Shown one piece after another: positions 1 to 64,000 of a stretch of DNA of 64,000 nucleotides; positions within the stretch are counted from its first letter, which is position 1; every line of letters begins with the position of its first letter. The stretch spans positions 1,541,001-1,605,000 of the forward strand of contig NZ_CANNEZ010000001.1 in the NCBI RefSeq assembly GCF_947503795.1, written 5' to 3'. The translations under genes were made by a program, and so were the position numbers. Under the pieces are notes generated by a model. The model was given only the letters and a program-made list of their open reading frames with translations, made no database searches and had not been told where the DNA came from. This stretch comes from an uncultured Jannaschia sp. (GTDB lineage: Bacteria; Pseudomonadota; Alphaproteobacteria; Rhodobacterales; Rhodobacteraceae).

Positions 1-1322
1 GCCCCCGTCGGGTAGGCCGCGGGCATCGACTTCACCTGCGCCGCCGTCAGCCCCAGCTTGATCGCCAGTGAGAAGACATTGATCAGCTCGGCGTAGTCTG
101 GGCCGAACATGTGCGCGCCGAGAACCTTGCCGTCCATGCCGGTAATGACCTTCGCCCCCGCGTAACTTTCGCCAAGCCGCTTCTGCGAGAACCAGCCAGA
201 GGTGTCGGTGAAGCTAACATCGAATTCGCCCCCTTCTCGCGCCTCCTCCTCGAGGAGACCAACCCGGGCCAACTCGGGGATGGTAAACACGACACTCGGC
301 ACGCCGGTGTAGTCAGGCTCGGTGCGCTTCTCCTTCAGCATATTCGAGGCTGCGATCTTGCCCTCGAAGACCGCTACCGGGGTCAGCGGTTTGCCGGGGG
401 ATGCGGCGGAGTCGCCTGCTGCGAAGATGCGCGGGTTCGACGATGATTGGAGCCAGGGTGTGACCTCCACGCCGCCATGCTCGGTTTCGATGCCCGCGGC
501 GGCGAGGTCGAGATGGTCGACGGCGGGCACCCTTCCGGCACCGTGGACGACGAGGTCGGCCTCGATGGCATGGTTCTCGCCCCCCTTCCGGTAGACCACG
601 CGGTGGACTCCCTCCGCCTCCTCGATCCGCTCGATCGCGGCTTCGGGGATGATCTCGATCCCGGCCGCGCGGCTGCGCTCGATCAGCATGTCGACGAGAT
701 CGGGGTCGAACATCTTCAGCTGCCGCGCGCCTCGGTCGAGGATCGTCACCTCCGCCCCCGCCCGCGCCGCGATATGGGCGAATTCGAATGAGATGTAGCC
801 GCCGCCGACGAAGACGATACGGCGGGGCAGCTCTGCGAGGTTGAGGAAGTCGGTGCTGTCGATCAGCTTTTTGGCGCCGGGGAAGTCCAGCGGCCGCGGC
901 TTTGCTCCTGTAGCGATCAGCGCGTGGCGGAAGCCGATCTCGCCATGAGCTTCGATCCCGATCCGGTCCTCGGCCGTGAAGCGAGCACGACCGTGCAGCG
1001 TGCGCACCCCGGCTTCCTTCAGGCCGCTTTCCATGCTCTCCGGCACCGGGTCGGTGAAGCTCTCCTTGTGGTTCATCAGCGCCGGCCAGTCGATACGGGT
1101 CTCGCCCGTGATGCCTTTGCCGGTCAGCCGCTGCGCGGCCTCGACCGCCTCGGCCCCGGCGCGGAGCATCTTTTTCGGGTCGCAGCCCCTGAGCGCGCAG
1201 GTGCCGCCGTAGGGAAGCTCGTCGACAATGGCGACCGACCAGCCGGCCTTGCTGCATTTCTTCGCGGCGTTGATCCCGGCCATGCCGGCGCCGATGACGA
1301 TCAGGTCGAGTGTTTCGGTCAT
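1..1322 (-). CDS. NAD(P)/FAD-dependent disulfide oxidoreductase, C-terminus off left edge
   Basis: About 440 residues are visible; the stop lies beyond the left edge. The protein starts at ATG 1322 and has an FAD-binding GAGMAG motif (residues 11-16), a redox-active pair C42/C47 in GGTCALRGCDPKK, a second Rossmann motif VGGGYISFEFA near residue 170, a FAAGD motif, and the start of the dimerisation domain. This is the glutathione reductase/MerA/dihydrolipoyl dehydrogenase superfamily. The ALRG filling of the redox pair differs from the VNVG of MerA just upstream, so it is a different subgroup and not a second MerA. It is the last visible gene on the mer strand, 48 bp after the small Cys-rich membrane gene, so it is probably co-transcribed with mer. 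Its substrate is not determined; reducing a low-molecular-weight disulfide during mercury stress is inference. Confidence 0.9.
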   Translation of the reverse strand, partial: MTETLDLIVIGAGMAGINAAKKCSKAGWSVAIVDELPYGGTCALRGCDPKKMLRAGAEAVEAAQRLTGKGITGETRIDWPALMNHKESFTDPVPESMESGLKEAGVRTLHGRARFTAEDRIGIEAHGEIGFRHALIATGAKPRPLDFPGAKKLIDSTDFLNLAELPRRIVFVGGGYISFEFAHIAARAGAEVTILDRGARQLKMFDPDLVDMLIERSRAAGIEIIPEAAIERIEEAEGVHRVVYRKGGENHAIEADLVVHGAGRVPAVDHLDLAAAGIETEHGGVEVTPWLQSSSNPRIFAAGDSAASPGKPLTPVAVFEGKIAASNMLKEKRTEPDYTGVPSVVFTIPELARVGLLEEEAREGGEFDVSFTDTSGWFSQKRLGESYAGAKVITGMDGKVLGAHMFGPDYAELINVFSLAIKLGLTAAQVKSMPAAYPTG

Positions 1323-1370
1323 ACATGCTCCTCGTTTCTCAAGTGTTGGGCTGGGGGTGCTCTGGGCTTT

Positions 1371-1733
1371 TCAGCGGTATCTGCCCATGAAGCGCTCGCT
1401 TCGCCCACAGATCGCCGCGGTGCCCCCGCCGACCGCGAGGCCGAGCCATTGCCATCCCCCGCCGCCCAACGGCACCAGCCCGGTGCCGTGGCCCAGCACT
1501 GGACACGTCATTGCCAGCAGATAGGGCCCGGTGTAGCGGCAATGGACACGCCCGCAGCGCCGGGCGTTGAGCAAGCAGGCCCCGCCCATCCAGACCAGCG
1601 CCAAAAGCCAGATCACCGTCTTGGGGCAATTGGGCAGCGGGATCGCCAGGAGCATGGCACCGAGGGGCAGCCACCACGCGATGAAAGAGCCGCTGGCCGA
1701 GCCAAGGAGATCGCGCGAAGACTTGTCACTCAT
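1371..1733 (-). CDS. Small Cys-rich membrane protein of the mer operon
   Basis: This 120-residue protein has three or four hydrophobic stretches and six cysteines (36, 53, 60, 65, 77, 109). A compact NARRCGRVHCRYTGP segment (residues 57-70) carries C60 and C65. It begins 3 bp after the merA stop on the same strand, so it belongs to the mer transcript. I do not know an assigned function. Membrane location plus several thiols suggests mercury handling or transport, which is inference. An overlapping frame (1339-1677) is hydrophilic and arginine-rich and is judged a shadow. Confidence 0.75.
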   Translation of the reverse strand: MSDKSSRDLLGSASGSFIAWWLPLGAMLLAIPLPNCPKTVIWLLALVWMGGACLLNARRCGRVHCRYTGPYLLAMTCPVLGHGTGLVPLGGGGWQWLGLAVGGGTAAICGRSERFMGRYR

Positions 1734-1736
1734 GGG

Positions 1737-3152
1737 TCACCCTGCGCAGCAACTAAGCGCGGCCACGTCCTTCTCGAAAGTTTGAGCGGCGAGCTTCAGG
1801 CCTTCGACCGTCGTGAGATAGGGCATGATCGTATCGCCCAACTCCTCGTAGGTGAGCCCCGCCTTCAGCGCCATCGCCGCCGTCTGGATGCTGTCTGCGC
1901 CCTCCGGGGCGAGGATCTGCGCGCCCAAGAGCCGTTTGCTGCCTGCTTCTGCCACCAGCTTGATCAGCCCGCGCTTGTCACGGGCGGCGAGCGCGCGCGG
2001 CACAGCGTCGAGCGGCAGAACCGAGGTCACGACCTCGTGCCCGACAGCCCGTGCCCGCGCTTCGCTCAGCCCCACACCCGCCACCTGCGGGTCGGAGAAG
2101 ACCACCCAGGGCATCGTGGCGTTGTCGTAGCTACGCGCCTCGTCCGCCACTGCATTCCGCGCGGCGAGTTTTGCGCCATAGGCCGCCATGTAGACGAATT
2201 GGTCTCGCCCGGTGACGTCGCCCGCGGCCCAGACCTTTGGGTTGTCGGTGCGCATATGCGCGTCGACGACGATCCCACCCCGCAAGTCGGTCTCGATCCC
2301 AGCAGCGCCGAGGTTCAGCCCGTCGCTGTTCGGCAGTCGTCCGGTGGCGAGCAGCAACCGCTCGGCGTCGAAGGTGTCTCCGACCGTGGTGGTCAGACGC
2401 ACGGTATCGCCGTCGCGGGTCACGCTCTCGTAGCCCGTGACCCGCGCCAGGCGGATGCCTTCCTTGGACAGATAGCCCTCCAGCGCTTGTGATATCTCTG
2501 GCTCCGCTTCCGGCAGCACGCCCCGGCGACTGATCAGCGTCACTTCGACACCCGCACGGGCGAAGAGCTGCACCAGTTCCACCCCGATATAGCCCGCACC
2601 GAGAACCAGCATCGAGGCTGGCAGTTCGGTCAGCTCCAGTGCCGAGGTGCTGTCGAGGACGTCGACCTCCTCGATGCCCGGGATTGTTGGCGCATGCGGG
2701 CGGGAGCCGGTCGCGATGACAATCTTCGTTGCTGAAAAGACCGCGCCGTCCACCATCAGGTGGCCGTCGTCGTCGAACCGGACGGCGCCCTCAATGTAGT
2801 CGATGTTCTCGTGCTGCGGCAAAACGTTGGCATACTTCGCCGCTCGTAACTCCTCCACCAGCGCTTGCTTCTGCGCCACCGTCGCGGCCCAATCGGTGAC
2901 GCGGCCCTCGGCCTCGATGCCGTCGAAGCGGCTCGCGCGGCGGGCATGATGCAAGCTTTCCACGGCGCGGATCAGGGCCTTCGAAGGCACACAGCCCACG
3001 TTGACGCATGTGCCGCCGATGGTCCCATTGCCGATCAGGGCCACCCGCGCCCCGGCTTCGGCGGCGGTGATCGCGGCCGAAAATCCCGCCGAGCCGGCGC
3101 CGATCACAGCAAGGTCATAGGCGCCGCTTTTGGGCGTGCAGCAATCTTTCAT
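1737..3152 (-). CDS. merA: Mercuric reductase MerA
   Basis: Cytosolic flavoenzyme of 471 residues that reduces Hg(II) to volatile Hg(0) with NADPH. It shows the FAD motif GAGSAG (near 18-23), the redox pair C49/C54 in GGTCVNVGCVPSK, an NAD(P) motif GAGYIG, AAGDVTG, and the vicinal C468/C469 near the C-terminus (SCCAG) that hand Hg(II) to the active site. The N-terminal HMA metal-binding domain of longer MerA proteins is absent; only a short MKDCC head remains. It follows merF by 10 bp, within an operon with merT, merP and merF. Family assignment is very secure. Confidence 0.98.
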   Translation of the reverse strand: MKDCCTPKSGAYDLAVIGAGSAGFSAAITAAEAGARVALIGNGTIGGTCVNVGCVPSKALIRAVESLHHARRASRFDGIEAEGRVTDWAATVAQKQALVEELRAAKYANVLPQHENIDYIEGAVRFDDDGHLMVDGAVFSATKIVIATGSRPHAPTIPGIEEVDVLDSTSALELTELPASMLVLGAGYIGVELVQLFARAGVEVTLISRRGVLPEAEPEISQALEGYLSKEGIRLARVTGYESVTRDGDTVRLTTTVGDTFDAERLLLATGRLPNSDGLNLGAAGIETDLRGGIVVDAHMRTDNPKVWAAGDVTGRDQFVYMAAYGAKLAARNAVADEARSYDNATMPWVVFSDPQVAGVGLSEARARAVGHEVVTSVLPLDAVPRALAARDKRGLIKLVAEAGSKRLLGAQILAPEGADSIQTAAMALKAGLTYEELGDTIMPYLTTVEGLKLAAQTFEKDVAALSCCAG

Positions 3153-3162
3153 GTCAGCCTCT

Positions 3163-3393
3163 TCAGTTGATGCGTTGGCGCCGCCAGAGCGCGTAGAGGG
3201 TGATGCCGATGAACACCGCGAGCGCTGGCAAAAGCACGAGGTCGAGCCAGCCCAGCACGGCCGACAGCCCGACCGCGCCCAGCAGGATCACGAGAACCGG
3301 GGTGAAGCAGCACAACGCCACGACGACAGTGCCGATCAGCCCGTATTTCAGAAGGCGGTCGTTCTTGCCCGAGGGTGTCTCGGGTTGGGTCAC
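3163..3393 (-). CDS. merF: Mercury transporter MerF
   Basis: Inner-membrane protein of 76 residues with two transmembrane helices. The vicinal pair C28/C29 in ALCCFTPVLVILLG is the MerF signature in helix 1. The second, C-terminal cysteine pair known from plasmid MerF is missing: the protein ends WRRQRIN. Its start overlaps the merP stop by 4 bp (ATGA at 3390-3393), indicating coupled translation. The expected role is moving Hg(II) from the periplasm or MerP to cytosolic MerA. Confidence 0.93.
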   Translation of the reverse strand: MTQPETPSGKNDRLLKYGLIGTVVVALCCFTPVLVILLGAVGLSAVLGWLDLVLLPALAVFIGITLYALWRRQRIN

Positions 3394-3686
3394 GATCCGC
3401 CCCCGGCAACGAGTGACGCCCCGTAGCCGACGCCGGTCACGGCAGCGACCAGAGCTTCGGGATCGGTTACGGCGTCGTCATATCGCAGCAGGTAAGTGCC
3501 ATCTTCGTCCTCGCCCTCGGTAAACTCGGCGATCTGCACGGTTTCCACTTTCTTCAGAGCGGCGGCGACGATGTAACTGCATGAGGGGCAGGTCAGCCCG
3601 GTAACATGCAGCCGGGTCTCGGCCTCGTCCGCCAGCGACATCGCAGGGGCCAGCATCAGAGCTGTGGCAAGAAGGGTTTGTTTCAT
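3390..3686 (-). CDS. merP: Periplasmic mercury-binding protein MerP
   Basis: This 98-residue protein has a signal peptide ending near residue 19 (ALMLAPAMSLA) and one HMA domain with the metal-binding motif GLTCPSC (C33, C36). MerP binds Hg(II) in the periplasm and passes it to MerT or MerF. It sits 13 bp after merT and overlaps merF by 4 bp. The domain is somewhat divergent and acid-rich in the middle (TEGEDEDG), but position and motif make the call firm. Confidence 0.93.
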   Translation of the reverse strand: MKQTLLATALMLAPAMSLADEAETRLHVTGLTCPSCSYIVAAALKKVETVQIAEFTEGEDEDGTYLLRYDDAVTDPEALVAAVTGVGYGASLVAGGGS

Positions 3687-3699
3687 CGGGGTCTCCGTA

Positions 3700-4095
3700 T
3701 CAGAAGGTCAGGATGCGCGGGGCGACATAGGGAAAGACCAAGGCCAGCAGCACGACGGCCAGTGCGCTCCAAAGAAGCGCCCGCATCACGCCCCGATCCA
3801 CTGGACGGGCGCAGGCGCCGGTGCCGCAGTTATCTGCGGGCACCGGGCGATAGGCTTTCCAGAAGCCATAGCCCAGAGCCACTGCCGCAAGGGAGAAGGT
3901 AACCCATTTATAGGCGTAAAGTGCCGTGAGCTGGCCGATGAAAACGCCGGTCACGCCGAGGCTGACAAGCACCAGCGGGAGGATGCAACAGGAGGTCATC
4001 GCCAGCGCGCCGAGCACCCCGGCACCGGTGGCGGCCCATCCCGACCTGTCCGGATGGTTTTGTGCCTGTCGCTCGGTCTCAGTCATCTCGCTCAT
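3700..4095 (-). CDS. merT: Mercury transport protein MerT
   Basis: Inner-membrane importer of Hg(II), 131 residues with three transmembrane helices. The pair C36/C37 lies in helix 1 (TSCCILPL) and a second pair C90/C95 in the cytoplasmic loop (NCGTGAC), as in known MerT. I chose the ATG at 4095 because the open frame upstream of it runs back through the mer operator and the -10 element (4128-4133), where translation cannot start from this promoter. It is the first gene of the merTPFA operon. Confidence 0.95.
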   Translation of the reverse strand: MSEMTETERQAQNHPDRSGWAATGAGVLGALAMTSCCILPLVLVSLGVTGVFIGQLTALYAYKWVTFSLAAVALGYGFWKAYRPVPADNCGTGACARPVDRGVMRALLWSALAVVLLALVFPYVAPRILTF

Positions 4096-4127
4096 CGCTT
4101 CGCCGTGGTTGTCGCTTGATGACAGGC

Positions 4128-4158
4128 AAGATAGGGTCTGTAGCAACTACAGGATCAA
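4128..4158 (-). promoter_or_regulatory. MerR-controlled promoter and operator of merTPFA
   Basis: On the minus strand a -35 element TTGATC (4158-4153) and a -10 element TATCTT (4133-4128) are separated by 19 bp. The spacer holds the perfect dyad CTGTAGTTGCTACAG (4152-4138). An overlong 19-bp spacer with a central dyad is the hallmark of MerR-activated promoters, where MerR-Hg(II) untwists the DNA. The merR start codon lies 12 bp beyond the -35 element on the other strand, so the same site probably also represses merR. Confidence 0.9.
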
Positions 4159-4169
4159 GGGGTTTTCTT

Positions 4170-4625
4170 ATGTCCGACGATCACGCTATCGCGAGCGACC
4201 TGAAGCGCGCCGACCTCGCGCGCCTGACGGGCTGCAATCTCGAGACGATCCGCTACTACGAGAACGTCGGCCTGATGCCCGATCCGCCGCGCACGGCATC
4301 GGGCCATCGCCGCTACGGCACAGCGCATGTGGAGCGGCTGAGTTTCGTGATGCGGGCCCGGGATCTTGGCTTCACCATGGAAGAGATCCGCGGCCTGCTG
4401 TCCCTCGTTGATCGCGGAAGCCATACCTGCGCCGAGGTCGAACGGATGGGCCGCCACCATCTCGACGTCGTCCGAACCAAGATCCGCGACCTCCAGATGA
4501 TTGAAGCCGTTCTCGCCGGAACGATCGCACGCTGCACCGGCACCGACACCCCTGACTGCCCGTTGCTCGATGTTCTCAACGAGGGGCAAGCCAATTCAGA
4601 ACGGGTAGTAAGGGCGTCCGAATAG
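4170..4625 (+). CDS. merR: MerR family mercury-responsive regulator
   Basis: This 151-residue protein has an N-terminal winged helix-turn-helix (ETIRYYENVGL near 25-35, SGHRRYG near 44-50), a long dimerisation helix and a C-terminal metal loop. Cysteines C87, C122 and C130 match the three Hg(II)-binding cysteines of Tn501 MerR; the 35-residue spacing of the first two is identical, and the second gap is one residue shorter. The start at ATG 4170 is chosen because upstream in-frame codons lie inside the divergent promoter. It is divergent from merT and should activate merTPFA when Hg(II) binds. Confidence 0.93.
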   Translation: MSDDHAIASDLKRADLARLTGCNLETIRYYENVGLMPDPPRTASGHRRYGTAHVERLSFVMRARDLGFTMEEIRGLLSLVDRGSHTCAEVERMGRHHLDVVRTKIRDLQMIEAVLAGTIARCTGTDTPDCPLLDVLNEGQANSERVVRASE

Positions 4626-5106
4626 CTGCCGTTCATGCGAGGTGCAGCGAAAGGCCGGTATCCGCCCTTGGCGTCTACAGGATCTTCTACGGCATTTCTG
4701 CGTCTCGAAACCTTGCCCGCACCGGCCGGTCGCCTAGGAACGGCATCTGCCTCGGCGTGGTAGAGTATGTGGTATGAGGAGTCTATTCGAAAGTGTTTCT
4801 TATCTTGTTACAGTATGTTATCAGTATTTTTACGCGGACTTCCGCTCCGCCACCACCCTCATTTCCGACTTAATTGTCGCGCGCCCTCGGCGGCGACCCC
4901 TTCTTTCCACGAGATCGCTGGACAGGTGCATCTCGAACGGCCGGCGCCCTTCAAAAACGCCAAGCACGGGCAGCAGACCGTATACGGCTCTTGGAACGGG
5001 ATCTGGAGATGTATCGCGCCGTGGAAAGCCGCGTCCCTGCGGCACGTCGAGTTATGAGCGGAGGCCGCGACTACGTGGGCCGCTCGCGCGAACGTCGCTG
5101 GCGGAG
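4626..5106. other. Intergenic region with an AT-rich patch; no confident gene
   Basis: Between merR and the usp gene I see no gene I can support. Around 4765-4875 the sequence is unusually AT-rich for this window, with several T runs. From about 4995 to 5055 one plus frame reads a protein-like stretch (LLERDLEMYRAVESRVPAA) with no recognisable family. The mixed composition suggests a junction at the edge of an acquired mer segment, but no terminal inverted repeats or transposase were found. Confidence 0.5.
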
Positions 5107-5541
5107 TCAGTGGCGGAGGACGAGCACCGAGCAGGTCGAATGGCGCACCACGCGCGCGGCGTTGGGGCCGAGGAGGTAGTCCTGGAAGTTCGGCCGATGC
5201 GCGCCCATCACGATGAGGCGGGCGTCGAGCGACGCGGCGGTCGCAAGGATCTCCTCGTAGGCCACCCCGTGCCGCACGACATGCTTGATCCCGGCCTCCG
5301 CGGCCTCGCCGAGGACCGCGGCCACGGAGCGGTGCAACGCCTCGGCCGCATCCGCCAGCGCCTTTTGCTCCGCGCCCTCCTCGAAATACGCGCCGACGAT
5401 GCTCATCCCGAAGTCGGGGATCGCGGTGACGACGGCCAGGTGGCCGTCATCCTGCTCGGCCCTGCGCCGCGCCTCCGTCAGGATCATCGCGTGGTTTTCG
5501 GGATGGGCCAGATCTATGGCGGCGAGGATGGTGCCGATCAT
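5107..5541 (-). CDS. UspA family protein of the TRAP operon
   Basis: A single universal stress protein domain of 144 residues, starting MIGTILAAIDLAHPEN. The C-terminal strand-loop (VMGAHRPNFQDYLLGPNAA) sits where ATP-binding Usp proteins carry G-x2-G-x9-G-S/T, but the second glycine is not conserved. The start (ATG 5541) overlaps the TRAP permease stop by 4 bp. A UspA protein encoded with a TRAP transporter recalls Halomonas TeaD, which tunes uptake by TeaABC; a similar modulatory role here is inference. Confidence 0.88.
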   Translation of the reverse strand: MIGTILAAIDLAHPENHAMILTEARRRAEQDDGHLAVVTAIPDFGMSIVGAYFEEGAEQKALADAAEALHRSVAAVLGEAAEAGIKHVVRHGVAYEEILATAASLDARLIVMGAHRPNFQDYLLGPNAARVVRHSTCSVLVLRH

Positions 5542-8141
5542 GCCGCCACCTCCTCGGGGCGCCGATCCGCCCGGCGCTGCTGCAGGAACGCGACCAGGGC
5601 CAGCAGAAGGAATGCCGGCAGGTAGAAGATCTCCTTGGGCATGCGGTCGGCCTCGACCTCGATGCCGGTGACGACCCAGTCGAAGTCGACACCCATCTGC
5701 TCGGCCGGTCCGCCGAAGGCGAGAAGGTCCACGATGACTGACCCATCCCGTTCCACGAGGTCGAGCCCGGCGCTCTGCGACAACCGGTCGAAGCCCGAGG
5801 GGCCGGCCTCGCCCAGCGGCAGGAGGAACGTGGACGACACGAAGGTTCCGTCGATCGTCTCGCCCTCCAGCCCGATGCGGACTTCGCTGTCCGGCGGCGC
5901 CTCCTCGGCCAGGGCGAAGATCTCGGCGGGCGGCATCTGGACGAAGGGATCCTGCACCTGGTCCAGCCAGAAGCCCGGCCTGAACAGCGTCAGAGCCACC
6001 AGCACAAGGGCGACCGATTCCCAGATGCGCGAGCGGGTCAGGAACCAGCCCATGGTTCCGGCGGCGAAGACCAGCATCGCGATGAGCGCCACGATGAAGA
6101 CGAACACCGCCTGCACCGGCCCGACATCTATCAACAGAAGGTCGGTGTTGAAGATGAACAGGAACGGCAGGAGCGCCGTTCGGATCGAGTAGAAGAACGC
6201 CTGGAAGCCGGTCTTGATCGTATCCCCGCCCGAGATCGCGGCGGCCGCAAAGCTGGCCAGTCCCACGGGTGGCGTCACGTCGGCCATGATCCCGAAGTAG
6301 AAGACGAACATGTGTACCGCGATCAGCGGCACGATCAGCCCGTTCTGCGCGCCCAGTTCGACCACGACGCCCGCCATCAGCGAAGACACGACGATGTAGT
6401 TGGCGGTTGTCGGCAGACCCATCCCGAGGATGATCGAGATGATTGCCACGAAAAGCAGCATGAGCATCAGGTTGCCAGCCGACAGAAATTCCACGAACTC
6501 GGCCATGACCTGGCCCACGCCGGTCAGCGTGACCGAGCCCACGATGATGCCCGCCACGGCCATGGCGCAGGCCAGGCCGATCATGTTGCGGGCGCCGATG
6601 ATGAGGCCTTCGACCGCTTCCGCGGCGCCGTCCTTCAGGCGGGCGAAGGCCTGCCCCTCGCCTCGGAAGATCGCCTTGAGCGGCTTCTGCGTCAGCAGCG
6701 TCAGCAGCATGAAGCTGGCCGACCAGAAGGCCGCGAAGCCGGGCGACTTCCGCTCGACCATCAGCAGGTACATCAGCAGGAAGATCGGCAGCAGGTAGTA
6801 GATGCCCGAACGGAAGATGTCGCGGGTCGGAGGCAGGTTCTGCATCGACTCGACCGACAGCTCCAGGTCCGGCTCGCGCGCGGCATAGGCGACGGCGCCC
6901 ACATATGCGCCGAGGAAGACCGCCACGAGCACGTAGGTCGCCGCGTCGCCCAGGGCTCCGAAGACCAGCCCGACCAGCAGGCCCGCGACATAGAGCGTGC
7001 CGCCGGCCACGATGATGCCGATGCAGATCGCGAGGACCGCGCGCAGGATGAAGATGATGGGGTTCATGCGGCTGGTGCCGGTCATGCCCATCTTCAGCGC
7101 CTCGAGATGGACGATATAGACCAGCGCCACGTAGGAGATGGCCGCGGGCACGATGGCCGTCTTGACGACCTCCACGTAGGAGACGCCGACATATTCCGTC
7201 ATCAGGAAGGCGACCGCACCCATCACCGGCGGCGTCAGCACCCCGTTGATCGAGGACGACACCTCGATGGCGCCGGCCTTGGCGGGCGAGAAGCCAACCT
7301 TCTTCATCAGCGGGATAGTGAAGGTGCCGGTGGTGACGACATTGGCGATCGACGAGCCGGAGATAAGCCCCGTTGCGGCCGACGCGATGACCGCAGCCTT
7401 GGCCGGACCGCCGCGCAGGTGGCCCAGCGTGGCGAAAGCGAGGCTGAGGAAGTAATTGCCCGCCCCCGCCTGGTTGAGCAGCGCGCCGAAGAGCACGAAG
7501 AGGAACACGAAGCCCGAGGACACGCCGAGTGCCACGCCGAATACGCCCTCGGTCGTCAGCCACATGTGACTCATCGCGCGTTCGATGGAGGCGCCGCGCC
7601 ATCGGATCACGTCCGGCAGGATCTCGGACGAGCCGAAGAAGACATAGGCCAGCATGACCGCGGCCACGATCATCAGCGGCAGGCCCAGCGAGCGGCGCGC
7701 GGCCTCCATCAACAGGACGACGCCGATGCAGGCGAAGACAAGATCGGTGGTGGACGGCGCGCCGGACCGCGCGGCCAGCCCGTCCCAGAAAAGGAAGAGG
7801 TAGCCCGCCGAGAAGGCCGCCAGCAGCGCCAGGATCCAATCCTGGACGGGGATCGTGTGGCGGGGGCTGGATTTCAGCGTCGGGAAGGCGGTGAAGGCGA
7901 GGAAGACCGCGAACGCCAGGTGGATCGAGCGGGCTTGCGCGTTGTTCACGACGCCGAAGCCTATCTCGTAGGGGATCGGCGAGGCGATCCAGAGCTGGAA
8001 CAGCGACCAGATCAGCGGCACGCCCCAGAGCACGCCGCGCGAGAAGCCCCCGGTGGGCGCGCGCGCCCCAGTATCGGCTTCGGCGATGAAATCGTCGACG
8101 TCCGGGCGGTTCGGAGCCTCGATGGGGGCCTTGTCGGTCAT
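5538..8141 (-). CDS. TRAP transporter fused permease (TAXI type)
   Basis: A large inner-membrane protein of about 867 residues with many transmembrane helices. It is a fusion of the small DctQ-like and large DctM-like TRAP permease units, as usual for TAXI systems. Conserved DctM-like segments include GLPTTANYIV and ADVTPPVGLASFAAAAISG. The C-terminal 150 residues form a non-transport extension typical of this subgroup. ATG 8141 (MTDKAPIEAP) is chosen over an arginine-rich upstream extension. The system uses an ion gradient to import an organic anion delivered by the periplasmic protein encoded 83 bp upstream. The substrate is unknown; the neighbouring catabolic operon suggests an amine or amino-acid derivative. 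Confidence 0.95.
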   Translation of the reverse strand: MTDKAPIEAPNRPDVDDFIAEADTGARAPTGGFSRGVLWGVPLIWSLFQLWIASPIPYEIGFGVVNNAQARSIHLAFAVFLAFTAFPTLKSSPRHTIPVQDWILALLAAFSAGYLFLFWDGLAARSGAPSTTDLVFACIGVVLLMEAARRSLGLPLMIVAAVMLAYVFFGSSEILPDVIRWRGASIERAMSHMWLTTEGVFGVALGVSSGFVFLFVLFGALLNQAGAGNYFLSLAFATLGHLRGGPAKAAVIASAATGLISGSSIANVVTTGTFTIPLMKKVGFSPAKAGAIEVSSSINGVLTPPVMGAVAFLMTEYVGVSYVEVVKTAIVPAAISYVALVYIVHLEALKMGMTGTSRMNPIIFILRAVLAICIGIIVAGGTLYVAGLLVGLVFGALGDAATYVLVAVFLGAYVGAVAYAAREPDLELSVESMQNLPPTRDIFRSGIYYLLPIFLLMYLLMVERKSPGFAAFWSASFMLLTLLTQKPLKAIFRGEGQAFARLKDGAAEAVEGLIIGARNMIGLACAMAVAGIIVGSVTLTGVGQVMAEFVEFLSAGNLMLMLLFVAIISIILGMGLPTTANYIVVSSLMAGVVVELGAQNGLIVPLIAVHMFVFYFGIMADVTPPVGLASFAAAAISGGDTIKTGFQAFFYSIRTALLPFLFIFNTDLLLIDVGPVQAVFVFIVALIAMLVFAAGTMGWFLTRSRIWESVALVLVALTLFRPGFWLDQVQDPFVQMPPAEIFALAEEAPPDSEVRIGLEGETIDGTFVSSTFLLPLGEAGPSGFDRLSQSAGLDLVERDGSVIVDLLAFGGPAEQMGVDFDWVVTGIEVEADRMPKEIFYLPAFLLLALVAFLQQRRADRRPEEVAA

Positions 8142-8224
8142 GTCGCGTCTCCGCCGCTGGCTCGTCCGAGGCCGTCCGCGCGGCATGCGCGGACGGCCGT
8201 CTCGTTGGGCTCAGCCCCGGCGGA

Positions 8225-9196
8225 TCACTTCCACCCGCGCTCCTGGTAGTACTTGAGCGCGCCGGGATGCAGCTCGGCGGTCAGGCCCGAGGAGATCATC
8301 TCCTCCTCCGACAGGCGCTCGAAGGCGGGGTGCAGGCGCTTGAAGTCGTCGAAGTTCTCGAAGACGGCGCTGACCACGGTGTAGACCATCTCGTCGGAGG
8401 TGTCGGCCGCGGTCACGAAGGTCGCGCGCGGGCCCCAGGACGGAATGTCCGCGTCGTTGCCCGAATACATGCCGCCGGGGATCGTCGCGGCGGCATAGGC
8501 CGGATTGTCGGCCAGCAGGCTGTCGATCTCGGCGCCTTCCAGCGGCACGATGGAGACATCGCAGGTCGACGTCGCCTCCTGGGCGGAGCCATTGGGCAGG
8601 CCCGCGGCCCAGATCGTGGCGTCGATATTGCCATCGCAGAGCGCGGAGGCCTGCTCGGCCGAGCTCAGCTCGGCGGCAAACGACAGGTCGTCGGCCGACA
8701 AGCCGTAATACTCCATCAGCGTCTCGGCCAGCACCCGCGTGCCCGATCCGGGATTGGCGATGTTGACCTTCTTGCCGGCGAAGTCGGCCGGCGTGGCGAT
8801 GCCAGCACCGGCATTGGCCATCACGTGCAGCGGCTCGGGATGGATCGAGAAGAGCGAGCGCAGCTCGGGATAGGCGCCGTCCTCGGCGAACGACCCGGTG
8901 CCTTCGATGGCGGCCGCCTGCACGTCCGACTGCACGACACCGAAATCGAGCTCGCCCTGGCGGATCGTGCGCGTGTTGTAGACCGAACCACCGGTCGATT
9001 CGACCGAGCAGCGCAGCCCGTGATCGGCCCGGCCCGCGTTGACCAGCCGGCAGATCGCGCCGCCGGTCGGGTAGTAGACGCCGGTCACGCCGCCGGTCCC
9101 GATGGTGAAGAACTGCTGGTCCTGCGCCATGGCGCCCGACGCAGCGGCGATGGCGATCGCGCTCGCGACGCCGAAAAGGGCTCTGTCTGAGATCAT
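8225..9196 (-). CDS. TAXI family TRAP solute-binding protein
   Basis: Periplasmic binding protein of 323 residues. It has a signal peptide ending around ASGAMAQ (residue 24), then FTIGTGGVTGVYYPTGGAI, the TAXI-family phosphate-loop-like start, and STGGSVYNTRTI, DFGVVQSDV and PGSGTRVLAE, all typical of TAXI receptors. It starts at ATG 9196 behind a GGGAGA ribosome site. It is the first gene of the TAXI-permease-UspA operon. TAXI receptors bind amino acids or other carboxylates; the ligand here cannot be read from sequence. Confidence 0.94.
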   Translation of the reverse strand: MISDRALFGVASAIAIAAASGAMAQDQQFFTIGTGGVTGVYYPTGGAICRLVNAGRADHGLRCSVESTGGSVYNTRTIRQGELDFGVVQSDVQAAAIEGTGSFAEDGAYPELRSLFSIHPEPLHVMANAGAGIATPADFAGKKVNIANPGSGTRVLAETLMEYYGLSADDLSFAAELSSAEQASALCDGNIDATIWAAGLPNGSAQEATSTCDVSIVPLEGAEIDSLLADNPAYAAATIPGGMYSGNDADIPSWGPRATFVTAADTSDEMVYTVVSAVFENFDDFKRLHPAFERLSEEEMISSGLTAELHPGALKYYQERGWK

Positions 9197-9302
9197 GGTA
9201 ATTCTCCCTGTACGTCCTGTCGGACACCGATCGGGGCATCTCGTTGGCGGAGGCCCCCTGGCGGCGAGGTTTGGGGATTGCCTTGCCCGTGTCACCAGAA
9301 AA

Positions 9303-10184
9303 CTACCGTTTTTTTATCTCGGGCCAGTACGCTTTATGTTTCCGGCGGAGGGAATCGTAGCTTCTCACCCGCTCTCGGACGGTCGCGCCTCCAGCATCCA
9401 CCAGCATCGCCAACAGGATTTCCAGCACGGCCATCGCGCCAGAGGTGCAGGCGATGTGATGCGTCGTGTCGGTTGAGACCAGGATCGTATGATCGGCCCG
9501 AAGGCCGGGCGCGACGATCTCACTGTCGGAGATGAGGATCAGCTTCACGCCGCGCGCGATCGCGAAGGCGGCGGCCTCGATCGTCTCTTGGCTATAGGGC
9601 GTGAACGTGATCGCAACCAGCACATCCTCGGGACCGGCATCGTTCAGGTCGTCGAGGGCGGACGACATGTGACGCGGCACGATCTCCATGGATTTCAGAG
9701 CCATGCGGCCAACGTAGGTGAAGTGATGGGCCAGCCCGAAGCTCGACCGCATCGCCGTGACGTACACTTTGCGGGCAGCGATCATCGTGTCCACGACGGC
9801 GCGCAACCGGTCCGGCGACTGACGTTCGATCGAACGCGAGACCACGGCCAACGAGTTGGATGCGGCGCGGACATCCGCCTCCGCCCCATCCGCCCGCCAA
9901 CGGTCGAGCCAATCGCCGGCTCCTGCGCGCGGACCAATGGAGACGAGGGCATGACGGAACGGCTCCCGCAGGTCGTCGAAGCCACCAAACCCCAAGAGGC
10001 GTGAGAGCCGCACAAGGGTATAGGTGCTGACGCCCGATTTACGGGCCGTCTCGCGGATCGGGTCGAGCCCGAAGTCGGCCTCGTTGTCCAAGATGTGTTT
10101 CGCCGCGGCGCGGAGCTGGGGCGACAGATCGCCGGCGCGCGCGCGAAGCTCTGAAATCACTCGGGTTTTCAGGGTCGGGTCCAA
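9303..10184 (-). CDS. MurR/RpiR family transcriptional regulator
   Basis: This 293-residue protein has an N-terminal helix-turn-helix of the RpiR type (RETARKSGVSTYTLVRLSRL, near 44-63) and a C-terminal SIS sugar-phosphate-isomerase-like domain (residues about 125-270, with VLVAITFTPYSQETIEAA). It is transcribed away from the catabolic operon starting at 10304 and towards the TRAP operon, so it probably controls one or both. RpiR proteins usually sense phosphorylated sugars or small acids; the effector here is unknown. Confidence 0.92.
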   Translation of the reverse strand: MDPTLKTRVISELRARAGDLSPQLRAAAKHILDNEADFGLDPIRETARKSGVSTYTLVRLSRLLGFGGFDDLREPFRHALVSIGPRAGAGDWLDRWRADGAEADVRAASNSLAVVSRSIERQSPDRLRAVVDTMIAARKVYVTAMRSSFGLAHHFTYVGRMALKSMEIVPRHMSSALDDLNDAGPEDVLVAITFTPYSQETIEAAAFAIARGVKLILISDSEIVAPGLRADHTILVSTDTTHHIACTSGAMAVLEILLAMLVDAGGATVRERVRSYDSLRRKHKAYWPEIKKR

Positions 10185-10213
10185 TCGCTCAGGCCTTACC
10201 CAATCGGTCTAGT

Positions 10214-10234
10214 AAAAAACATTTGGTATTTTTT
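10214..10234. promoter_or_regulatory. Candidate operator/promoter between rpiR-like gene and catabolic operon
   Basis: An A6-CATTTGGTA-T6 element of 21 bp lies in the AT-rich gap between two divergent genes. The A and T tracts are symmetric, though the core is not a perfect palindrome. The position, 30 bp upstream of the regulator start and 70 bp upstream of the operon start, fits an RpiR operator or promoter UP-like region. No binding consensus for this regulator is known to me. Confidence 0.35.
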
Positions 10235-10303
10235 CGCATCGTTGACGCATCTTGCAATTTTAACCAAGGGTCAAGCACGGTTCTCTCAACGGGACGCGGC
10301 ACC

Positions 10304-12715
10304 ATGGAATCCTCACTCCCCTCTCACGCATCCGTCGTCGTGATCGGCGGCGGCATCATGGGTGCTTCGACGCTCTACCATCTCGCGCAGCTCGGCGTGT
10401 CGGACGCCGTCCTGCTGGAGCGGAACAAGCTCACGTCGGGCACGACATGGCATTCGGCCGCGCAGGTTCGGGCGCTCCGCCATTCGCGCAACCTCACCCG
10501 GATGATCCGCTACTCGGTCGATCTCTATGCCCGGCTGGAGGCGGAGACCGGTCAGTCTGTCGGCTGGATCCAGAAAGGCTCGCTCTCCATCGCGACCACA
10601 CCGGATCGGCTGACGCATGTGCGGCGGCAGGCGTCGCTCGCCCATGCCTTCGGGATCGCGGCGACGGAGGTCTCGGCCGCCGAGGCCAAGGATCGCTGGC
10701 CGCTGATGAACGCGGACGACGTCCTCGGCGCCGTCTGGTCCCCCGACGACGGCCGCGTCAGCCCCTCGGATGTCTGCGCGGCGCTGGTCAAGGGCGCGCG
10801 CGCCCGCGGTGCCAAGCTCTTCGAAGGGACGGGCGTCACCGGCATCCTGACCGAGGGCGGCCGCGTCCGGGGCGTCGAGACGGACCGCGGCACGATCCGC
10901 TGCGACGCCGTCGCGCTCTGCGCCGGGCTCTGGTCGCGGGACGTGGGGGCGTTGGCCGGCGCGCGCGTCCCGCTCTGGCCTTGTGAGCATTTCTACCTGC
11001 TGACCAAGCCCGTCGACGGAATCGCGGGCAACATGCCCACGCTGAGCGACCATGACGGGCATCTCTACATCCGCGACGATTCCGGCGGCCTGCTGGTCGG
11101 CTGCTTCGAGCCCATGGGCAAGGCCATCGCGCCCGGCATCCTGGACGAAAGCTTCGAGTTCGGCCTGCTGCCGGAAGACTGGGACCACTTCGAGCCGATG
11201 ATGCTGAACGCGCTCCACCGCTTGCCCGCGCTGGAGACCGCGGAGGTCAAGATGCTGCTCAACGGCCCCGAGAGCTTCACGCCCGACGGGAGCTTCATGC
11301 TCGGCGAGACGGCGGAGACCCGGGGCCTGTTCCTTGGAACGGGCATGAACTCGGTCGGGATCGCATCGGGTGGCGGCGCGGGCATGAACCTCGCCCATGC
11401 CATCGTTCATGGTCACACCGCCTACGACCTGTCGGAGGCGGACGCCAAGCGCTTCGCCCCGGTCTTCGACTCGGTCGACCATCTTATGGCCCGCGTCCCC
11501 GAGGTGTTGGGGACGCATTACGAGATCGCCTATCCCGGACGTCAGCCCGCGACGGCGCGCGACCTGCGCCGCCTGCCGGTGGACGCCGCGCATCGGTCGG
11601 CGGGCGCGCATATGGGCCAGGTCTACGGCTGGGAGCGCCCGCTCTATTTCGGCAAGACCGCCGAGCCGCGCATGACCTTCGCCACGCCCGACTGGCACGA
11701 GAACGTCGCCGCCGAGGTCCGTGCCGCGCATGAGGGCGCGGCGATCTTCGACCTGTCGCCCTTCGGCAAGATCGAGGTCGAGGGCCCGGACGCCGAGCCA
11801 TTCCTCGCGCATGTCTGCGCGGGCCATGTCCGGCGCGCACCCGGGTCCGTGATCTACACCGCCATGCTCAACCCGCGCGGCACCTTCGAGTCGGACCTGA
11901 CCGCGCAGCGCCTCTCGCCGGACCGCTACCGCCTCTTCACCGGCACCGCCGCCATCGCCCGCGATCTGGCCTGGCTGCGCGCCCATGCCGACGGCTTCGA
12001 CGTCGCGCTGACGGACGTCACCGAGCGCTTTGCCACCGTTGGCCTGATGGGCCCCGGGGCGGCGCGGATTGCGGCGGAGTGTGGCGCTTCCGGCCTGTCG
12101 GGGATCGGCTTCTTCAAGCACGCCGTGGCCCGGCTCGCGGGCGTCGCGGTGCGCGCCGCACGTCTGTCCTATGTCGGCGAAGCGGGGTGGGAGATCACCT
12201 GCAACACCGCCGACGCCCCTGCCCTCTACGCCGCGTTGACCGGTGCCGGGGCGCGGCCCGCCGGCCTCTTCGCGCAAACATCGATGCGGATCGAGAAGGG
12301 GTTCTGCGCCATGGGGCACGAGCTCGACGGCGACGTCACCCCGATCGCCGCCGGCCTCGACTTCGCCGTCCGCAAGACCGGTGGCTTCATCGGAGCCGAG
12401 GCGCTGGCCGAGGCGCGCGCGGCAGGGGCCGCGTCCCGTGTTGTCACCGTGGTGCTGACCGACACGGCCGCCGTGCCGCTGGGGCACGAGCCGGTGTTCC
12501 TGGGCGACGAAATCGTCGGAGAGACCAGCTCCGCCGCCTTCGGCCACCGGCTCGGACGCCCGCTCGCGCTCGCCCATACGCGCCGCGCGCTGGCGGACGG
12601 CACGCACGTTGCGGTCGACATCGCGGGCCGCCGCTTCGACGGGCGGATCGTGCGGGGCCCCGCCTTCGACCCCGAGGGCTTGCGGATGCGCGACGCCCAC
12701 CTGGTCGAGGGCTAG
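10304..12715 (+). CDS. Dimethylglycine/sarcosine dehydrogenase-like FAD-GcvT protein
   Basis: An 803-residue two-part enzyme. The N-terminal half is a DAO-type FAD oxidoreductase (VIGGGIMGASTLYHL, residues about 13-27, and a TTWHSAAQVRAL segment where DMGDH and sarcosine dehydrogenase bind flavin covalently). The C-terminal half is a tetrahydrofolate-binding GcvT fold (YTAMLNPRGTFESDL, GEAGWEI). Such enzymes oxidatively demethylate N-methyl amino acids and pass the one-carbon unit to folate. ATG 10304 is chosen because upstream codons lie in the AT-rich promoter region. It is the first gene of a four-gene operon. The exact amine substrate is open. Confidence 0.92.
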   Translation: MESSLPSHASVVVIGGGIMGASTLYHLAQLGVSDAVLLERNKLTSGTTWHSAAQVRALRHSRNLTRMIRYSVDLYARLEAETGQSVGWIQKGSLSIATTPDRLTHVRRQASLAHAFGIAATEVSAAEAKDRWPLMNADDVLGAVWSPDDGRVSPSDVCAALVKGARARGAKLFEGTGVTGILTEGGRVRGVETDRGTIRCDAVALCAGLWSRDVGALAGARVPLWPCEHFYLLTKPVDGIAGNMPTLSDHDGHLYIRDDSGGLLVGCFEPMGKAIAPGILDESFEFGLLPEDWDHFEPMMLNALHRLPALETAEVKMLLNGPESFTPDGSFMLGETAETRGLFLGTGMNSVGIASGGGAGMNLAHAIVHGHTAYDLSEADAKRFAPVFDSVDHLMARVPEVLGTHYEIAYPGRQPATARDLRRLPVDAAHRSAGAHMGQVYGWERPLYFGKTAEPRMTFATPDWHENVAAEVRAAHEGAAIFDLSPFGKIEVEGPDAEPFLAHVCAGHVRRAPGSVIYTAMLNPRGTFESDLTAQRLSPDRYRLFTGTAAIARDLAWLRAHADGFDVALTDVTERFATVGLMGPGAARIAAECGASGLSGIGFFKHAVARLAGVAVRAARLSYVGEAGWEITCNTADAPALYAALTGAGARPAGLFAQTSMRIEKGFCAMGHELDGDVTPIAAGLDFAVRKTGGFIGAEALAEARAAGAASRVVTVVLTDTAAVPLGHEPVFLGDEIVGETSSAAFGHRLGRPLALAHTRRALADGTHVAVDIAGRRFDGRIVRGPAFDPEGLRMRDAHLVEG

Positions 12716-12718
12716 GCC

Positions 12719-13477
12719 ATGGCCCGCCCCCTTGTCATGGTCGCGCCGACCGGTGCGCGGCTGACGCGCTCCGACCACCCTGCCCTTCCCGTCAGCGTGC
12801 CCGAGATCGTCGAGACCACGCGGCGCTGCACCACAGTCGGGGCGGACGCGCTGCACCTGCATGTGCGTGACGCCGACGGCGCCCACTCCCTCGACCCGGG
12901 CCTCTACCGCGAGGCGCTGGCCGAGTTGGCCCGGGCGCTGCCCGCTCTGCCCGTCCAAGTCACCACCGAGGCCGCCGGTCGCTATGATGTGACCGACCAG
13001 CTCGCCTGCCTCGCCGAGCTGCACCCGGCCTGGGCGAGCGTCGCGATCCGCGAAATGGTTCGCGATCCGGACGTGGCGGCCCGCTTCTATGCCACCGCCG
13101 AGGCGACAGGGACGCGCCTTCAGCACATCCTCTACGATGCAGCGGACGCGGTGCGGCTGGCCAAGTGGCAGGCGGACGGGCGGGTGCGCCCCGACCAGAC
13201 GGAGGCGATCCTCGTCCTCGGCCGCTACGGGGACGGCACCCCAAGCGACCCCACCGCCATCGCCGCATTCGTCGCGGCCCTGCCGGGCGGCACGCCCTGG
13301 ATGCTCTGCGCCTTCGGCCCGTCGGAACACGCCTGCCTGCGGGAAGCCGCGCGCCTGGGGGGCGACGTGCGGGTCGGGTTCGAGAACAGCCGCACCGCCC
13401 CGGACGGCACGGCCTGGACCGACAACGCCGCATCGGTGGCGGCGCTGTGCTCGAGCCTCGCGGAGACGGTCGCATGA
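12719..13477 (+). CDS. Beta-keto acid cleavage enzyme (BKACE, DUF849)
   Basis: This 252-residue protein is slightly shorter than the usual 270-310. It has the family opening APTGARLTRSDHPALPVSV and the metal-binding HLHVRD (residues about 44-49) in a TIM barrel. BKACE enzymes transfer an acetyl-CoA-derived unit: beta-keto acid plus acetyl-CoA gives acetoacetate and a new acyl-CoA. It starts 3 bp after the preceding stop and overlaps the next gene by 4 bp. Together with the dehydrogenase and aminotransferase it suggests breakdown of an amino- or methylamino-substituted beta-keto acid, which is inference. Confidence 0.88.
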   Translation: MARPLVMVAPTGARLTRSDHPALPVSVPEIVETTRRCTTVGADALHLHVRDADGAHSLDPGLYREALAELARALPALPVQVTTEAAGRYDVTDQLACLAELHPAWASVAIREMVRDPDVAARFYATAEATGTRLQHILYDAADAVRLAKWQADGRVRPDQTEAILVLGRYGDGTPSDPTAIAAFVAALPGGTPWMLCAFGPSEHACLREAARLGGDVRVGFENSRTAPDGTAWTDNAASVAALCSSLAETVA

Positions 13478-13899
13478 GTGTCACCGTCCGACCCGCGCGC
13501 GACCTCGATCGCGCCGCCGCCGTGTTGCGCACGCTGCGCCATAGCCTGCCGCAGGAGGTGTTCGACCGCCGCCTCGCCGCCGCGCGCGACGACGGCTACG
13601 TCGTGCTGGAGGCGCATGACGGCGACCTCATCCTTGGCGTGCTGGGCTACCGGATCGTCGTCGACGTCTGCTGGGGCCGAACGCTATTCGTGGATGACCT
13701 CGTCGTCGCCCAGATCGCGCGTGGGCAAGGCATCGGCGGTGCCCTTCTCGGCGAGGCCAAGGCTCGGGCGCAGGCGCTTCGCTGCGACCATCTGCGCCTG
13801 TGTTCGGGCCTGGACCGGCGGGACGCCCACCGCTTCTACGAGGCCCACGGCCTCTCCAGGTCCAGTTTCCAATTCGTCCTCGCCCTATCGAAGGTCTGA
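13474..13899 (+). CDS. GNAT family N-acetyltransferase
   Basis: This 141-residue protein has the GNAT fold; the acetyl-CoA-binding region is VAQIARGQGIGGALLGEAK (residues about 80-98, R/Q-x-x-G-x-G/A type). It starts at an ATG overlapping the BKACE stop by 4 bp and ends 5 bp before the aminotransferase, so it is an integral operon member. It could acetylate the pathway amine or a toxic side product; the acceptor is not predictable. Confidence 0.88.
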   Translation: MSVTVRPARDLDRAAAVLRTLRHSLPQEVFDRRLAAARDDGYVVLEAHDGDLILGVLGYRIVVDVCWGRTLFVDDLVVAQIARGQGIGGALLGEAKARAQALRCDHLRLCSGLDRRDAHRFYEAHGLSRSSFQFVLALSKV

Positions 13900-13904
13900 C
13901 ACCC

Positions 13905-15227
13905 ATGTCCCATATCTTCCCGCGCCACTGCCACGCCGACATCCCCCGCGCGGTCGCCGGCGACGGCTGCTACCTGATCGACGCGGACGGCAAACGATAC
14001 TTCGACGGCTCCGGCGGGGCCGCAGTATCCTGCCTGGGCCATTCCAACGCGCGCGTCACCCAGGCGATCAAGGACCAGGCCGACGCGCTCGCCTTCGCGC
14101 ATACCGGCTTCTTCACGACCGATCCGGCCGAGGAGCTGGCCGACATGCTGATCGCCCAAGCGCCCGGCGATCTCGACCGGGTCTATTTCGTCTCCGGCGG
14201 ATCGGAAGCCGTCGAGGCGGCGATCAAGCTGGCGCGACAGTTCCACATCGAGAACGGCGCGCCCGAGCGGCGGCACCTCATCGCGCGGCGGCAGAGCTAT
14301 CACGGCAACACGCTGGGCGCGCTGGCCGTGGGCGGCAACGCCTGGCGCCGCCAGCAATTCGCCCCGCTCCTGATCGACGTGAGCCACATCGCGCCCTGTT
14401 ACGAGTACGCGGAGCGCGCCGAGGACGAGACCTCGGAGGCCTATGCCGCCCGCGCCGCGCAGGAGCTGGAGGACGAGATCCTGCGGCTCGGCCCCGACAC
14501 CGTCATGGCCTTCCTCGCCGAGTCGGTCGTGGGCGCAACCCTCGGCGCCGTCCCGCCCGTGGCCGACTACTTCACCCGCATCCGCGAGATCTGCGATCGC
14601 TACGGCGTTCTTCTGATCCTGGACGAGGTGATGTGCGGCATGGGTCGGACAGGCCATCTCTTCGCGTGCGAGGCCGACGGCATCGCCCCCGATATCCTGT
14701 GCATCGCCAAGGGCTTGGGCGCGGGCTATCAGCCCATCGGAGCGATGCTCTGCACCGATGCAATCTACGACCGCATCGCCGCGGGCACCGGGTTCTTCCA
14801 GCACGGCCACACCTATCTCGGCCATCCCATCGCGACGGCGGCGGGCCGCGCCGTCCTGCAGGAACTGGCCGAAGAGGACCTCATCCCCCGCGTCCGCGAG
14901 ATCGGCGACCGGTTCGAGGCCGCCCTGCGCGATCGCTTCGCGCAGAAGCCCCATGTGGGCGACATCCGCGGACGCGGCTTGTTCTGGGGGATCGAGTTCG
15001 TCGCCGACCGCGGCGCACGGACGCCATTCGATCCCACCAGGGGGCTTGCCGGAAAGCTCAAGAAGGCGGCCTTCGCCGAAGGTCTGATCTGTTATCCGAT
15101 GCCGGGCACGCGCGATGGACGCCACGGGGACCACGTCCTGCTCGCCCCACCCTTCATCATGACCGACGATCAGATCGGCGAGGTTGTCGACAAGCTGGAT
15201 CGGGCGATGACAGCTGTTTTCGATTGA
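13905..15227 (+). CDS. Class III PLP-dependent aminotransferase
   Basis: This 440-residue enzyme is of the omega-amino acid/ornithine aminotransferase class (fold type I). It shows SGGSEAVEAAIKLARQ, LILDEVMCGMGRTG (the PLP-ring Asp segment) and IAKGLGAGYQPIGA with the Schiff-base lysine. Start ATG 13905 gives the family-typical N-terminus (SHIFPRH, DGKRYFDGSGG). It is the last gene of the operon that begins at 10304. It probably removes the amino group of the imported compound or of a product of its demethylation. Confidence 0.93.
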   Translation: MSHIFPRHCHADIPRAVAGDGCYLIDADGKRYFDGSGGAAVSCLGHSNARVTQAIKDQADALAFAHTGFFTTDPAEELADMLIAQAPGDLDRVYFVSGGSEAVEAAIKLARQFHIENGAPERRHLIARRQSYHGNTLGALAVGGNAWRRQQFAPLLIDVSHIAPCYEYAERAEDETSEAYAARAAQELEDEILRLGPDTVMAFLAESVVGATLGAVPPVADYFTRIREICDRYGVLLILDEVMCGMGRTGHLFACEADGIAPDILCIAKGLGAGYQPIGAMLCTDAIYDRIAAGTGFFQHGHTYLGHPIATAAGRAVLQELAEEDLIPRVREIGDRFEAALRDRFAQKPHVGDIRGRGLFWGIEFVADRGARTPFDPTRGLAGKLKKAAFAEGLICYPMPGTRDGRHGDHVLLAPPFIMTDDQIGEVVDKLDRAMTAVFD

Positions 15228-15573
15228 GAGCCGAACGGTTCGGGCCTGCCTTGATCCTCGGAGCGTCCGCGCCGGGGGACGCGGGTTTGATCCAAGCGGA
15301 AGACCGGACGAGTGACGAAGACGCCGAGCGTCCTCGCCAGGTCGATAACCCCGACAGGCGGATCAGCTCGAGCAGACCTTCGATAGACGACAGCGTCGAT
15401 TTTCGGAAACGAAGGGTGACGAAGAGAGGTGCATCGTAGCTCGGAAAGCTCGCCCCAGCCCTGCAGGCCTCACAAAGCTTGGACCGTCACCGTGGCTCGG
15501 AGGCATTTCGCAGCCGCCGGGGTCTACCCCGCGTGGCGTTCCTTCCACCAAGGAGGGCGTGTAGGCTCTCGCG
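15228..15573. other. Intergenic region, nothing recognised
   Basis: The first bases after the aminotransferase stop contain a short hairpin (CCGAACGGTTCGG, about 15241-15253) without a T run, so it is at most a weak transcription end. The rest shows no supported reading frame, repeat or RNA gene. Confidence 0.4.
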
Positions 15574-16089
15574 ATGCACACGCTCATCGCCCTTCTGCGC
15601 GCCGTGAACGTCGGAGGCACCAGCAAACTGCCGATGGCCGAGCTGCGCGCGATGGCCGAGGCAGAAGGCTTCGGTGCCGTGCGGACCTACATCCGGTCCG
15701 GCAACCTCGTATTCGAGACCGATCGCGGACAGGATCACGTGAAGACGGCGCTGGAGACCCGGCTCGAAGCCTATGCGGGCAGGCCCGTCGGGGTGATCCT
15801 GCGAACGGCCGAGGAGATGAGCGCAATCCTCGCCGCCAACCCCTTCCCCGATGCGGAGCGAAGCAAGGTCGGCGTTCTGTTCCTCGATGCCGCCCCGCCG
15901 CCCGATACGTGCGACGCCGCCAAGTGGCACGCGGACGAAGAGATTGCCCTCGGCACCCGCGAGGTCTTCGTTCACTATCCCTCGGGCATGGGCCGAACGA
16001 AGCTGCGGCTTCCCGCCATGGCTGACGGCACGATGCGCAACGTCAACACGGTCGCCAAGCTCGCGGACATGGTTGGTAGACGCGAATGA
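15574..16089 (+). CDS. DUF1697 domain protein
   Basis: This 171-residue protein matches the DUF1697 pattern: it begins with MHTLIALLRAVNVGGTSKLP, followed by VRTYIRSGNLVFE and FVHYPSGMGRTKL, and ends in the TMRNVNTVAKL motif. It is a monocistronic-looking gene with no functional context. The family is widespread and biochemically uncharacterised as far as I know. Confidence 0.9.
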   Translation: MHTLIALLRAVNVGGTSKLPMAELRAMAEAEGFGAVRTYIRSGNLVFETDRGQDHVKTALETRLEAYAGRPVGVILRTAEEMSAILAANPFPDAERSKVGVLFLDAAPPPDTCDAAKWHADEEIALGTREVFVHYPSGMGRTKLRLPAMADGTMRNVNTVAKLADMVGRRE

Positions 16090-16436
16090 TGCGCTCAACT
16101 CTCGTAGCAGGGTGAAGATGTGCCGATTGCATGCGCGCGCCGGTAACACCGGGCCGGAACGCCATCGTCATCTCGTTCGGGTCAGCTTCGGCCACGGAAG
16201 CGCTTCTTCAGGCGTTTCCAGACCCCACCGGAACGGCCCAAGCTGCCAACCCAAATCTGCCATTCATTCTCGACAGGCCTTCTGAGCGGCAGGGTCCGCC
16301 ACTCGTCCAGGCCAGCCTTGTCTGGCGTTTTGCCGGACAGGCGGTGATCCAATCGGCGTCGCAAGGCTCACTTGCAGCGCAAGGTCGTGCCCAGAAGCGC
16401 CGCAAGCGAATTTCTTCGAAACACCTTGTCGAAGGC

Positions 16437-16631
16437 TCAGTCGGCGGTGGTCGCGACGCCGTTGCGCCAGGCTGCGCTCGCCTTGCATTGGCGGCAGATG
16501 CGATCGGTGAAGCCGCTGCTGTCGTGATCGCCCTGGCATCGCAGGCATTTGCGGATCTTGGGGATGTCGCCTCTGGCCGGGTTCTCTGGTCCGATCCCGC
16601 GCTCAGGGGCGACCGCAATTTTGCCGTTCAC
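16437..16631 (-). CDS. Small CxxC zinc-ribbon protein
   Basis: This 64-residue protein has two CxxC knuckles, KCLRCQ (C29/C32) and ICRQCK (C46/C49), followed by SAAWRNG. It matches a small alphaproteobacterial zinc-ribbon type with a C-x2-C, RIC-x2-CK and AWR layout. The GTG start at 16631 overlaps the preceding racemase-like gene's TGA by 4 bp (GTGA), the same arrangement as between the two genes upstream, which supports co-translation. Role unknown; a nucleic-acid or protein adaptor is possible. Confidence 0.7.
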   Translation of the reverse strand: MNGKIAVAPERGIGPENPARGDIPKIRKCLRCQGDHDSSGFTDRICRQCKASAAWRNGVATTAD

Positions 16632-17713
16632 GCGGCGGTCCAGGTCGAGGAGTCACATCGGTGGGGTTGAACGGTCGGCGGGCGTTGAAGACCCTCGCCG
16701 GCCACGACGGTCATGTCCGGTGCGGTCATGGCGCGCGCCAGGGCGGCGTAACTCGGTCGGAACCCGATCTCGTCGCCGACGGCGAGCGCCGGCCCCCGTG
16801 CCGTGACGACGAGGTGATCGCTCGTCGCGCCGATGCGCGTCAGGCGGTCCGGCATCACCAGGCCGTTGATGTCGACGTCCAGATGTCCGAGCGCGAGAAT
16901 CGCCTCGCGGCCGCAATCTGGTCGGGGCGTCGCAAGGGGTCCCGGCGCAGCGACTGTCTCGATCACCTCTGCCACGATCGCAAACGCGTCGGTCGCGAGC
17001 CCGTCGATCCCCGCGCCTGATACCGGGTCGAGGCCCAGCAGGATCGCCTCGCCCAGTCGAAGGTCGTCGATACGGGAGGGCCCGCGCGATCCGAGCGCCC
17101 AGGGCAGGCTGGACGAGCCGCCACCGGAGATCGTCGCCAGCGGGAGGCCGAGCTCGGCCTCCACCGCCATCGCCAGCGACGAGAGCATGGCCATGGCCGC
17201 CCGGTCGGGTGGGCGGCCGGACAGGCAGGCGAAATTGGCGCCGAGGCCGTGCAGCACGACGCCATCGGTCGCCGCGACCTTGCGGGCGGCGACCCGGATG
17301 GCGGCGGGGCGGATGCCCTCGCGCCCGTCGCCCAACTCCACCATCAGGACGATCCCATGTCGGCGGCCCGTGCGCCGGGCCGCGCGGGCGAGCGCATCGA
17401 TCACATCGGCCTCGGTATTCAGGCTGACGTCGCAAACCCGGACGACACGGTCCACCTGACTGAGCATCGGCGTGCGGATCAGGGCCATCGGCACGTCGAT
17501 CCCGGCCGCGCGCATCCGCTCGAGGCCCGACACGCGCGCATCGGCCAGCCGGGTCACGCCGCCCGCCAGCATCGCGCGGGCGATTGCGGGATGGCTGCCG
17601 ACGCCCTTGGTGACGCCGGTGACGCCGATCCCGCGCGCGGCCAGGCGGGCGACGAGACTGCGTGCATTGCCCGTGACTTTCGCCAGATCGACCTCGACGC
17701 GCGGCGTTGTCAC
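16628..17713 (-). CDS. Alanine racemase-like fold-III PLP enzyme
   Basis: This 361-residue protein has the alanine racemase N-terminal TIM-barrel domain. The likely PLP lysine lies in GVTKGVGSHP (residue about 36), with EAEL and SGGGSSSLP further on, where the cofactor phosphate binds. The C-terminal part (HLDVDINGLVMPDRLTRIGA) resembles the ornithine racemase/YhfX group rather than classic Alr. The GTG start overlaps the DUF1611 stop by 4 bp. Substrate unknown; a D/L-amino acid racemase is the default inference. Confidence 0.85.
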   Translation of the reverse strand: MTTPRVEVDLAKVTGNARSLVARLAARGIGVTGVTKGVGSHPAIARAMLAGGVTRLADARVSGLERMRAAGIDVPMALIRTPMLSQVDRVVRVCDVSLNTEADVIDALARAARRTGRRHGIVLMVELGDGREGIRPAAIRVAARKVAATDGVVLHGLGANFACLSGRPPDRAAMAMLSSLAMAVEAELGLPLATISGGGSSSLPWALGSRGPSRIDDLRLGEAILLGLDPVSGAGIDGLATDAFAIVAEVIETVAAPGPLATPRPDCGREAILALGHLDVDINGLVMPDRLTRIGATSDHLVVTARGPALAVGDEIGFRPSYAALARAMTAPDMTVVAGEGLQRPPTVQPHRCDSSTWTAA

Positions 17714-18924
17714 GCCATGACCGCGGGAACGGGCTGGCCGAGGCTCGGGAAGGCGGACAGGACCATGTCGACGAGTTCGGCCGCGGGCCGGGTCAACGCA
17801 TCGGTCGCCGGAAGCGCCAGCGCGCCGGACAGGCGCTCGAGCGCACCGGCGATCTCGGTCGGGGCCAAGCCCTCGTGGTTCAGGGTCAGACCGATGACGC
17901 GCGTGGCCCCGAAGGCTTCGATCAGCGCGATCTCGTCCGCCGGATCGGGCATCGGCATCTGCGGGAAGTCGCAGCGATGTGGGCGCGCGGGCGCGTCCTG
18001 CAGGATGACGCCGTCGGGCTGGCTGCCGCGCAGGATGAAGGCCGAGGTGCAGAATGCCGGATGGCTCAACGCGCCCTGGCCCTCGATCACGATGACCCGC
18101 GGAGCCTCAGCCTCCCAAGCCGCCAGAACCGCGCCCTCGAGTTCGCCCGCGCAGAACTGCGGCGGCACCGCGTCCATGGCCACGCCCCAGCGCGCGCCTT
18201 GCATCAGGCCGGTCTGCCCGGTTCCGACCAGTTCGGTCGCGATGCCCGCCGCGCGCAGCGCTTCCGTCAGGATCGTCGCCGTGGTGCGCTTGCCGATGGC
18301 GCAGTCGGTCCCCAGCACCGCGATGCGGATCGCGCCGATGCGGCCCACGCTGCCATCGAAGAGCCGCATCTCGCGCGCGGGCTTGGGCCGCCGCATGTCG
18401 CGGATCCAGACCTGGCTGGCCTCGGCGGCGGCGGACATCTCGGGATCGTCCCCTAGATATTCATGCAAGCCGCTGACGATGTTTATGCCCTGCCCGATGG
18501 CATCGAGGATCACGGCGCGGTCGATGCGCGACAGCCGCCCTGTCGATGGCGCCTTCCCGTAGATCAGAACGTCCGGCGTGACCGCCTCGCAATGGATTGC
18601 GGCATCGAGGTCGGCGAGGACGGGAATGTCGTTCGCCACCCCGTCCAGAACCTCGCCGCTGTCCCTACCCGCCTTGGTGCCGTCGATGACGGAGAGGATC
18701 CGGTATGCGTCGCAATGGCGGACGAGTCCGTTGGCGGTCTTGCCGTCGATCTGTCCGAACTTGCCCTCGCAATAGACGATGGCGTTGGGCGGCTGACGGC
18801 CGGATCCGTGCAGATCGGCCTGCAGCGGCGACATAACGGCGGGAAGCGGCCTTCGACGCGGCAGGGCGCGGCCCGCCGACGTGGCGTGGCGACTCGGCAT
18901 TTGGCCGTTCTGATTTTTAGACAT
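17710..18924 (-). CDS. DUF1611 family protein (DgcN-like)
   Basis: A 404-residue P-loop-containing protein. The N-terminal domain contains IVYCEGKFGQIDGKTANGLV; the C-terminal domain has AVLGTDCAIGKRTTA (P-loop variant), VIEGQGALSHPAF and HRCDFPQMPMP. DUF1611 proteins include DgcN, a D-glutamate N-acetyltransferase acting with a dedicated racemase. Here the partner is a fold-III PLP racemase-like protein instead of an enolase-type epimerase, so the pathway may be related but is not proven identical. ATG 18924 is chosen for its GGAGGA ribosome site; the open frame continues upstream without a better start. Confidence 0.85.
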   Translation of the reverse strand: MSKNQNGQMPSRHATSAGRALPRRRPLPAVMSPLQADLHGSGRQPPNAIVYCEGKFGQIDGKTANGLVRHCDAYRILSVIDGTKAGRDSGEVLDGVANDIPVLADLDAAIHCEAVTPDVLIYGKAPSTGRLSRIDRAVILDAIGQGINIVSGLHEYLGDDPEMSAAAEASQVWIRDMRRPKPAREMRLFDGSVGRIGAIRIAVLGTDCAIGKRTTATILTEALRAAGIATELVGTGQTGLMQGARWGVAMDAVPPQFCAGELEGAVLAAWEAEAPRVIVIEGQGALSHPAFCTSAFILRGSQPDGVILQDAPARPHRCDFPQMPMPDPADEIALIEAFGATRVIGLTLNHEGLAPTEIAGALERLSGALALPATDALTRPAAELVDMVLSAFPSLGQPVPAVMA

Positions 18925-18941
18925 GCAATGGTTCCTCCGAC

Positions 18942-18961
18942 GGGGAAAGCGCCGCCTCGCT
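18942..18961 (-). repeat. 20-bp direct repeat, copy 1 (upstream of the DUF1611 gene)
   Basis: Read on the minus strand this is AGCGAGGCGGCGCTTTCCCC, ending 17 bp before the DUF1611 start codon. A copy with one mismatch lies at 19883-19902 in the same position relative to another ATG with a ribosome site. The two may reflect a duplicated leader or a shared regulatory element. Confidence 0.5.
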
Positions 18962-19007
18962 GTAGGAATGTTCGCCGCGGTCATGGGCGCGTCGCCGGAC
19001 GGGCGCG

Positions 19008-19805
19008 CTATTCCATGCGGCGGCAGGCGCTCCGGACCCATTGGAAGCCGCGATGGCATTCCCATCCGTTGCCGGACCGGTCGAGATGCGCGTGGGCCGG
19101 CAAGTCGATCCGGGCGCAGCGGTCCCTGATCCTCTCGAAGCCGCGCTTGCACGCCCATCTCGGCGCGTAGCTTCGTTCGACGAAGAACGCATGGTCGGGG
19201 ATCGGGACCAGCTCACAGCCGTCGCCGCGCGCCACGAATGTCCGCGCGCAGGTCCAGGGCTCTCCGAAGCGCGATCCGGTGAGGAAGGCGTTTTCGGGAA
19301 TGGCGATCTCGGCGCAGCCGTCGCCTGCGACCTCGTAGCCCCGGTCGCACCGCCAGCCGGATATGCCCGTCCCGTCCGCCAGATAGGCGTTCGGCGGAAG
19401 GACGACCTCGAGGCAGATATCATCGACTTTTACGTAGCCACGATCACAGCTCCACCGCCGTCCCGAAGGGTCGAGATGGCCGCCTTCCGGAACCGTGATC
19501 GCAGCGCAGCCGGTGCGCTCGACCTGTCGGAACCCATGCGCGCATTCCCAACCGGTGCCGTAGGTCCGGTCGGTCGCGTAGGCGTTTGCCGGAACGATCA
19601 CCGCCTCGCAGTCGGTCCCGACGCGGCGATAGCCGCGGTCGCATTCCCAGCCACCGCCGAAGCTCCGCGCCACCGCGTTCTCGGGGATCGGAGCCATACC
19701 CTCCTGCGCCCATCCTGCCGACCCCCAGATGGCGAGGACCATCGCCGCGAGGATTGGACGTAGGCAGGCCCTGAGGATGGCATGACATAGAGCCCTAAGA
19801 GACAT
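19008..19805 (-). CDS. Secreted protein of seven Cys-pair repeats
   Basis: This 265-residue protein has a signal peptide ending near WGSAGWAQ (residue 34). The mature part is built almost wholly of seven units of about 32-34 residues, each of the form W-x-C-x-x-G-F/Y-x5-8-C-x3-I/V-x-L/I/V-P-x-N/H-A-x-L/F. Examples are GWECDRGYRR, GWRCDRGYEV and RWACKRGFER; unit 7 is cut short. Each unit carries two cysteines, probably one disulfide. The fold is EGF-like in spacing but I cannot name a family. An extracellular or periplasmic binding role is inference. Confidence 0.75.
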   Translation of the reverse strand: MSLRALCHAILRACLRPILAAMVLAIWGSAGWAQEGMAPIPENAVARSFGGGWECDRGYRRVGTDCEAVIVPANAYATDRTYGTGWECAHGFRQVERTGCAAITVPEGGHLDPSGRRWSCDRGYVKVDDICLEVVLPPNAYLADGTGISGWRCDRGYEVAGDGCAEIAIPENAFLTGSRFGEPWTCARTFVARGDGCELVPIPDHAFFVERSYAPRWACKRGFERIRDRCARIDLPAHAHLDRSGNGWECHRGFQWVRSACRRME

Positions 19806-19866
19806 CGAGGTCCGCCGCGATCAACGAGCGTTGCAAGCCGGGTTTCGGCCAACCGGATATCGTCAT
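19795..19866 (-). CDS. Possible 23-residue leader peptide
   Basis: A short frame begins at ATG 19866 behind a strong GAAGGAGA ribosome site, just after copy 2 of the 20-bp repeat, and ends (TAG) inside the first codons of the secreted repeat protein. It could couple translation to the next gene, whose own ATG (19805) lacks a clear ribosome site. It could also be a chance frame. Confidence 0.3.
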   Translation of the reverse strand: MTISGWPKPGLQRSLIAADLDVS

Positions 19867-19882
19867 GCTGTCTCCTTCAGCG

Positions 19883-19902
19883 GGGGAAAGCGCCGCTTCG
19901 CT
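19883..19902 (-). repeat. 20-bp direct repeat, copy 2 (upstream of the Cys-repeat gene)
   Basis: Minus-strand sequence AGCGAAGCGGCGCTTTCCCC, one mismatch from copy 1 at 18942-18961, 940 bp away. It is followed by a ribosome site and ATG, as is copy 1. The remaining interval 19906-20365 shows no supported gene. Confidence 0.5.
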
Positions 19903-20365
19903 CTGGCGCAACGGACATCCAAATCGTCGCCTGACCTGCATCTGCAGCGCGGGGTCGGCGCCGCGGCTCGCGGGTCGTGCCGCAATGATGAAAGTGGCGC
20001 CGAGCTCTGGTCCGGCGCGACGTGATCGCCATCCGTCCATTCGCGCCAAGACCTGTCGACCCGAAGCGCCGCACCGCGCCCTGCCGGGTCCAGACCCCTC
20101 CATAGGAAGCGTCGAGAACGGCCGCACTGATCCAGGTTAGCACCGTGGAAACCGGGCCCTCCCCCCTGCCGCTCGGAACGTGCGATGCGGGCTAACCTGC
20201 GTCAGTGCGGCGGAGACGAAAGACGCGCAGGAGCCATGCGATCGGCCATCCGTTCGGCCGATGTTCCCGTGACGAGTATGGGGGGCGCATGACGCGTCGG
20301 CCCGTGAGGGTCCTTCCGTCAGGCGCCCTCGCTTTCCCATGACCCACAAGAGGAAGGACATTCAG

Positions 20366-20566
20366 ATGAGCGACGAGAACCAGAGCCAGGAGAGCCAGGC
20401 CGAGAAGCACATGGCCTCGGTCAAGGCCTCTTGGGACAAGGCCCCCGAAGGATCGAAGAAGGATGCGGCGTTGAAGCATTATGAGGCGGCGCAGAAGGCG
20501 CAGGAAGCCGATGACGAGGACACGGTCCACCGGGAACTCAAGGAGGCGAGCCGCGTCCTGATGTAG
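20366..20566 (+). CDS. Small acidic/hydrophilic protein, function unknown
   Basis: This 66-residue protein has no hydrophobic segment and is rich in Glu, Lys and Ala. It contains a helix-forming core (ASVKASWDKAPEGSKKDAAL, KHYEAAQKAQEADDEDTVHR). ATG 20366 follows an AGAGGAAGGA ribosome site and is preferred to an in-frame ATG 27 bp upstream. Codon use matches the neighbours. I recall similar short proteins in Rhodobacterales but no function. Confidence 0.75.
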   Translation: MSDENQSQESQAEKHMASVKASWDKAPEGSKKDAALKHYEAAQKAQEADDEDTVHRELKEASRVLM

Positions 20567-20623
20567 GGCACGCACGGCTGATGCGACGATGGGACCGGCC
20601 GCCACGACACGCCGGACGGTCCC

Positions 20624-21358
20624 TCAGCGCAAGAGCGGGCCCCCATGGTCGAGATAGGCCGGATCGAAGCCCGCGAGTTCGACCAGCCCTGGATAGTCGT
20701 GCAAGGTGACGCGCCCGTCCCGGAATGTCGCAAGCCCCCGCTCGCGGAGCTGTCGCAGGACGCGGTTAACGTGGACCGCGCTGAGACCCAGCGCGTCCGC
20801 GAGGTGATATTGGGTCAACGGACAGTCGTATCCCTCCCGCGTTCCCAGTCCCACGAGCGTCAGCCGCGAGGCGAGCTCCAGCAGGAAATGGGCCATGCGC
20901 GCGTCCGCTCCTCTCCGGCCGATCCCGACCAGGTGCTCGACGACCATCGCCTCGTCACGAGACACGGCCCAGAGAATGGCCGTCGCGAGGCGTGGCGTCC
21001 GTGCGAAGGCCTCCAGCAGGTCCTCTGCCAGCACCTCGGCCGCCTCGATGTCGCCAATCGGCTCGAAGCTGTGATCCGACGTGCGCAGCAGCACGCTGCG
21101 AACCCCAAGGAAGTCGCCGGGGACCTGGAAATCAACGATTTGCCGCGTTCCGTCGGGCTGGAGCTTGTAGGAACACACCCAGCCCGCCGACAGGATATAT
21201 GCGGCCTGTCTGGCCTCTCCCTGATAGACCATGTCCCGTCCCGCGACGAAGGACCGGCGACGCCGGTGAAGCTGCTTGAGCACATCAAGCTCGACCTGCG
21301 ACAGCGCGACGAAGGCGGAGAGCTTCCGGGTAAGCGGGCTCGTCTCGATGAACGCCAT
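20624..21358 (-). CDS. Crp/Fnr family transcriptional regulator
   Basis: A 244-residue protein: an N-terminal cNMP-binding-like beta-roll (RDMVYQGEARQAAYILSAGW, DFQVPGDFLG) and a C-terminal winged helix (YHLADALGLSAVHVNRVLRQ). The recognition helix reads V-H-V-N-R, unlike the E-x-x-S-R of Fnr, so its target should differ from TTGA half-sites. There is no N-terminal Cys cluster. It stands alone, converging with the small protein gene. Confidence 0.92.
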   Translation of the reverse strand: MAFIETSPLTRKLSAFVALSQVELDVLKQLHRRRRSFVAGRDMVYQGEARQAAYILSAGWVCSYKLQPDGTRQIVDFQVPGDFLGVRSVLLRTSDHSFEPIGDIEAAEVLAEDLLEAFARTPRLATAILWAVSRDEAMVVEHLVGIGRRGADARMAHFLLELASRLTLVGLGTREGYDCPLTQYHLADALGLSAVHVNRVLRQLRERGLATFRDGRVTLHDYPGLVELAGFDPAYLDHGGPLLR

Positions 21359-21773
21359 GAGCCTCCGAACTGCCCCGGACCCCCGGTGGGGTCCTTCGGG
21401 TCCGGACTATGCGGCTTGGGAGAGCATGTCGATCTGCCCGCACCGTTTTGTGGTCGATGGTCTGGCGAAGGTCGCGTGCTGATGCATCCCAAGGCCACCG
21501 AACCCGTGCGCGGCCGCATATCCGCGCTCGCCGAGCGAGCGTGGGCCATCCTCGGTGACTGACGCGGGGCACGGGCTGACGCGGCCATTCACCGACCTGC
21601 CGGGTTGCTGCGGCGCGGTCCGCCATCCCTGAGACGGTGAACCGTATTGGACGACACCGGGTCGGCTTCTCATCGAGCGTGTCCCCATTTCCCAGGGTCC
21701 GCGATTCCGGATGGCTCCCACATGACGCGGGCTGCGGCCGGGGATAATAGCGCCGCAATCGTGCCGCTGCGGC
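21359..21773. other. Intergenic region, nothing recognised
   Basis: No reading frame with convincing codon use, no repeat and no RNA gene seen. It separates a Crp-type and a LysR-type gene, both on the minus strand, and should hold the promoter of the Crp gene. Confidence 0.4.
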
Positions 21774-22691
21774 TCAGTCGGAGCCGCCACGTCGCGGACC
21801 GTACTCCGCGCGCGCGCTCGAACGCAGCCAGCTGGCGAACCGCTCGGTCGCCTCTCCACCTTTCTTGCGGCGGCGCGCGAGGTAGAAGCCCTGTCCCGGC
21901 GACATGACGGGCAGTCCCGCCGAAACCAGCGCCCCCGAGGCGACCAGCGCCCCGGTAATCGACCGCCAGCCCAACAGCATCCCACGCCCCTCGAGCGCGG
22001 CCTGTGTGGCCTGGACGTAGTTGGTGAAGGACTGCCCCCCGCCTCTCACCGGAGCCTGGCCGGTCGCCTTGAGATACTCCGCCCATGTGAGCCAGGAGGT
22101 CTCGCTGGTCCTGACATGGACGAGCGACACCCCACTCGGCGGAACCGTATCGCCGAAACCGTCGCGCAGGGACGGGGCGCAGACCGGGTCCACCACCTCG
22201 TCGAAAAGATGTTGCACGTCGCCGTCGCTCCACCGCCCATGCCCGTAGCGGATCGCCACGTCGTTCCCGTCGGCGAGGGCCGGTACGCCGGATTGCGTGG
22301 TGACGACGTTGACCAGGAGGTCGGGATGCGCGCGGTAGAAGAGCGACAGGCGCGGCATCAGCCAGTAGGTCGCGACCCCCACGGAACATGCGACGGTCAC
22401 GGACCTGTCCTGCTCGGAGCCTGTCTGCCGCAGCTTGTCGAGAAGGTCCGCGATCTTCGACAATCCCTCGGTCGTTGTCGCTGCGACGGCGTAGCCCGCC
22501 TCGGTGGGCCGTGCAGGTCGGCTGCCGCGATCCAGCAGCGGCAGGCCGATGTAGTCCTCCAGCTTTTTCACGGCCTGACTGATCGCGGGTTGGGTCACGT
22601 TCAACTCCGCCGCGGCCGCCTGGATGGAGCCCGCCCGGATGACCGCCGCGAAGGCGGTCAGCAATCTCAGCGGTGGGAGATCGTGTTCCAT
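21774..22691 (-). CDS. LysR family transcriptional regulator
   Basis: A 305-residue regulator with an N-terminal helix-turn-helix (GSIQAAAAELNVTQPAISQA, residues about 22-41) and a LysR substrate domain. It resembles the GcvA-like subgroup (LPPLRLLTAFAAVIRAGS; WLMPRLSLF). ATG 22691 is chosen because it gives the standard family N-terminus; the frame extends upstream into the divergent promoter. It is divergent from the dioxygenase operon at 22798 and probably controls it. Confidence 0.92.
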   Translation of the reverse strand: MEHDLPPLRLLTAFAAVIRAGSIQAAAAELNVTQPAISQAVKKLEDYIGLPLLDRGSRPARPTEAGYAVAATTTEGLSKIADLLDKLRQTGSEQDRSVTVACSVGVATYWLMPRLSLFYRAHPDLLVNVVTTQSGVPALADGNDVAIRYGHGRWSDGDVQHLFDEVVDPVCAPSLRDGFGDTVPPSGVSLVHVRTSETSWLTWAEYLKATGQAPVRGGGQSFTNYVQATQAALEGRGMLLGWRSITGALVASGALVSAGLPVMSPGQGFYLARRRKKGGEATERFASWLRSSARAEYGPRRGGSD

Positions 22692-22797
22692 AGCATAAGC
22701 ATTCGCTAATACTTCATTTAGCGCAATCGCCGTTTTCCGCCGCAAGGCCACCGCATAGCCTCGTCCCGAAATCGACCTGACGGGAAGGGGCGGAGCG

Positions 22798-23928
22798 ATG
22801 GACGGCGCGCGTATCGAAGCGGTGGTTCTGGAAGACAATGGGCTCACGGTGAACCTGCCAGAGACGGGACCGGCCTATTTCAATGCATGGTGGCTGCGCG
22901 ACAATTGCCCGACCTCCTTCGATCCCGAGACGCGGGAGCGGAGCTTCGACGTTTTCCACCACGAGGCGACGCCCCGCCCCGCCGAGGCGGGGATCGACGC
23001 CGGCGCGCTCGTGATCCGCTGGGCGGGCGAGGATCATGTCTCCCGCTATCCGCTGGACCTTCTGAGGCCATACGCCGCCGGGACACGTCGAGCCGATCCG
23101 GCCGACCTTCCGCGGAGGCCGTGGTATGCCGATCACTACGCCGACATCACCCGCGTCTCGCACCCCGCTCTTCTCGAGAATTCGGACGAACGGCAACGCT
23201 GGATGGAGGCTCTGCTGGTGGAGGGCGTCGCCATCGTGACGGACATGCCCGACACGGACGAGGGACTGACCCGGACGGCCTCGTTGCTGGGCGCCATCCG
23301 GCCGAGTTTCTTCGGGGCCTATTTCGACGTTCGGACTCATATCAAGCCGACGAACCTCGCCTACACGTCCAAGGCGCTGGAGCTGCACACGGATGTCCCG
23401 GCGGAGGAACTCTCGCCCGGCATCCAGTACCTGCATTGCCGGCGCAACAGCGTCGAAGGCGGGCGGAACCTGTTCCTCGACGGCACCGCCGTGGCCAACG
23501 ATCTGCGCGAAAGCGACCCCGAGGCGTTCCGGCTTCTGTCCGAGACCGAGGTGCCGTTCTACAAAGAGCACGACGGCATCGACATGCGCGCGCGCCAGAG
23601 GGTCATCGAACTCGACCACAATGGCGAAGTGGCGGGCGTGACGATCAGCCAGCACATGGCCGACATCTTCGACCTGCCTCAGAGGCTGCTCGACAGCTAC
23701 TATCCCGCGTTCGTCAAGTTCGGGCGACTGCTTCAAAGCGACAAATACGTCATGCGCTTCACGCTCGCCGCCGGGGAATGCATCTCGTTCGACAACCACC
23801 GGATCGTACATGGCCGCGCCGCCTATTCCGCCACGAGCGGCGAACGCCATCTGCGCGGGACGTACACGGACCGGGGCGAGTTGCGCGGGCTTTACCGGGC
23901 GATGGTCTCAGAAGGCCGGTTCGCGTGA
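22798..23928 (+). CDS. TauD/TfdA dioxygenase, gamma-butyrobetaine hydroxylase-like
   Basis: This 376-residue Fe(II)/2-oxoglutarate dioxygenase has an N-terminal DUF971-like domain (AWWLRDNCPTSFDPETRER) as in gamma-butyrobetaine and trimethyllysine hydroxylases. The catalytic domain has the iron-binding H-x-D in LELHTDVP and the distal H in HRIVHGRAAY, plus R near the end for 2-oxoglutarate. It is the first gene of an operon with a class II aldolase (4-bp overlap) and a 3-hydroxyisobutyrate dehydrogenase-like gene. It should hydroxylate a carnitine-like or other amino-carboxylate compound. The exact substrate is unknown. Confidence 0.92.
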   Translation: MDGARIEAVVLEDNGLTVNLPETGPAYFNAWWLRDNCPTSFDPETRERSFDVFHHEATPRPAEAGIDAGALVIRWAGEDHVSRYPLDLLRPYAAGTRRADPADLPRRPWYADHYADITRVSHPALLENSDERQRWMEALLVEGVAIVTDMPDTDEGLTRTASLLGAIRPSFFGAYFDVRTHIKPTNLAYTSKALELHTDVPAEELSPGIQYLHCRRNSVEGGRNLFLDGTAVANDLRESDPEAFRLLSETEVPFYKEHDGIDMRARQRVIELDHNGEVAGVTISQHMADIFDLPQRLLDSYYPAFVKFGRLLQSDKYVMRFTLAAGECISFDNHRIVHGRAAYSATSGERHLRGTYTDRGELRGLYRAMVSEGRFA

Positions 23929-24671
23929 AGGACACCGCACCCGAGGACCAGATCCACTCGCTGCGGGTCGATCTGGCCGCCGCCTTCCGGCTGGCCGTGC
24001 GCTTCGACTGGCACGAGTCCGTCGGCAACCATTTCAGCGTCGCCGTCTCGGACGACGGACGCCGGTTCCTGATGAACCCGAAATGGCGACACTTCTCCGC
24101 AATCCGCGCAAGCGACCTGCTGCTGCTCGACGCTGACGACCCGTCCGTGATGGATGACCCGGGCGCGCCCGACGCATCCGCCTGGACGATCCACGGAACG
24201 CTGCACCGCGCGCGGCCCGATATCCGGGTCGTCCTCCATTGCCACCCCCCCTACGCCACGGCGCTGGCCGCGCTCGCAGACCCGGCCTTGCCGCCGGTCG
24301 ACATGAACACGGCGCGCTTCTTCGGAGATCTCGCCATTGATCCCGATTGCGGCGGGATTGCCGATGACGCCGCGGAGGGCGAGCGGATCGTCTCGGCCCT
24401 CGGGGACAGTTCGGTGCTGCTCATGGCAAACCACGGCCTGACCTGTACGGGGACGACCGTCGCGCAGGCCTTCGAGCAGCTCTATTTCTTCGAGAAGGCC
24501 GCCCGGACGATCCTTCTCGCCCACGGATCGGGCGAGCCGCTCGGCGTCATGTCCGATGACGTGGCACGCCGCACGGCGGAGGGCTGGCGGGCCTATGCCG
24601 GAATGGCGGATGCGCATTTCGATCACCTCAAATCGGTGCTCGACCGCGAAGAACCGAACTATCGCGACTGA
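23925..24671 (+). CDS. Class II aldolase/adducin family protein
   Basis: A 248-residue protein starting at GTG 23925, overlapping the dioxygenase stop (GTGA). It shows the zinc histidines of the fold: VVLHCHPPYATALAAL (H-x-H) and LMANHGLTCTG, with GNHFSVAV near the N-terminus. Members cleave or epimerise phosphorylated or free hydroxy-carbonyl compounds. In this context it may split the product hydroxylated by the upstream enzyme; this is inference. Confidence 0.9.
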   Translation: MKDTAPEDQIHSLRVDLAAAFRLAVRFDWHESVGNHFSVAVSDDGRRFLMNPKWRHFSAIRASDLLLLDADDPSVMDDPGAPDASAWTIHGTLHRARPDIRVVLHCHPPYATALAALADPALPPVDMNTARFFGDLAIDPDCGGIADDAAEGERIVSALGDSSVLLMANHGLTCTGTTVAQAFEQLYFFEKAARTILLAHGSGEPLGVMSDDVARRTAEGWRAYAGMADAHFDHLKSVLDREEPNYRD

Positions 24672-24734
24672 GTATGATCCGGCATTGATCGGGACATGGG
24701 AAAAGTGCGCGACGCCGCGGCGAGGGAGAGCATC

Positions 24735-25700
24735 ATGACCACGGGGTTCATCGGATTGGGCAATGTCGGCGGCAAGCTGGCGGGGAGCCTGCTGCGCAAC
24801 GGCCATTCCTTGCAGGTGCACGATCTCGACGCGACTCTTGTGGCGGACTTCGTCGCGCGGGGCGGGGCCCCCGGCGGCTCTCCCGCCGAAATGGTGCGAA
24901 CCTGCGACGTGATCATCACGTGCCTGCCCTCGCCTGCCGCCTCGGCTGCCGTCGTGGCCGAGATGCTCCCCGAGATGGGGCCGGGAAAGACCTGGATCGA
25001 GATGTCCACGACCGATGCCGACGAGATCCTGCGGCTCGGCGCCGCGGTGCAAGCGACCGGCGCCACGGCGGTGGAATGTCCCGTCTCCGGCGGCTGTCAC
25101 CGGGCAGATACCGGCAACATCTCGATCTTCGCCGGCGGGCCGCGCCGTGCTGTCGAGGCGGTCATGCCGCTCCTGAAGCATCTCGGGCGGCGCATTCTCC
25201 ATACCGGCGAGCTCGGCACCGCCTCGAAGCTCAAGGTCATGACGAATTACCTCGCCACCGTGCATCTCGTGGCCTTGTGCGAGGCGCTGACGACGATGAA
25301 GGCCGCGGGGCTGGACCTGGCCACGACCTATGAGGCGATCCGGATCAGCTCGGGCACGTCCTTCGTCCACGAGACCGAGAGCCAGCTCATCCTCTCGGGA
25401 TCACGGGACGTGAACTTCACGATGGACCTGATCATGAAGGATATCGGTCTGTTCCAGAAGCTTGCCGAAGAGGGCGACGTGCCCTTGGAGATCTCGCCGC
25501 TGCTGATCGACATCATGGCCGATGGCCAGCGGCGCTACGGCAACCGCGCGCAATCGGACCGGATCATCGAACGGCTCGAAGACGCCACGGGACTGAAGAT
25601 CCTCGCCGACGGCTTTCCGCAGGCTCTTATCGACGACGAGCCGGAGGAAGAAGGCTATGAAATCCAGCGCCGGCAGGCTGTGGCGGCGGCTCAGGTATGA
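24735..25700 (+). CDS. 3-hydroxyisobutyrate dehydrogenase-like oxidoreductase
   Basis: This 321-residue NAD(P)-dependent beta-hydroxyacid dehydrogenase has TGFIGLGNVGGKLAGSL (Rossmann motif at the N-terminus), CPVSGG (substrate loop) and ASKLKVMTNYL (catalytic lysine and asparagine). ATG 24735 follows a GGGAGAG ribosome site. It lies 63 bp after the aldolase and ends the LysR-controlled operon. The acidic tail (DDEPEEEGYE) is slightly longer than usual. Confidence 0.92.
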   Translation: MTTGFIGLGNVGGKLAGSLLRNGHSLQVHDLDATLVADFVARGGAPGGSPAEMVRTCDVIITCLPSPAASAAVVAEMLPEMGPGKTWIEMSTTDADEILRLGAAVQATGATAVECPVSGGCHRADTGNISIFAGGPRRAVEAVMPLLKHLGRRILHTGELGTASKLKVMTNYLATVHLVALCEALTTMKAAGLDLATTYEAIRISSGTSFVHETESQLILSGSRDVNFTMDLIMKDIGLFQKLAEEGDVPLEISPLLIDIMADGQRRYGNRAQSDRIIERLEDATGLKILADGFPQALIDDEPEEEGYEIQRRQAVAAAQV

Positions 25701-26288
25701 GGCCCGACAAGCGGAACCTGTAACTCTCAGGCCGCTGGGCCGATGCGTCGGACCGCGACCCCAAGCCGAGCAGCGATCCGTCTGGGAGTGGCGCATTCGC
25801 GACCGCGCTCCGGCCCCAGAGGCGAACTTGGCCGATCTGCTGGCTTGGGCATGGCTGCGCCCCGGCGCACGGCGGCGGGGTGCGGCGGCGCTGCGGCCGT
25901 GTCGTCAGGTGGACCGCTCGGGCCGCGGCAGCCATGCCGCGCGCTGCAACCTCGCCCCCGCCCGCGTGCATCCGGAGCGGGCGCGCGAGGCCGCCGCGCA
26001 AGAGGGGCTTGCCGCGTTGGAGTTGAGCGCGGCGCAGGCGATCGATGACCTGGACCGCAAGGACATGAGGGTCGGTTCCCAGCCCAGTAACGATGCGGCC
26101 GCGTGGCGTCATGTTGTTAACCACAAGAGACGCTGCTTCGGCAGAACCTCTCCGCAGCAGAGCGAGGAACGGCGCATGCTCCCTTGGGGTCGATGGCCTC
26201 TTAAGCCGAGACATACGATCTGACGCATGGCTCCGGCCGGGCCACGTCACGCTGCGCTCCGTCCGGCGCGCCACATACGACGGCGCGC
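25701..26288. other. Long gap with a possible degraded regulator remnant
   Basis: No intact gene is supported. A minus-strand frame at about 26220-26110 reads REHAPFLALLRRGSAEAASL, which resembles the last helices of a GntR/FCD regulator (E-H-x-x-I/F-x-A-L-x-x-G-x-A-E-A-A). No matching helix-turn-helix could be traced in the rest. It could be a decayed regulator or coincidence. Confidence 0.3.
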
Positions 26289-27329
26289 CTAGATGATCTC
26301 GTCCTCGTCGAACATCGGATCGTCCGCGATCTGCGAAGAATGGTCGTCGATTGCCTGCTCGGCTTGAGAAACGGAGCCGATCCGGCCGAGGTGAAACACC
26401 GAATCCCCTTCGTTGACGACCGGCATGACCGCGCGTCCGACGATGATGCCGTCGAAGGGTGCAACGATGTCGAGTTCACGTTCGCCGAACGGGTCGGCGA
26501 CCGAACCCAGCACGTCCCCCGCGGCGACCGAGGCGCCATCCGAGCGGAAGGCGCGGAACAATCCGCCGGAGGGCGCGCGCAGCCACTTGCTCGAACGGCA
26601 GAACTGCGACGGCGCGCGCACGGAGGCCACGCCGCGGGCGGGGATCATGTCGAGCGCGTGCAGCACGCGCAGGATGCCCACGAGACCGGAGCGCACCGAG
26701 AACTCGTCGAAGCGCAGCCCCTCGCCCGCTTCGTAGAGCAGCACATCGATCCCGAGATCGCGAGCGGCCCCCCGCAGCGAGCCCTCGCGGATGGCGGATT
26801 CCATGACGATCGGCGCCCCGAACGTCTCCGCCAGGCGGAGCGCGGCAGGCGCGCCGGGAGAGACCCGCGTCTGGGGGTAATTGGTCCGGTGGATCGCGGC
26901 GGAATGGAGGTCGATCCCGAGATCGCTCCGCGCGACCACCTCGGTGAGGAAGATATTCGCGAGGCGGGCCGCCAGCGAACCGCCGCCGGAGCCGGGGAAG
27001 GACCGGTTCAGGTCGCGGCGGTCCGGAAGATAGCGCGAGCGGTTGGTGAAGCCGAAGGCATTCACGATCGGCACGGCGACCAGCGTGCCCCGCAGACGTC
27101 TGAGACCCGGCGCGCGCAGAAGGCGGCGGATGATCTCGATCCCGATCACCTCGTCGCCGTGGATGCCGCCGCTAACGAAGACGCGCGGGCCATCGGCACG
27201 GCCGTGGACGACATGGGCGGCCATCGTGACGGGCGTATGATCGGACAGGATGCTGACCGGCAACTCGACCATTCTACGGGTGCCGGGCGCGACGTGCTCC
27301 CCGCCGATCTCGAACGCCTCTCGCGGCAC
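26289..27329 (-). CDS. Succinylglutamate desuccinylase/aspartoacylase family protein
   Basis: A 346-residue zinc hydrolase of the AstE/AspA (M14-like) family. Metal ligands are visible in SGGIHGDEVIGIE (H-x-x-E) and GIDLHSAA (H); RDLNRSFPG is the substrate arginine region. The C-terminal part forms a beta-barrel extension (VAPFDGIIVGRAVMPVVNEG). The GTG start overlaps the rimK stop (TAGTG). It is the third gene of a RimB-like/RimK/AstE-like operon. It probably removes an acyl or aminoacyl group made by the RimK ligase, which is inference. Confidence 0.9.
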   Translation of the reverse strand: MPREAFEIGGEHVAPGTRRMVELPVSILSDHTPVTMAAHVVHGRADGPRVFVSGGIHGDEVIGIEIIRRLLRAPGLRRLRGTLVAVPIVNAFGFTNRSRYLPDRRDLNRSFPGSGGGSLAARLANIFLTEVVARSDLGIDLHSAAIHRTNYPQTRVSPGAPAALRLAETFGAPIVMESAIREGSLRGAARDLGIDVLLYEAGEGLRFDEFSVRSGLVGILRVLHALDMIPARGVASVRAPSQFCRSSKWLRAPSGGLFRAFRSDGASVAAGDVLGSVADPFGERELDIVAPFDGIIVGRAVMPVVNEGDSVFHLGRIGSVSQAEQAIDDHSSQIADDPMFDEDEII

Positions 27330-28234
27330 TAGCCCTTCCCGCGGGTCTTCGTGGCGCCGGGTTTGGCGTTCTTCTCGATATGTTCGATCATCTTGCCGGC
27401 CACGTCGAGGCCCGTTGCCTTCTCGATCCCTTCGAGACCTGGCGACGAATTGACCTCCATCACGACGGGTCCGTGATTGGCGCGCAGCATGTCGACGCCG
27501 CAGGCATTGAGACCCATCGCCTTGGCGGCCCGAACCGCCGTAGACCGCTCCTCCGGCGAGAGTTTGATCACATCGGCCGATCCACCGCGATGGAGGTTCG
27601 ACCGGAACTCGCCCTCGGCGCCCGTCCGCTTCATGGCAGCCACGACCTTTCCGCCGATGACGAGCGCACGGATATCGGTGCCGCCCGCCTCCTTGATGAA
27701 CTCCTGCACGAGGATGTTGGTGTTGGTCGCGCGGAAGGCTTCGATTACCGATTTCGCCGACCGGTCGGTGTCCGCCAGCACTACGCCGAGGCCCTGCGTC
27801 CCTTCCAGAAGCTTGATGACCACCGGCGTGCCGCCCGCCAACTCCACCACCTCCTCGGCGACCTTCGGGTCGTGGGCGAAGGTCGTGACTGGCAGCCCGA
27901 TCCCGTCCCGCGCGAGCAGCTGCATCGAGCGCAGCTTGTCGCGGCTCCGGCCGATCCCCACGCTCTCGTTGAGCGGGTAGACCCCCATCATCTCGAACTG
28001 GCGCAACACGGCCAGCCCGTAGAACGTCACCGAGGCGCCGATCCGCGGAATGACCGCGTCGAAGCCTTCGAGCCGTTCGCCGTTGTAGTAGATCTCGGGC
28101 CGCCGGGAGGCGATATTCATGTAGCAGCGCAGCGTGTTGACGACATGGATCTCGTGGCCACGCGCCTCGGCGGCCTCGACGATGCGCCTGTGGGAGTAGA
28201 GGTTCGCGTTGCGGCAGAGCAGTGCTATTTTCAT
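27329..28234 (-). CDS. rimK: RimK family ATP-grasp ligase
   Basis: This 301-residue protein begins [20 protein letters not shown], followed by [14 protein letters not shown] and an ATP-grasp domain ([46 protein letters not shown]). RimK adds glutamates to the C-terminus of ribosomal protein S6 or makes poly-glutamate. It overlaps the upstream protease gene by 4 bp. The C-terminal basic tail ([11 protein letters not shown]) is as in other RimK proteins. Confidence 0.93.
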
Positions 28235-28695
28235 GGGGACGTCCTCTCGTGATGTCCCCGTTCCGCGAGGTCGGTCTTGGGCAGTTCCGTCAGGTTCCGA
28301 CCGCCGGGATCGACGAGCACCGAGCGGTTTCGCAGCGCCGTGCGGCCCACGATCATCCGGAACGTCATATCCGTCCGTTCTGTCAGGCTGAGGTCGATCC
28401 TCCAGGCCCGTCGCGCGATCGCGAAGCGGGTCCTGATGATGTAGCGCATTTCGGGCACGCCGGAGGTGTTCTTGATGTTGCGCTGATCGTGGATGGGACA
28501 CTCGACGTCGATGTCCCTCGTGTCGTCGTCGAAGCGGCTGTGGAACCGGACCCATGGGATGCCGTCCCGGTCGAAAGGCACGATATCGGTCGCGTGCAGC
28601 GCGGATGTCCGAGCCCCGGTGTCGATCTTCGCCTTCAGCCCGGTCAGGCCGAGAAGGGGAAGAGAGACGCGCTCCTCCCAGCCGATTGTCAGCAT
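28231..28695 (-). CDS. RimB-like ATP-dependent zinc protease (retropepsin-like)
   Basis: This 154-residue protein has the family signature [16 protein letters not shown] (residues about 20-35; the Asp-Thr-Gly suggests an aspartic-protease-like site), then VRFHSRF and [11 protein letters not shown] 28695 is chosen for its GGAAG ribosome site; an in-frame ATG at 28731 is possible. Together with RimK it resembles the rimB-rimK arrangement of other proteobacteria, where the protease counteracts glutamylation. Confidence 0.85.
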
Positions 28696-29110
28696 GTGGA
28701 TCTTCCGTTCCGGCAGATGGAAGGTATTCATGCCCAAGGGCATCGAGGAACGCCAGCGTGTTTCAGGGCGACGCATTCGAGGCGCTCGGGGAGGTTCCGG
28801 CATCATACACGGATCGCAGCCCGTCGCGTCGCGCAATATGGCCTCCGTTCAAGATGGGGTCGAGTTTGCGGAGTGCCCGTCTGTCGCGACCCTGATCCGT
28901 TCGGGATGCCGTTGCGCGGTATCCTCGTCCACCGCGAACCTTTGTTTTCGGCCGCTTCATACCCACTTGCCGCCAAGCTAGTCGGACGGATTTCAAGAGT
29001 AATGGTCCGAACGGCGGCTGCCGGCGATCTCCTGAACATCCGGCCTGCGACCCCATCGACCGAACCCAAGGACCCTAGCGCCGCCTATCCGTTTCCGAGA
29101 CGATGCGACC
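28696..29110. other. Intergenic region between divergent genes, nothing recognised
   Basis: This should hold the promoters of the rimB/rimK operon (minus) and the LysR gene (plus). No clear operator, repeat or RNA gene was seen. Confidence 0.4.
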
Positions 29111-29983
29111 ATGGATCTCAAGCAGCTTCGCATCGTCGTCGTTCTTGCCGAAGAGCTGCACTTCGGTCGTGCCGCCGACCGGCTTCACCTGGCGCAGCCT
29201 GCCCTGTCGGCACGGCTTCGCGCGTTGGAGGAGGATCTTGGCGTCGATCTCTTCGCGCGCAACTCACGCACGGTCGCGTTGACGCGCGCGGGCGAGGCCA
29301 TTCTTCCTGAGGCCCTGGCCGCCCTCGCCCACGCGGATGCCGCGGTCCACGCCGCTCGGGATGCATCGAATACGGGCACGCTTCTCAAGATCGCGGGCAT
29401 CGATTCCGCGACGGCGGGTCTTCTGCCCCAGATCGTCCGGCGGTTCCGCAAGACGCATGATGTCGAGGTCCGCATCGAGGAAATGCTCTCCGCCTCCGCC
29501 CTCTACGCGCTCGAGCATCGCGCCGCCGATCTGGCGTTCTCGCGCAACCCCGGCGACGAGGCGGCCTTCATTGCGCGCCTCGTCCTGCGCGAACCGCTGG
29601 TCTGCATCCTGCCCACGGACGACCCGCTCGCGGGCCAGGACAGCGTCCGCCTGGAGGAGATCGCGCCGCGCCGCCTCGTGCTGCCCACCCGGGCGCATCG
29701 GCCCCTTCTCGCGGCGACGCTCGAGGCGTGGTTCGCCGCGGGCGGGCACACCCTGCGCCTCGCGCAAGCGGCCAACGAGCGGCACATGATCATGGCGATG
29801 GTCGCCGCGGGTCTCGGGCTTTCGATCGCGCCGGCCTGGATCGCGAATTTCGGGGGCGCGGACACCGTCGTGCGACCGATCGAGGGCGCGCCTCGCGTGG
29901 ACACCTACGCGGTCTGGCGTCGCGGGGAGCGGTTCGATCCGCTCGACGCGTTCCTCGCGCATCTGCCGGACGCGGTCGACTGA
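29111..29983 (+). CDS. LysR family transcriptional regulator
   Basis: This 290-residue protein has an N-terminal helix-turn-helix (LHFGRAADRLHLAQPALSAR, residues about 17-36) typical of the CatR/BenM-like branch, and a C-terminal effector domain. It is encoded upstream of, and on the same strand as, the dehalogenase-like hydrolase and the tartrate-type dehydrogenase with a 64-bp gap, so it may regulate them. Confidence 0.92.
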   Translation: MDLKQLRIVVVLAEELHFGRAADRLHLAQPALSARLRALEEDLGVDLFARNSRTVALTRAGEAILPEALAALAHADAAVHAARDASNTGTLLKIAGIDSATAGLLPQIVRRFRKTHDVEVRIEEMLSASALYALEHRAADLAFSRNPGDEAAFIARLVLREPLVCILPTDDPLAGQDSVRLEEIAPRRLVLPTRAHRPLLAATLEAWFAAGGHTLRLAQAANERHMIMAMVAAGLGLSIAPAWIANFGGADTVVRPIEGAPRVDTYAVWRRGERFDPLDAFLAHLPDAVD

Positions 29984-30047
29984 TCGCAATTCCTTCTCGG
30001 TTTTCGCGATTGGACGCCAAGCCGTTGCCGCGATAGCCCGTCGAGGC

Positions 30048-30953
30048 ATGTTTTCCGGCTTCCAACCCTTCGCGATCGAGACCGATACCCCCATGGGCGG
30101 GGCGACGATCCGCGGGCGTCGCGGCGGCTCGGGGCCCCCGCTCCTTCTGTTGCATGGCTATCCCCAGACCGGGGCGATGTGGCACCTCACCGCCCCGGAA
30201 CTGGCCGAGAGATACAGCGTGGTGGTTCCGGACCTGCGTGGCTACGGCAGATCCTCCAAACCGCCGACGACGGCGGACCACGCACCCTATTCCAAGCGCG
30301 AGATGGCGCTCGACATGGTGCAGGTGATGGCGTCCCTCGGCCACGACCGGTTCCACGTCGGCGCACACGACCGCGGGGCGCGGGTCGCGCACCGGATGGC
30401 CGTGGATCACCCCGACGTGGTGCGTTCGCTCGCCCTCCTCGACATCGCGCCCACGCGCGAGATGTATCGCGGGACGACGGAAGGCTTCGCGCGCGCCTAT
30501 TGGCACTGGTTCTTCCTCACGCTGCCCGCGCCCTATCCCGAGACGATGATCGGGGCCGATCCGAAGAAATTCTGGACGCTGAAATGCGGCTCCGGCTGGG
30601 CCAACGGATCGCCGGGGCTGGATCTCTTCGACCCGATGGCCCTCGCCGAATATCTCGACTGCTGGACGCCCGAGACGATCCACGCCTCCTGCGAGGACTA
30701 CCGCGCGGCGGCAACCATCGACATCGCGCATGACGACGCGGACGCAGGCCGACGGGTCGAGGCGCCGACGCGGGTGCTCTGGGGCGAGAATGGCGCGGTC
30801 GGGCGCTTCTTCGATCCGCTCGCCCTCTGGCGGCGCCGTGCCGCACGCGTCGATGGACGCGCCCTGCCCGGCGGCCACTACCTCGCCGAAGAACTGCCGG
30901 GCCCCGTGGCGGCGGCCCTGCACGACCACTTTTCCAACTGTGAGGACCTCTGA
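30048..30953 (+). CDS. Alpha/beta hydrolase, fluoroacetate dehalogenase-like
   Basis: This 301-residue hydrolase matches the residues of fluoroacetate dehalogenase closely: nucleophile D108 with R109 and R112 (HDRGAR), D132, the halide-binding H153/W154 (YWHWFF), Y218 (CEDYRA) and catalytic H277 (GGHYLAEE). Each lies one to three positions from its counterpart in the characterised Rhodopseudomonas enzyme as I remember it. Activity on fluoroacetate or other 2-haloacids is therefore plausible, but the family also contains epoxide hydrolases. It is followed with no gap by the dehydrogenase gene. Confidence 0.88.
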   Translation: MFSGFQPFAIETDTPMGGATIRGRRGGSGPPLLLLHGYPQTGAMWHLTAPELAERYSVVVPDLRGYGRSSKPPTTADHAPYSKREMALDMVQVMASLGHDRFHVGAHDRGARVAHRMAVDHPDVVRSLALLDIAPTREMYRGTTEGFARAYWHWFFLTLPAPYPETMIGADPKKFWTLKCGSGWANGSPGLDLFDPMALAEYLDCWTPETIHASCEDYRAAATIDIAHDDADAGRRVEAPTRVLWGENGAVGRFFDPLALWRRRAARVDGRALPGGHYLAEELPGPVAAALHDHFSNCEDL

Positions 30954-32033
30954 ATGGCCAATTATCGCATCGCGTCCCTACCCGGAGACGGCATTGGCAC
31001 CGAGGTCATTCCCGAAGGCCGCCGCGCCGCCGACGCCGCGATGGCGCAGGTCGGACGCTCCATCGAATGGGTCGATTACGACTGGTCGTGCGAGACCTAT
31101 GCCGCCACGGGTTCGATGATGCCGGAGGACGGCGTCGACCGGATGCGCGACCACGACGCGATCTTCCTCGGGGCCGTCGGTTGGCCCGGCGTGCCCGACC
31201 ACGTCTCGCTCTGGGGGATGCTGATCCCGTTGCGCCGGGAACTCGACCTCTTCGCGAATGTCCGGCCCGTGCGGCTGATGCCGGGTGTGCCGTCGCCGCT
31301 TGCGGGGCGGACGCCGGAGGAGGTGGATTTCGTCGTCGTACGCGAGAACGTCGAGGGGGAGTATTCCTCGATCGGCGGCCGGATCTATGACGGCACCGAG
31401 CATGAAGCGGCCTATCAGCAGGCCGTGTTCACCCGACGGGGCTGCGACCGGATCATGGAATACGCGTTCGAGGTGGCCGCCAAGCGCAAGGCGATGGGGA
31501 AAGGCGGCAAGGTGACGAGCGCCACGAAGTCCAACGGCATCGTCCACACGATGCCGTTCTGGGACGAGCGGTTCGAGGCGGCCAAGGCGCGGCATCCGGG
31601 TGTCGATACGGACCAGTTCCACATCGACATCCTCTGCGCGCGCTTCGTGACCAATCCCGACTGGTTCGACGTGGTCGTCGGCTCGAACCTCTTCGGCGAC
31701 ATCCTGAGCGACCTGGGGCCGGCGGTCGCAGGCTCCATCGGCATCGCGCCGGCAGCGAACCTCGATCCCTCCGGTCGGAGCCCTTCGATGTTCGAGCCGG
31801 TGCACGGGTCGGCCCCGGACATCGCCGGCAAAGGCATCGCCAACCCGATCGCCGCCGTCTGGACGGCCGCGATGATGCTCGAGCATCTCGGCGAGAGCGA
31901 GGCTGCGGGCCTGATCGAGAGCGCGATGGAATCCACGCTGACCGATGACGCGGCCCGCACGCCCGATCTCGGAGGCACGGCCTCCACGCGGGCGGCCGGA
32001 GACGCCGTCGTGAAGGCGATCGAAGGATCCTGA
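30954..32033 (+). CDS. Tartrate dehydrogenase/decarboxylase-like (isopropylmalate dehydrogenase family)
   Basis: This 359-residue NAD-dependent, metal-dependent beta-decarboxylating dehydrogenase has IASLPGDGIGTEV, VRENVEGEYSSIGGR, the catalytic lysine/Asp region (SATKSNGIVH, VVGSNLFGDILSD) and FEPVHGSAPDIAGK. The sequence pattern GAVGWPGVPDHVSLWG is typical of tartrate dehydrogenase rather than LeuB. Its ATG directly follows the upstream stop. Pairing with a dehalogenase-like hydrolase suggests handling of hydroxy-acids released by hydrolysis; this is inference. Confidence 0.9.
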   Translation: MANYRIASLPGDGIGTEVIPEGRRAADAAMAQVGRSIEWVDYDWSCETYAATGSMMPEDGVDRMRDHDAIFLGAVGWPGVPDHVSLWGMLIPLRRELDLFANVRPVRLMPGVPSPLAGRTPEEVDFVVVRENVEGEYSSIGGRIYDGTEHEAAYQQAVFTRRGCDRIMEYAFEVAAKRKAMGKGGKVTSATKSNGIVHTMPFWDERFEAAKARHPGVDTDQFHIDILCARFVTNPDWFDVVVGSNLFGDILSDLGPAVAGSIGIAPAANLDPSGRSPSMFEPVHGSAPDIAGKGIANPIAAVWTAAMMLEHLGESEAAGLIESAMESTLTDDAARTPDLGGTASTRAAGDAVVKAIEGS

Positions 32034-32127
32034 CGGCGTTTCGCGGTGCTGGACTTGGGTGCTCTCCCCCGAAGCAGGGCTGTCCCCGCGCGAAGCGCTC
32101 GTGTCGGCGACGGTCGCGAAGCGCCGC

Positions 32128-32739
32128 TCACCGGAGATCCACAGCTCCCGCGAGAAGACCGAGCAACGCATCGCCCAGAACCACGCCGGTGACCACGAGG
32201 GCCGCGGCCCCGGCCACGCCCGCGATCACGAAAGCCCCATCCCGCTGGACGAGACCCCAGGCGAGCGTCAGCAGAAGCAGCGCGGGCAATGCGTTCATGA
32301 ACGGGATCGGGAGAAACAGCAGCAGCGACAGCAGAAGGCAAAGCACGCCGACCGGACGTTCGCGACCGGCGATCGCGGCGAGCCGCGGACGGGTAAGGGC
32401 TTCGGCACGGCGCAGGACGGGAGCGCCGACACGCGCGGTCGCGTCCAGCAACCTGCCCGGCACCGCCATGCGCAAGAGCCGGTCGGGCAGGCGCCCGTGC
32501 TCGCCATAGACCGCGAGGTGACCGGTCACGATGACCAACGGCACGCCGAGGATGGCACCGGCGCTCGGGATAGGAAGCGGCAGCGCCTCCGGCAGGGCAA
32601 GCAGCAGGATCGCGATCCCGTGCGCGCGACTGCCCGCAAGGGACAGCACCTCGCCCAGACGAACGTCTTCGCCCGCGCCATTGCGGGCCGCCAGCGCGGC
32701 GAGCACGCCGTGCAGGGGAAGCGGATCCGACTGTTCCAT
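32128..32739 (-). CDS. ExoD family membrane protein
   Basis: This 203-residue inner-membrane protein has the exopolysaccharide synthesis ExoD pattern: GEVLSLAGSRAHGIAILLLA, LPEALPLPIPSAGAILGVPL, then several hydrophobic helices. ATG 32739 gives the normal family N-terminus. ExoD is linked to exopolysaccharide production and alkali tolerance in rhizobia; the mechanism is unknown. Confidence 0.88.
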   Translation of the reverse strand: MEQSDPLPLHGVLAALAARNGAGEDVRLGEVLSLAGSRAHGIAILLLALPEALPLPIPSAGAILGVPLVIVTGHLAVYGEHGRLPDRLLRMAVPGRLLDATARVGAPVLRRAEALTRPRLAAIAGRERPVGVLCLLLSLLLFLPIPFMNALPALLLLTLAWGLVQRDGAFVIAGVAGAAALVVTGVVLGDALLGLLAGAVDLR

Positions 32740-32795
32740 GTCCGCGCAGGATAGACGGCGCAGATCCGGCCACAAGGCGACGCGACCGCCGCGGC

Positions 32796-33821
32796 CTAGA
32801 TCCGGAGCACGGTCCTGCCCTCGATCTCGCCGCGCCGCATGCGGTCGAAGATCATGTTGATGTCGTCGAGCGCGCCCCAGTCGAACCGGGTCTCGACCTT
32901 GCCCTCGCCAGCCAGCGCAAGCGCCTCGGCCAGATCGACGCGCGTGCCCACAATGGAGCCCCGGATGGTCAGCCGCTTGAGGACGACCTCGAAGATCGGC
33001 AGCGGAAACGAGCCCGGCGGAATTCCGACGAGCGCCAGCGTCCCGCGCTTGCGCAACATGCCGACGGCCTGCGCGAACGCGGGCTCGGACGGCGCCGTCA
33101 CGAGCGCCCCGTGCACCCCGCCGAGATGGGTCGCGATTTCGGCGACCGGGTCGACGCGGCTGGCGTCGATGGTCTCGTCCGCCCCGAGATCGCGGGCGAG
33201 CGCGAGCTTGTCTTCCGCGATGTCGACCGCGACGACATGCATCCCCATGGCCTTGGCATACTGCACCGCCATGTGCCCCAGCCCGCCGATCCCGCTGATG
33301 GCGACCCACTGGCCGGGGCGGACCTCGGTCTCCTTGAGACCCTTGTAGACCGTCACCCCGGCGCAAAGGACGGGTGAGGCCGGCCCCCAGTCCAGTGCCC
33401 CCGGGATGATGCCGACATAATCCGCGTCCGCCGCCACGTAGTCGGCATAGGCGCCGTCCACCGTATACCCCGTCATGGTCTGGCTGTCGCAAAGCGTCTC
33501 CCAACCGCCGGCGCAATGCTCGCACCGGCCGCAGGCGGTATGGAGCCACGGCACGCCGACCCGGTCGCCTTCCTTGAGATGGGTGACGCCCGGCCCGATG
33601 CGGGCGACTTCGCCCACGCCCTCGTGGCCCGGGATGAACGGTACGCCCGGCTTGACCGGCCAGTCCCCCTCGGCCGCGTGCAGGTCCGTATGGCAGACGC
33701 CCGACGCACGGACGCGCACGAGCACCTCGCCGGGCCCGATCTCTGGGACGGGCACCTCGCGAATGTCGAGCGGCTGGCCCAGTTCCGTCACAACGGCGGC
33801 CTTCATCGTCTTTTCCATCAT
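32796..33821 (-). CDS. Zinc-dependent alcohol dehydrogenase (AdhP/AdhA type)
   Basis: A 341-residue MDR-family enzyme. Catalytic zinc ligands lie in GVCHTDLH and GHEGVGEV; the structural zinc cysteines in CGRCEHCAGGWETLC; the NAD-binding motif is SGIGGLGHMAVQYAKAMG. It should interconvert ethanol-like alcohols and aldehydes, useful for fermentative redox balance. A TTGAC-N4-GTCAA palindrome is centred about 62 bp upstream of its ATG, between it and the divergent P-type ATPase, so oxygen- or NO-linked Crp/Fnr control is likely. Confidence 0.94.
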   Translation of the reverse strand: MMEKTMKAAVVTELGQPLDIREVPVPEIGPGEVLVRVRASGVCHTDLHAAEGDWPVKPGVPFIPGHEGVGEVARIGPGVTHLKEGDRVGVPWLHTACGRCEHCAGGWETLCDSQTMTGYTVDGAYADYVAADADYVGIIPGALDWGPASPVLCAGVTVYKGLKETEVRPGQWVAISGIGGLGHMAVQYAKAMGMHVVAVDIAEDKLALARDLGADETIDASRVDPVAEIATHLGGVHGALVTAPSEPAFAQAVGMLRKRGTLALVGIPPGSFPLPIFEVVLKRLTIRGSIVGTRVDLAEALALAGEGKVETRFDWGALDDINMIFDRMRRGEIEGRTVLRI

Positions 33822-33876
33822 GTCGCTCCGTCAGAAAGGTTCGACGGCACACTGAACCGCGCGATCGCCCGTCGCC

Positions 33877-33890
33877 TTGACGGGGGTCAA
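33877..33890. promoter_or_regulatory. Crp/Fnr-type box TTGACGGGGGTCAA (divergent adh / P-type ATPase)
   Basis: Palindrome TTGA-N6-TCAA centred at 33883.5. If used at the class II position (-41.5), transcription would begin near 33842 towards adh and near 33925 towards the ATPase, leaving leaders of about 20 nt on both sides. It matches the FixK/DNR/Fnr consensus. Confidence 0.75.
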
Positions 33891-33943
33891 GGCTCGCCCG
33901 CGACGAACGGGTGACACCGGGGCGAAGCTGCGCGGGAACCGAG

Positions 33944-36472
33944 ATGACGACCGACCCCACGTCCCGAACCGGGCTGACCTGCGCCGCCGCCCGCGCGCGC
34001 CTCGACGAACATGGTCCGAACGCGCTGCCCCGTGCGTCCGGGCCGCGCCCGTGGACCGTGATGGCTCGCCAGTTTCGCGACCCGCTGGTCGCCCTGCTGC
34101 TGGCCGCCATCGCCATCGCGCTTCTTCTGGGTCAGCCGCTGGATGCGGGCGCGATCGCCGTGGTCGTGGTTCTGAACGCGGCGCTGGGCTTCGTGCAGGA
34201 GTGGCGGGCAGAGCGGACGCTCGACGCCTTGCGCGATCTTCTGGTGGCCGAGGCGACCGTAGTCCGCGACGGACAGCGCCTCCGCGTGCCCGCGCAGGAC
34301 ATCGTCCCCGGCGATGTCGTCGTGTTGACGGCCGGCGACCGGGTGCCCGCGGATCTGACGGTCCTCGACGCCCGCAGCCTGGCCGTCGACGAAAGCGTCC
34401 TCACGGGCGAGAGCCTGCCCGTCGCCAAGGCGGTCGACGCGCCCCTCATGGCCTCCACGACCGTCGTGGCGGGGCGGGCCGAGGGTGTGGTGACACGAAC
34501 GGGGATCGACACCGAGTTCGGCCAGATCTCGCGTCTGACGGCCAGCGTCGACCGAAGCCAGACGAGCCTTCAGCGAAGCCTCGCCGCCTTGGCGCGCGGG
34601 ATCGGGATCGCCGCCGTCGCGGTGGCGCTCGCGGTGATGGGGCTCGGCCTCTGGCTCGGTCGGGCGCTCGGAGAGATGGTCATGGTCGCCCTCTCGCTTG
34701 CGGTGTCGATCGTGCCGGAGGGGTTGCCGGCGGTGGTGACCGTCACGCTGGCCCTCGGGGCGGGCGCGATGGCGCGGCGCCGGACACTGGTGCGGCGGCT
34801 GCAGGCGGTAGAGACCCTGGGCGCCGCCTCGGTGATCTGTACCGACAAGACCGGGACGCTGACCGAGAACGTGATGACGGCGGTGGAGCTCTGGACCCCG
34901 CGCGGCACGCATCCCGTTGCCGGGACGGGCTATGCGCCAGAAGGCCGCATCGGCGGGCTCGATGGCGCGCCTGCACTCCTGCGCGTCGCGGGCGGCTGCA
35001 ACGACGCAGAGCTTCGGCAGACCGCGGACGGCTGGGCCTTGATCGGCGAGCCGACCGAAGGCGCCCTCATGGCGCTTGCGCGCAAAGCCCCCGCGCCCGA
35101 AGACTTCCGGCTGGCCGAGCGTCCTTTCGACAGCGACCGCAAGATGATGGCGGTGTTGGTCGACGGGCCCGGCGGCCGTGCGCTTCTGGTGAAGGGCGCG
35201 CCCGAGACCGTTCTGGACGCCTGCACCGAAACCGACGGCGGCGCGTCCCTCGCAGAAGCCGCGGCGGCGGCAGAGGCTATGGCCGCGCGCGGATTGCGCG
35301 TGCTCGCCTTGGCCTCCCGGCCCGAACCCGGCGAGGATCTGAGCGAGACGGGTCTGACCCTGCACGGCTTTGCCGGTCTGATCGACCCGCCCCGTCCCGA
35401 GGTTCGGGGCGCCGTGGCCAAAGCGCTCGCCGCTGGCGTCACGCCGATCATGATCACCGGCGACGGCCCCGTCACGGCCCAGGCGATCGGCGCGCAACTG
35501 GGCATCGGCGGCACGGTCGTGACCGGCCCCGCGCTCGACGCGATGGACGAGGCCGCATTGTTCGACGCGCTGCGAATCGGCGCGCTCTTCGCCCGCACGA
35601 CTCCGTCGCACAAGATGCGCATCATCGGCGCGTTGCAGGCCCAGGGCCGGATCGTGGCGATGACCGGGGACGGGGTGAACGATGCCCCTGCCCTGCGGCA
35701 GGCCGATATCGGCGTCGCAATGGGCCAGCGCGGCACAGACGTGGCGCGCGAGGCGGCGGATGTCGTCCTGCTCGATGACAACTTCGCCACCATCGTGGCG
35801 GCCATCGAGGAAGGCCGTCGCCAGTTCGCCAACACGACCAAGTTCGTCCGCTACCTTCTGTCGTCGAACGCGGGCGAGGTGATCGCGCTGACCGGCGCGC
35901 TGGCGCTCGGTGGCGCGCTGATCTTCCTTCCGATCCAGATCCTCTGGATGAACCTAGTGACGGATGGCGTCACGGCGATGGCACTGGGGCTCGAAAAGGT
36001 GGAACCCGACCAGATGCGCCGTGCCCCCCGGCGCCCGGACGCGCCCGTTCTCGATCGTCGCGGGGTTGGTCTCATCGCCGCGTTCGGCCTCTATACCGGG
36101 ACCGCCGCGCTCGCCATTTTCCTGATCCTCCGGCCGGAGGGAGAGGTGCTCGCCCGGTCCGCGACCTTCACGGCAATGGTCGTCTTCGAGAAGGTGTCCG
36201 TCTTCGCCTTTCGCTCGGCGCGAAATCCGAACCGCATCCTAGGCTGGGCATCGAACCGCTGGCTCTGGGCGGCCCTCGCCGTGACGCTCGGCGCGCAGGT
36301 CGCCGCGCTGCATGTCCCGCTCTTGCAGGAGGTGCTGCGGACGGTGCCGCTCGGATGGCCGGAATGGGGGCTGATCGGCCTCCTCGCCCTGCCGTTGATC
36401 GTGGTGCCGGAGGCGATCAAGGAGGTCCGCCGCTACCGCGCGACCCAGTACACCGCCAGGCTGAGCGCGTAG
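33944..36472 (+). CDS. Cation-transporting P-type ATPase (Ca2+-type, P2)
   Basis: This 842-residue inner-membrane pump has TGES (154-157) in the actuator domain, PEGLPA (258-263) in helix M4, the phosphorylated D301 in DKTGTLTEN, MTGDGVNDAPAL in the P-domain, and ten predicted helices in total. The PEGL motif and overall order resemble PMR1/SERCA-like Ca2+ or Mn2+ ATPases of bacteria. ATG 33944 is preferred over the GTG at 33911, which would add 11 atypical residues and leave almost no leader. Its 3' end overlaps the convergent exchanger gene by 40 bp. A Crp/Fnr-type box lies upstream. Confidence 0.93.
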   Translation: MTTDPTSRTGLTCAAARARLDEHGPNALPRASGPRPWTVMARQFRDPLVALLLAAIAIALLLGQPLDAGAIAVVVVLNAALGFVQEWRAERTLDALRDLLVAEATVVRDGQRLRVPAQDIVPGDVVVLTAGDRVPADLTVLDARSLAVDESVLTGESLPVAKAVDAPLMASTTVVAGRAEGVVTRTGIDTEFGQISRLTASVDRSQTSLQRSLAALARGIGIAAVAVALAVMGLGLWLGRALGEMVMVALSLAVSIVPEGLPAVVTVTLALGAGAMARRRTLVRRLQAVETLGAASVICTDKTGTLTENVMTAVELWTPRGTHPVAGTGYAPEGRIGGLDGAPALLRVAGGCNDAELRQTADGWALIGEPTEGALMALARKAPAPEDFRLAERPFDSDRKMMAVLVDGPGGRALLVKGAPETVLDACTETDGGASLAEAAAAAEAMAARGLRVLALASRPEPGEDLSETGLTLHGFAGLIDPPRPEVRGAVAKALAAGVTPIMITGDGPVTAQAIGAQLGIGGTVVTGPALDAMDEAALFDALRIGALFARTTPSHKMRIIGALQAQGRIVAMTGDGVNDAPALRQADIGVAMGQRGTDVAREAADVVLLDDNFATIVAAIEEGRRQFANTTKFVRYLLSSNAGEVIALTGALALGGALIFLPIQILWMNLVTDGVTAMALGLEKVEPDQMRRAPRRPDAPVLDRRGVGLIAAFGLYTGTAALAIFLILRPEGEVLARSATFTAMVVFEKVSVFAFRSARNPNRILGWASNRWLWAALAVTLGAQVAALHVPLLQEVLRTVPLGWPEWGLIGLLALPLIVVPEAIKEVRRYRATQYTARLSA

Positions 36473-37458
36473 CATCCGAGCACGGCAAGCGAGTCGATGC
36501 CGATCCGTCCCACGCGCGGGCTCGAACGGGTCGTCAGCCCGATGAGGTAGATCGCCGTCACGAGGATGCCGAACCCCACCGACAGGGTCGGCACGACGCC
36601 CGCGTCTCGAAGGATCGGGCCGGGTCGGTAGAGCAGGTCCGCCGGAAGCAGAAGCCCGAGCATGATCAGGTTCGAGCCGAAGACGTTCGAGATCGCCAGG
36701 CCGTAGGCCCTGAGCCGGACCGCCGCGATGGTCGTCGTCAGCTCGGGAAGCGAGGTCGCGCCCGCCAGAAGCGTCACGCCCAGAAGACCCGTGCCCAGAC
36801 CGGATCGGTCCGCGAGGGGTCGGGCGACCGCGATCAGGACAAGCCCGAGCACGAGGATGGCCGCCGAGCACAGCGCGATCCGGAAGGCCAGAACGGGCAG
36901 TTCGGGCCGGTCGCGGGACAAAAGCGGTTCCGCCTCGCCGGGGTCGGGAATATCCACCGGCACCCAGGCCCGCGCGACATCCGACCGGCGCAGAAGCACG
37001 ACCGCGCCGACATAGGCCAGCCCGGCCCCGATGGCCCCTGCCCCGACATGCCCCGCCGCCAACGGCTCACCCGATGCGATCGCGACGAGCCCGACGGCGA
37101 GCATGCCGATCAGGACCGACGCCTCCAGGACGTGATCCGCCTGCCTGGGATATCCGCTGATGGCGCCCCGCGCCCACACGTCCGCAACGGCAAGGATCGC
37201 GGTCTGGAGGGTGACGCCACCGAAGAGGTTGCCGACCACCATCTCCGCCTCGCCCTGTATCGCCCCGCTGAGCGTCGTCGCGATCTCGGGAAGCGATGTC
37301 GCGACCGAGAGAAGCAGGAGGCCGACCAGGGCCTGCGTGATCCCCAGCCGCTCCGCCAGATCGTCCGCGGCCTGCGCCAGCGCGGTGCCGCCGATCCAGA
37401 TCCCCGTCCCTGCGCCCGCAAAGGCGAGCCAGAGCCTGGCATCAGGCCAGTTGGTCAT
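36433..37458 (-). CDS. Sodium/calcium exchanger family (CaCA) protein
   Basis: This 341-residue membrane protein has the two alpha repeats of cation/Ca2+ exchangers: VATSLPEIATTLSG with GNLFGG in the first half, and GATSLPELTTTIAA with SNVFGSNLIMLG in the second. It should exchange Ca2+ (or another cation) for Na+ or H+. It begins 5 bp after the DUF3775 gene and ends the operon started at 38998. Convergence with a Ca2+-type ATPase and shared upstream boxes suggest joint calcium control. Confidence 0.92.
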   Translation of the reverse strand: MTNWPDARLWLAFAGAGTGIWIGGTALAQAADDLAERLGITQALVGLLLLSVATSLPEIATTLSGAIQGEAEMVVGNLFGGVTLQTAILAVADVWARGAISGYPRQADHVLEASVLIGMLAVGLVAIASGEPLAAGHVGAGAIGAGLAYVGAVVLLRRSDVARAWVPVDIPDPGEAEPLLSRDRPELPVLAFRIALCSAAILVLGLVLIAVARPLADRSGLGTGLLGVTLLAGATSLPELTTTIAAVRLRAYGLAISNVFGSNLIMLGLLLPADLLYRPGPILRDAGVVPTLSVGFGILVTAIYLIGLTTRSSPRVGRIGIDSLAVLGCYALSLAVYWVAR

Positions 37459-37463
37459 ATTCC

Positions 37464-37820
37464 CTAGTACGAACCGTCGAGCAGAACGTGATCGTGGCCG
37501 ATCTCCTCCAGCCCCGCGGCGATCTCGTCGCCCGCAAGCGGATGCGCCATCAGGTAGTCGAAGGTCGGGCCGACATGCCGCTCCTCGGCCAGGGCGACGG
37601 CCTCGGCCCAGTTATCTTCCCCATAGTCGCCGCGCCCCAGCCAGAGAAGCGCGACAAGCTCATGCTGCTGGTCACGGTCGAGCGCCTCGATCTCCGCGCG
37701 AAGCTCCGCCCGGCGCAGGTCGAGATCGCCGTCTTCGGTCATGGCGGTGCTGGAGACGAGCGCGCGCAGCTGCTCGATCAGGGTCCGCATCGCGGCGGGT
37801 GGGATCGTCATCTCTTTCAT
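37464..37820 (-). CDS. DUF3775 domain protein
   Basis: A 118-residue soluble acidic protein. The core DQQHELVALLWLGRGDYGED is characteristic of DUF3775, followed by an EA-rich helix and the ending HPLAGDEIAAGLEEIGHD. The start overlaps the bactofilin-like stop by 4 bp. No function is known; the co-transcription with a membrane bactofilin-like protein and a cation exchanger is the only clue. Confidence 0.82.
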   Translation of the reverse strand: MKEMTIPPAAMRTLIEQLRALVSSTAMTEDGDLDLRRAELRAEIEALDRDQQHELVALLWLGRGDYGEDNWAEAVALAEERHVGPTFDYLMAHPLAGDEIAAGLEEIGHDHVLLDGSY

Positions 37821-38998
37821 GTGTCTGCCTCCGATCGCAGCATCTCGTCATTCTCGGCCGGACCGACGCCCGGCATGGCCCAGCGCAGCAGGCCCTCGGT
37901 GATCGCGCCCAGCCCGAAGAAGACCAGCGCGACGTTCAGGACCCATCCGAGCAGCGGCACGAAATTCAGGAGCGCCGCGACGGCGATGGCCGCCGCAAGC
38001 ACGCCGAGCCTGACCCAGAGCGACGGCATATCCCCGAGCCCAAGGGCGCGCGCGATTCCCATTGCGAGGACGTAGGCGCCCAAGAGATAGCCAAGAATCC
38101 ACGCGAGGATCACCGCCAGAAGCGCCATCGGCAAAAGCGGAAGGGCGACGATGCTGAGCGCGGAGACCGGCACCAGCCCGATCAGCGTCGAGAAGCCCAG
38201 CCCCCCGACCAGAACCGTGATGCCCGGCCGGTTCAGCGCCATCCGCCGCATCGTCGCGACGCCGTTCGGCGCGAGCGCCAGGAAGGTCCCGCCGACGACG
38301 AGCAGGAAGGCGAGCGTCACGAAGAACCCGATGCCGATGGCCGCGGCGGACGGCGCTTCCGGCATGCCCTCCCAAGCCAGCTCGTCGAATTCGCGCCAGC
38401 CGCCGGGCTCAAGATACTCGTAGGTTATGCGCGCGGCAGGAGCGACATGCGCGGGGATCGCGACCTCCCTCGGGGCGCTGATGGTGAGTTGCCCGGCCAC
38501 GGAGGCGTCGGGCCCGAACGTGATCTCATCCCCCACGAGGCGCAGATCGCCCGCAACCACGCCGTCGATCCGGATTTCGGACGCGGATACGATGGCGGCA
38601 CCGGAAACGGTCCCGCGCAGCGTGGCCGTGCCCGCGAAGAGACGCGCATTGCCCGCGACCTCCGCGCCGCGATCGAGCGTGACGATGAACCCCGACAGCA
38701 TGGCATCGCCGCCGACCTCGCCGTCGATGCGGACCCGCGCGCCCGCCGCGGTGACGTCACCGCCCGATGCGCCCTCGACATCGACGGAGAACCCGGCGGC
38801 GAAGAGGTCGTCGCCGACGTCGCCGCGGGTGACGACCTGCGCACCCGATACGAGCAGGTCGCGCGTCGAGGGCGAGGCGTCGTCGAGGCGGCCGCCCGCG
38901 ACCAGCCGGTCGCCGCCGACGCGTGTCTCATAGGGTTCGGCCGCGGCCGGAAGGGCCGCCGCGCAAAAGGTCAGGAGGAGGAACGCACGCAAGATCAT
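37817..38998 (-). CDS. Bactofilin-like repeat plus membrane-domain protein
   Basis: About 393 residues. A signal peptide (LLLTFCAAALPAAA) is followed by a right-handed beta-helix-like region (residues about 30-185) with bactofilin-type repeats such as GDVGDDLFAAG, GSGGD-like turns and GVVAGDLRLVG, then a C-terminal half of four to six transmembrane helices. ATG 38998 with GGAGATTG as ribosome site is chosen over a TTG two codons earlier. It is first in an operon with DUF3775 and the exchanger, divergent from UspA, with a Crp/Fnr box in between. Role unknown; probably a periplasm-facing envelope sensor or scaffold. Confidence 0.8.
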   Translation of the reverse strand: MILRAFLLLTFCAAALPAAAEPYETRVGGDRLVAGGRLDDASPSTRDLLVSGAQVVTRGDVGDDLFAAGFSVDVEGASGGDVTAAGARVRIDGEVGGDAMLSGFIVTLDRGAEVAGNARLFAGTATLRGTVSGAAIVSASEIRIDGVVAGDLRLVGDEITFGPDASVAGQLTISAPREVAIPAHVAPAARITYEYLEPGGWREFDELAWEGMPEAPSAAAIGIGFFVTLAFLLVVGGTFLALAPNGVATMRRMALNRPGITVLVGGLGFSTLIGLVPVSALSIVALPLLPMALLAVILAWILGYLLGAYVLAMGIARALGLGDMPSLWVRLGVLAAAIAVAALLNFVPLLGWVLNVALVFFGLGAITEGLLRWAMPGVGPAENDEMLRSEADT

Positions 38999-39057
38999 CT
39001 GCAATCTCCGAATGACGGGAACTGCCGGACTTCTGCGCCCCGCGACGGCGCTGCGCC

Positions 39058-39071
39058 TTGATGGACGTCAA
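39058..39071. promoter_or_regulatory. Crp/Fnr-type box TTGATGGACGTCAA (divergent operon / UspA)
   Basis: TTGA-N6-TCAA palindrome centred at 39064.5, about 65 bp from each divergent start codon (38998 and 39129). Class II spacing would give leaders of about 25 and 23 nt. It matches the other boxes at 33877, 42693 and 46537. Confidence 0.75.
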
Positions 39072-39128
39072 GGGCAGCCGAGCCCCGAGGCGCTAGGCCG
39101 GAGGGACAGCAACGAAGGGGAAGCCGCC

Positions 39129-39965
39129 ATGACGATCCGAACCATCCTGACCTGCCTCCTGAACGAAAGCTCGGCGGACCTCTTGTCCGAGGCGTCCACG
39201 GCATTGGCCGCCCGCTTCGACGCGCACCTGGTCGGTCAGCACACGGTCGAGGCGATCGTCGTCTATCCGGGGATTGCGATGCATATCTCCGGGCCGACCT
39301 TCGACGGCTTCAACGCGGCGCAGGCCAAGCAGTCGAAGGCGATCGAGGCGGTGTTTCGCGCGGCCGTCGACCGGGCCGGCGTGAAGGGCGAATGGCGCAA
39401 CGTTGATACCGGCTCGGCCATCGCGGCGGATCGCATGATCGAAAGCGCCCGGAGCGCGGATCTCGTGGTCATGACGCGGCCCGACCGGGACTATGATCGA
39501 CCCGATCAGCGGTTCGCGCTGGACCAGGTGATCCGCGATGGCGGGCGACCTGTCCTTCTGGTGCCCGACACAGGTCTGGGCGACGGCGTCGGACAACGCG
39601 CGATCCTCGCCCATGCCGGAACCCGCGAATCCGCCCGGGCGGCATTCGACCTCATCCCCCTGCTGGAGGATGGCGCGGCCATCCACGTCGTGCATGTCGG
39701 CAACGAACGCGACGAGATGCGCGACTTCGCCATGACCGAACTCAGCGCCGCGCTCGCCCGCCACGGCTTCGATGTGACGATGACGCATCGGGTGCCCCAT
39801 GACCGCAGTATCGCAAAGGTGCTTCTGGACGAGGCACGCGAAGTGGGCGCGGATGTCATCGCCGCGGGCGCCTATGGCCATTCTCGGACCTATGCGTTCT
39901 TCCTCGGCGACACGACGGGCGATCTGATCCGCGACACGAATGTCCCCGTCCTCTTCTCGTCATGA
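39129..39965 (+). CDS. Tandem-type universal stress protein
   Basis: This 278-residue cytosolic protein has two Usp-like halves. The second half ends with AAGAYGHSRTYAFFLGDTTG, close to the ATP-binding G-x2-G-x9-G loop. The first half lacks that loop (VVMTRPDRDYDRPDQRFALD). ATG 39129 follows an AAGGGGAAG ribosome site. Its upstream Fnr-type box suggests induction under low oxygen or nitrosative stress. The 3' end overlaps the convergent phosphatase-family gene by 76 bp. Confidence 0.9.
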   Translation: MTIRTILTCLLNESSADLLSEASTALAARFDAHLVGQHTVEAIVVYPGIAMHISGPTFDGFNAAQAKQSKAIEAVFRAAVDRAGVKGEWRNVDTGSAIAADRMIESARSADLVVMTRPDRDYDRPDQRFALDQVIRDGGRPVLLVPDTGLGDGVGQRAILAHAGTRESARAAFDLIPLLEDGAAIHVVHVGNERDEMRDFAMTELSAALARHGFDVTMTHRVPHDRSIAKVLLDEAREVGADVIAAGAYGHSRTYAFFLGDTTGDLIRDTNVPVLFSS

Positions 39966-40645
39966 GGTGGCAGCGCGACGTCCGCCCAGATGGGCAGATG
40001 GTCGGAGGCGCGGCGCGCGTCGGGCGTCTCCACCACGCCGCCGCCATGCACCGGCGTTCCACGCGGCACGGCGATACGGTCCAGCCCGGCGACGGGCCGC
40101 GCGGCGTGGAAGCTGCGGCCCGGCGCGTGGATGTCGAACCGGGGGTGCAGCGCCTCGAGCCCGCGGGCGTCCGACCACTCGTTGAAATCGCCCGCCAGAA
40201 CGACCGGTTCGCGATACCCGCGCAGCCGATCGGCCAGATGGGCCAGTTGGGCGCGGCGATGACGGCGGAGGAGGCCTAGATGCACGGCGGCGAGGACCAT
40301 CCGTCTGCCGCGCAGTTCCACACCGGCCAGAAGCGCGCCGCGCGGCTCGAAGCCGGGCAGGTCGATCCCCTCGGACCAGAGCAATCGGGCGTCGGGCCCC
40401 AGGAGAATGGCGTTTCCATGCCACCCGAGATTGGCGCCGGGCCCGACGGGGACGGGTCGCCACCGCGAGGTGTCGAGGAGTTTGGCGGGCAACGCGGAGT
40501 GCCGCAGGCCGAGCCGCTTGTCGGCCTCCTGCACGGCGAGGATGTCGGCCCGCGTGTCGTCAGCGACGCGAAGGATGCGGCCGGGATCGCGTCGCCAGTC
40601 GAGGCCCACGGCCTTTCGGATGTTGTAACTGGCCAGCCGGACCAG
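39890..40645 (-). CDS. Endonuclease/exonuclease/phosphatase (EEP) family protein
   Basis: About 251 residues with the EEP catalytic motifs ASYNIRK near the start, LAVQEADKR (metal-binding Glu), HLGLLRRHRRAQL, VLAGDFNEW and RRASDHLPIWADV. The frame has no ATG or GTG near the homologous start; a CTG at 40645 with GAGG 8 bp upstream, giving LVRLASYNIRKA, is my best choice, so the start is uncertain. The last 25 residues extend past the usual end and overlap usp. Likely a membrane-lipid or nucleic-acid phosphodiesterase. Confidence 0.8.
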   Translation of the reverse strand: MVRLASYNIRKAVGLDWRRDPGRILRVADDTRADILAVQEADKRLGLRHSALPAKLLDTSRWRPVPVGPGANLGWHGNAILLGPDARLLWSEGIDLPGFEPRGALLAGVELRGRRMVLAAVHLGLLRRHRRAQLAHLADRLRGYREPVVLAGDFNEWSDARGLEALHPRFDIHAPGRSFHAARPVAGLDRIAVPRGTPVHGGGVVETPDARRASDHLPIWADVALPPHDEKRTGTFVSRIRSPVVSPRKNA

Positions 40646-40699
40646 CCCGGCGCCCTCAGGCCGCGACTGCGCCGCCGCGTCATCGCGGGGGTCTGGACC

Positions 40700-41341
40700 G
40701 TGTTCGCCGGGCTGGCGCTGGCCGCCGCCGCCCTGGGCCAGCCGACGCTCAGCGCCGTCGCCATGCTGTCGCTGCTGCTCTCGATCGCGCCGGTCCTTCT
40801 CGCTCGCCGATTCCGCATCATCCTGCCCCTGCCCTTCGTGCTGGCGCTTGCCGGGTTTCTCGCAGCCTCGCTCCTGCTGGGAGAGGCGTTCGACATGTAC
40901 GAGCGGGTCTGGTGGTGGGACATCGCCCTGCATGGGGCGGCCGCGGTCGGATTGGGCATGGCGGGCTTTCTTTTCGTGCTCATGCTTTTCGAAGGCGATC
41001 GGTTCGCCGCGCCGGTCTGGGCCCTGACCGCGATCGCGGCCTGCATTGCGGTGACGCTCGGCGTCCTGTGGGAGCTCTTCGAGTTCGGCATGGACCGGAC
41101 CTTCGGCCTCTCGATGCAGAAGTCCGGTCTGCGCGACACGATGGGCGACCTCGTCGCCGACCTTGTCGGGTCTCTTATCGGCGCGCTCACCGGGGCGCTC
41201 TATTTGACGGGACGAAAGCTCGGGATGGCCACCGCGCTCATGGGGCAGTTCGTGCGGATCAACCGGCGTCACTTCCGAGGGCGGCCTCACCGGTCGGGCC
41301 AGTGGATCGACGTCACCGATACATCGAAGAACGGAAAGTAA
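40700..41341 (+). CDS. YjdF/DUF2238-like integral membrane protein
   Basis: About 213 residues with five or six transmembrane helices. The pattern WWWDIALHGAAAVGLGMAGF, then LWELFEFGMDRTFGLSMQ and GLRDTMGDLVADLVGSLIGA, matches the DUF2238/YjdF membrane family. GTG 40700 is the first usable start; some residues upstream look hydrophobic, so the true start may be earlier and overlap the divergent EEP gene. The 3' end overlaps DUF6544 by 55 bp. Function unknown. Confidence 0.72.
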   Translation: MFAGLALAAAALGQPTLSAVAMLSLLLSIAPVLLARRFRIILPLPFVLALAGFLAASLLLGEAFDMYERVWWWDIALHGAAAVGLGMAGFLFVLMLFEGDRFAAPVWALTAIAACIAVTLGVLWELFEFGMDRTFGLSMQKSGLRDTMGDLVADLVGSLIGALTGALYLTGRKLGMATALMGQFVRINRRHFRGRPHRSGQWIDVTDTSKNGK

Positions 41342-42162
41342 TCCGGCGTCCCGAACCCGTTTCCCGCCTCGACCCGCATCGGGACCCGGAAGCCGTCGAC
41401 CTCCCGGTGATCCGATAGACGGCCGCCGAAGGGCTGCAGGCGGTAGGTGCCGTCGACATTGGCATCCGACCAGCGCTCGAAGGAGACGCGGATCGGGCGG
41501 CCCGTCGCGTCGATCGTGACGTCCACGGCCTGAGATTGATCGCCATGGGTCATCGTCACACGCGCAACGTCGGCATCCACCGCGTCCCACGCGACGCCCG
41601 GGCCAGGAAGGACAGCTGCGGGCGTCCAGAACACGGCCTCGGCGACATAGCGTCCGAAGGCCGAGCGGCGATGATCCGCGTCGCCACCCCTGCGGGCCAC
41701 GGGCAGCAGCCCGCCCAGCCAGAACCGGGTCCAGGCGCCGCTGTCCGATCCGGACAGGGTCACATGTCCGTGGCGCGCTTTCATCGCCCAGAGGAACCCG
41801 CCCGGCGCGGCGAGCACCTGCGTCGCCACCATCGTGTAATCCGTCGCGCCGTCGAAGCCGCCCAGCGAGAAGCGACCCGCCATTTCGATCTGTGCGACGG
41901 GTCGGAGCGGCGTACCGGGGAGTATGGCGTATTCGAAGAACCGGCGCGCGGGCTCGGGCAGGTCAGCCACCATGGCGGGCTCGAAGACGGGCGGGTCCGA
42001 TGGCTGCAACGCCGTCAGTCGCGCCATCTCGGCCCGGTCCGCCGCACCATCGGCACCGCGCCAGACGACCATGGCACCGACTCCGGCGGCCGCCAGCAGG
42101 GCGGCGGCCACCATGGGGCGGCGAAGCCCGATACCCGCGCGGGGTTCGACCGCGTCGGTCAC
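41287..42162 (-). CDS. DUF6544/DUF6920 family protein
   Basis: This 291-residue protein has one N-terminal membrane helix (MVAAALLAAAGVGAMVVW) and a large soluble part with LPEPARRFFEYAILPGTPL, FGRYVAEAVFWTPAAVLPG and RWSDANVDGTYRLQPFGG, all typical of this uncharacterised family. The GTG start overlaps the hsp20 stop (GTGA), so the two are translated together. I see no catalytic motif. Confidence 0.82.
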   Translation of the reverse strand: MTDAVEPRAGIGLRRPMVAAALLAAAGVGAMVVWRGADGAADRAEMARLTALQPSDPPVFEPAMVADLPEPARRFFEYAILPGTPLRPVAQIEMAGRFSLGGFDGATDYTMVATQVLAAPGGFLWAMKARHGHVTLSGSDSGAWTRFWLGGLLPVARRGGDADHRRSAFGRYVAEAVFWTPAAVLPGPGVAWDAVDADVARVTMTHGDQSQAVDVTIDATGRPIRVSFERWSDANVDGTYRLQPFGGRLSDHREVDGFRVPMRVEAGNGFGTPDYFPFFDVSVTSIHWPDR

Positions 42163-42620
42163 GCCGCGTCGATGGCGATCTTGTGCGCGGTCTCCTTGAC
42201 CTCCGACGGTTTCGCGATCCGGAGGCGCAACACACCGTTCGAAAGTTTTGCCGTCATGCCGTCCGGCGCGGGCACGAAGCCCAGCGGGATCACGCGCCGG
42301 AACGCGCCCGACCGACGCTCGATTGTGTGCCAGTCCTTCCCGGACTCCTCCTTCTCCTCCTCGCGCCCACCCTTCAGCACGAGGCGATCCTGCACGATGG
42401 ACGCATCGATCTGGTCGGCTGTCAGTCCGGGGACCTCGGCCACGATCTCGACGGCTTCATCGGTCTCGGACATGTCGATCGCGGGGACGAGGCGAGGACC
42501 GATCTCGGCGCGCAGCCCGTCGAAGCGATCCATCAGATCGGCGACTTCCGATTGCAGCGAAGGGAGGAAGGGCCAGCTGCTGAACTGGAGTGCTGGCCGG
42601 TGTTCAAGGGTCTTGGGCAT
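42159..42620 (-). CDS. Hsp20 family small heat-shock protein
   Basis: This 153-residue protein has an alpha-crystallin domain from about residue 45 to 148: IDMSETDEAVEIVAEVPGL, VQDRLVLKGGREEEKEESGK, SGAFRRVIPLG and LSNGVLRLRIAKP. It is an ATP-independent holdase for unfolding proteins. It starts behind GAGGAGA and leads an operon with the DUF6544 gene. A Crp/Fnr-type box lies about 80 bp upstream. Confidence 0.95.
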   Translation of the reverse strand: MPKTLEHRPALQFSSWPFLPSLQSEVADLMDRFDGLRAEIGPRLVPAIDMSETDEAVEIVAEVPGLTADQIDASIVQDRLVLKGGREEEKEESGKDWHTIERRSGAFRRVIPLGFVPAPDGMTAKLSNGVLRLRIAKPSEVKETAHKIAIDAA

Positions 42621-42692
42621 CTCGAATCTCCTCGGGTCTGGAACATGCCGCTGTCGGCGACGCGATCATCCAATGGCCGAGGCCGCTGCACA

Positions 42693-42706
42693 TTGATGCC
42701 CGTCAA
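42693..42706. promoter_or_regulatory. Crp/Fnr-type box TTGATGCCCGTCAA (divergent hsp20 / DUF2267)
   Basis: TTGA-N6-TCAA palindrome centred at 42699.5, about 67 bp upstream of the DUF2267 ATG and 80 bp from the hsp20 ATG. The class II position gives leaders of about 26 and 38 nt. Confidence 0.72.
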
Positions 42707-42766
42707 GGCGGGTACGGCCTCGGGCGGACAGGATCGACGGCATGTAGGGACGGAAAGGAAACCGCC

Positions 42767-43216
42767 ATGTGTGCGCAACGGCTCGAGGTCCTCGATCACA
42801 CCATCCAGCTCACCCACGAGTGGATCGACGAGTTGCGGGACCGGCTGGACTGGTCCAGCAGCCGCGACGCGCTGCGCCTGATGCGAACGGTCCTGACCGC
42901 CATTCGCGACCGCATTCCGCATGCGGAGGTCGCGCAGCTCTCCGCCCAGATGCCGCTGCTCATCCGGGGCATGTTCTTCGAGGGGTGGACGCCCGCGCGC
43001 ACGCCAATCAAGGATCGCGATGCCGCAACCTTTCGGAACGCCATCGAGGCGAAACTGGGCGATGTCCAAGGCTACCGCGGCGAGGCGGATATCGCCGCCG
43101 TCTTCGCGACGCTGGCGAACCGCGTCTCCGAAGGGGAGCTACGGCAGGTGCGCCATGCCCTGCCCCGCGCAATCCGGGGGTTCTGGCCCCCCGACCTCGT
43201 GTGGACGGACGATTGA
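42767..43216 (+). CDS. DUF2267 domain protein
   Basis: This 149-residue soluble helical protein matches DUF2267: DRLDWSSSRDALRLMRTVL, VAQLSAQMPLLIRGMFFEGW and VSEGELRQVRHALPRAIRGF. Members are often found with stress and Usp genes and their function is unknown. ATG 42767 follows AAAGGAAA. It is divergent from hsp20 with a shared Fnr-type box. Confidence 0.88.
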   Translation: MCAQRLEVLDHTIQLTHEWIDELRDRLDWSSSRDALRLMRTVLTAIRDRIPHAEVAQLSAQMPLLIRGMFFEGWTPARTPIKDRDAATFRNAIEAKLGDVQGYRGEADIAAVFATLANRVSEGELRQVRHALPRAIRGFWPPDLVWTDD

Positions 43217-43228
43217 GCGGCGACGGAT

Positions 43229-43879
43229 TCAATCCGACCCGGCAATCTGCGCAAGACGGTCTCGATCCAGCAGCACCACCCGCTGGATGCCGTCGAGGCG
43301 GATCGCGCCCGATCGGCGGAGCTGGGTCAGCGCGCGGCTGACCGTCTCGACGGTCGTGCAGAGGTAATCGGCGATATCCGCGCGCGGCATCGGCAGATCG
43401 ATGGTCATGTAGCCGTCCCGAAGCGTGCCCTGATTCTCCATCAAATGCAGGAGGAACGAGGCCAGTTTTCCGCGCGCGCCGATCCGCGCCAGGAGCATGA
43501 GGTGATCCTGCAGGGCCACGATCTCGGCCAACGCGGCCTCGCGAAGTTCGTCGTGCAGACCGGGATCGGCGCCGGGCCCATCGAGCGCGGCCCGGCGATG
43601 CGCCGCCACGGTGGCCGGCGTCAGCGCCTCGCAATCGCTGTGATGCAGCCTGCCCGCGGGAAACCCCACGATGTCACCGGGATAGGCGAAGGCGACGACC
43701 TGACGGCGCCCCGTCTCGAGGAACCGCGTCAGCCGCAGGACCCCCGAGCGCAGCTCGAAAAGATGGGTCATCGCATCGGCCTCGCGAAAGAGCGTCTCGC
43801 CGGCGTCGAGTGTTCGCAGGGCCGTCGGACGCCCGGCGCGGAGCGTCCCATGTGGCCGGATCGCGTGCATCGCAGTCAT
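43229..43879 (-). CDS. Crp/Fnr family regulator (FixK/DNR-like)
   Basis: A 216-residue protein. The N-terminal sensor beta-roll (LFREADAMTHLFELRSGVLR; FAYPGDIVGFPAG) has no N-terminal Cys cluster, so it is not an Fe-S oxygen sensor like Fnr. The C-terminal winged helix PRADIADYLCTTVETVSRAL has the recognition residues E-T-V-S-R, the E-x-x-S-R that reads TTGA half-sites in Fnr/FixK/DNR. It sits among four TTGA(C/T)-N4-GTCAA boxes and is the best local candidate to bind them. Only two cysteines are present, one inside the DNA-binding domain. Confidence 0.92.
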   Translation of the reverse strand: MTAMHAIRPHGTLRAGRPTALRTLDAGETLFREADAMTHLFELRSGVLRLTRFLETGRRQVVAFAYPGDIVGFPAGRLHHSDCEALTPATVAAHRRAALDGPGADPGLHDELREAALAEIVALQDHLMLLARIGARGKLASFLLHLMENQGTLRDGYMTIDLPMPRADIADYLCTTVETVSRALTQLRRSGAIRLDGIQRVVLLDRDRLAQIAGSD

Positions 43880-44068
43880 GACGTGCCCCCTCTGGCAGTG
43901 GATCGGGGGAGCCTGCGCCGCGTACGTCGCTCGATTGCGGTCGCGAACGTATCGGATTGTAACGAGACGTCGTCCGCCCCAACCGGCAGACGGACGCCAA
44001 GGACGTGCGCGCGCCTTCCTCCACCCCGGTTCGTATCCATATAAGAGGACGAACCGTCGGGGGCCGCG

Positions 44069-44785
44069 ATGACGCGCAAGACGATACTCATTGTCGATGA
44101 TGACGAGAAGGTGCGCCGGCTGATCGCCCGGACGCTCGAGGCCGATGGCTTCAACGTCGCGGAAGCTGGTGATATCGCGTCCGCGCGGGCCTCGCTCGCC
44201 GCGGCACGGCCCAGCCTGGTGACGCTGGATCTCGATCTCGGCGGCGAGGACGGCCTCGACCTCGCGCGCGACATCCGGAGTGCGGGCAATATCCCCATCG
44301 TGATGGTCACCGGAAAGGGTGAGGTCATCGACCGCGTCGTCGGACTGGAGCTGGGCGCCGATGACTACATCGCCAAGCCGTTCCATGTCCGAGAGCTTCT
44401 CGCACGCGTCAGGTCCGTCCTGCGGCGATCCGCTTCGAGCGCTCCGACGCCGCCCGCGGATAACGAAATGCTCGACCTCGACGGACTTCGCCTGGATCTC
44501 GACCGAATGGAAGTTCTCTGCCGCGACGGGCGGTCATGCGAGATGACGACCGCCGACATTAAACTCATGCGGGCCTTTGTGGCGCACCCTATGCGGGTGC
44601 TGTCACGCGATCGCCTGATGGACCTGACGAATGGGGCGGAATGGTCCCCGCTCGACCGGACGATCGACAATCAGGTGGCCCGCCTGCGCCGCAAGATCGA
44701 GCGCGACCCGGCGCATCCGGACCTGATCCGTACCGTCCGTGGCGTCGGATACATGTTGTCCCAACGCCCCCGGACCAGCGCCTAG
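44069..44785 (+). CDS. OmpR/PhoB family response regulator
   Basis: This 238-residue protein has a receiver domain (ILIVDDDEKVRR, phospho-acceptor Asp in LVTLDLDLGGEDG, VTGKGE, ADDYIAKPF) and a C-terminal winged helix (HPMRVLSRDRLMDLTNG, RTIDNQVARLRRKIERDP). Its 3' end overlaps the convergent hybrid kinase by 4 bp. The kinase may be its partner, although the kinase has its own receiver domain. Confidence 0.94.
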   Translation: MTRKTILIVDDDEKVRRLIARTLEADGFNVAEAGDIASARASLAAARPSLVTLDLDLGGEDGLDLARDIRSAGNIPIVMVTGKGEVIDRVVGLELGADDYIAKPFHVRELLARVRSVLRRSASSAPTPPADNEMLDLDGLRLDLDRMEVLCRDGRSCEMTTADIKLMRAFVAHPMRVLSRDRLMDLTNGAEWSPLDRTIDNQVARLRRKIERDPAHPDLIRTVRGVGYMLSQRPRTSA

Positions 44786-46320
44786 CGCGTCGCCATAAGT
44801 TCGGCGAAGGCCGCGGCGAGATCGGCCTGCCGATAGGGTTTTCGCAGCAGACGGGGATGCCCGGCGATCCCTTCCAGATTGGCCATGCCGCCCGAGAAGC
44901 CGGATGTCAGAAGGACGCCGATCTCGGGCCGCTCCGCCGCAAGCTTGGCCGCGAGCCCTTCGCCGGTCATGGGACCCGGCATCACGAGGTCGCTGAACAC
45001 GATGGCGATATCCGATCGCGCATCGAGGACGTCCAAGGCCTCCTGCGCGTCGCTCGCGCCGATCACCTCGAAGCCGAGTGCGGCCACACGGCCCTCCGAC
45101 AAGCGCCTGACGGCGGGGTCGTCCTCGACCACCAGCACGACGCGCCCGTCTCCGACCGTGCTCACCGGCACGGACTCGTCGGCGGTCGTGATCCCAGAGC
45201 CATCCGCCTTCGGGAAATAGAGCGCGACGGTCGTTCCCCGGTCCACCTCGCTGTAGATCATCACCGAGCCGCCGGACTGCCGCACGAAACCATAAACCAT
45301 CGACAGCCCAAGCCCCGTGCCCTTGCCCGGAGCCTTCGTCGTGTAGAACGGCTCCAGCGCCCGCCGCTGCTGTTCGCGCGTCATGCCGCAGCCGGTATCG
45401 GTCACCGACAGCCGAACATACCGACCGGGTGCAATGTCGAAATCGTGCACCGCGAAATCGTCCTCAATCATGACATTCGCCACGTCGAGCCTCAGACGGC
45501 CGCCCTTGGGCATCGCGTCCTGGGCGTTGAGCGCCAAGTTGATGATCGCGGTCTGGAGCTGAACGGGATCCGCGTGGACGGGCCACGCGGCCGGGTCGGC
45601 GTTCATCTCGACCCGGAGCTGCGCGCTCAGCGTTCGGCGCAACAGGCGCATCGTCTCCTCCACCGCGTCGGCGAGATGGATCTCGACCGGCTTCAACTCG
45701 CCCTTGCGCGCAAAGAGAAGCAGCCGCGATGTCAGGTCGGCGCCCGCTTCTGCGGCCGACAGGGCATCGGCCAGCATGTCCCGCCCCCCGGCGTCGGATA
45801 TCTTGCTTTCGAGCAGCTCCAGATTGCCGACGATCACCGTCAGCAGGTTGTTGAAGTCATGGGCGACGCCGCCCGTCATCTGACCGATCGCGTCCATCCG
45901 CTGGGACCGCGTCGCGGCCTCCTCCGCGGCGCGGCGGGCCGTCTGATCGTGCATGATCGCCACGAAGATCGGCCCCGTCGGCGCGTCGGTCCGACCGATC
46001 GACAGGTGCAGCGGGAAGGTCGTGCCGTCGCCGCGAAGGCCGGTCACCTCGCGTCCGATATCGATGATGCGCGACTCGCCCGTCTCGAGGTGATGGCTCA
46101 TGTAGCCGCCATGCCGCGACGCGACATCGTCGGGCATCAGCATGGCGACGTCGCGACCGACCATTCGGTCCGCGCGTTGCCGGAACAGCCGCGAGGCCGC
46201 GCCGTTCACCCGAATGATGCGCCCGGACGCATCCGCAACCACGATCGCGTCCATGGACGTATCGAGAAGCGCATTCAGCAGCGCGCCGTCATCGACGTCG
46301 GTCCTCACGGTGTGTTCCAT
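44782..46320 (-). CDS. PAS-containing hybrid histidine kinase
   Basis: About 512 residues in order: PAS domain (LLDTSMDAIVVADASGRII, residues about 17-125), HisKA region with the H-box MTGGVAHDFNNLLTVIVGN, HATPase (NLALNAQDAMPKG, DTGCGMT, GKGTGLGLSMVYGF) and a C-terminal receiver (VLVVEDDPAVRR, SDLVMPG). It is soluble, with no transmembrane helix. This FixL-like layout (PAS plus HDFNNLL-type kinase) is common in alphaproteobacteria; I see no clear haem-binding histidine to call it an oxygen sensor. ATG 46320 is chosen; upstream extension is low-complexity. Confidence 0.92.
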   Translation of the reverse strand: MEHTVRTDVDDGALLNALLDTSMDAIVVADASGRIIRVNGAASRLFRQRADRMVGRDVAMLMPDDVASRHGGYMSHHLETGESRIIDIGREVTGLRGDGTTFPLHLSIGRTDAPTGPIFVAIMHDQTARRAAEEAATRSQRMDAIGQMTGGVAHDFNNLLTVIVGNLELLESKISDAGGRDMLADALSAAEAGADLTSRLLLFARKGELKPVEIHLADAVEETMRLLRRTLSAQLRVEMNADPAAWPVHADPVQLQTAIINLALNAQDAMPKGGRLRLDVANVMIEDDFAVHDFDIAPGRYVRLSVTDTGCGMTREQQRRALEPFYTTKAPGKGTGLGLSMVYGFVRQSGGSVMIYSEVDRGTTVALYFPKADGSGITTADESVPVSTVGDGRVVLVVEDDPAVRRLSEGRVAALGFEVIGASDAQEALDVLDARSDIAIVFSDLVMPGPMTGEGLAAKLAAERPEIGVLLTSGFSGGMANLEGIAGHPRLLRKPYRQADLAAAFAELMATR

Positions 46321-46536
46321 GCGCCGACGGCTAGCAGCAAATATGCGGGACGACCAAACCGCGTTGACGGAGAGACGGGTGGCCGGACGCATCGCGCGTC
46401 TGACCGCGCCGGGGCCGCGGCGCGCCGGAGCGCGCTCACGTGTCGGCGGCCCCGTGTGACACTGCGGTCGCGTCCTGGCATGGCGAACGATCCTTCTTCT
46501 CAACGCCTGAACTGACACGGGCGCGATCCGGGCGAC

Positions 46537-46550
46537 TTGACCGGCGTCAA
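46537..46550. promoter_or_regulatory. Crp/Fnr-type box TTGACCGGCGTCAA (upstream of phasin gene)
   Basis: TTGA-N6-TCAA palindrome centred at 46543.5, about 72 bp before the phasin ATG. Class II spacing gives a leader of about 30 nt. The histidine-kinase start is about 220 bp away on the other side, so control of that gene is less likely. Confidence 0.72.
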
Positions 46551-46614
46551 TGCGCGCAGGCGGCCGATACGCGACGGTCGCGATGGAACGAAGGCCGCAA
46601 TCGGGAGGATCACG

Positions 46615-46980
46615 ATGCCACGCGCTTCAACGTCGGACAAAGCTCCACAGGTGACGGCCCCCGCGGTGCCGGAAGGACTGGCCATGGCGATGGCGCCATG
46701 GTTCGTCGCGACGCATGCGACGGCGGCCTGGATCGAAGGGCTCACGCAGATGAACGGCGAATGGGCGCGCTTCATGGGCGAGCGTCTTGGCCGGGATGCC
46801 GAGACGCAGCACGCGATCTTCGGGTGCAGCTCGCCCCTCGAAGCACAACAGGTGGCGACGGCGTTCATGCGCAAGACCATGGAAGACTACATGACCGAAG
46901 CGGTCCGGTTCTCCGCGATGGGCGCGCGGGTCGTCGATGCGGCGACCATGCGCACGAAGGAGACCACGTCATGCAAGTGA
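46615..46980 (+). CDS. Phasin family protein
   Basis: This 121-residue helical protein has the phasin-like core AMAPWFVATHATAAWIEGLT and LEAQQVATAFMRKTMEDYMT. Phasins coat polyhydroxyalkanoate granules or act as stress chaperones. ATG 46615 follows GGGAGGATC. It overlaps the DUF2892 gene by 10 bp and carries a Crp/Fnr-type box upstream, linking carbon storage to the low-oxygen module. Confidence 0.82.
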   Translation: MPRASTSDKAPQVTAPAVPEGLAMAMAPWFVATHATAAWIEGLTQMNGEWARFMGERLGRDAETQHAIFGCSSPLEAQQVATAFMRKTMEDYMTEAVRFSAMGARVVDAATMRTKETTSCK

Positions 46981-47183
46981 ATGTCGGACAAGCGGACCGG
47001 ATCATCAGGATCGTGCTGGGCTTCGCCCTGATCCTCGCGCCGCTTCTGAACCTGCCAGCGATCTGGTCGAGTGGCGTCTGGAGCTATGCCTCCATCATCA
47101 TCGGAAGCGTCCTCGTCGTCACGGCCCTCGTCCGCATGTGCCCCCTCTATAGCCTCGCCGGAATTAACACCTGCAAGGCCTGA
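46971..47183 (+). CDS. DUF2892 small membrane protein
   Basis: This 70-residue protein has two transmembrane helices and the DUF2892 layout: NVGQADRIIRIVLGFALIL, then CPLYSLAGINTCK at the C-terminus. It is related to the membrane part of YgaP-type proteins, often seen with sulfur metabolism. The start overlaps the phasin stop by 10 bp. Confidence 0.9.
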   Translation: MQVNVGQADRIIRIVLGFALILAPLLNLPAIWSSGVWSYASIIIGSVLVVTALVRMCPLYSLAGINTCKA

Positions 47184-47443
47184 CGGATCATCGACGGGGC
47201 CCCGTCAAGCGTGGAGCGACATATGGAAGACGGAACAGCGGGCAATCCGCGCGCGCCCCTCAACGGGACGTGCGGTGCCGCGGGCGCGCGCGGATCGCTG
47301 CTCGGTGGTCTGGCGAAAGCTACCGTCGCTCCCAATATCATGTGGCAAACAAAGATCGGGCGTCGTCGCGCTGTCCCGCCCCCGCGTCGCCCTCCGACCA
47401 CGTTCCGCGAGCCGCATAGCCCATGCGCGCCGGGGCAGTCCGA

Positions 47444-48523
47444 ATGACGCCGCTGCGCCTCGATTGGAGCGGCAACACGCTCCGCATCGCGGGCGGCCTG
47501 TCGATCACGAACATTGATGCGATTTCGCTGCCCGCCGACATGCAAACCGACCGCATCACGCTGTCTAACCTGACGCGCCTCGACACGGCGGGGGCCTGGC
47601 GTCTCCTCGACCTCGCTGAAACTCTGGGCGTCCCTCTCGAGGGCGCCGCGCCGCACCATGCCGCATTGATCGAAACGGTGCGCCGGAACCTCCCTCCACC
47701 CAAGGACCCGCCGGCGCGCCGCGACATGCGGACCGTCCTGGTCGGGATCGGGCGATCGGTCTGGACCCATCTGCGCGATCTGGCCGAGCTGACGGCGTTT
47801 CTCGGGGCATTCGTGGTCGAGGTTCTGCGTCTCCTGCGTCGCCCGGCGCGTTTGCGGACGACATCGCTCACCCATCACATGCAGGCCGCGGGGCTCGACG
47901 CGGTGCCGATCGTCACGTTGATGGCGTTCCTCATCGGAATCGTCATCGCGTTTCAGGGCGCGTCGCAGCTGCAACGTTTCGGTGCGGAAATCTTCGTGGT
48001 GGACCTCATCGCGATCTCGGTTCTCCGCGAGCTCGGGATCCTGCTGACCGCCATCATCGTGGCAGGTCGATCCGCGTCAGCGTTTACAGCGTCCATCGGT
48101 TCGATGAAGATGCGCGAGGAGATCGACGCGCTGCGCGCGCTGGGCCTCGACCCCATGACGATCCTTGTGGCGCCGCGCATCCTGGCGCTTGTCCTTACCC
48201 TTCCGATCCTTGCAATCCTGGCCGATGCCGCGGGACTGGCCGGGGGTGCGATCATGGCCTGGTTCGACCTCGGCATCCCGCCCGGGGCCTTCGCGGCGCG
48301 GGTCGCCGGCGGGATCGGTCCGTGGCACCTTGCCGTCGGGCTGATCAAGGCACCGGTCTTCGCGCTCATCATCGGCGTCGTCGGCTGCCGCAACGGGCTC
48401 GATGTCGGCGGCGATGCGGAAAGCCTGGGGCGACTAACCTCCGCCTCGGTCGTCGCAGCGATATTTCTGGTGATCGTCGCCGATGCCGTCTTTTCGGTCT
48501 TCTTCGCGGTGATGGGCATATGA
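47444..48523 (+). CDS. MlaE-family ABC transporter permease with N-terminal STAS domain
   Basis: About 359 residues. The first 75 residues form a STAS-like domain (LRLDWSGNTLRIAGGL; LSNLTRLDTAGAWRLLDLAE). The rest is an MlaE permease: MQAAGLDAVPIVTLMAFLIG, AFQGASQLQRFGAEIFVVDL, GRSASAFTASIGSMKMREEID and AESLGRLTSASVVAAIFLV. It moves phospholipid across the envelope with the ATPase and MCE protein that follow. ATG 47444 has a GGGGCAG ribosome site; an in-frame ATG at 47423 is possible. Confidence 0.92.
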   Translation: MTPLRLDWSGNTLRIAGGLSITNIDAISLPADMQTDRITLSNLTRLDTAGAWRLLDLAETLGVPLEGAAPHHAALIETVRRNLPPPKDPPARRDMRTVLVGIGRSVWTHLRDLAELTAFLGAFVVEVLRLLRRPARLRTTSLTHHMQAAGLDAVPIVTLMAFLIGIVIAFQGASQLQRFGAEIFVVDLIAISVLRELGILLTAIIVAGRSASAFTASIGSMKMREEIDALRALGLDPMTILVAPRILALVLTLPILAILADAAGLAGGAIMAWFDLGIPPGAFAARVAGGIGPWHLAVGLIKAPVFALIIGVVGCRNGLDVGGDAESLGRLTSASVVAAIFLVIVADAVFSVFFAVMGI

Positions 48524-49287
48524 TGACAGACCCGATCATCCGCGTTCGCGGTCTGACGACCCGCTTCGGCGATCACGTCGTACACGAGGGGCTCGATCTC
48601 GACGTCCGGCCCGGAGAGATCCTCGGGGTCGTCGGCGGGTCGGGCACCGGAAAATCCGTTCTCTTGCGTCAGATCATCGGATTGCTGACGCCGGCCGAGG
48701 GGCAGATCGAGGTTCTGGGCCAATCGGTCACGGACACGGACCCCGACACGGTCCGCGCCTTGCGGCGACGATGGGGCGTGATGTTCCAGGGCGGCGCGCT
48801 CTTCTCCGCCCTGTCGGTGCGCGAGAATGTCGAGGCCCCCATGCGCGAACAGCTCGACCTGCCGGACGACATCCGGGAGACGCTCGCCGGGATCAAGGTT
48901 CGCATGGTCGGCCTGCCCGAAGACGCGATGTCGAAGCCCCCGTCGGCCCTGTCGGGCGGCATGCGCAAGCGCGCGGGCTTTGCGCGGGCCATCGCGCTCG
49001 ACCCTGAGATCGTCTTTCTCGACGAGCCGACGGCCGGGCTCGACCCGATCGGTGCGGCGGCGCTCGACACGCTGATCGCACAACTCAGGGACGCGCTCGG
49101 CCTGACGGTGTTCCTGGTGACCCACGATCTCGATACGTTGCACGCCATCTGCGATCGCGTTGCGGTCCTCGCCGACCGTCGCGTCCTTGCGGTGGCGCCG
49201 CTGGAGGAGCTCCGGACGCATGAAAACCCTTGGATGCGCGACTACTTCGGCGGCCCGCGCGGCCGTGCCGCGCTTGGAGCCACCTGA
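48520..49287 (+). CDS. MlaF-family ABC transporter ATPase
   Basis: This 255-residue ATPase has Walker A (GGSGTGKSVLLRQI), Q-loop (VMFQGGALFS), signature LSGGMRKRAG, Walker B (VFLDEPTAGLDP) and switch His (VTHDLDTL). The LSGGM-R/K-KR form is typical of MlaF. The start overlaps the permease stop by 4 bp and the stop overlaps the MCE start. Confidence 0.95.
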   Translation: MMTDPIIRVRGLTTRFGDHVVHEGLDLDVRPGEILGVVGGSGTGKSVLLRQIIGLLTPAEGQIEVLGQSVTDTDPDTVRALRRRWGVMFQGGALFSALSVRENVEAPMREQLDLPDDIRETLAGIKVRMVGLPEDAMSKPPSALSGGMRKRAGFARAIALDPEIVFLDEPTAGLDPIGAAALDTLIAQLRDALGLTVFLVTHDLDTLHAICDRVAVLADRRVLAVAPLEELRTHENPWMRDYFGGPRGRAALGAT

Positions 49288-50801
49288 TGGAAATCAAGGC
49301 GAACTTCCTGCTCATCGGTCTCTTCACCCTTGCCGGGATCGGCGCGGTCCTCGCCGCGTTCCTCTGGCTCGGGGCAGTCCGGATCGACCGCGACGTCGCG
49401 CGCTACGGCATCCTGTTTCGTGATGTCTCGGGGCTCTCGGCGGCGGGCGAGGTGGTGTTCAACGGATTGCCGGTCGGCCGGGTCGCGTCGCTCGGCCTGC
49501 ACGGCCCCGATCCCTCGCTGATCTATGTCGAGGTCGAGGTCGACGCCGCCACACCCATCCGCACGGATACGGTTGCGCAACTCACGACCGCAGGGGTCAC
49601 CGGCGTGTCCTACATCGCGCTGATCGGCGGGACGACGGAGGCGCCCCTGCTCGCGCCCGGAAGCGAGGGGCCACCACTCATCCCGTCGCGGCGCGCGGGC
49701 CTCCAATCCCTGATGGCCGACGTACCGGGCCTGGTCGAGGAAGCGGCCTCCCTCGTCGGTGATCTCAGGGCCATGACAGGGCCGGAAACGCAGGCAGGCG
49801 TGGCGCGCATCGTCGCCAATCTCGACGGGGCTTCGGAGAAACTCGACGCGACGCTCGACGGCATGGCGGGCCTGACGGAAGGATTGGGTGCGGCGGCAAC
49901 GCAGATCGCGGGCCTCGGGGACACCATCGCGGCGCTGGAGGGCGATGTGCGCGGCACGTTGGCGCGCGCGGACACCGCGCTCATCGCCGCGACCGAAGGG
50001 TTCGACGCGCTGACGCCGGCGGTCGCCGATGCGCGCGATGTCATGGACGGCGCAGAGACGCTACTGGCCGAGGATCTCCCCGCCACGCTCCGCGTCTGGC
50101 GAGACAGCGGAGACCGCCTCGAGCTTGTGCTGGCCGAAGCGGAGGCGGGTGTCTCGTCCGTCAGGCGCATGTCGGACGCGGTCGGGGAACTCGCCACCGG
50201 GGACGGCGCAGCGCTTCTGGCATCGGCGCGCACGGCGCTCGACACGGCCGGTCCCGCGCTGGGCGAGGAGCTTCCCGCGGCACTCGCCGATCTGCGTGCC
50301 GCCGCCGGCGATGCGCGGACGGCGATCGAGCGCGTCTCCGGGGACGTTGCCGCCGCGACGGCGCAACTCGACCCGCTTGCCAGCGAGGCCCGCGCAGCAC
50401 TGTCGGAGGCGACGTCGCTGATCGCGCGCGCCGAGCCGAGCCTCGACGCCCTCGACGCAGCGCTCGCCTCCGCCGACGGTGCCTTCACCGCCGCCAGCAT
50501 CGTGATCGAGACCGATATCGGGCCGGCCATGGCCGATCTGCGCGGAGCGGCCACCGCCATCGCCCGCGATCTCCCCGAGGTTACCGCGCGCGCTGACGCG
50601 GTGTTGCGAAGCATCGGCGGCGCGGTCGATACGCTGGCCCCGGCGCTGCGAACCTTCGGGACGGCGACCTTGCCCGAGTACGGACAATTGGCGCGCGATG
50701 GACGCGCGCTTGTCCGGACCATTTCGGACGAGGTTCGACGACTTTCGCGCGATCCCGCGCGCTTCATCCAGGGTGGACAGGTGCCCGAGTACCGGAGGTG
50801 A
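49287..50801 (+). CDS. MCE-domain (MlaD/PqiB-like) periplasmic lipid-binding protein
   Basis: This 504-residue protein has one N-terminal transmembrane anchor (NFLLIGLFTLAGIGAVLAAF), one MCE domain (residues about 40-115, FNGLPVGRVASLGL, TTAGVTGVSYIALIGG) and a very long alanine-rich helical tail (about 150-480) that may form a needle or bridge in the periplasm. The tail is much longer than in MlaD and closer to the PqiB/Mce type. Start ATG 49287 overlaps the mlaF-like stop (TGATG). Confidence 0.93.
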   Translation: MEIKANFLLIGLFTLAGIGAVLAAFLWLGAVRIDRDVARYGILFRDVSGLSAAGEVVFNGLPVGRVASLGLHGPDPSLIYVEVEVDAATPIRTDTVAQLTTAGVTGVSYIALIGGTTEAPLLAPGSEGPPLIPSRRAGLQSLMADVPGLVEEAASLVGDLRAMTGPETQAGVARIVANLDGASEKLDATLDGMAGLTEGLGAAATQIAGLGDTIAALEGDVRGTLARADTALIAATEGFDALTPAVADARDVMDGAETLLAEDLPATLRVWRDSGDRLELVLAEAEAGVSSVRRMSDAVGELATGDGAALLASARTALDTAGPALGEELPAALADLRAAAGDARTAIERVSGDVAAATAQLDPLASEARAALSEATSLIARAEPSLDALDAALASADGAFTAASIVIETDIGPAMADLRGAATAIARDLPEVTARADAVLRSIGGAVDTLAPALRTFGTATLPEYGQLARDGRALVRTISDEVRRLSRDPARFIQGGQVPEYRR

Positions 50802-50805
50802 CGAC

Positions 50806-51417
50806 ATGACTGCCCTGCCCCGCCGCGCATTCATGGCCGGTCTGGTCGCGACCCTGCCCGGTTGCGCGACCCTCGGTGCGCTGGATGCCGCATCACGCCC
50901 GCGTCCGACCTTTGAACTGACGCCAGTTCCGGGCCGGAGTGGGGCCCGGCGCGCGCTGACGCTCGCCGTGGTGCTGCCCGACGCGCCCGCCGCCATCGAC
51001 ACCGACCGCATCCTCGTCAAGCCGGACCCCCTGTCGGTCGCCTACCTGCCCGATGCGCATTGGACCGAGCCGGTGCCCGCGCTGGTCCAATCGCTCGTCA
51101 TACGGTCCGTCGCCGCGACGGGGCGAGTGGGCCATATCGGAGCGGCCGAGGGCGGTCCCGTGCCCGATGTGGCGTTGATCCTTCGGATCGACGCATTCCA
51201 GGCCGAACCGACGGACGGGATCGCCGAGATCGCGGTGCGGATCGCCCTCTCGGCGACACTCATCCGGGACCGGGACCAGCGATTGATCGCGTCGCGCGAG
51301 TTCAGCGGCACCGCCGTGGCGCCTTCCGAGGCCCCTGTCGATCTGATTCCGGCGTTCCAACGGGCCATCGACGGCATCCTGCCAGCACTGGCAGACTGGA
51401 CGGTGGCTGCGATATGA
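50806..51417 (+). CDS. PqiC/ABC-type transport auxiliary lipoprotein
   Basis: This 203-residue protein has a lipoprotein signal (RRAFMAGLVATLPGCATL, lipid-modified Cys near residue 20) and the transport-auxiliary domain, with LPDAHWTEPVPALVQSLVIR and FQRAIDGILPAL. Such proteins sit at the outer membrane and work with MCE proteins. It starts behind GGAGGTGACG. Its stop overlaps the Crp/Fnr gene by 4 bp. Confidence 0.9.
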   Translation: MTALPRRAFMAGLVATLPGCATLGALDAASRPRPTFELTPVPGRSGARRALTLAVVLPDAPAAIDTDRILVKPDPLSVAYLPDAHWTEPVPALVQSLVIRSVAATGRVGHIGAAEGGPVPDVALILRIDAFQAEPTDGIAEIAVRIALSATLIRDRDQRLIASREFSGTAVAPSEAPVDLIPAFQRAIDGILPALADWTVAAI

Positions 51418-52088
51418 CCCGCGCCATGATCGAAGACTGGACCGCCCGCTTTCCGGGTCTCGCGCAACTCGAACGGCCGATCCGGGACCTCCTGCTGGCA
51501 CGGGGCCGTGTCGTCACCTTGGACGAGGGCACGCTCGTGTTCGGGCCTGGCAAGTCGCCGGAGAACATGCTGTTCCTGCTCGATGGCAGCGTGCGGGTGC
51601 AGCAGGTTTCCGAAACCGGCCGCGAGATCGTTCTCTACCGGATCCACGCGGGCGAAAGTTGCGTGCTCACGACCGCCTGCCTCCTCGCCTATGACGACTA
51701 CTCCGCCGAGGGCGTTGCCGAGACGCCCGTTCGCGCCGCCGCCATCCCGCGGACCCTGTTCGACGAACTGGTCGCGACATCGCCCGCCTTCCGCAGCTTT
51801 GTCTTCGCCGCCTTTTCCAAGCGCATCACGGACCTGTTCCTCGTAATCGACGAGGTCGCCTTTCAGCGCATGGACGTCCGCCTGGCCGCGACGCTGATCG
51901 AGCTGTCCGAGGGGGCCGAGACGCTGGACACGACGCATCAGAAGCTGTCGGTCGAACTGGGCACGGCGCGCGAAGTCGTCTCGCGGCAGCTTACGGAGTT
52001 CCAGCGTCGCGGCTGGGTGCGACAGAGCCGCGGTACGATCCACCTGCTCGACCGCCCGGCGCTGCACCGGCTGGCCGACGAGGGGTGA
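51414..52088 (+). CDS. Two-cysteine Crp/Fnr family regulator
   Basis: This 224-residue protein has a cNMP-type beta-roll (VFGPGKSPENMLFLLDGSVR) and a winged helix (LSVELGTAREVVSRQLTEFQ) with an E-x-x-S-R recognition motif. The whole protein has only two cysteines, C83 and C89 (SCVLTTACLL), in the effector-binding region. Its gene is joined by ATGA to the lipid transport operon and precedes the YeeE/persulfide operon. A dithiol sensor for persulfide or polysulfide is a reasonable inference. Confidence 0.9.
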   Translation: MTRAMIEDWTARFPGLAQLERPIRDLLLARGRVVTLDEGTLVFGPGKSPENMLFLLDGSVRVQQVSETGREIVLYRIHAGESCVLTTACLLAYDDYSAEGVAETPVRAAAIPRTLFDELVATSPAFRSFVFAAFSKRITDLFLVIDEVAFQRMDVRLAATLIELSEGAETLDTTHQKLSVELGTAREVVSRQLTEFQRRGWVRQSRGTIHLLDRPALHRLADEG

Positions 52089-52105
52089 ACGAACCCCGCG
52101 CCTTA

Positions 52106-52122
52106 CGGTGACAAAGTCACCG
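52106..52122. promoter_or_regulatory. Candidate operator CGGTGACAAAGTCACCG before sulfur operon
   Basis: A perfect 7-3-7 palindrome lies 18 bp after the Crp/Fnr stop and 53 bp before the next ATG. The inner TGAC/GTCA arms resemble Crp/Fnr half-sites but with a 3-bp rather than 4-bp centre. There is no T run, so it is not an obvious terminator. Confidence 0.5.
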
Positions 52123-52174
52123 ACGCGCAAGGCATGACGACGCAGAATGCGGGAAACGACGAGAGGTTTCCCCG

Positions 52175-52354
52175 ATGGCCCTGCAACTCATCCCCGACAC
52201 GGTCCTTCAGGTCCTTCCCGGATTGGCCCAAGCCGCCATATCCGCGGACCCCGCCGTCCCCCGCGCCGCCGCCACGCAGGCCGTGGCGCTCGCTCAGGAG
52301 GCGTTCGCCTTGATGGCCGTCAACGCGGCCCCGCTCGCGCTGTCTACGGTTTGA
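52175..52354 (+). CDS. Possible 59-residue small protein before the YeeE genes
   Basis: The frame starts at ATG 52175 behind GAGAGG and ends 2 bp before the first YeeE gene, which has no ribosome site of its own; this suggests translational coupling. The product is hydrophobic and Ala-rich (VLQVLPGLAQAAISADPAV, ALAQEAFALMAVNAAPLAL) with almost no charge. I recognise no family. The coding stretch also contains a TTGA-N6-TCAA palindrome (52310-52323), so the region could instead be regulatory. Confidence 0.45.
   Translation: MALQLIPDTVLQVLPGLAQAAISADPAVPRAAATQAVALAQEAFALMAVNAAPLALSTV
52310..52323. promoter_or_regulatory. Fifth TTGATGGCCGTCAA palindrome, inside small ORF
   Basis: It matches the TTGA(C/T)-N4-GTCAA pattern of the four intergenic boxes and is centred 40.5 bp before the YeeE ATG. 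At the -41.5 position the transcript would start at about the ATG itself (leaderless), so its function as an activation site is doubtful. Confidence 0.35.
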
Positions 52355-52356
52355 GC

Positions 52357-52788
52357 ATGGAGACCGCCTTCACCCCCATGCAATCGCTTCTGGGCGGCGC
52401 GTTGATCGGGCTTTCAGCCGTGATGCTCATGGGGCTCATGGGCCGGATCATGGGTGCGACCGGCATCCTGTCGGGGCTCGTGGCGCCGATCGACGGACGT
52501 GAATTCGCCTGGCGCGCGGCGATCCTCGCGGGGATGGTCACAGGCCCCGCGATCGTTCTTCTGGCGACCGGCGCGATGCCCGTCATCCAGGTGCCGGTCT
52601 CGGCGCCGACGCTGGTCGTGGGCGGCCTGATCGTAGGGATCGGCGCGACCTACGGGTCCGGCTGCACCTCGGGGCACGGCGTCTGCGGAATGGCGCGGCT
52701 GTCGCCGCGATCCGTCGCGGCAACGCTCACCTTCATGGCGACCACCGCGGCCACGGTCTTCGTGATCCGCCACGTGATGGGAGGCTGA
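52357..52788 (+). CDS. YeeE/YedE family protein (first half, PmpA-like)
   Basis: This 143-residue membrane protein has [29 protein letters not shown] and the sulfur-transport signature [20 protein letters not shown] with conserved cysteines. YeeE-type channels carry thiosulfate or related sulfur species. Together with the next gene it makes the two-protein form of the channel. Confidence 0.93.
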
Positions 52789-52791
52789 ACG

Positions 52792-53226
52792 ATGCGCCTG
52801 ATCGCAAGCTATATCGTAGGCCTCGTCTTCGGGGTCGGCATCTCGATTTCGGGGATGGCGAACCCCGCGAAGGTGCTCAACTTCTTCGATATCGCCGGAA
52901 GCTGGGACCCCAGCCTTGCCTTCGTCATGGGCGGCGCGCTGTTGGTGACCTTCGTCGGCTACAGATGGGTTCTACGCGCGGACGGACCGCTTCTGGACAC
53001 GCGGTTCCTGATCCCGACCCGCTCGGATCTCGACCCGCGCCTGATCGGCGGCGCAGCCCTCTTCGGCGTCGGATGGGGCATCGCGGGCTTCTGTCCCGGC
53101 GGCGCGCTGCCAGCGCTCGGCACCGGGACGACGGACGTGTTCATCTTCGTCGCCGCCGTCATCGCGGGCATCTGGATCGCCCGTAATCTGGACCGCCTGA
53201 CCCGAACACCCACACCCCATACCTGA
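52792..53226 (+). CDS. YeeE/YedE-like DUF6691 protein (second half, PmpB-like)
   Basis: This 144-residue membrane protein has [20 protein letters not shown] and [19 protein letters not shown], the complementary half of the split YeeE channel. It lies 3 bp after the first half and 9 bp before the persulfide dioxygenase-like gene. Confidence 0.93.
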
Positions 53227-53235
53227 GGAGAGGAT

Positions 53236-54120
53236 ATGATGACCTATCCCATCGACATGACGACCCGCCCCAAGGTCGACGGCTTCTTCGACGAGGCCAC
53301 CAACACGATCAGCTACATTATTCAGGACCCGGCCAGCGACCACTGCGCCATCATCGATAGCGTGATGGACATCGACTACGCCGCCGGGCGCATCACCTAC
53401 GACCACGCCGACAAGCTGATCGAGGAGGTGCGCCGCCGCGGCCTGACGCTGGACTGGATCATTGAGACCCATGTCCATGCCGACCACCTGTCGGCCGCGC
53501 CCTACATCCAGGAGAAACTGGGCGGGAAGATCGGCATCGGCGCTGAGATCGTCACCGTTCAGGACACGTTCGGAAAGGTGTTCAACGAGGGCACCGAGTT
53601 CCAGCGCGACGGCTCGCAATTCGACGCCCTGTTCTCCGACGGTGACATCTATGAAATCGGCAGCATGACCGCATTCGCGATCCACACGCCGGGCCATACG
53701 CCCGCCTGCATGACCCATGTGATCGGTGACGCCGCCTTTGTGGGCGATACGCTCTTCATGCCCGACGGCGGCTCCGCCCGTGCCGACTTTCCGGGCGGTG
53801 ATGCGGGCGTGCTCTATGACAGCATCCAGAAGGTGCTGGCCCTGCCGGACGCGATGCGCCTCTTCATGTGCCACGACTATGGACCGAATGGGCGCGACAT
53901 CGCTTGGGAGACCACGGTCGCGGAGGAAAAGGCGCATAACATCCATGTCGGCGGCGGCACGACCCGCGCCGCCTTCGTCAAGATGCGGGAGGAGCGCGAC
54001 GCGACGCTTGCCGTTCCGAAGCTCATCCTGCCGTCCCTGCAGGTGAACATGCGGGCGGGCGAAGTGCCCACCGACGCAGAGGGCAATCCGGTGCTGAAGG
54101 TGCCGGTCAACGGGATCTGA
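53236..54120 (+). CDS. MBL-fold persulfide dioxygenase-like protein (Blh type)
   Basis: This 294-residue metallo-beta-lactamase-fold protein has the metal-binding THVHADHLSAAP (H-x-H-x-D-H), HTPGHTPACMTHVIGD, FVGDTLF and MCHDYGPNGRD. ETHE1/Blh-type enzymes oxidise glutathione persulfide to sulfite. It starts behind GAGGAGAGG. The adjacent SQR supplies persulfide, and the SulP gene downstream could move the oxidised product. Confidence 0.93.
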   Translation: MMTYPIDMTTRPKVDGFFDEATNTISYIIQDPASDHCAIIDSVMDIDYAAGRITYDHADKLIEEVRRRGLTLDWIIETHVHADHLSAAPYIQEKLGGKIGIGAEIVTVQDTFGKVFNEGTEFQRDGSQFDALFSDGDIYEIGSMTAFAIHTPGHTPACMTHVIGDAAFVGDTLFMPDGGSARADFPGGDAGVLYDSIQKVLALPDAMRLFMCHDYGPNGRDIAWETTVAEEKAHNIHVGGGTTRAAFVKMREERDATLAVPKLILPSLQVNMRAGEVPTDAEGNPVLKVPVNGI

Positions 54121-54131
54121 GGGGCGGGATC

Positions 54132-55805
54132 ATGGATATTCGCACACTCACGCCCCGACTATCTGTCGGACCGCAGATCGACCCCGGCGATCTGAAGACC
54201 CTTGCCGCGATGGGCTACCGTGCCGTCATCTGCAATCGGCCCGATGGCGAGGCCGCGGACCAGCCGACCTTCGAGGAGATCGCCGCCGCCGCGCGTGCGG
54301 AGGGGCTCGAGGCGCGGCACGTGCCGATCGTCGCCGGTCGGGTCGAAGATGCCGACGTGGTGGCGTTCGAAGCCGCCCTGACGGAGCTTCCGGGACCGGT
54401 GCTCGCATATTGCCGCACGGGCACCCGGTCGACCACGCTCTGGTCGCTCAGCCGGGCGGGTGTACTCAAGCTGCCCGACATCCTCGCGATCACGAAGGCG
54501 GCCGGATACGACATGGGGGGCGTGGTGCGCCGGATCGCGAATGGCGGGCAGACCCCGACCGACCGGTCCGATGCGCGGTTCGACATCGCGATCGTCGGTG
54601 GCGGGGCTGCGGGCATCGCGGTGGCCGCCAGCCTTCGGAAACGCCAGCCCGATCTCGACGTCGCCATCATCGACCCGGCCGACACGCATTACTACCAGCC
54701 CGGTTGGACGATGGTCGGCGGCGGCATCTTCGAAGCGGCCGAGACCGTTCGAACGATGGGCTCCATCATTCCCAAGGGCGTGCACTGGATCAAGGCGGCC
54801 GTGGCCGCCTTCGAGCCGGAGGCGGATGCCGTCATTCTCGATGGCTGCCGGGTCCTGCGCTACAAGCATCTCATCGTCTGCCCCGGCCTCAAGCTCGACT
54901 GGCATGCCGTGGACGGTCTGGTCGAGACGCTCGGGCGGAACGGCGTCACCTCGAACTATCGCTACGACCTGGCCCCTTACACGTGGGACCTTGTGCAGGG
55001 CCTCAAATCGGGCCGCGCGATCTTCACGCAGCCGCCCATGCCGATCAAATGCGCGGGCGCGCCGCAAAAGGCGATGTACCTCTCGGCCGATGCCTGGCGC
55101 CGGCGTGGGGTTCTGGGGGACATCGAAATCCACTTCGCCAATGCCGGCGGCGTTCTCTTCGGGATCGCGGATTACGTGCCCGCCTTGATGGAATATGTCG
55201 AACGCTACGGTGTGGCGCTGGATTTCCACCACAACCTCGTCGCCGTCGACGGACCGAACCGGATCGCCACCTTCGACGTGACACCCCCCGTTGCCGAGAC
55301 GAGGCGCGTCAAGATGGCGTTCGATATGCTTCACGTATGCCCGCCCCAGGCCGCGCCCGATTTCATCCGCGTCTCGCCCCTTGCCGATGCGGCCGGATGG
55401 GTCGATGTCGATCAGGCGAGCCTCAGGCACCGGAGTTGGGACAACATCTGGTCCCTTGGCGACGTGATGAATGCCCCCAACGCCAAGACCGCCGCCGCCG
55501 CACGGATGCAGGCGCCGATCGTCGCCGCCAATATCGACGCCGCCATGCGCGGTCGTGGTCCGGTGGCGCGGTACAACGGCTACGGTTCCTGCCCTCTGAC
55601 CGTGGAGCGAGGGAAGATCGTGCTGGCCGAGTTCGGATATGGCGGCACTCTCCTGCCCAGTTTCCCCGAGGCTCTGATCGACGGCACCCGGCCCAGCCGT
55701 GCGGCGTGGCTCCTGAAGGAGAAGATCCTTCCGCCGGTCTACTGGCGCGGCATGCTGAAGGGGCGCGAATGGCTCGTGCGGCCCGAGCCTGTCACGGTCG
55801 ACTGA
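54132..55805 (+). CDS. DUF442 phosphatase-like domain fused to sulfide:quinone oxidoreductase
   Basis: This 557-residue fusion has an N-terminal DUF442/Blh domain (residues 1-140) with the C-x5-R loop YCRTGTRST (C94). The C-terminal SQR-like flavoprotein (from about 150) has VGGGAAGIAVAASL, HYYQPGWTMVGGGIF and MPIKCAGAPQKAMYL, the latter typical of SQR, plus further cysteines in VCPGLKL and HVCPPQAA. It should oxidise sulfide at the membrane, passing electrons to quinone and sulfur to a thiol acceptor. It starts 12 bp after the dioxygenase stop. Confidence 0.92.
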   Translation: MDIRTLTPRLSVGPQIDPGDLKTLAAMGYRAVICNRPDGEAADQPTFEEIAAAARAEGLEARHVPIVAGRVEDADVVAFEAALTELPGPVLAYCRTGTRSTTLWSLSRAGVLKLPDILAITKAAGYDMGGVVRRIANGGQTPTDRSDARFDIAIVGGGAAGIAVAASLRKRQPDLDVAIIDPADTHYYQPGWTMVGGGIFEAAETVRTMGSIIPKGVHWIKAAVAAFEPEADAVILDGCRVLRYKHLIVCPGLKLDWHAVDGLVETLGRNGVTSNYRYDLAPYTWDLVQGLKSGRAIFTQPPMPIKCAGAPQKAMYLSADAWRRRGVLGDIEIHFANAGGVLFGIADYVPALMEYVERYGVALDFHHNLVAVDGPNRIATFDVTPPVAETRRVKMAFDMLHVCPPQAAPDFIRVSPLADAAGWVDVDQASLRHRSWDNIWSLGDVMNAPNAKTAAAARMQAPIVAANIDAAMRGRGPVARYNGYGSCPLTVERGKIVLAEFGYGGTLLPSFPEALIDGTRPSRAAWLLKEKILPPVYWRGMLKGREWLVRPEPVTVD

Positions 55806-55809
55806 TCAC

Positions 55810-57519
55810 ATGGGCTTTGCGCGATACCTTCCGGTCCTCGACTGGGGTCGGCGTTACGATCGTCGCGATCTGGGCGGAGACGCGCTCGCAGCCGTGATCG
55901 TCACGATCATGCTGATCCCCCAATCGCTGGCCTACGCGCTGCTGGCCGGTCTGCCGCCCGAGGCAGGCCTCTACGCCTCGATCGTGCCGATCCTGCTCTA
56001 CGCCATGTTCGGCACATCCCGCGCCTTGGCCGTCGGCCCCGTCGCGGTCGTATCGCTTATGACGGCGGCCGCGCTGGGCGATGTGGTGGCGCAAGGGACC
56101 GCAGGTTACGCGACGGCCGCGCTGACGTTGGCCGGGCTCTCGGGCGTGATGCTGCTGGCCTTCGGCCTGCTCCGGCTGGGTGCGATCGCCAACTACCTGT
56201 CGCACCCGGTCATCTCGGGCTTCATCACGGCGAGCGGGCTCCTGATCGCGGCCAGCCAGTTGCGGCATGTGATGGGCATCGAGGCCCATGGCCACACGCT
56301 CCCGGTGCTGCTCGGCTCGCTGGCCGAGAATGTCCGTGACACGAACGCCGCCACGTTCGCGCTCGGGCTCGGGACGACGGCGTTCCTGTTCTGGGTCCGC
56401 TCGGGTCTCGCGCCGCTGCTGCGCCGGCTCGGCCTGACCTCCGGGGCCGCCGGCACCCTCGCCAAGATCGGGCCCGTCGCCGCCATCGCCGCCACCACTT
56501 GGGTCGTCTGGCAGTTCGACCTGCAGGCGATGGGCGTGGCCGTCGTCGGAGAGGTGCCCCGCGCCCTGCCACCCCTCACCCGGCCCGACCTTTCGCTCGA
56601 CCTCGTCCGGCAGCTTGCCCTGCCCGCCGCGCTCATCTCAATCATCGGGTTCGTCGAGTCGATCTCGGTCGCCCAGACGCTCGCCGCCAAGCGCCGCCAG
56701 CGCATCGACCCGGACCAGGAACTGATCGGTCTCGGGGCGGCCAATATCGGCGCGTCGCTGACCGGGGGCTTTCCGGTGACGGGTGGCTTTTCGCGGTCGG
56801 TCGTCAATTTCGACGCCGGCGCCCGCACCCCCGCCGCCGGGGCCCTCACCGCGGCCGGACTGGCGCTCGCGGCGGTGACGCTGACGCCGCTCATCCATTA
56901 CCTGCCGAAGGCGACGCTCGCGGCGACGATCATCGTCGCCGTCCTCAGCCTCGTGGATCTGGATCTCCTTCGCCGTGCCTGGATCTATGCAAAGGCCGAT
57001 TTCGCCGCCGTCGCCACGACCGTCACGCTCACCCTTCTGCTGGGTGTGGAAGTGGGCGTATCGGCGGGTGTCGCCCTCTCGATCCTGCTGCACCTCCACC
57101 GCGCCGCGCGACCCCATATCGCCGAAGTCGGGCGCGTCCCGGGCACCGAGCACTTCCGCAACATCCTCCGCCATGAGGTCCTGACCGACCCACGGATCGT
57201 GAGCTTGCGCGTGGATGAAAGCCTCTGGTTCGCGAATGCGCGCTACCTCGAGGACCATATCCAGGCCCGCATCGCCGACGACCCGACGATCCGGCATGTC
57301 GTCCTGCAATGCGCGGCGATCAACGAGATCGACCTCAGCGCTCTGGAATCCCTCGAAGCGATCAACGCTCGATTGGACGAGATGGGGGTGGCGCTGCATC
57401 TCTCCGAAGTGAAAGGCCCGGTCATGGACCGTCTGCGCCGCGGCGATTTCCTGTCGCATCTGTCGGGACGCATCTTCCTGTCGCAGCACGATGCGGCATC
57501 GGAACTGGCGACGGGCTGA
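55810..57519 (+). CDS. SulP family anion permease with STAS domain
   Basis: A 569-residue protein with about 11-12 transmembrane helices (MLIPQSLAYALLAGLPPEAG, the SulP signature; GAANIGASLTGGFPVTGGFS) and a C-terminal STAS domain (about residues 440-555, HVVLQCAAINEIDLSALESL). It probably transports sulfate or sulfite or another oxyanion. It begins 4 bp after the SQR stop and ends the operon. Confidence 0.94.
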   Translation: MGFARYLPVLDWGRRYDRRDLGGDALAAVIVTIMLIPQSLAYALLAGLPPEAGLYASIVPILLYAMFGTSRALAVGPVAVVSLMTAAALGDVVAQGTAGYATAALTLAGLSGVMLLAFGLLRLGAIANYLSHPVISGFITASGLLIAASQLRHVMGIEAHGHTLPVLLGSLAENVRDTNAATFALGLGTTAFLFWVRSGLAPLLRRLGLTSGAAGTLAKIGPVAAIAATTWVVWQFDLQAMGVAVVGEVPRALPPLTRPDLSLDLVRQLALPAALISIIGFVESISVAQTLAAKRRQRIDPDQELIGLGAANIGASLTGGFPVTGGFSRSVVNFDAGARTPAAGALTAAGLALAAVTLTPLIHYLPKATLAATIIVAVLSLVDLDLLRRAWIYAKADFAAVATTVTLTLLLGVEVGVSAGVALSILLHLHRAARPHIAEVGRVPGTEHFRNILRHEVLTDPRIVSLRVDESLWFANARYLEDHIQARIADDPTIRHVVLQCAAINEIDLSALESLEAINARLDEMGVALHLSEVKGPVMDRLRRGDFLSHLSGRIFLSQHDAASELATG

Positions 57520-58084
57520 TCGGTCGCAGAACAAGAATGTCCCGGTGCAATAGACGGGGCTGACGATCCGGGATCGGCCGGGCATCGGATCGACCAAACT
57601 TGCGCCCGCCACCGACGCGAATCGAGAGGCTCTCGTAAACCGTTGGCCAAGCCGACATAACGGCACACCCTGCCTGCCAAGCGAAGAACCGCCGTAGCGG
57701 ATCCGGGGCGGCCCAACCTGTCGGCGCGGGGGTCGGGACGGGCCGGAGCGCCTTTTTTTCCAGACGTCTAGGCCACGACCGGCGCAGCCACGGTCCGGTC
57801 AGATCCGCGAGGGCTGGACCCTTCGCGTGCCGCGACTCCGCCGATGGCACGGGGCCGTTCGGGGCCGACATTGCCTGCCTTCGGGGCCGGCGATAGGCTC
57901 AAACGATCGAAATGACCGCGTTGTCTGGTGCCTTGTCGCTTCGAATCCGCGCCACCCGTTCAGGACCGCGCGTGCCAGGGCAACCCGGTCCCCGAAGTAG
58001 TGTTACGATTATCGCCATGGGGTCCAAATCAACGCAGCTTCAGGTGGCGCCCGAACGAAGCCGGCAAAGCAGCGACGCCTGACC
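57520..58084. other. Intergenic region before the cytochrome gene
   Basis: 565 bp with a possible terminator at 57723-57759 (listed separately). No gene is supported. The last 80 bp before the GTG start (58085) should hold the cytochrome promoter; I see no TTGA-N6-TCAA box there. Confidence 0.4.
57723..57759 (+). terminator. Weak candidate rho-independent terminator
   Basis: GGCGC (57723-57727) pairs with GCGCC (57748-57752), followed at once by seven Ts (57753-57759). The stem is only 5 bp and the loop is long, and it lies about 200 bp beyond the SulP stop, so the call is tentative. Confidence 0.35.
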
Positions 58085-59641
58085 GTGTTCGAATGGCTCC
58101 TCCGCTGCGTTCTCGTCACGTTTCTGGTCGTGACCGGCACAGCCGTCCTCGGCCAGGATGCCGCCGAAGCCCCAACGGATTTCTCTGATTTCGATCACAG
58201 TGCCACCGGGTTCGACCTGACCGGGGCCCATCGCGGCGCGACCTGCGAAAGCTGCCATATCGACGGCAATCTCGTCGATACGCCGCAAACCTGCGTCGGC
58301 TGCCACAACAACCAGATGGTGGCCGGAAAGCCCGCCGCGCACCCGCCCGCATCCGACAGTTGCGCCCAATGCCATACGGCGGAGAACTGGCGACCTTTCG
58401 CCTTCGATCACAGCCTCGCGGATCGGGACTGCGTCGCGTGCCACAACGGCGCGAATGCCAGCGGCAAGTCCGCCGATCACCTCGAGACCGCCGATACCTG
58501 CGACAGCTGTCACATCACGACCACCTGGACGGATGTGCGCTTCGATCACGCCGCCGTCTCGGGCGCTTGCGCCAGTTGCCACGATGGCGGCGCCGCCATC
58601 GGCAAGCCGGGCAACCACATCCCCAGCAGCAATACCTGCGACGACTGCCACGTCACGACCACATGGACCGACGTGCGGTTCGACCATGCCGCCGTCTCGG
58701 GGGCCTGTGTCACCTGCCACAACGGCAACACCGCCACGGGTAAGCCAGGCAACCATGTCCCGAGCAGCAATAGCTGCGACGATTGCCACGTAACCACCAC
58801 ATGGACGGATGTCCGCTTCGACCACGCGGCGGTCACCGGGGCCTGTGTCGCCTGCCACAACGGCGGCACGGCCACCGGCAAGCCCGGTAACCATATCCCC
58901 AGCAGCAACTCTTGCGACGACTGTCACATCACGACGAACTGGACCGACGTGCGGTTCGACCACGCCTCCGTCACCGGGGCCTGCGTCAGTTGCCACAACG
59001 GCAGTACCGCGACCGGCAAACCCGGCAATCACATCCCCAGCAGCAATAGCTGCGACGATTGCCACGTCACGACCACCTGGACCGATGTGCGCTTCGATCA
59101 TGCCTCGGTCACCGGGGCTTGCGTCACATGCCACAACGGCAGCACCGCGACCGGCAAGCCGGGCAACCATATCCCGAGCAGCAACTCCTGCGACGACTGC
59201 CACAGCACGACGACCTGGACCGATGTGCGCTTCGATCACGCCTCTGTCACCGGCGCCTGCGTCACCTGTCACAACGGCAGCACCGCGACGGGCAAGCCGG
59301 GCAACCATATCCCCAGCAGCAATACCTGCGACGACTGCCATGTCCCAAGCACCTGGACCGACGTGCGCTTCGACCATGCCGCCGTCACCGGGGCCTGCGT
59401 GACCTGTCACAACGGCAGCACGGCCACCGGCAAACCCGGCAACCATATCCCGAGCAGCAACACCTGCGACGATTGCCACCGGCCCACGTCCTGGACCTCG
59501 GTCTCGGTCGATCACAGCTCGGTGGTCGGGGCGTGCGTCACCTGTCACAATGGCGGCTTCGCCGAAGGCAAGCCCAGCGATCATCCCCGGTCCTCGAACG
59601 CGTGCGACGACTGCCACAACACGTCGGACTGGGATGATTGA
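58085..59641 (+). CDS. Repetitive multihaem cytochrome c, 21 CxxCH motifs
   Basis: A 518-residue exported protein with signal peptide (LLRCVLVTFLVVTGTAVLG) and 21 CxxCH haem-binding motifs. From residue 68 to the end it is ten 46-residue units, the first two divergent and the last incomplete. A typical full unit has GACVTCHNG, TGKPGNHIPSS, CDDCH and TTWTDVRFDH, that is, two CxxCH plus two extra His (in GNH and FDH) that could be distal ligands, so bis-His haems are likely. The start is GTG 58085. Its stop overlaps the next gene by 8 bp. The role is probably periplasmic or cell-surface electron transfer; the family has no firm name here. Confidence 0.93.
   Translation: MFEWLLRCVLVTFLVVTGTAVLGQDAAEAPTDFSDFDHSATGFDLTGAHRGATCESCHIDGNLVDTPQTCVGCHNNQMVAGKPAAHPPASDSCAQCHTAENWRPFAFDHSLADRDCVACHNGANASGKSADHLETADTCDSCHITTTWTDVRFDHAAVSGACASCHDGGAAIGKPGNHIPSSNTCDDCHVTTTWTDVRFDHAAVSGACVTCHNGNTATGKPGNHVPSSNSCDDCHVTTTWTDVRFDHAAVTGACVACHNGGTATGKPGNHIPSSNSCDDCHITTNWTDVRFDHASVTGACVSCHNGSTATGKPGNHIPSSNSCDDCHVTTTWTDVRFDHASVTGACVTCHNGSTATGKPGNHIPSSNSCDDCHSTTTWTDVRFDHASVTGACVTCHNGSTATGKPGNHIPSSNTCDDCHVPSTWTDVRFDHAAVTGACVTCHNGSTATGKPGNHIPSSNTCDDCHRPTSWTSVSVDHSSVVGACVTCHNGGFAEGKPSDHPRSSNACDDCHNTSDWDD
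58286..59638 (+). repeat. 138-bp tandem repeat array encoding haem units
   Basis: Ten in-frame 138-bp units (46 codons) with starts at about 58286, 58424, 58562, 58700, 58838, 58976, 59114, 59252, 59390 and 59528. Units 4-8 are nearly identical at protein level and very similar in DNA, consistent with recent duplication or gene conversion. The first two units are older and divergent, and the tenth is truncated. Confidence 0.9.
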
Positions 59642-61961
59642 CGTCACCCCAAATCGGACCGCGGGACGGATGCGTAGGACTGGCGCGCTGGCCGCCCTCT
59701 GTGCTGCGTTGGCCTTAACGCCGGCGGCCAAAGCACAGTCCCTGCTGGTCGATGCCGAGGCGAGCTTCGATGCCGCCCGCGTGTGCCCGACCCTCGTCGT
59801 GCGCTTCGCTTCGCCGCTGGACCTGCTCGTGCAATCCGGCGGCCAAGGCGCGTCCCGGATCGATCTGATCCTGCGCCCCGACGGGGATGATGCCACCGAG
59901 ATCCTCGAATTCGACGCACCGGTCACCCTGCCTGCACCGTCGTCGCCCGCATTGGGGGCCACGCGCATCGCGCTGGAGCAATCCGGGGCCGATCTCGTCC
60001 TCAACATCACCTTCGCGCGGCCGGTCGTCACCGAGGCGACGATGGCGCCCGATGGTCGGACGGTCTCGGTCGCGGTCGCCGAGGCCGGGGGTGCCAGCGC
60101 CTGCCTGAACTCCCTGACCGGGGGCGGGCCGCAGGTGACGTCCGACCCGCCTGCCCCGGACGCCCCGATCAATGACACCGACGACGACCTGGCCGGGATC
60201 GAGGCCGATTTCGTCGAGGCCCGCGCGGCCATCACCGCGCAGAACTACAATCGCGCGATCCAGTTGCTGACCCGCATCCTGTCCGCGCCGGAGAATGAGC
60301 GCAGCGCCGAGGCGCAGGAGCTGTTGGGCGTCGTCCGGGAGCGCAACGACCAGTTCGCGCAGGCCCGGGCCGAATACGAGATCTACCTGGAGCGCTATCC
60401 CGACGGCGACGGCGCGACCCGCGTCCGCCAGCGCCTGACGGCCCTGCTGACCGCGCAGGGCGCGCCGCCCGCACCCCTGCGCACCGCGACGGACGGCACC
60501 CCGGCGCGGCCCAACGAAGAGGTGGATTCCACGGACGCCCCCCCTGCCCTCGATCAGGCGGCGGCGCGGCCGCGTCCGCTCACACCGGCCCGCGACACCC
60601 GCCGCCCCATCGCCGATCCCGACGAGGCGGAAGAGGAGAGCCTTCCGAAGCTCGAATATTCTGGCAGCTTCACCAGCCGGTACTTCTTCCGGCAGGAGAC
60701 GGCACGCATCTCGGATTTCGATACGGCCCGCCGGTCGGTGGACGACTTCGTGCTTCAGAACTCGCTCGTGAATGGTGTGAACTTCCGCGGCGTCTACGAG
60801 ACCGCGGACTACATCCTGTCATGGCGCGTGGACGGCGCGCTCGAGTTCGCGTTCGACGACGAGGAGGAGAATGTCCGCTTCTCGCGCCTCTACGTGGACT
60901 ACGATCCGAAGCACTCCGATCTTTCCTATCGGTTCGGGCGCCATCTCGTCCGGTCGGGCGGGGTGTTCGACCGATTCGACGGCCTGACCGCAAGCTGGCG
61001 CCGCGACGAGGCGTTCAGCGCCCATTTCCAGATCGGCTCGCCGGTAGACAGCGTCCGCGACCCCCTGTTCGAGTTCGACCGCCTGACCTACGGCATCAGC
61101 CTGGAGTTCGAGGAGGTCTTCTCGCACACCGACCTCAGCATCTACGCCTTCGAGCAGCGCGCCGGTTCGGTGGTGGATCGCCGCAATATCGGGTTCGAGC
61201 TGGAATACGAGGACGACGTCTTCTTCGCGAGCGCCGCCGTGGACTACGACATCTCCCTCGACAAGCTGAACTACGCGCGGATCTCCGCGACGCGCCGGTT
61301 CGAGGACCGCTCCACGCTGACCTTCAGTCTCGACTACGTCCAGTCGCCCACGCTCGCGCTGACCAATGCCGAACAGGGCCAGGCGGGCCAGACGCTGGAC
61401 CAGTTGCTGGAGACCTTCACCCTGGCCGAGGTCCGGCAATTCGCGCTCGACCGCACGACCGCGTCGCGATCTGCCACGCTGTCGTATTTCCGACCCTGGA
61501 ACGACACGTGGCTGTTCAACGCGGATGCCACGGTGTTCCAGACAGAAGGCAACCCCGCCTCGGGGGGCGTGCCCGCAATCGCCGCGCCGGGAACGGATGT
61601 CTACGCGTCGATTGGCGTCTTCGGGTCGGGTGTCTTCTCGGAATCCGACGTACTCAGCGCGTCCCTGCGCTATGCGGACACCTCGTCTGCCACGCTCGGG
61701 CTGATCGACGCGTCCTACCGCTTCAGGCCGACAGACCGGCTGCGCGTCCGGCCGCGCCTGCGGCTAGGCCACCGGGACCTGAAGGCGAGCGGCGGGACGG
61801 AGATCTTCGCGGTCCCGTCGGTGACGATCGACTACGAGGTCAGGGACAGCACCCAGTTGGAGCTGGAGGTCGGCGGACGCCTGTCCCGGACGCGGACGCC
61901 CACGACACTCGACAACCGCACCGAGACCTATGCCTTCTTGGGGATCCGGCAGGAGTTCTGA
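59634..61961 (+). CDS. TPR plus outer-membrane beta-barrel protein partnered with the cytochrome
   Basis: About 775 residues. A signal peptide (GALAALCAALALTPAAKAQ) is followed by a beta-rich N-terminal domain (to about 165), a short TPR-like helical segment (NYNRAIQLLTRILSAPENER, FAQARAEYEIYLERYPDGDG, about 205-270), a Pro/Asp-rich linker, then a region of about 430 residues with alternating amphipathic strands (YSGSFTSRYFF, LYVDYDPKHSDLSYRFGRHL) ending in RQEF with a C-terminal Phe. This pattern fits an outer-membrane barrel with a periplasmic arm. ATG 59634 overlaps the cytochrome stop; ATG 59670 is also possible. Coupling to a multihaem cytochrome recalls porin-cytochrome conduits, but I see no MtrB-like motif. 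Confidence 0.85.
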   Translation: MIDVTPNRTAGRMRRTGALAALCAALALTPAAKAQSLLVDAEASFDAARVCPTLVVRFASPLDLLVQSGGQGASRIDLILRPDGDDATEILEFDAPVTLPAPSSPALGATRIALEQSGADLVLNITFARPVVTEATMAPDGRTVSVAVAEAGGASACLNSLTGGGPQVTSDPPAPDAPINDTDDDLAGIEADFVEARAAITAQNYNRAIQLLTRILSAPENERSAEAQELLGVVRERNDQFAQARAEYEIYLERYPDGDGATRVRQRLTALLTAQGAPPAPLRTATDGTPARPNEEVDSTDAPPALDQAAARPRPLTPARDTRRPIADPDEAEEESLPKLEYSGSFTSRYFFRQETARISDFDTARRSVDDFVLQNSLVNGVNFRGVYETADYILSWRVDGALEFAFDDEEENVRFSRLYVDYDPKHSDLSYRFGRHLVRSGGVFDRFDGLTASWRRDEAFSAHFQIGSPVDSVRDPLFEFDRLTYGISLEFEEVFSHTDLSIYAFEQRAGSVVDRRNIGFELEYEDDVFFASAAVDYDISLDKLNYARISATRRFEDRSTLTFSLDYVQSPTLALTNAEQGQAGQTLDQLLETFTLAEVRQFALDRTTASRSATLSYFRPWNDTWLFNADATVFQTEGNPASGGVPAIAAPGTDVYASIGVFGSGVFSESDVLSASLRYADTSSATLGLIDASYRFRPTDRLRVRPRLRLGHRDLKASGGTEIFAVPSVTIDYEVRDSTQLELEVGGRLSRTRTPTTLDNRTETYAFLGIRQEF

Positions 61962-61968
61962 GGCGAGC

Positions 61969-63447
61969 CTAGTCCAGCAGCGCCACGACCACCGGATTTC
62001 CCGCCGCAAGGGCAAGATCGCGGGCGCGGTGACGGTCCTGGTTGCGCAGCCCCTTGTCGGCCCCCGCTTCGATCAGCAATCCGACGACCTCGCGCGCGTC
62101 GGCCTGCGCGGCCAGCATCAGCGCCGAGTTGCGCTTGGCATTGCGCAGGTCGATCTCTGCGCCCGCGCCGATCAGGCTCTGGACGGCATGGGAATTGCCT
62201 TGCCGGGCGGCGATCATCAGGGCCGTGTTGCCCGTCTCGGTGGCGGCGTTCACATCCGCCCCGGCCTTCAGAAGCAGGGACATCATCCCGGTCTGCCCGA
62301 AGCGCAGCGCTGCGTGCAGCGCCGTCTCGCCCTCGTGATCCGCATGGTCGATCGCCACGCCGGTTTCGATCAGGAACGATGCCGCGGGCCTGTTGCCCGC
62401 CGCCGCAGCGTGCCACAGCGCCCCGCGCCCGTCCGCGTCGATCAGATCGAGCGGCAATCCCCGTTGCAGCAGCATGTCCAGGATCTCCGGCCCGCCGTTC
62501 TGCGCCGCCGTCGTCAGGAGGTTCATCCGCAGTTGGGGATCTTCGGCCGGGAAGTCGTGCTTGAGCAGGAGAAGGGCGACCCGCGTCTGCCCGGCCCCGA
62601 GCGCATGGCCCAGCGGGCGCGTGCCGTCGGCATCGGCCAGATAGCTCCGCGCGCCGTGCTGCAGCAGGTGCCAGACCACCGTGTAGTGCCCCGCCTGCGA
62701 TGCGAGGGCCAGGGCCGTCCGACCCTCCGCGTCCTGGAAATTGAGATCGGCACCGGCCTCGACCAGCGCCATGGTCGCCTTGATCTGACCCGTCTCGGCC
62801 GCGTGCATCAGCGCGGTGCGCCCCTGCTTGTCGGTGCCGTCGATCACTGCGCCGTCGTCCAGCAGCGCTTCGGTCACCTCGTCTTCGCCGCGCCGTGCCG
62901 CTTCGATCAGAAGGGTCCAGCCCAGATTATTCGCGATCTCGGATACCTCGCGTTCGGTCTCTTCGACGCTCTCCTCCACCGCCGCATGGTCGGCCTCCTT
63001 CTCGGCGACCAGCGCGCGGTCCAGCTTCGACAGCAACCGTGCGGCCAGCGCGTGACCCTCAGCGGCGGCGGTGGCGACCCACGTCCGACCCGCCAAGGCA
63101 TCCTCCTCGGTGCCGCGTCCATCCAGCAAGAGGTTGCCGAGGCTGTATTGCGCATCGAGATGGCCCGCTTCAGCAGCTTGTTTCGTCAGGTCGAAGGCCA
63201 TCCGCTCGTCTTGGCGCACGCCGCGCCCGTCGCGGTAGAGCGTGGCGAGAATGAACGAGGCTTCGGCGTGCCCCTCCGCCGACAGGTCCGCCAGGGTCTC
63301 GGCCGCCTCGGTATAGTTGCGTTGCCGGACCGCCGTCTCGGCCGCCTGCATCCGCAGCGCGTCGCCGGGACGCTGTTGCACGTTGGCGGCGGCAGGCGCG
63401 GCCAGCGCGACGAAGGCGAGGAGAATCGTTGTTCTATGCAGTGCCAT
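61969..63447 (-). CDS. Exported Sel1/ankyrin-repeat protein
   Basis: About 492 residues. A signal peptide (TTILLAFVALAAPAAA) is followed by Sel1-like repeats (AEASFILATLYRDGRGV, LDAQYSLGNLLLDGRG, about 60-140), then about eight ankyrin repeats (GRTALMHAAETGQ, GETALHAALRFGQ, GNTALMIAARQGN, about 185-480). It is probably a periplasmic protein-binding scaffold. ATG 63447 is chosen because it gives the signal peptide; it overlaps the upstream oxidoreductase stop by 14 bp. Its 3' end lies 7 bp from the convergent barrel gene. Confidence 0.88.
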   Translation of the reverse strand: MALHRTTILLAFVALAAPAAANVQQRPGDALRMQAAETAVRQRNYTEAAETLADLSAEGHAEASFILATLYRDGRGVRQDERMAFDLTKQAAEAGHLDAQYSLGNLLLDGRGTEEDALAGRTWVATAAAEGHALAARLLSKLDRALVAEKEADHAAVEESVEETEREVSEIANNLGWTLLIEAARRGEDEVTEALLDDGAVIDGTDKQGRTALMHAAETGQIKATMALVEAGADLNFQDAEGRTALALASQAGHYTVVWHLLQHGARSYLADADGTRPLGHALGAGQTRVALLLLKHDFPAEDPQLRMNLLTTAAQNGGPEILDMLLQRGLPLDLIDADGRGALWHAAAAGNRPAASFLIETGVAIDHADHEGETALHAALRFGQTGMMSLLLKAGADVNAATETGNTALMIAARQGNSHAVQSLIGAGAEIDLRNAKRNSALMLAAQADAREVVGLLIEAGADKGLRNQDRHRARDLALAAGNPVVVALLD

Positions 63448-64000
63448 GTTTTGTCTCGACCGTGATTCCGATGGATTTGAGAAACGCGGTCGGCAGGATG
63501 CCCCCCGCGCAGACGATGACGGCATCGTTGGGCAGACGCGTCATATCGCCCGCCTGTTCGATTTCGACATGCGCCGCGTCGATCTTCTTGACGTTGGAGC
63601 CGAGGATGACGTTGAGGCTGCCATCCGCCTCGGCCGCCTCGAGCTTCTTGCGGTTCTTCGGCTTCACGCGTGAGAACGCGGCACTTCGATAGGACAGCGT
63701 CACATCGCTCTGCGGTAGCTCGGCGATGCTGGTCGCGGCCTCGATGGCGCTGTCGCCGCCGCCCACCACCAGCACCGACTGCCCCTGATACTGTTCGGGG
63801 TCGGTCAAGCGATAGACGACCTTGCTCTGCTCCTCGCCCTCCACGCCGAGCTTCCGGGGCGTCCCGCGCCGACCGATCGTCAGAAGCACGGCACGCCCGC
63901 GATGTGTGCCTGCGGTCGTGGTGACCTCGAAGCCGTCGCCATCGGGTTCAATCGCCGTGACGCGCTCCTCGAAATTGATCTGAAGACCCGTGTCGGCGAC
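63434..64000 (-). CDS. Thioredoxin-reductase-like NAD(P)/FAD oxidoreductase, N-terminus off right edge
   Basis: 188 C-terminal residues are visible; the frame is open to the right edge. It shows AVLLTIGRRGTPRKLGV, then the NAD(P)H-binding VLVVGGGDSAIEAATSIAEL, a SYRSAAFSRVKPKNRKK segment and VIVCAGGILPTAFLKSIGI. This is the two-dinucleotide-domain (TrxB/YpdA-like) class, without a visible CxxC in this part. It is co-transcribed with the ankyrin gene (14-bp overlap). It might feed electrons into the cytochrome system; this is inference. Confidence 0.88.
   Translation of the reverse strand, partial: VADTGLQINFEERVTAIEPDGDGFEVTTTAGTHRGRAVLLTIGRRGTPRKLGVEGEEQSKVVYRLTDPEQYQGQSVLVVGGGDSAIEAATSIAELPQSDVTLSYRSAAFSRVKPKNRKKLEAAEADGSLNVILGSNVKKIDAAHVEIEQAGDMTRLPNDAVIVCAGGILPTAFLKSIGITVETKHGTA

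Follow-up and report, generated by a model that had tools for sequence, protein, structure and literature searches.

The window, a stretch of 64,000 nucleotides from an uncultured Jannaschia sp., carries close to its end the gene of a 21-haem repeat cytochrome c, overlapped by the gene of a porin-like protein, and further genes of interest lie past the window end. Their positions were converted from the coordinates of the extended locus (window position = L010 + 60000).

58085..59641, + strand: 21-haem repeat cytochrome c gene (518 aa, GTG start)
58244..58360, + strand: N-terminal cap with haems 1-2 at 16-residue spacing, of a type seen in relatives
58361..59602, + strand: haems 3-20 in nine di-haem repeats of 46 residues, with two additional His in every repeat
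59603..59641, + strand: last CxxCH and short end of the repeat cytochrome
59634..61961, + strand: porin-like protein (775 aa, TPR and beta-barrel), overlapping the cytochrome gene by 8 bp
59757..60083, + strand: beta domain of the porin, presumably periplasmic (model residues 42-150)
60180..60455, + strand: TPR arm of the porin, five helices (model residues 183-274)
60474..60647, + strand: low-confidence linker of the porin (residues 281-338)
60648..61958, + strand: 22 barrel strands of the porin (residues 339-775)
61969..63447, - strand: Sel1/ankyrin-repeat protein, hydrophobic at its N-terminus and only sometimes a neighbour (25 of 80 loci)
63434..64000, - strand: 3' part of the gene of a FAD/4Fe-4S NAD(P)-type oxidoreductase, continuing past the window (L010 3434 to ~4750)
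Outside the window, - strand: CcmI, CcmH, CcmG and CcmF genes, past the FAD/4Fe-4S gene
69279-70211, outside the window, + strand: five-helix inner-membrane protein (310 aa)
70212-71588 (L010 10212-11588), outside the window, + strand: 18-haem cytochrome (18 CxxCH)

The repeat cytochrome begins with a hydrophobic stretch (residues 5-23), and its 518 residues hold 21 CxxCH motifs, about 25 residues per haem, which confirmed the count of the sequence-only reading. Among stop-to-stop frames of more than 60 codons in the whole window, it is the sole one with more than one CxxCH. The first interval between motifs is 16 residues and the remaining ones are 23 residues in 19 of 19 cases; since 21 of the 42 His lie outside CxxCH, the proposed design of two haems and two extra His per 46 residues also held. 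With one such His for every haem, all haems could have bis-His ligation. Many relatives have a longer C-terminal cap, which is missing from this protein as from those of two Limimaricola loci (L032 and L034), Limimaricola being the nearest relatives found for the locus, with a barrel identity of 65% over the best segment. No lipobox was seen in it, and 2 of 52 relatives had lipobox-like stretches. An AlphaFold2 model of the cytochrome, built on a 17-row alignment, was discarded (pLDDT 44.5, pTM 0.17); published AlphaFold models of cytochromes from the clusters introduced below (PCC3) are reported to be long and mostly linear (PMC10734462).

A possible start of the porin gene is the ATG at 59634 (ATGATTGA), 8 bp inside the cytochrome gene, which ends at 59641, in agreement with the overlap proposed earlier. 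Its AlphaFold2 model (56-row alignment) has a mean pLDDT of 84, with barrel residues mostly above 90, and consists of a beta domain, a TPR arm and a 22-strand barrel with a helical insertion after strand 13 (residues 576-606). The model thus shows the barrel and TPR arm that had been anticipated, and the gene, ending at 61961, encodes the anticipated C-terminal Phe. TonB-dependent receptors have barrels of 22 strands, a size that the modelled barrel shares, and the 11 Pfam families that it matched at E<=1 included no plug domain of these receptors.

The outline of a barrel plus a multihaem cytochrome is also that of MtrCAB, MtoAB and PioAB, which would work alike, and the pair could in principle be a divergent relative of MtrAB/PioAB. 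The DmsE decahaem model did score the repeat cytochrome, at 79.2 bits, although this falls under its cut-off of 192.2 bits. Moreover, MtrB_PioB was not among the 11 Pfam families of the porin at E<=1 nor found anywhere in the genome at E<=0.001, and the partners in the known systems are decahaem proteins, compared with 21 and 18 haems here. MtrB has 26 barrel strands, against 22 in our model. MtrB structures were not among the best 50 matches listed per fold search, which is no evidence of absence; in the 56-member scans, the first 25 of 37 Pfam and the first 25 of 27 NCBIfam families were listed. On the DmsE score, the missing MtrB_PioB match and the strand number, such a relationship is highly improbable. 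The earlier statement that neither protein shows the signatures of MtrAB or Pcc stands for the barrel and needs correction for the cytochrome, which scores 66.8 bits against the Pfam MtrC/MtrF II/IV domain, whose cut-off is 30, and also passes the cut-off of Cytochrome_C7. We read these matches as probably generic CxxCH similarity, because plainly unrelated families pass their cut-offs too.

A much closer counterpart is the PCC3 porin-cytochrome c cluster, which He et al. reported in 2017 (PMC5566968) and which PMC10734462, PMC12442390 and PMC13386937 also treat. PCC3 consists of a porin, an outer and an inner multihaem cytochrome and an inner-membrane protein with five TM helices (PMC5566968), and all four published components were found for the window system. 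Here the porin, whose membrane location is predicted, lies beside a multihaem cytochrome gene; the outer cytochrome is a haem-rich repeat protein with ~25 residues per haem, within the published 22-39 (PMC5566968); and the periplasmic cytochrome has 18 haems, compared with a published median of 21, that of the outer cytochrome being 34 (PMC5566968). The PCC3 membrane protein has ~300 aa, SGXXG in TM4 and WX3HX13H in TM3 and TM5 (PMC5566968). In support of the assignment, our protein is 310 aa long, has five hydrophobic stretches and carries each of these motifs: W110-H114-H128 in TM3, S151-G-L-I-G155 in TM4 and W285-H289-H303 in TM5. Three differences were seen. PCC3 genes are largely conserved in organisation within one cluster (PMC5566968), whereas here the outer and inner pairs are ~7 kb apart, split by a block with the FAD/4Fe-4S oxidoreductase, the ankyrin protein and the ccm genes, an order shared by three other loci (L032, L034 and L035). 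As many as 42 transmembrane regions are given by He et al. for the porin, compared with the 22-strand size of our barrel, and the outer cytochrome here lacks the C-terminal cap that many relatives have. Since the components and motifs found are those published for PCC3, the system is of a known kind. Thus, the distinct electron route that the sequence-only reading had suggested survives as a conduit separate in sequence from MtrAB/PioAB, and not as a new route.

Relatives support this picture. A multihaem cytochrome frame stands directly before the barrel in 72 of 80 barrel relatives from many lineages, so that the two genes do co-occur; six of the eight loci without such a frame are contigs that start inside the barrel frame. 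The outer cytochrome frames (n=52) have 7-93 haems, with a median of 31 close to the published 34, and an odd number in 46 of 52. The second cytochrome has 21 haems 32 times, 18 ten times, 24 four times, 27 twice and other values three times, and so mostly 21 or 18 against the published 21. These counts suggest that the outer cytochrome grows by di-haem units and the inner one by tri-haem units. By the script's rule, the second cytochrome lies directly 3' of the membrane-protein gene in 41 of 46 loci; in the remaining five, a 21- or 24-haem frame is present whose start lies deeper within the membrane-protein frame. The set also occurs in Erythrobacter sp. SD-21 (L056), with a barrel 34% identical to ours; the main text of He et al. 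names an Erythrobacter sp. without strain, and the word 'Rhodobacter' is absent from it (PMC5566968).

The cytochrome could instead be a periplasmic electron store, a capacitor, with the barrel a channel that merely shares its operon. The protein is secreted, haem-dense and without a lipobox, and storage by PCC3 cytochromes has been proposed by others (PMC10734462). The adjacency of cytochrome and barrel in so many lineages argues against this, as do the up to 93 haems per frame, which would seem far beyond the periplasm's need, and we regard it as unlikely.

The spread of the barrel was sampled at several ranks, matches restricted to the TPR part being set apart before genomes with the barrel were counted. 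A single barrel as query gave no relatives in a first scan of genome contigs. The barrel matched in 4 of 292 genomes of the order sample, three of them around the TPR part only, and in 5 of 337 of the class sample (G000 and G527 over the barrel, three around the TPR part only); in the phylum sample, G658 matched at the TPR part only (8.6e-6). A plasmid origin of the pair was dropped: no plasmid searched matched the barrel, and one gave a distant match to the cytochrome (Emticicia, 26%). A link to the upstream sulfur genes was also rejected. Three of their proteins (SulP, the BLH-phosphatase/FAD protein and the metallo-beta-lactamase) were the tblastn queries, the DUF6691 protein not being among them, and these genes were left out because none matched in the 80 relatives' loci at E<=1e-6. 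At the cut-offs used, 14 of 20 genomes of the genus had the SulP gene and 4 of 20 the downstream LysR-type gene. In the other genomes with both (G967 and G970) they are far apart or on different contigs, and therefore no empty insertion site was demonstrable within the genus from these flanks. Note that the simple gene picker, which served solely for locating neighbours, had not picked the cytochrome gene.

The FAD/4Fe-4S gene is a companion of PCC3 that we did not find in print. Of 398 genomes, the same six had strong matches to it, to the full-length porin and to the membrane protein, and in all six its gene is no more than 10 kb away from that of the porin. The membrane-protein profile matched 31 further genomes, weakly and mostly over part of its length (best E 1e-15 to 1.3e-8). 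Two readings of the inner end were weighed. In the model of He et al., the five-helix cytochrome b exchanges electrons with the quinone pool, as argued from its two HX13H motifs (PMC5566968); the FAD/4Fe-4S protein would then be a helper, for example a reductant for cytochrome maturation or a redox sensor. In support of a helper, its gene adjoins the ccm genes in our genome, and its flavin half is closest to YpdA and thioredoxin reductase-like enzymes. However, it stays with PCC3 where CcmF is not nearby: within the locus DNA covered, 38 of the 46 loci with the membrane protein have the FAD/4Fe-4S gene and 14 have CcmF. In six members examined, CxxC pairs occur solely in the first cluster motif, which speaks against a helper as well. 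We hold this quinone-linked arrangement to be plausible, at somewhat less than even odds.

The other reading draws on the membrane domain of ferric reductases and NADPH oxidases, which likewise has two HX13H motifs on TM3 and TM5 (PMC5566968); a possible flavin partner is likewise encoded near our membrane protein. Unlike in those enzymes, the flavin protein here is separate, YpdA-like and with 4Fe-4S motifs, and no Pfam family matched the membrane protein at E<=0.001. We tentatively propose, with the chances leaning against it, that PCC3 is an enzyme-plus-wire linked to NAD(P)H or ferredoxin and not to quinones: a split NADPH-oxidase-like unit (the FAD/4Fe-4S protein plus the two-haem-b membrane protein) would feed a periplasmic strut of 18-27 haems and then an outer wire that leads out through the 22-strand barrel and whose length (7 to 93 haems) would depend on how many di-haem modules were gained or lost.

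Our main conclusion, to which we give a probability of about 0.78, is that the pair makes up the outer half of a PCC3-type cluster and, together with the inner half ~7 kb downstream and past the window end, forms a trans-envelope electron conduit. Against this weigh the missing lipobox of the outer cytochrome, the split of the cluster in this genome and the ES-1 data given below. Passage of electrons towards or away from the cell surface is deduced from sequence, here as in the PCC3 literature, and we found no demonstrated function for any PCC3 in the papers cited. In this conduit, the five-helix protein would take electrons through the inner membrane on two haems b, held by its four conserved His, and a possible role of the FAD/4Fe-4S protein is to link this membrane haem to cytoplasmic NAD(P)H or ferredoxin. 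The 18-haem cytochrome, presumably built of tri-haem units, would bridge the periplasm; the barrel would be the outer-membrane gate, its TPR arm facing the periplasm; and the length-variable di-haem repeat cytochrome would be a wire into or beyond the barrel. It would take the place of the PCC3 'extracellular MHC', whose surface exposure is a prediction in print too. The same outline of periplasmic cytochrome, barrel and outer cytochrome is described for the OetABI conduit of syntrophic sulfate reducers (PMC10553843); that description sets OetABI apart, its outer cytochrome being a lipoprotein, unlike ours.

Electrons could flow either way, outwards as disposal of reductant or inwards as uptake from reduced surfaces or partners. 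Several genome papers list PCC3 as a possible iron oxidase, which contrasts with S. lithotrophicus ES-1, where expression of both PCC3 clusters is reduced on Fe(II) (PMC8788666). For the outer cytochrome Slit_1448, all columns of the proteome table read 0 (PMC12016527). Our host has reaction-centre genes, and no RuBisCO was detected in its genome; a role in redox balance or extra energy would be more likely here than one in autotrophy. The FAD/4Fe-4S component, found in the same genomes, offers a concrete candidate for the inner end, and whether that end is NAD(P)H or ferredoxin as opposed to quinone would be a way to settle the direction of the conduit. With their modular haem counts, the outer proteins would form a naturally occurring range of putative wires that differ stepwise in length.

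The locus around the cytochrome-porin pair is a member of the porin-cytochrome c cluster type PCC3 with a split gene order, and we filed it as such because all PCC3 components (porin, outer repeat cytochrome, inner/periplasmic cytochrome and five-helix inner-membrane protein) were found there. The electron route proposed in the sequence-only reading is therefore not a new one, as its components match a cluster already described (He et al. 2017, PMC5566968). The 21 CxxCH motifs, the 8-bp overlap and the terminal Phe noted in that reading were all borne out by frame analysis. The genes are as follows (L010 is the DNA running past the window end; window position = L010 + 60000):

58085-59641 (+), repeat cytochrome gene; 518 residues, 21 CxxCH, hydrophobic N-terminus
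59634-61961 (+), porin-like gene; 775 residues, C-terminal Phe, 8-bp overlap with the cytochrome gene
L010 (-), ankyrin/Sel1 gene, FAD/4Fe-4S oxidoreductase gene (63437 onwards, L010 3437-4750), CcmI and CcmF (both Ccm genes by Pfam)
L010, between CcmI and CcmF (-), CcmH and CcmG, identified by eye
L010, past the ccm genes (+), 310-residue five-helix protein, then 18-haem cytochrome

This gene order is repeated in the relatives' loci L032, L034 (Limimaricola) and L035 (labelled Amylibacter). The five-helix protein carries the motifs W110-H114-H128, S151-G-L-I-G155 and W285-H289-H303, whose positions are each kept in at least 22 of 25 sequences. In the window cytochrome, matched by Cytochrome_C7 and related Pfam models, the first interval between CxxCH motifs is 16 residues and the other 19 are 23, with exactly 21 His outside the motifs. 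Its sequence has no lipobox, and lipobox-like stretches occur in 2 of 52 relatives. The TPR and autotransporter-barrel Pfam matches of the porin-like protein were all below the cut-off. The barrel has 22 strands in a structure model of the window porin, the one member modelled, and in 56 aligned members the length of the barrel part fits about that number, whereas He et al. give PCC3 porins up to 42 transmembrane regions (PMC5566968). Note that the surface exposure and electron transfer of PCC3 are predictions in He et al. too (PMC5566968). In its passage on PCC3 cytochromes, another report describes AlphaFold models as long and mostly linear (PMC10734462).

Directly 5' of the pair lies a sulfur-related run (52792-57519, +) encoding a DUF6691 protein, a metallo-beta-lactamase (persulfide dioxygenase-like, judged by context), a BLH-phosphatase/FAD protein and a SulP permease; tblastn gave no match to the last three in the loci of the best 80 porin relatives. 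Elsewhere in the window, the stretch 1371-4146 (-) resembles, on visual inspection, a set of mercury-resistance genes, with MerA-, MerP- and MerT-like frames.

Relatives were searched for with a two-row alignment of the window porin and a distant homologue from genome G527 (33% identity), where a homologous repeat cytochrome likewise lies ahead of the barrel gene. This revealed at least 117 porin relatives in GTDB genomes, of which the best 80 were kept. A pair was counted when a frame of 3 or more CxxCH, on the strand of the barrel, either overlapped the barrel frame or ended no more than about 550 bases ahead of it. By this rule the pair is present in 72 of these 80 loci and thus conserved. 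Of the remaining eight loci, six lie on contigs that start within the barrel frame itself; L079 extends 622 bases upstream of the barrel, and L091 has an adjoining 11-haem frame on the opposite strand. The tblastn tallies, lower bounds because many loci are short, were at least 47 of the 80 for the membrane protein, 42 for the FAD/4Fe-4S protein, 25 for the ankyrin protein and 17 for CcmF. Labels among the best 80 include Rhodobacteraceae, Hyphomonadaceae, Erythrobacter, Woeseiaceae and other Gammaproteobacteria, as well as Nitrospinaceae, Nitrospirae and Deltaproteobacteria (MAGs, by record label only); the closest porin relatives among the matches listed are Limimaricola (65% best-segment identity). 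The porin is rare across samples of single genomes: weak TPR-only matches set apart, it occurs in 1 of 292 genomes of the order (G000, the window's own genome) and 2 of 337 of the class (G000 and G527). Within the genus, the membrane protein was found in 1 of 20 genomes, G000 itself.

Outer-cytochrome haems were counted in the 52 of 72 upstream frames clear of the start of the available DNA. These contain 7 to 93 CxxCH (median 31), although the lowest counts may stem from broken genes or misassembly, and the 46-residue unit is plain in their sequences. Counts are odd in 46 of 52 (binomial 1e-8, relatedness ignored), as expected if an odd haem set is extended by di-haem units. Many relatives carry a C-terminal cap with YTVSELRDCxGSCH, absent from the window cytochrome and two Limimaricola loci. 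The largest frame (L037 3000-9932, 2311 codons), from a Pseudorhodobacter MAG as assembled, has 93 CxxCH, compared to the 85 haems that were the largest known to He et al. in 2017 (PMC5566968). In L094 (7496-15179) the barrel gene lies between two repeat cytochrome frames, with 23 CxxCH upstream and 47 downstream; in L038 (6188-10007) two overlapping frames (16 and 33 CxxCH), either two genes or a frameshift, lie upstream of the barrel. A second cytochrome frame of at least 12 haems was present in 48 of the best 80 loci, with 21 (32 times), 18 (10), 24 (4) or 27 (2) haems and three other values once each. Its 16/18/33-type spacing repeats every three haems in the sequences inspected, with irregular stretches in L094.

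We then compared porin, membrane-protein and FAD/4Fe-4S searches over 398 phylum genomes, taken as one sample because all three agreed in their numbers of genomes, good genomes and genera. The porin profile matched seven, G658 in the TPR part only, leaving six (G000, G749, G656, G837, G935 and G937). The membrane protein (E<=1e-70) was found in the same six, with weak, mostly partial matches in 31 others, and the FAD/4Fe-4S protein (E<=1e-80) in these six and none besides at that cut-off. Its gene lies on the porin's contig, at most 10 kb away, in all six; two of them, G656 and G937, carry the membrane protein on a different contig. The chance of five of 397 genomes coinciding (G000 left out) is about 1e-11, by hand and ignoring relatedness; the five represent four families. 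The protein was also present in 38 of 46 survey loci, and some of the other eight may lack it through missing DNA. Together, this sample and survey suggest the FAD/4Fe-4S protein as a possible fifth PCC3 component.

Its flavin half is nearest YpdA, thioredoxin reductase and ferredoxin-NADP reductase, with conserved GxGxxG-type and GGGDSA nucleotide motifs. CxxCxxCxxxC occurs in 24 of 26 members and the second cluster motif, CxxHxxCxxxC, possibly a His-ligated or 3Fe cluster, in all 26; a hydrophobic stretch precedes the clusters in 22 (KD >=1.6 over 19 residues; 1.2-1.5 in the other four). The words flavin, ferredoxin and FAD are absent from the main text of He et al. (PMC5566968), and in searches of the open-access journal literature we found no publication on such a flavin partner of PCC3.

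Building on what was seen directly (gene content, conservation, motifs and the barrel model), we propose that electrons would enter from NAD(P)H or ferredoxin and pass through FAD and the 4Fe-4S cluster to two haems b of the membrane protein. From there, the 18-haem cytochrome would serve as a strut to the di-haem repeat cytochrome, a wire to the outside; the whole chain may instead run backwards. For the membrane motif, He et al. draw a parallel with ferric reductase, NADPH oxidase and cytochrome bc1, and they favour quinone (PMC5566968). An arrangement like that of NADPH oxidase would be in keeping with a flavin protein that is separate and linked to the same genomes.

Published PCC3 expression, in two reports, is mixed: in S. 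lithotrophicus ES-1 expression of both clusters falls on Fe(II) (PMC8788666), while strain CL21 expresses both copies above the mean with or without iron oxidation, and one copy's membrane-protein gene goes up when iron is oxidised (PMC12442390). The host genome has two Photo_RC reaction-centre genes (G000:C3:338492-340169) and no match to RuBisCO or MtrB_PioB. This gene content makes autotrophic iron oxidation by the host unlikely, and points to anoxygenic photoheterotrophy as its likely lifestyle.
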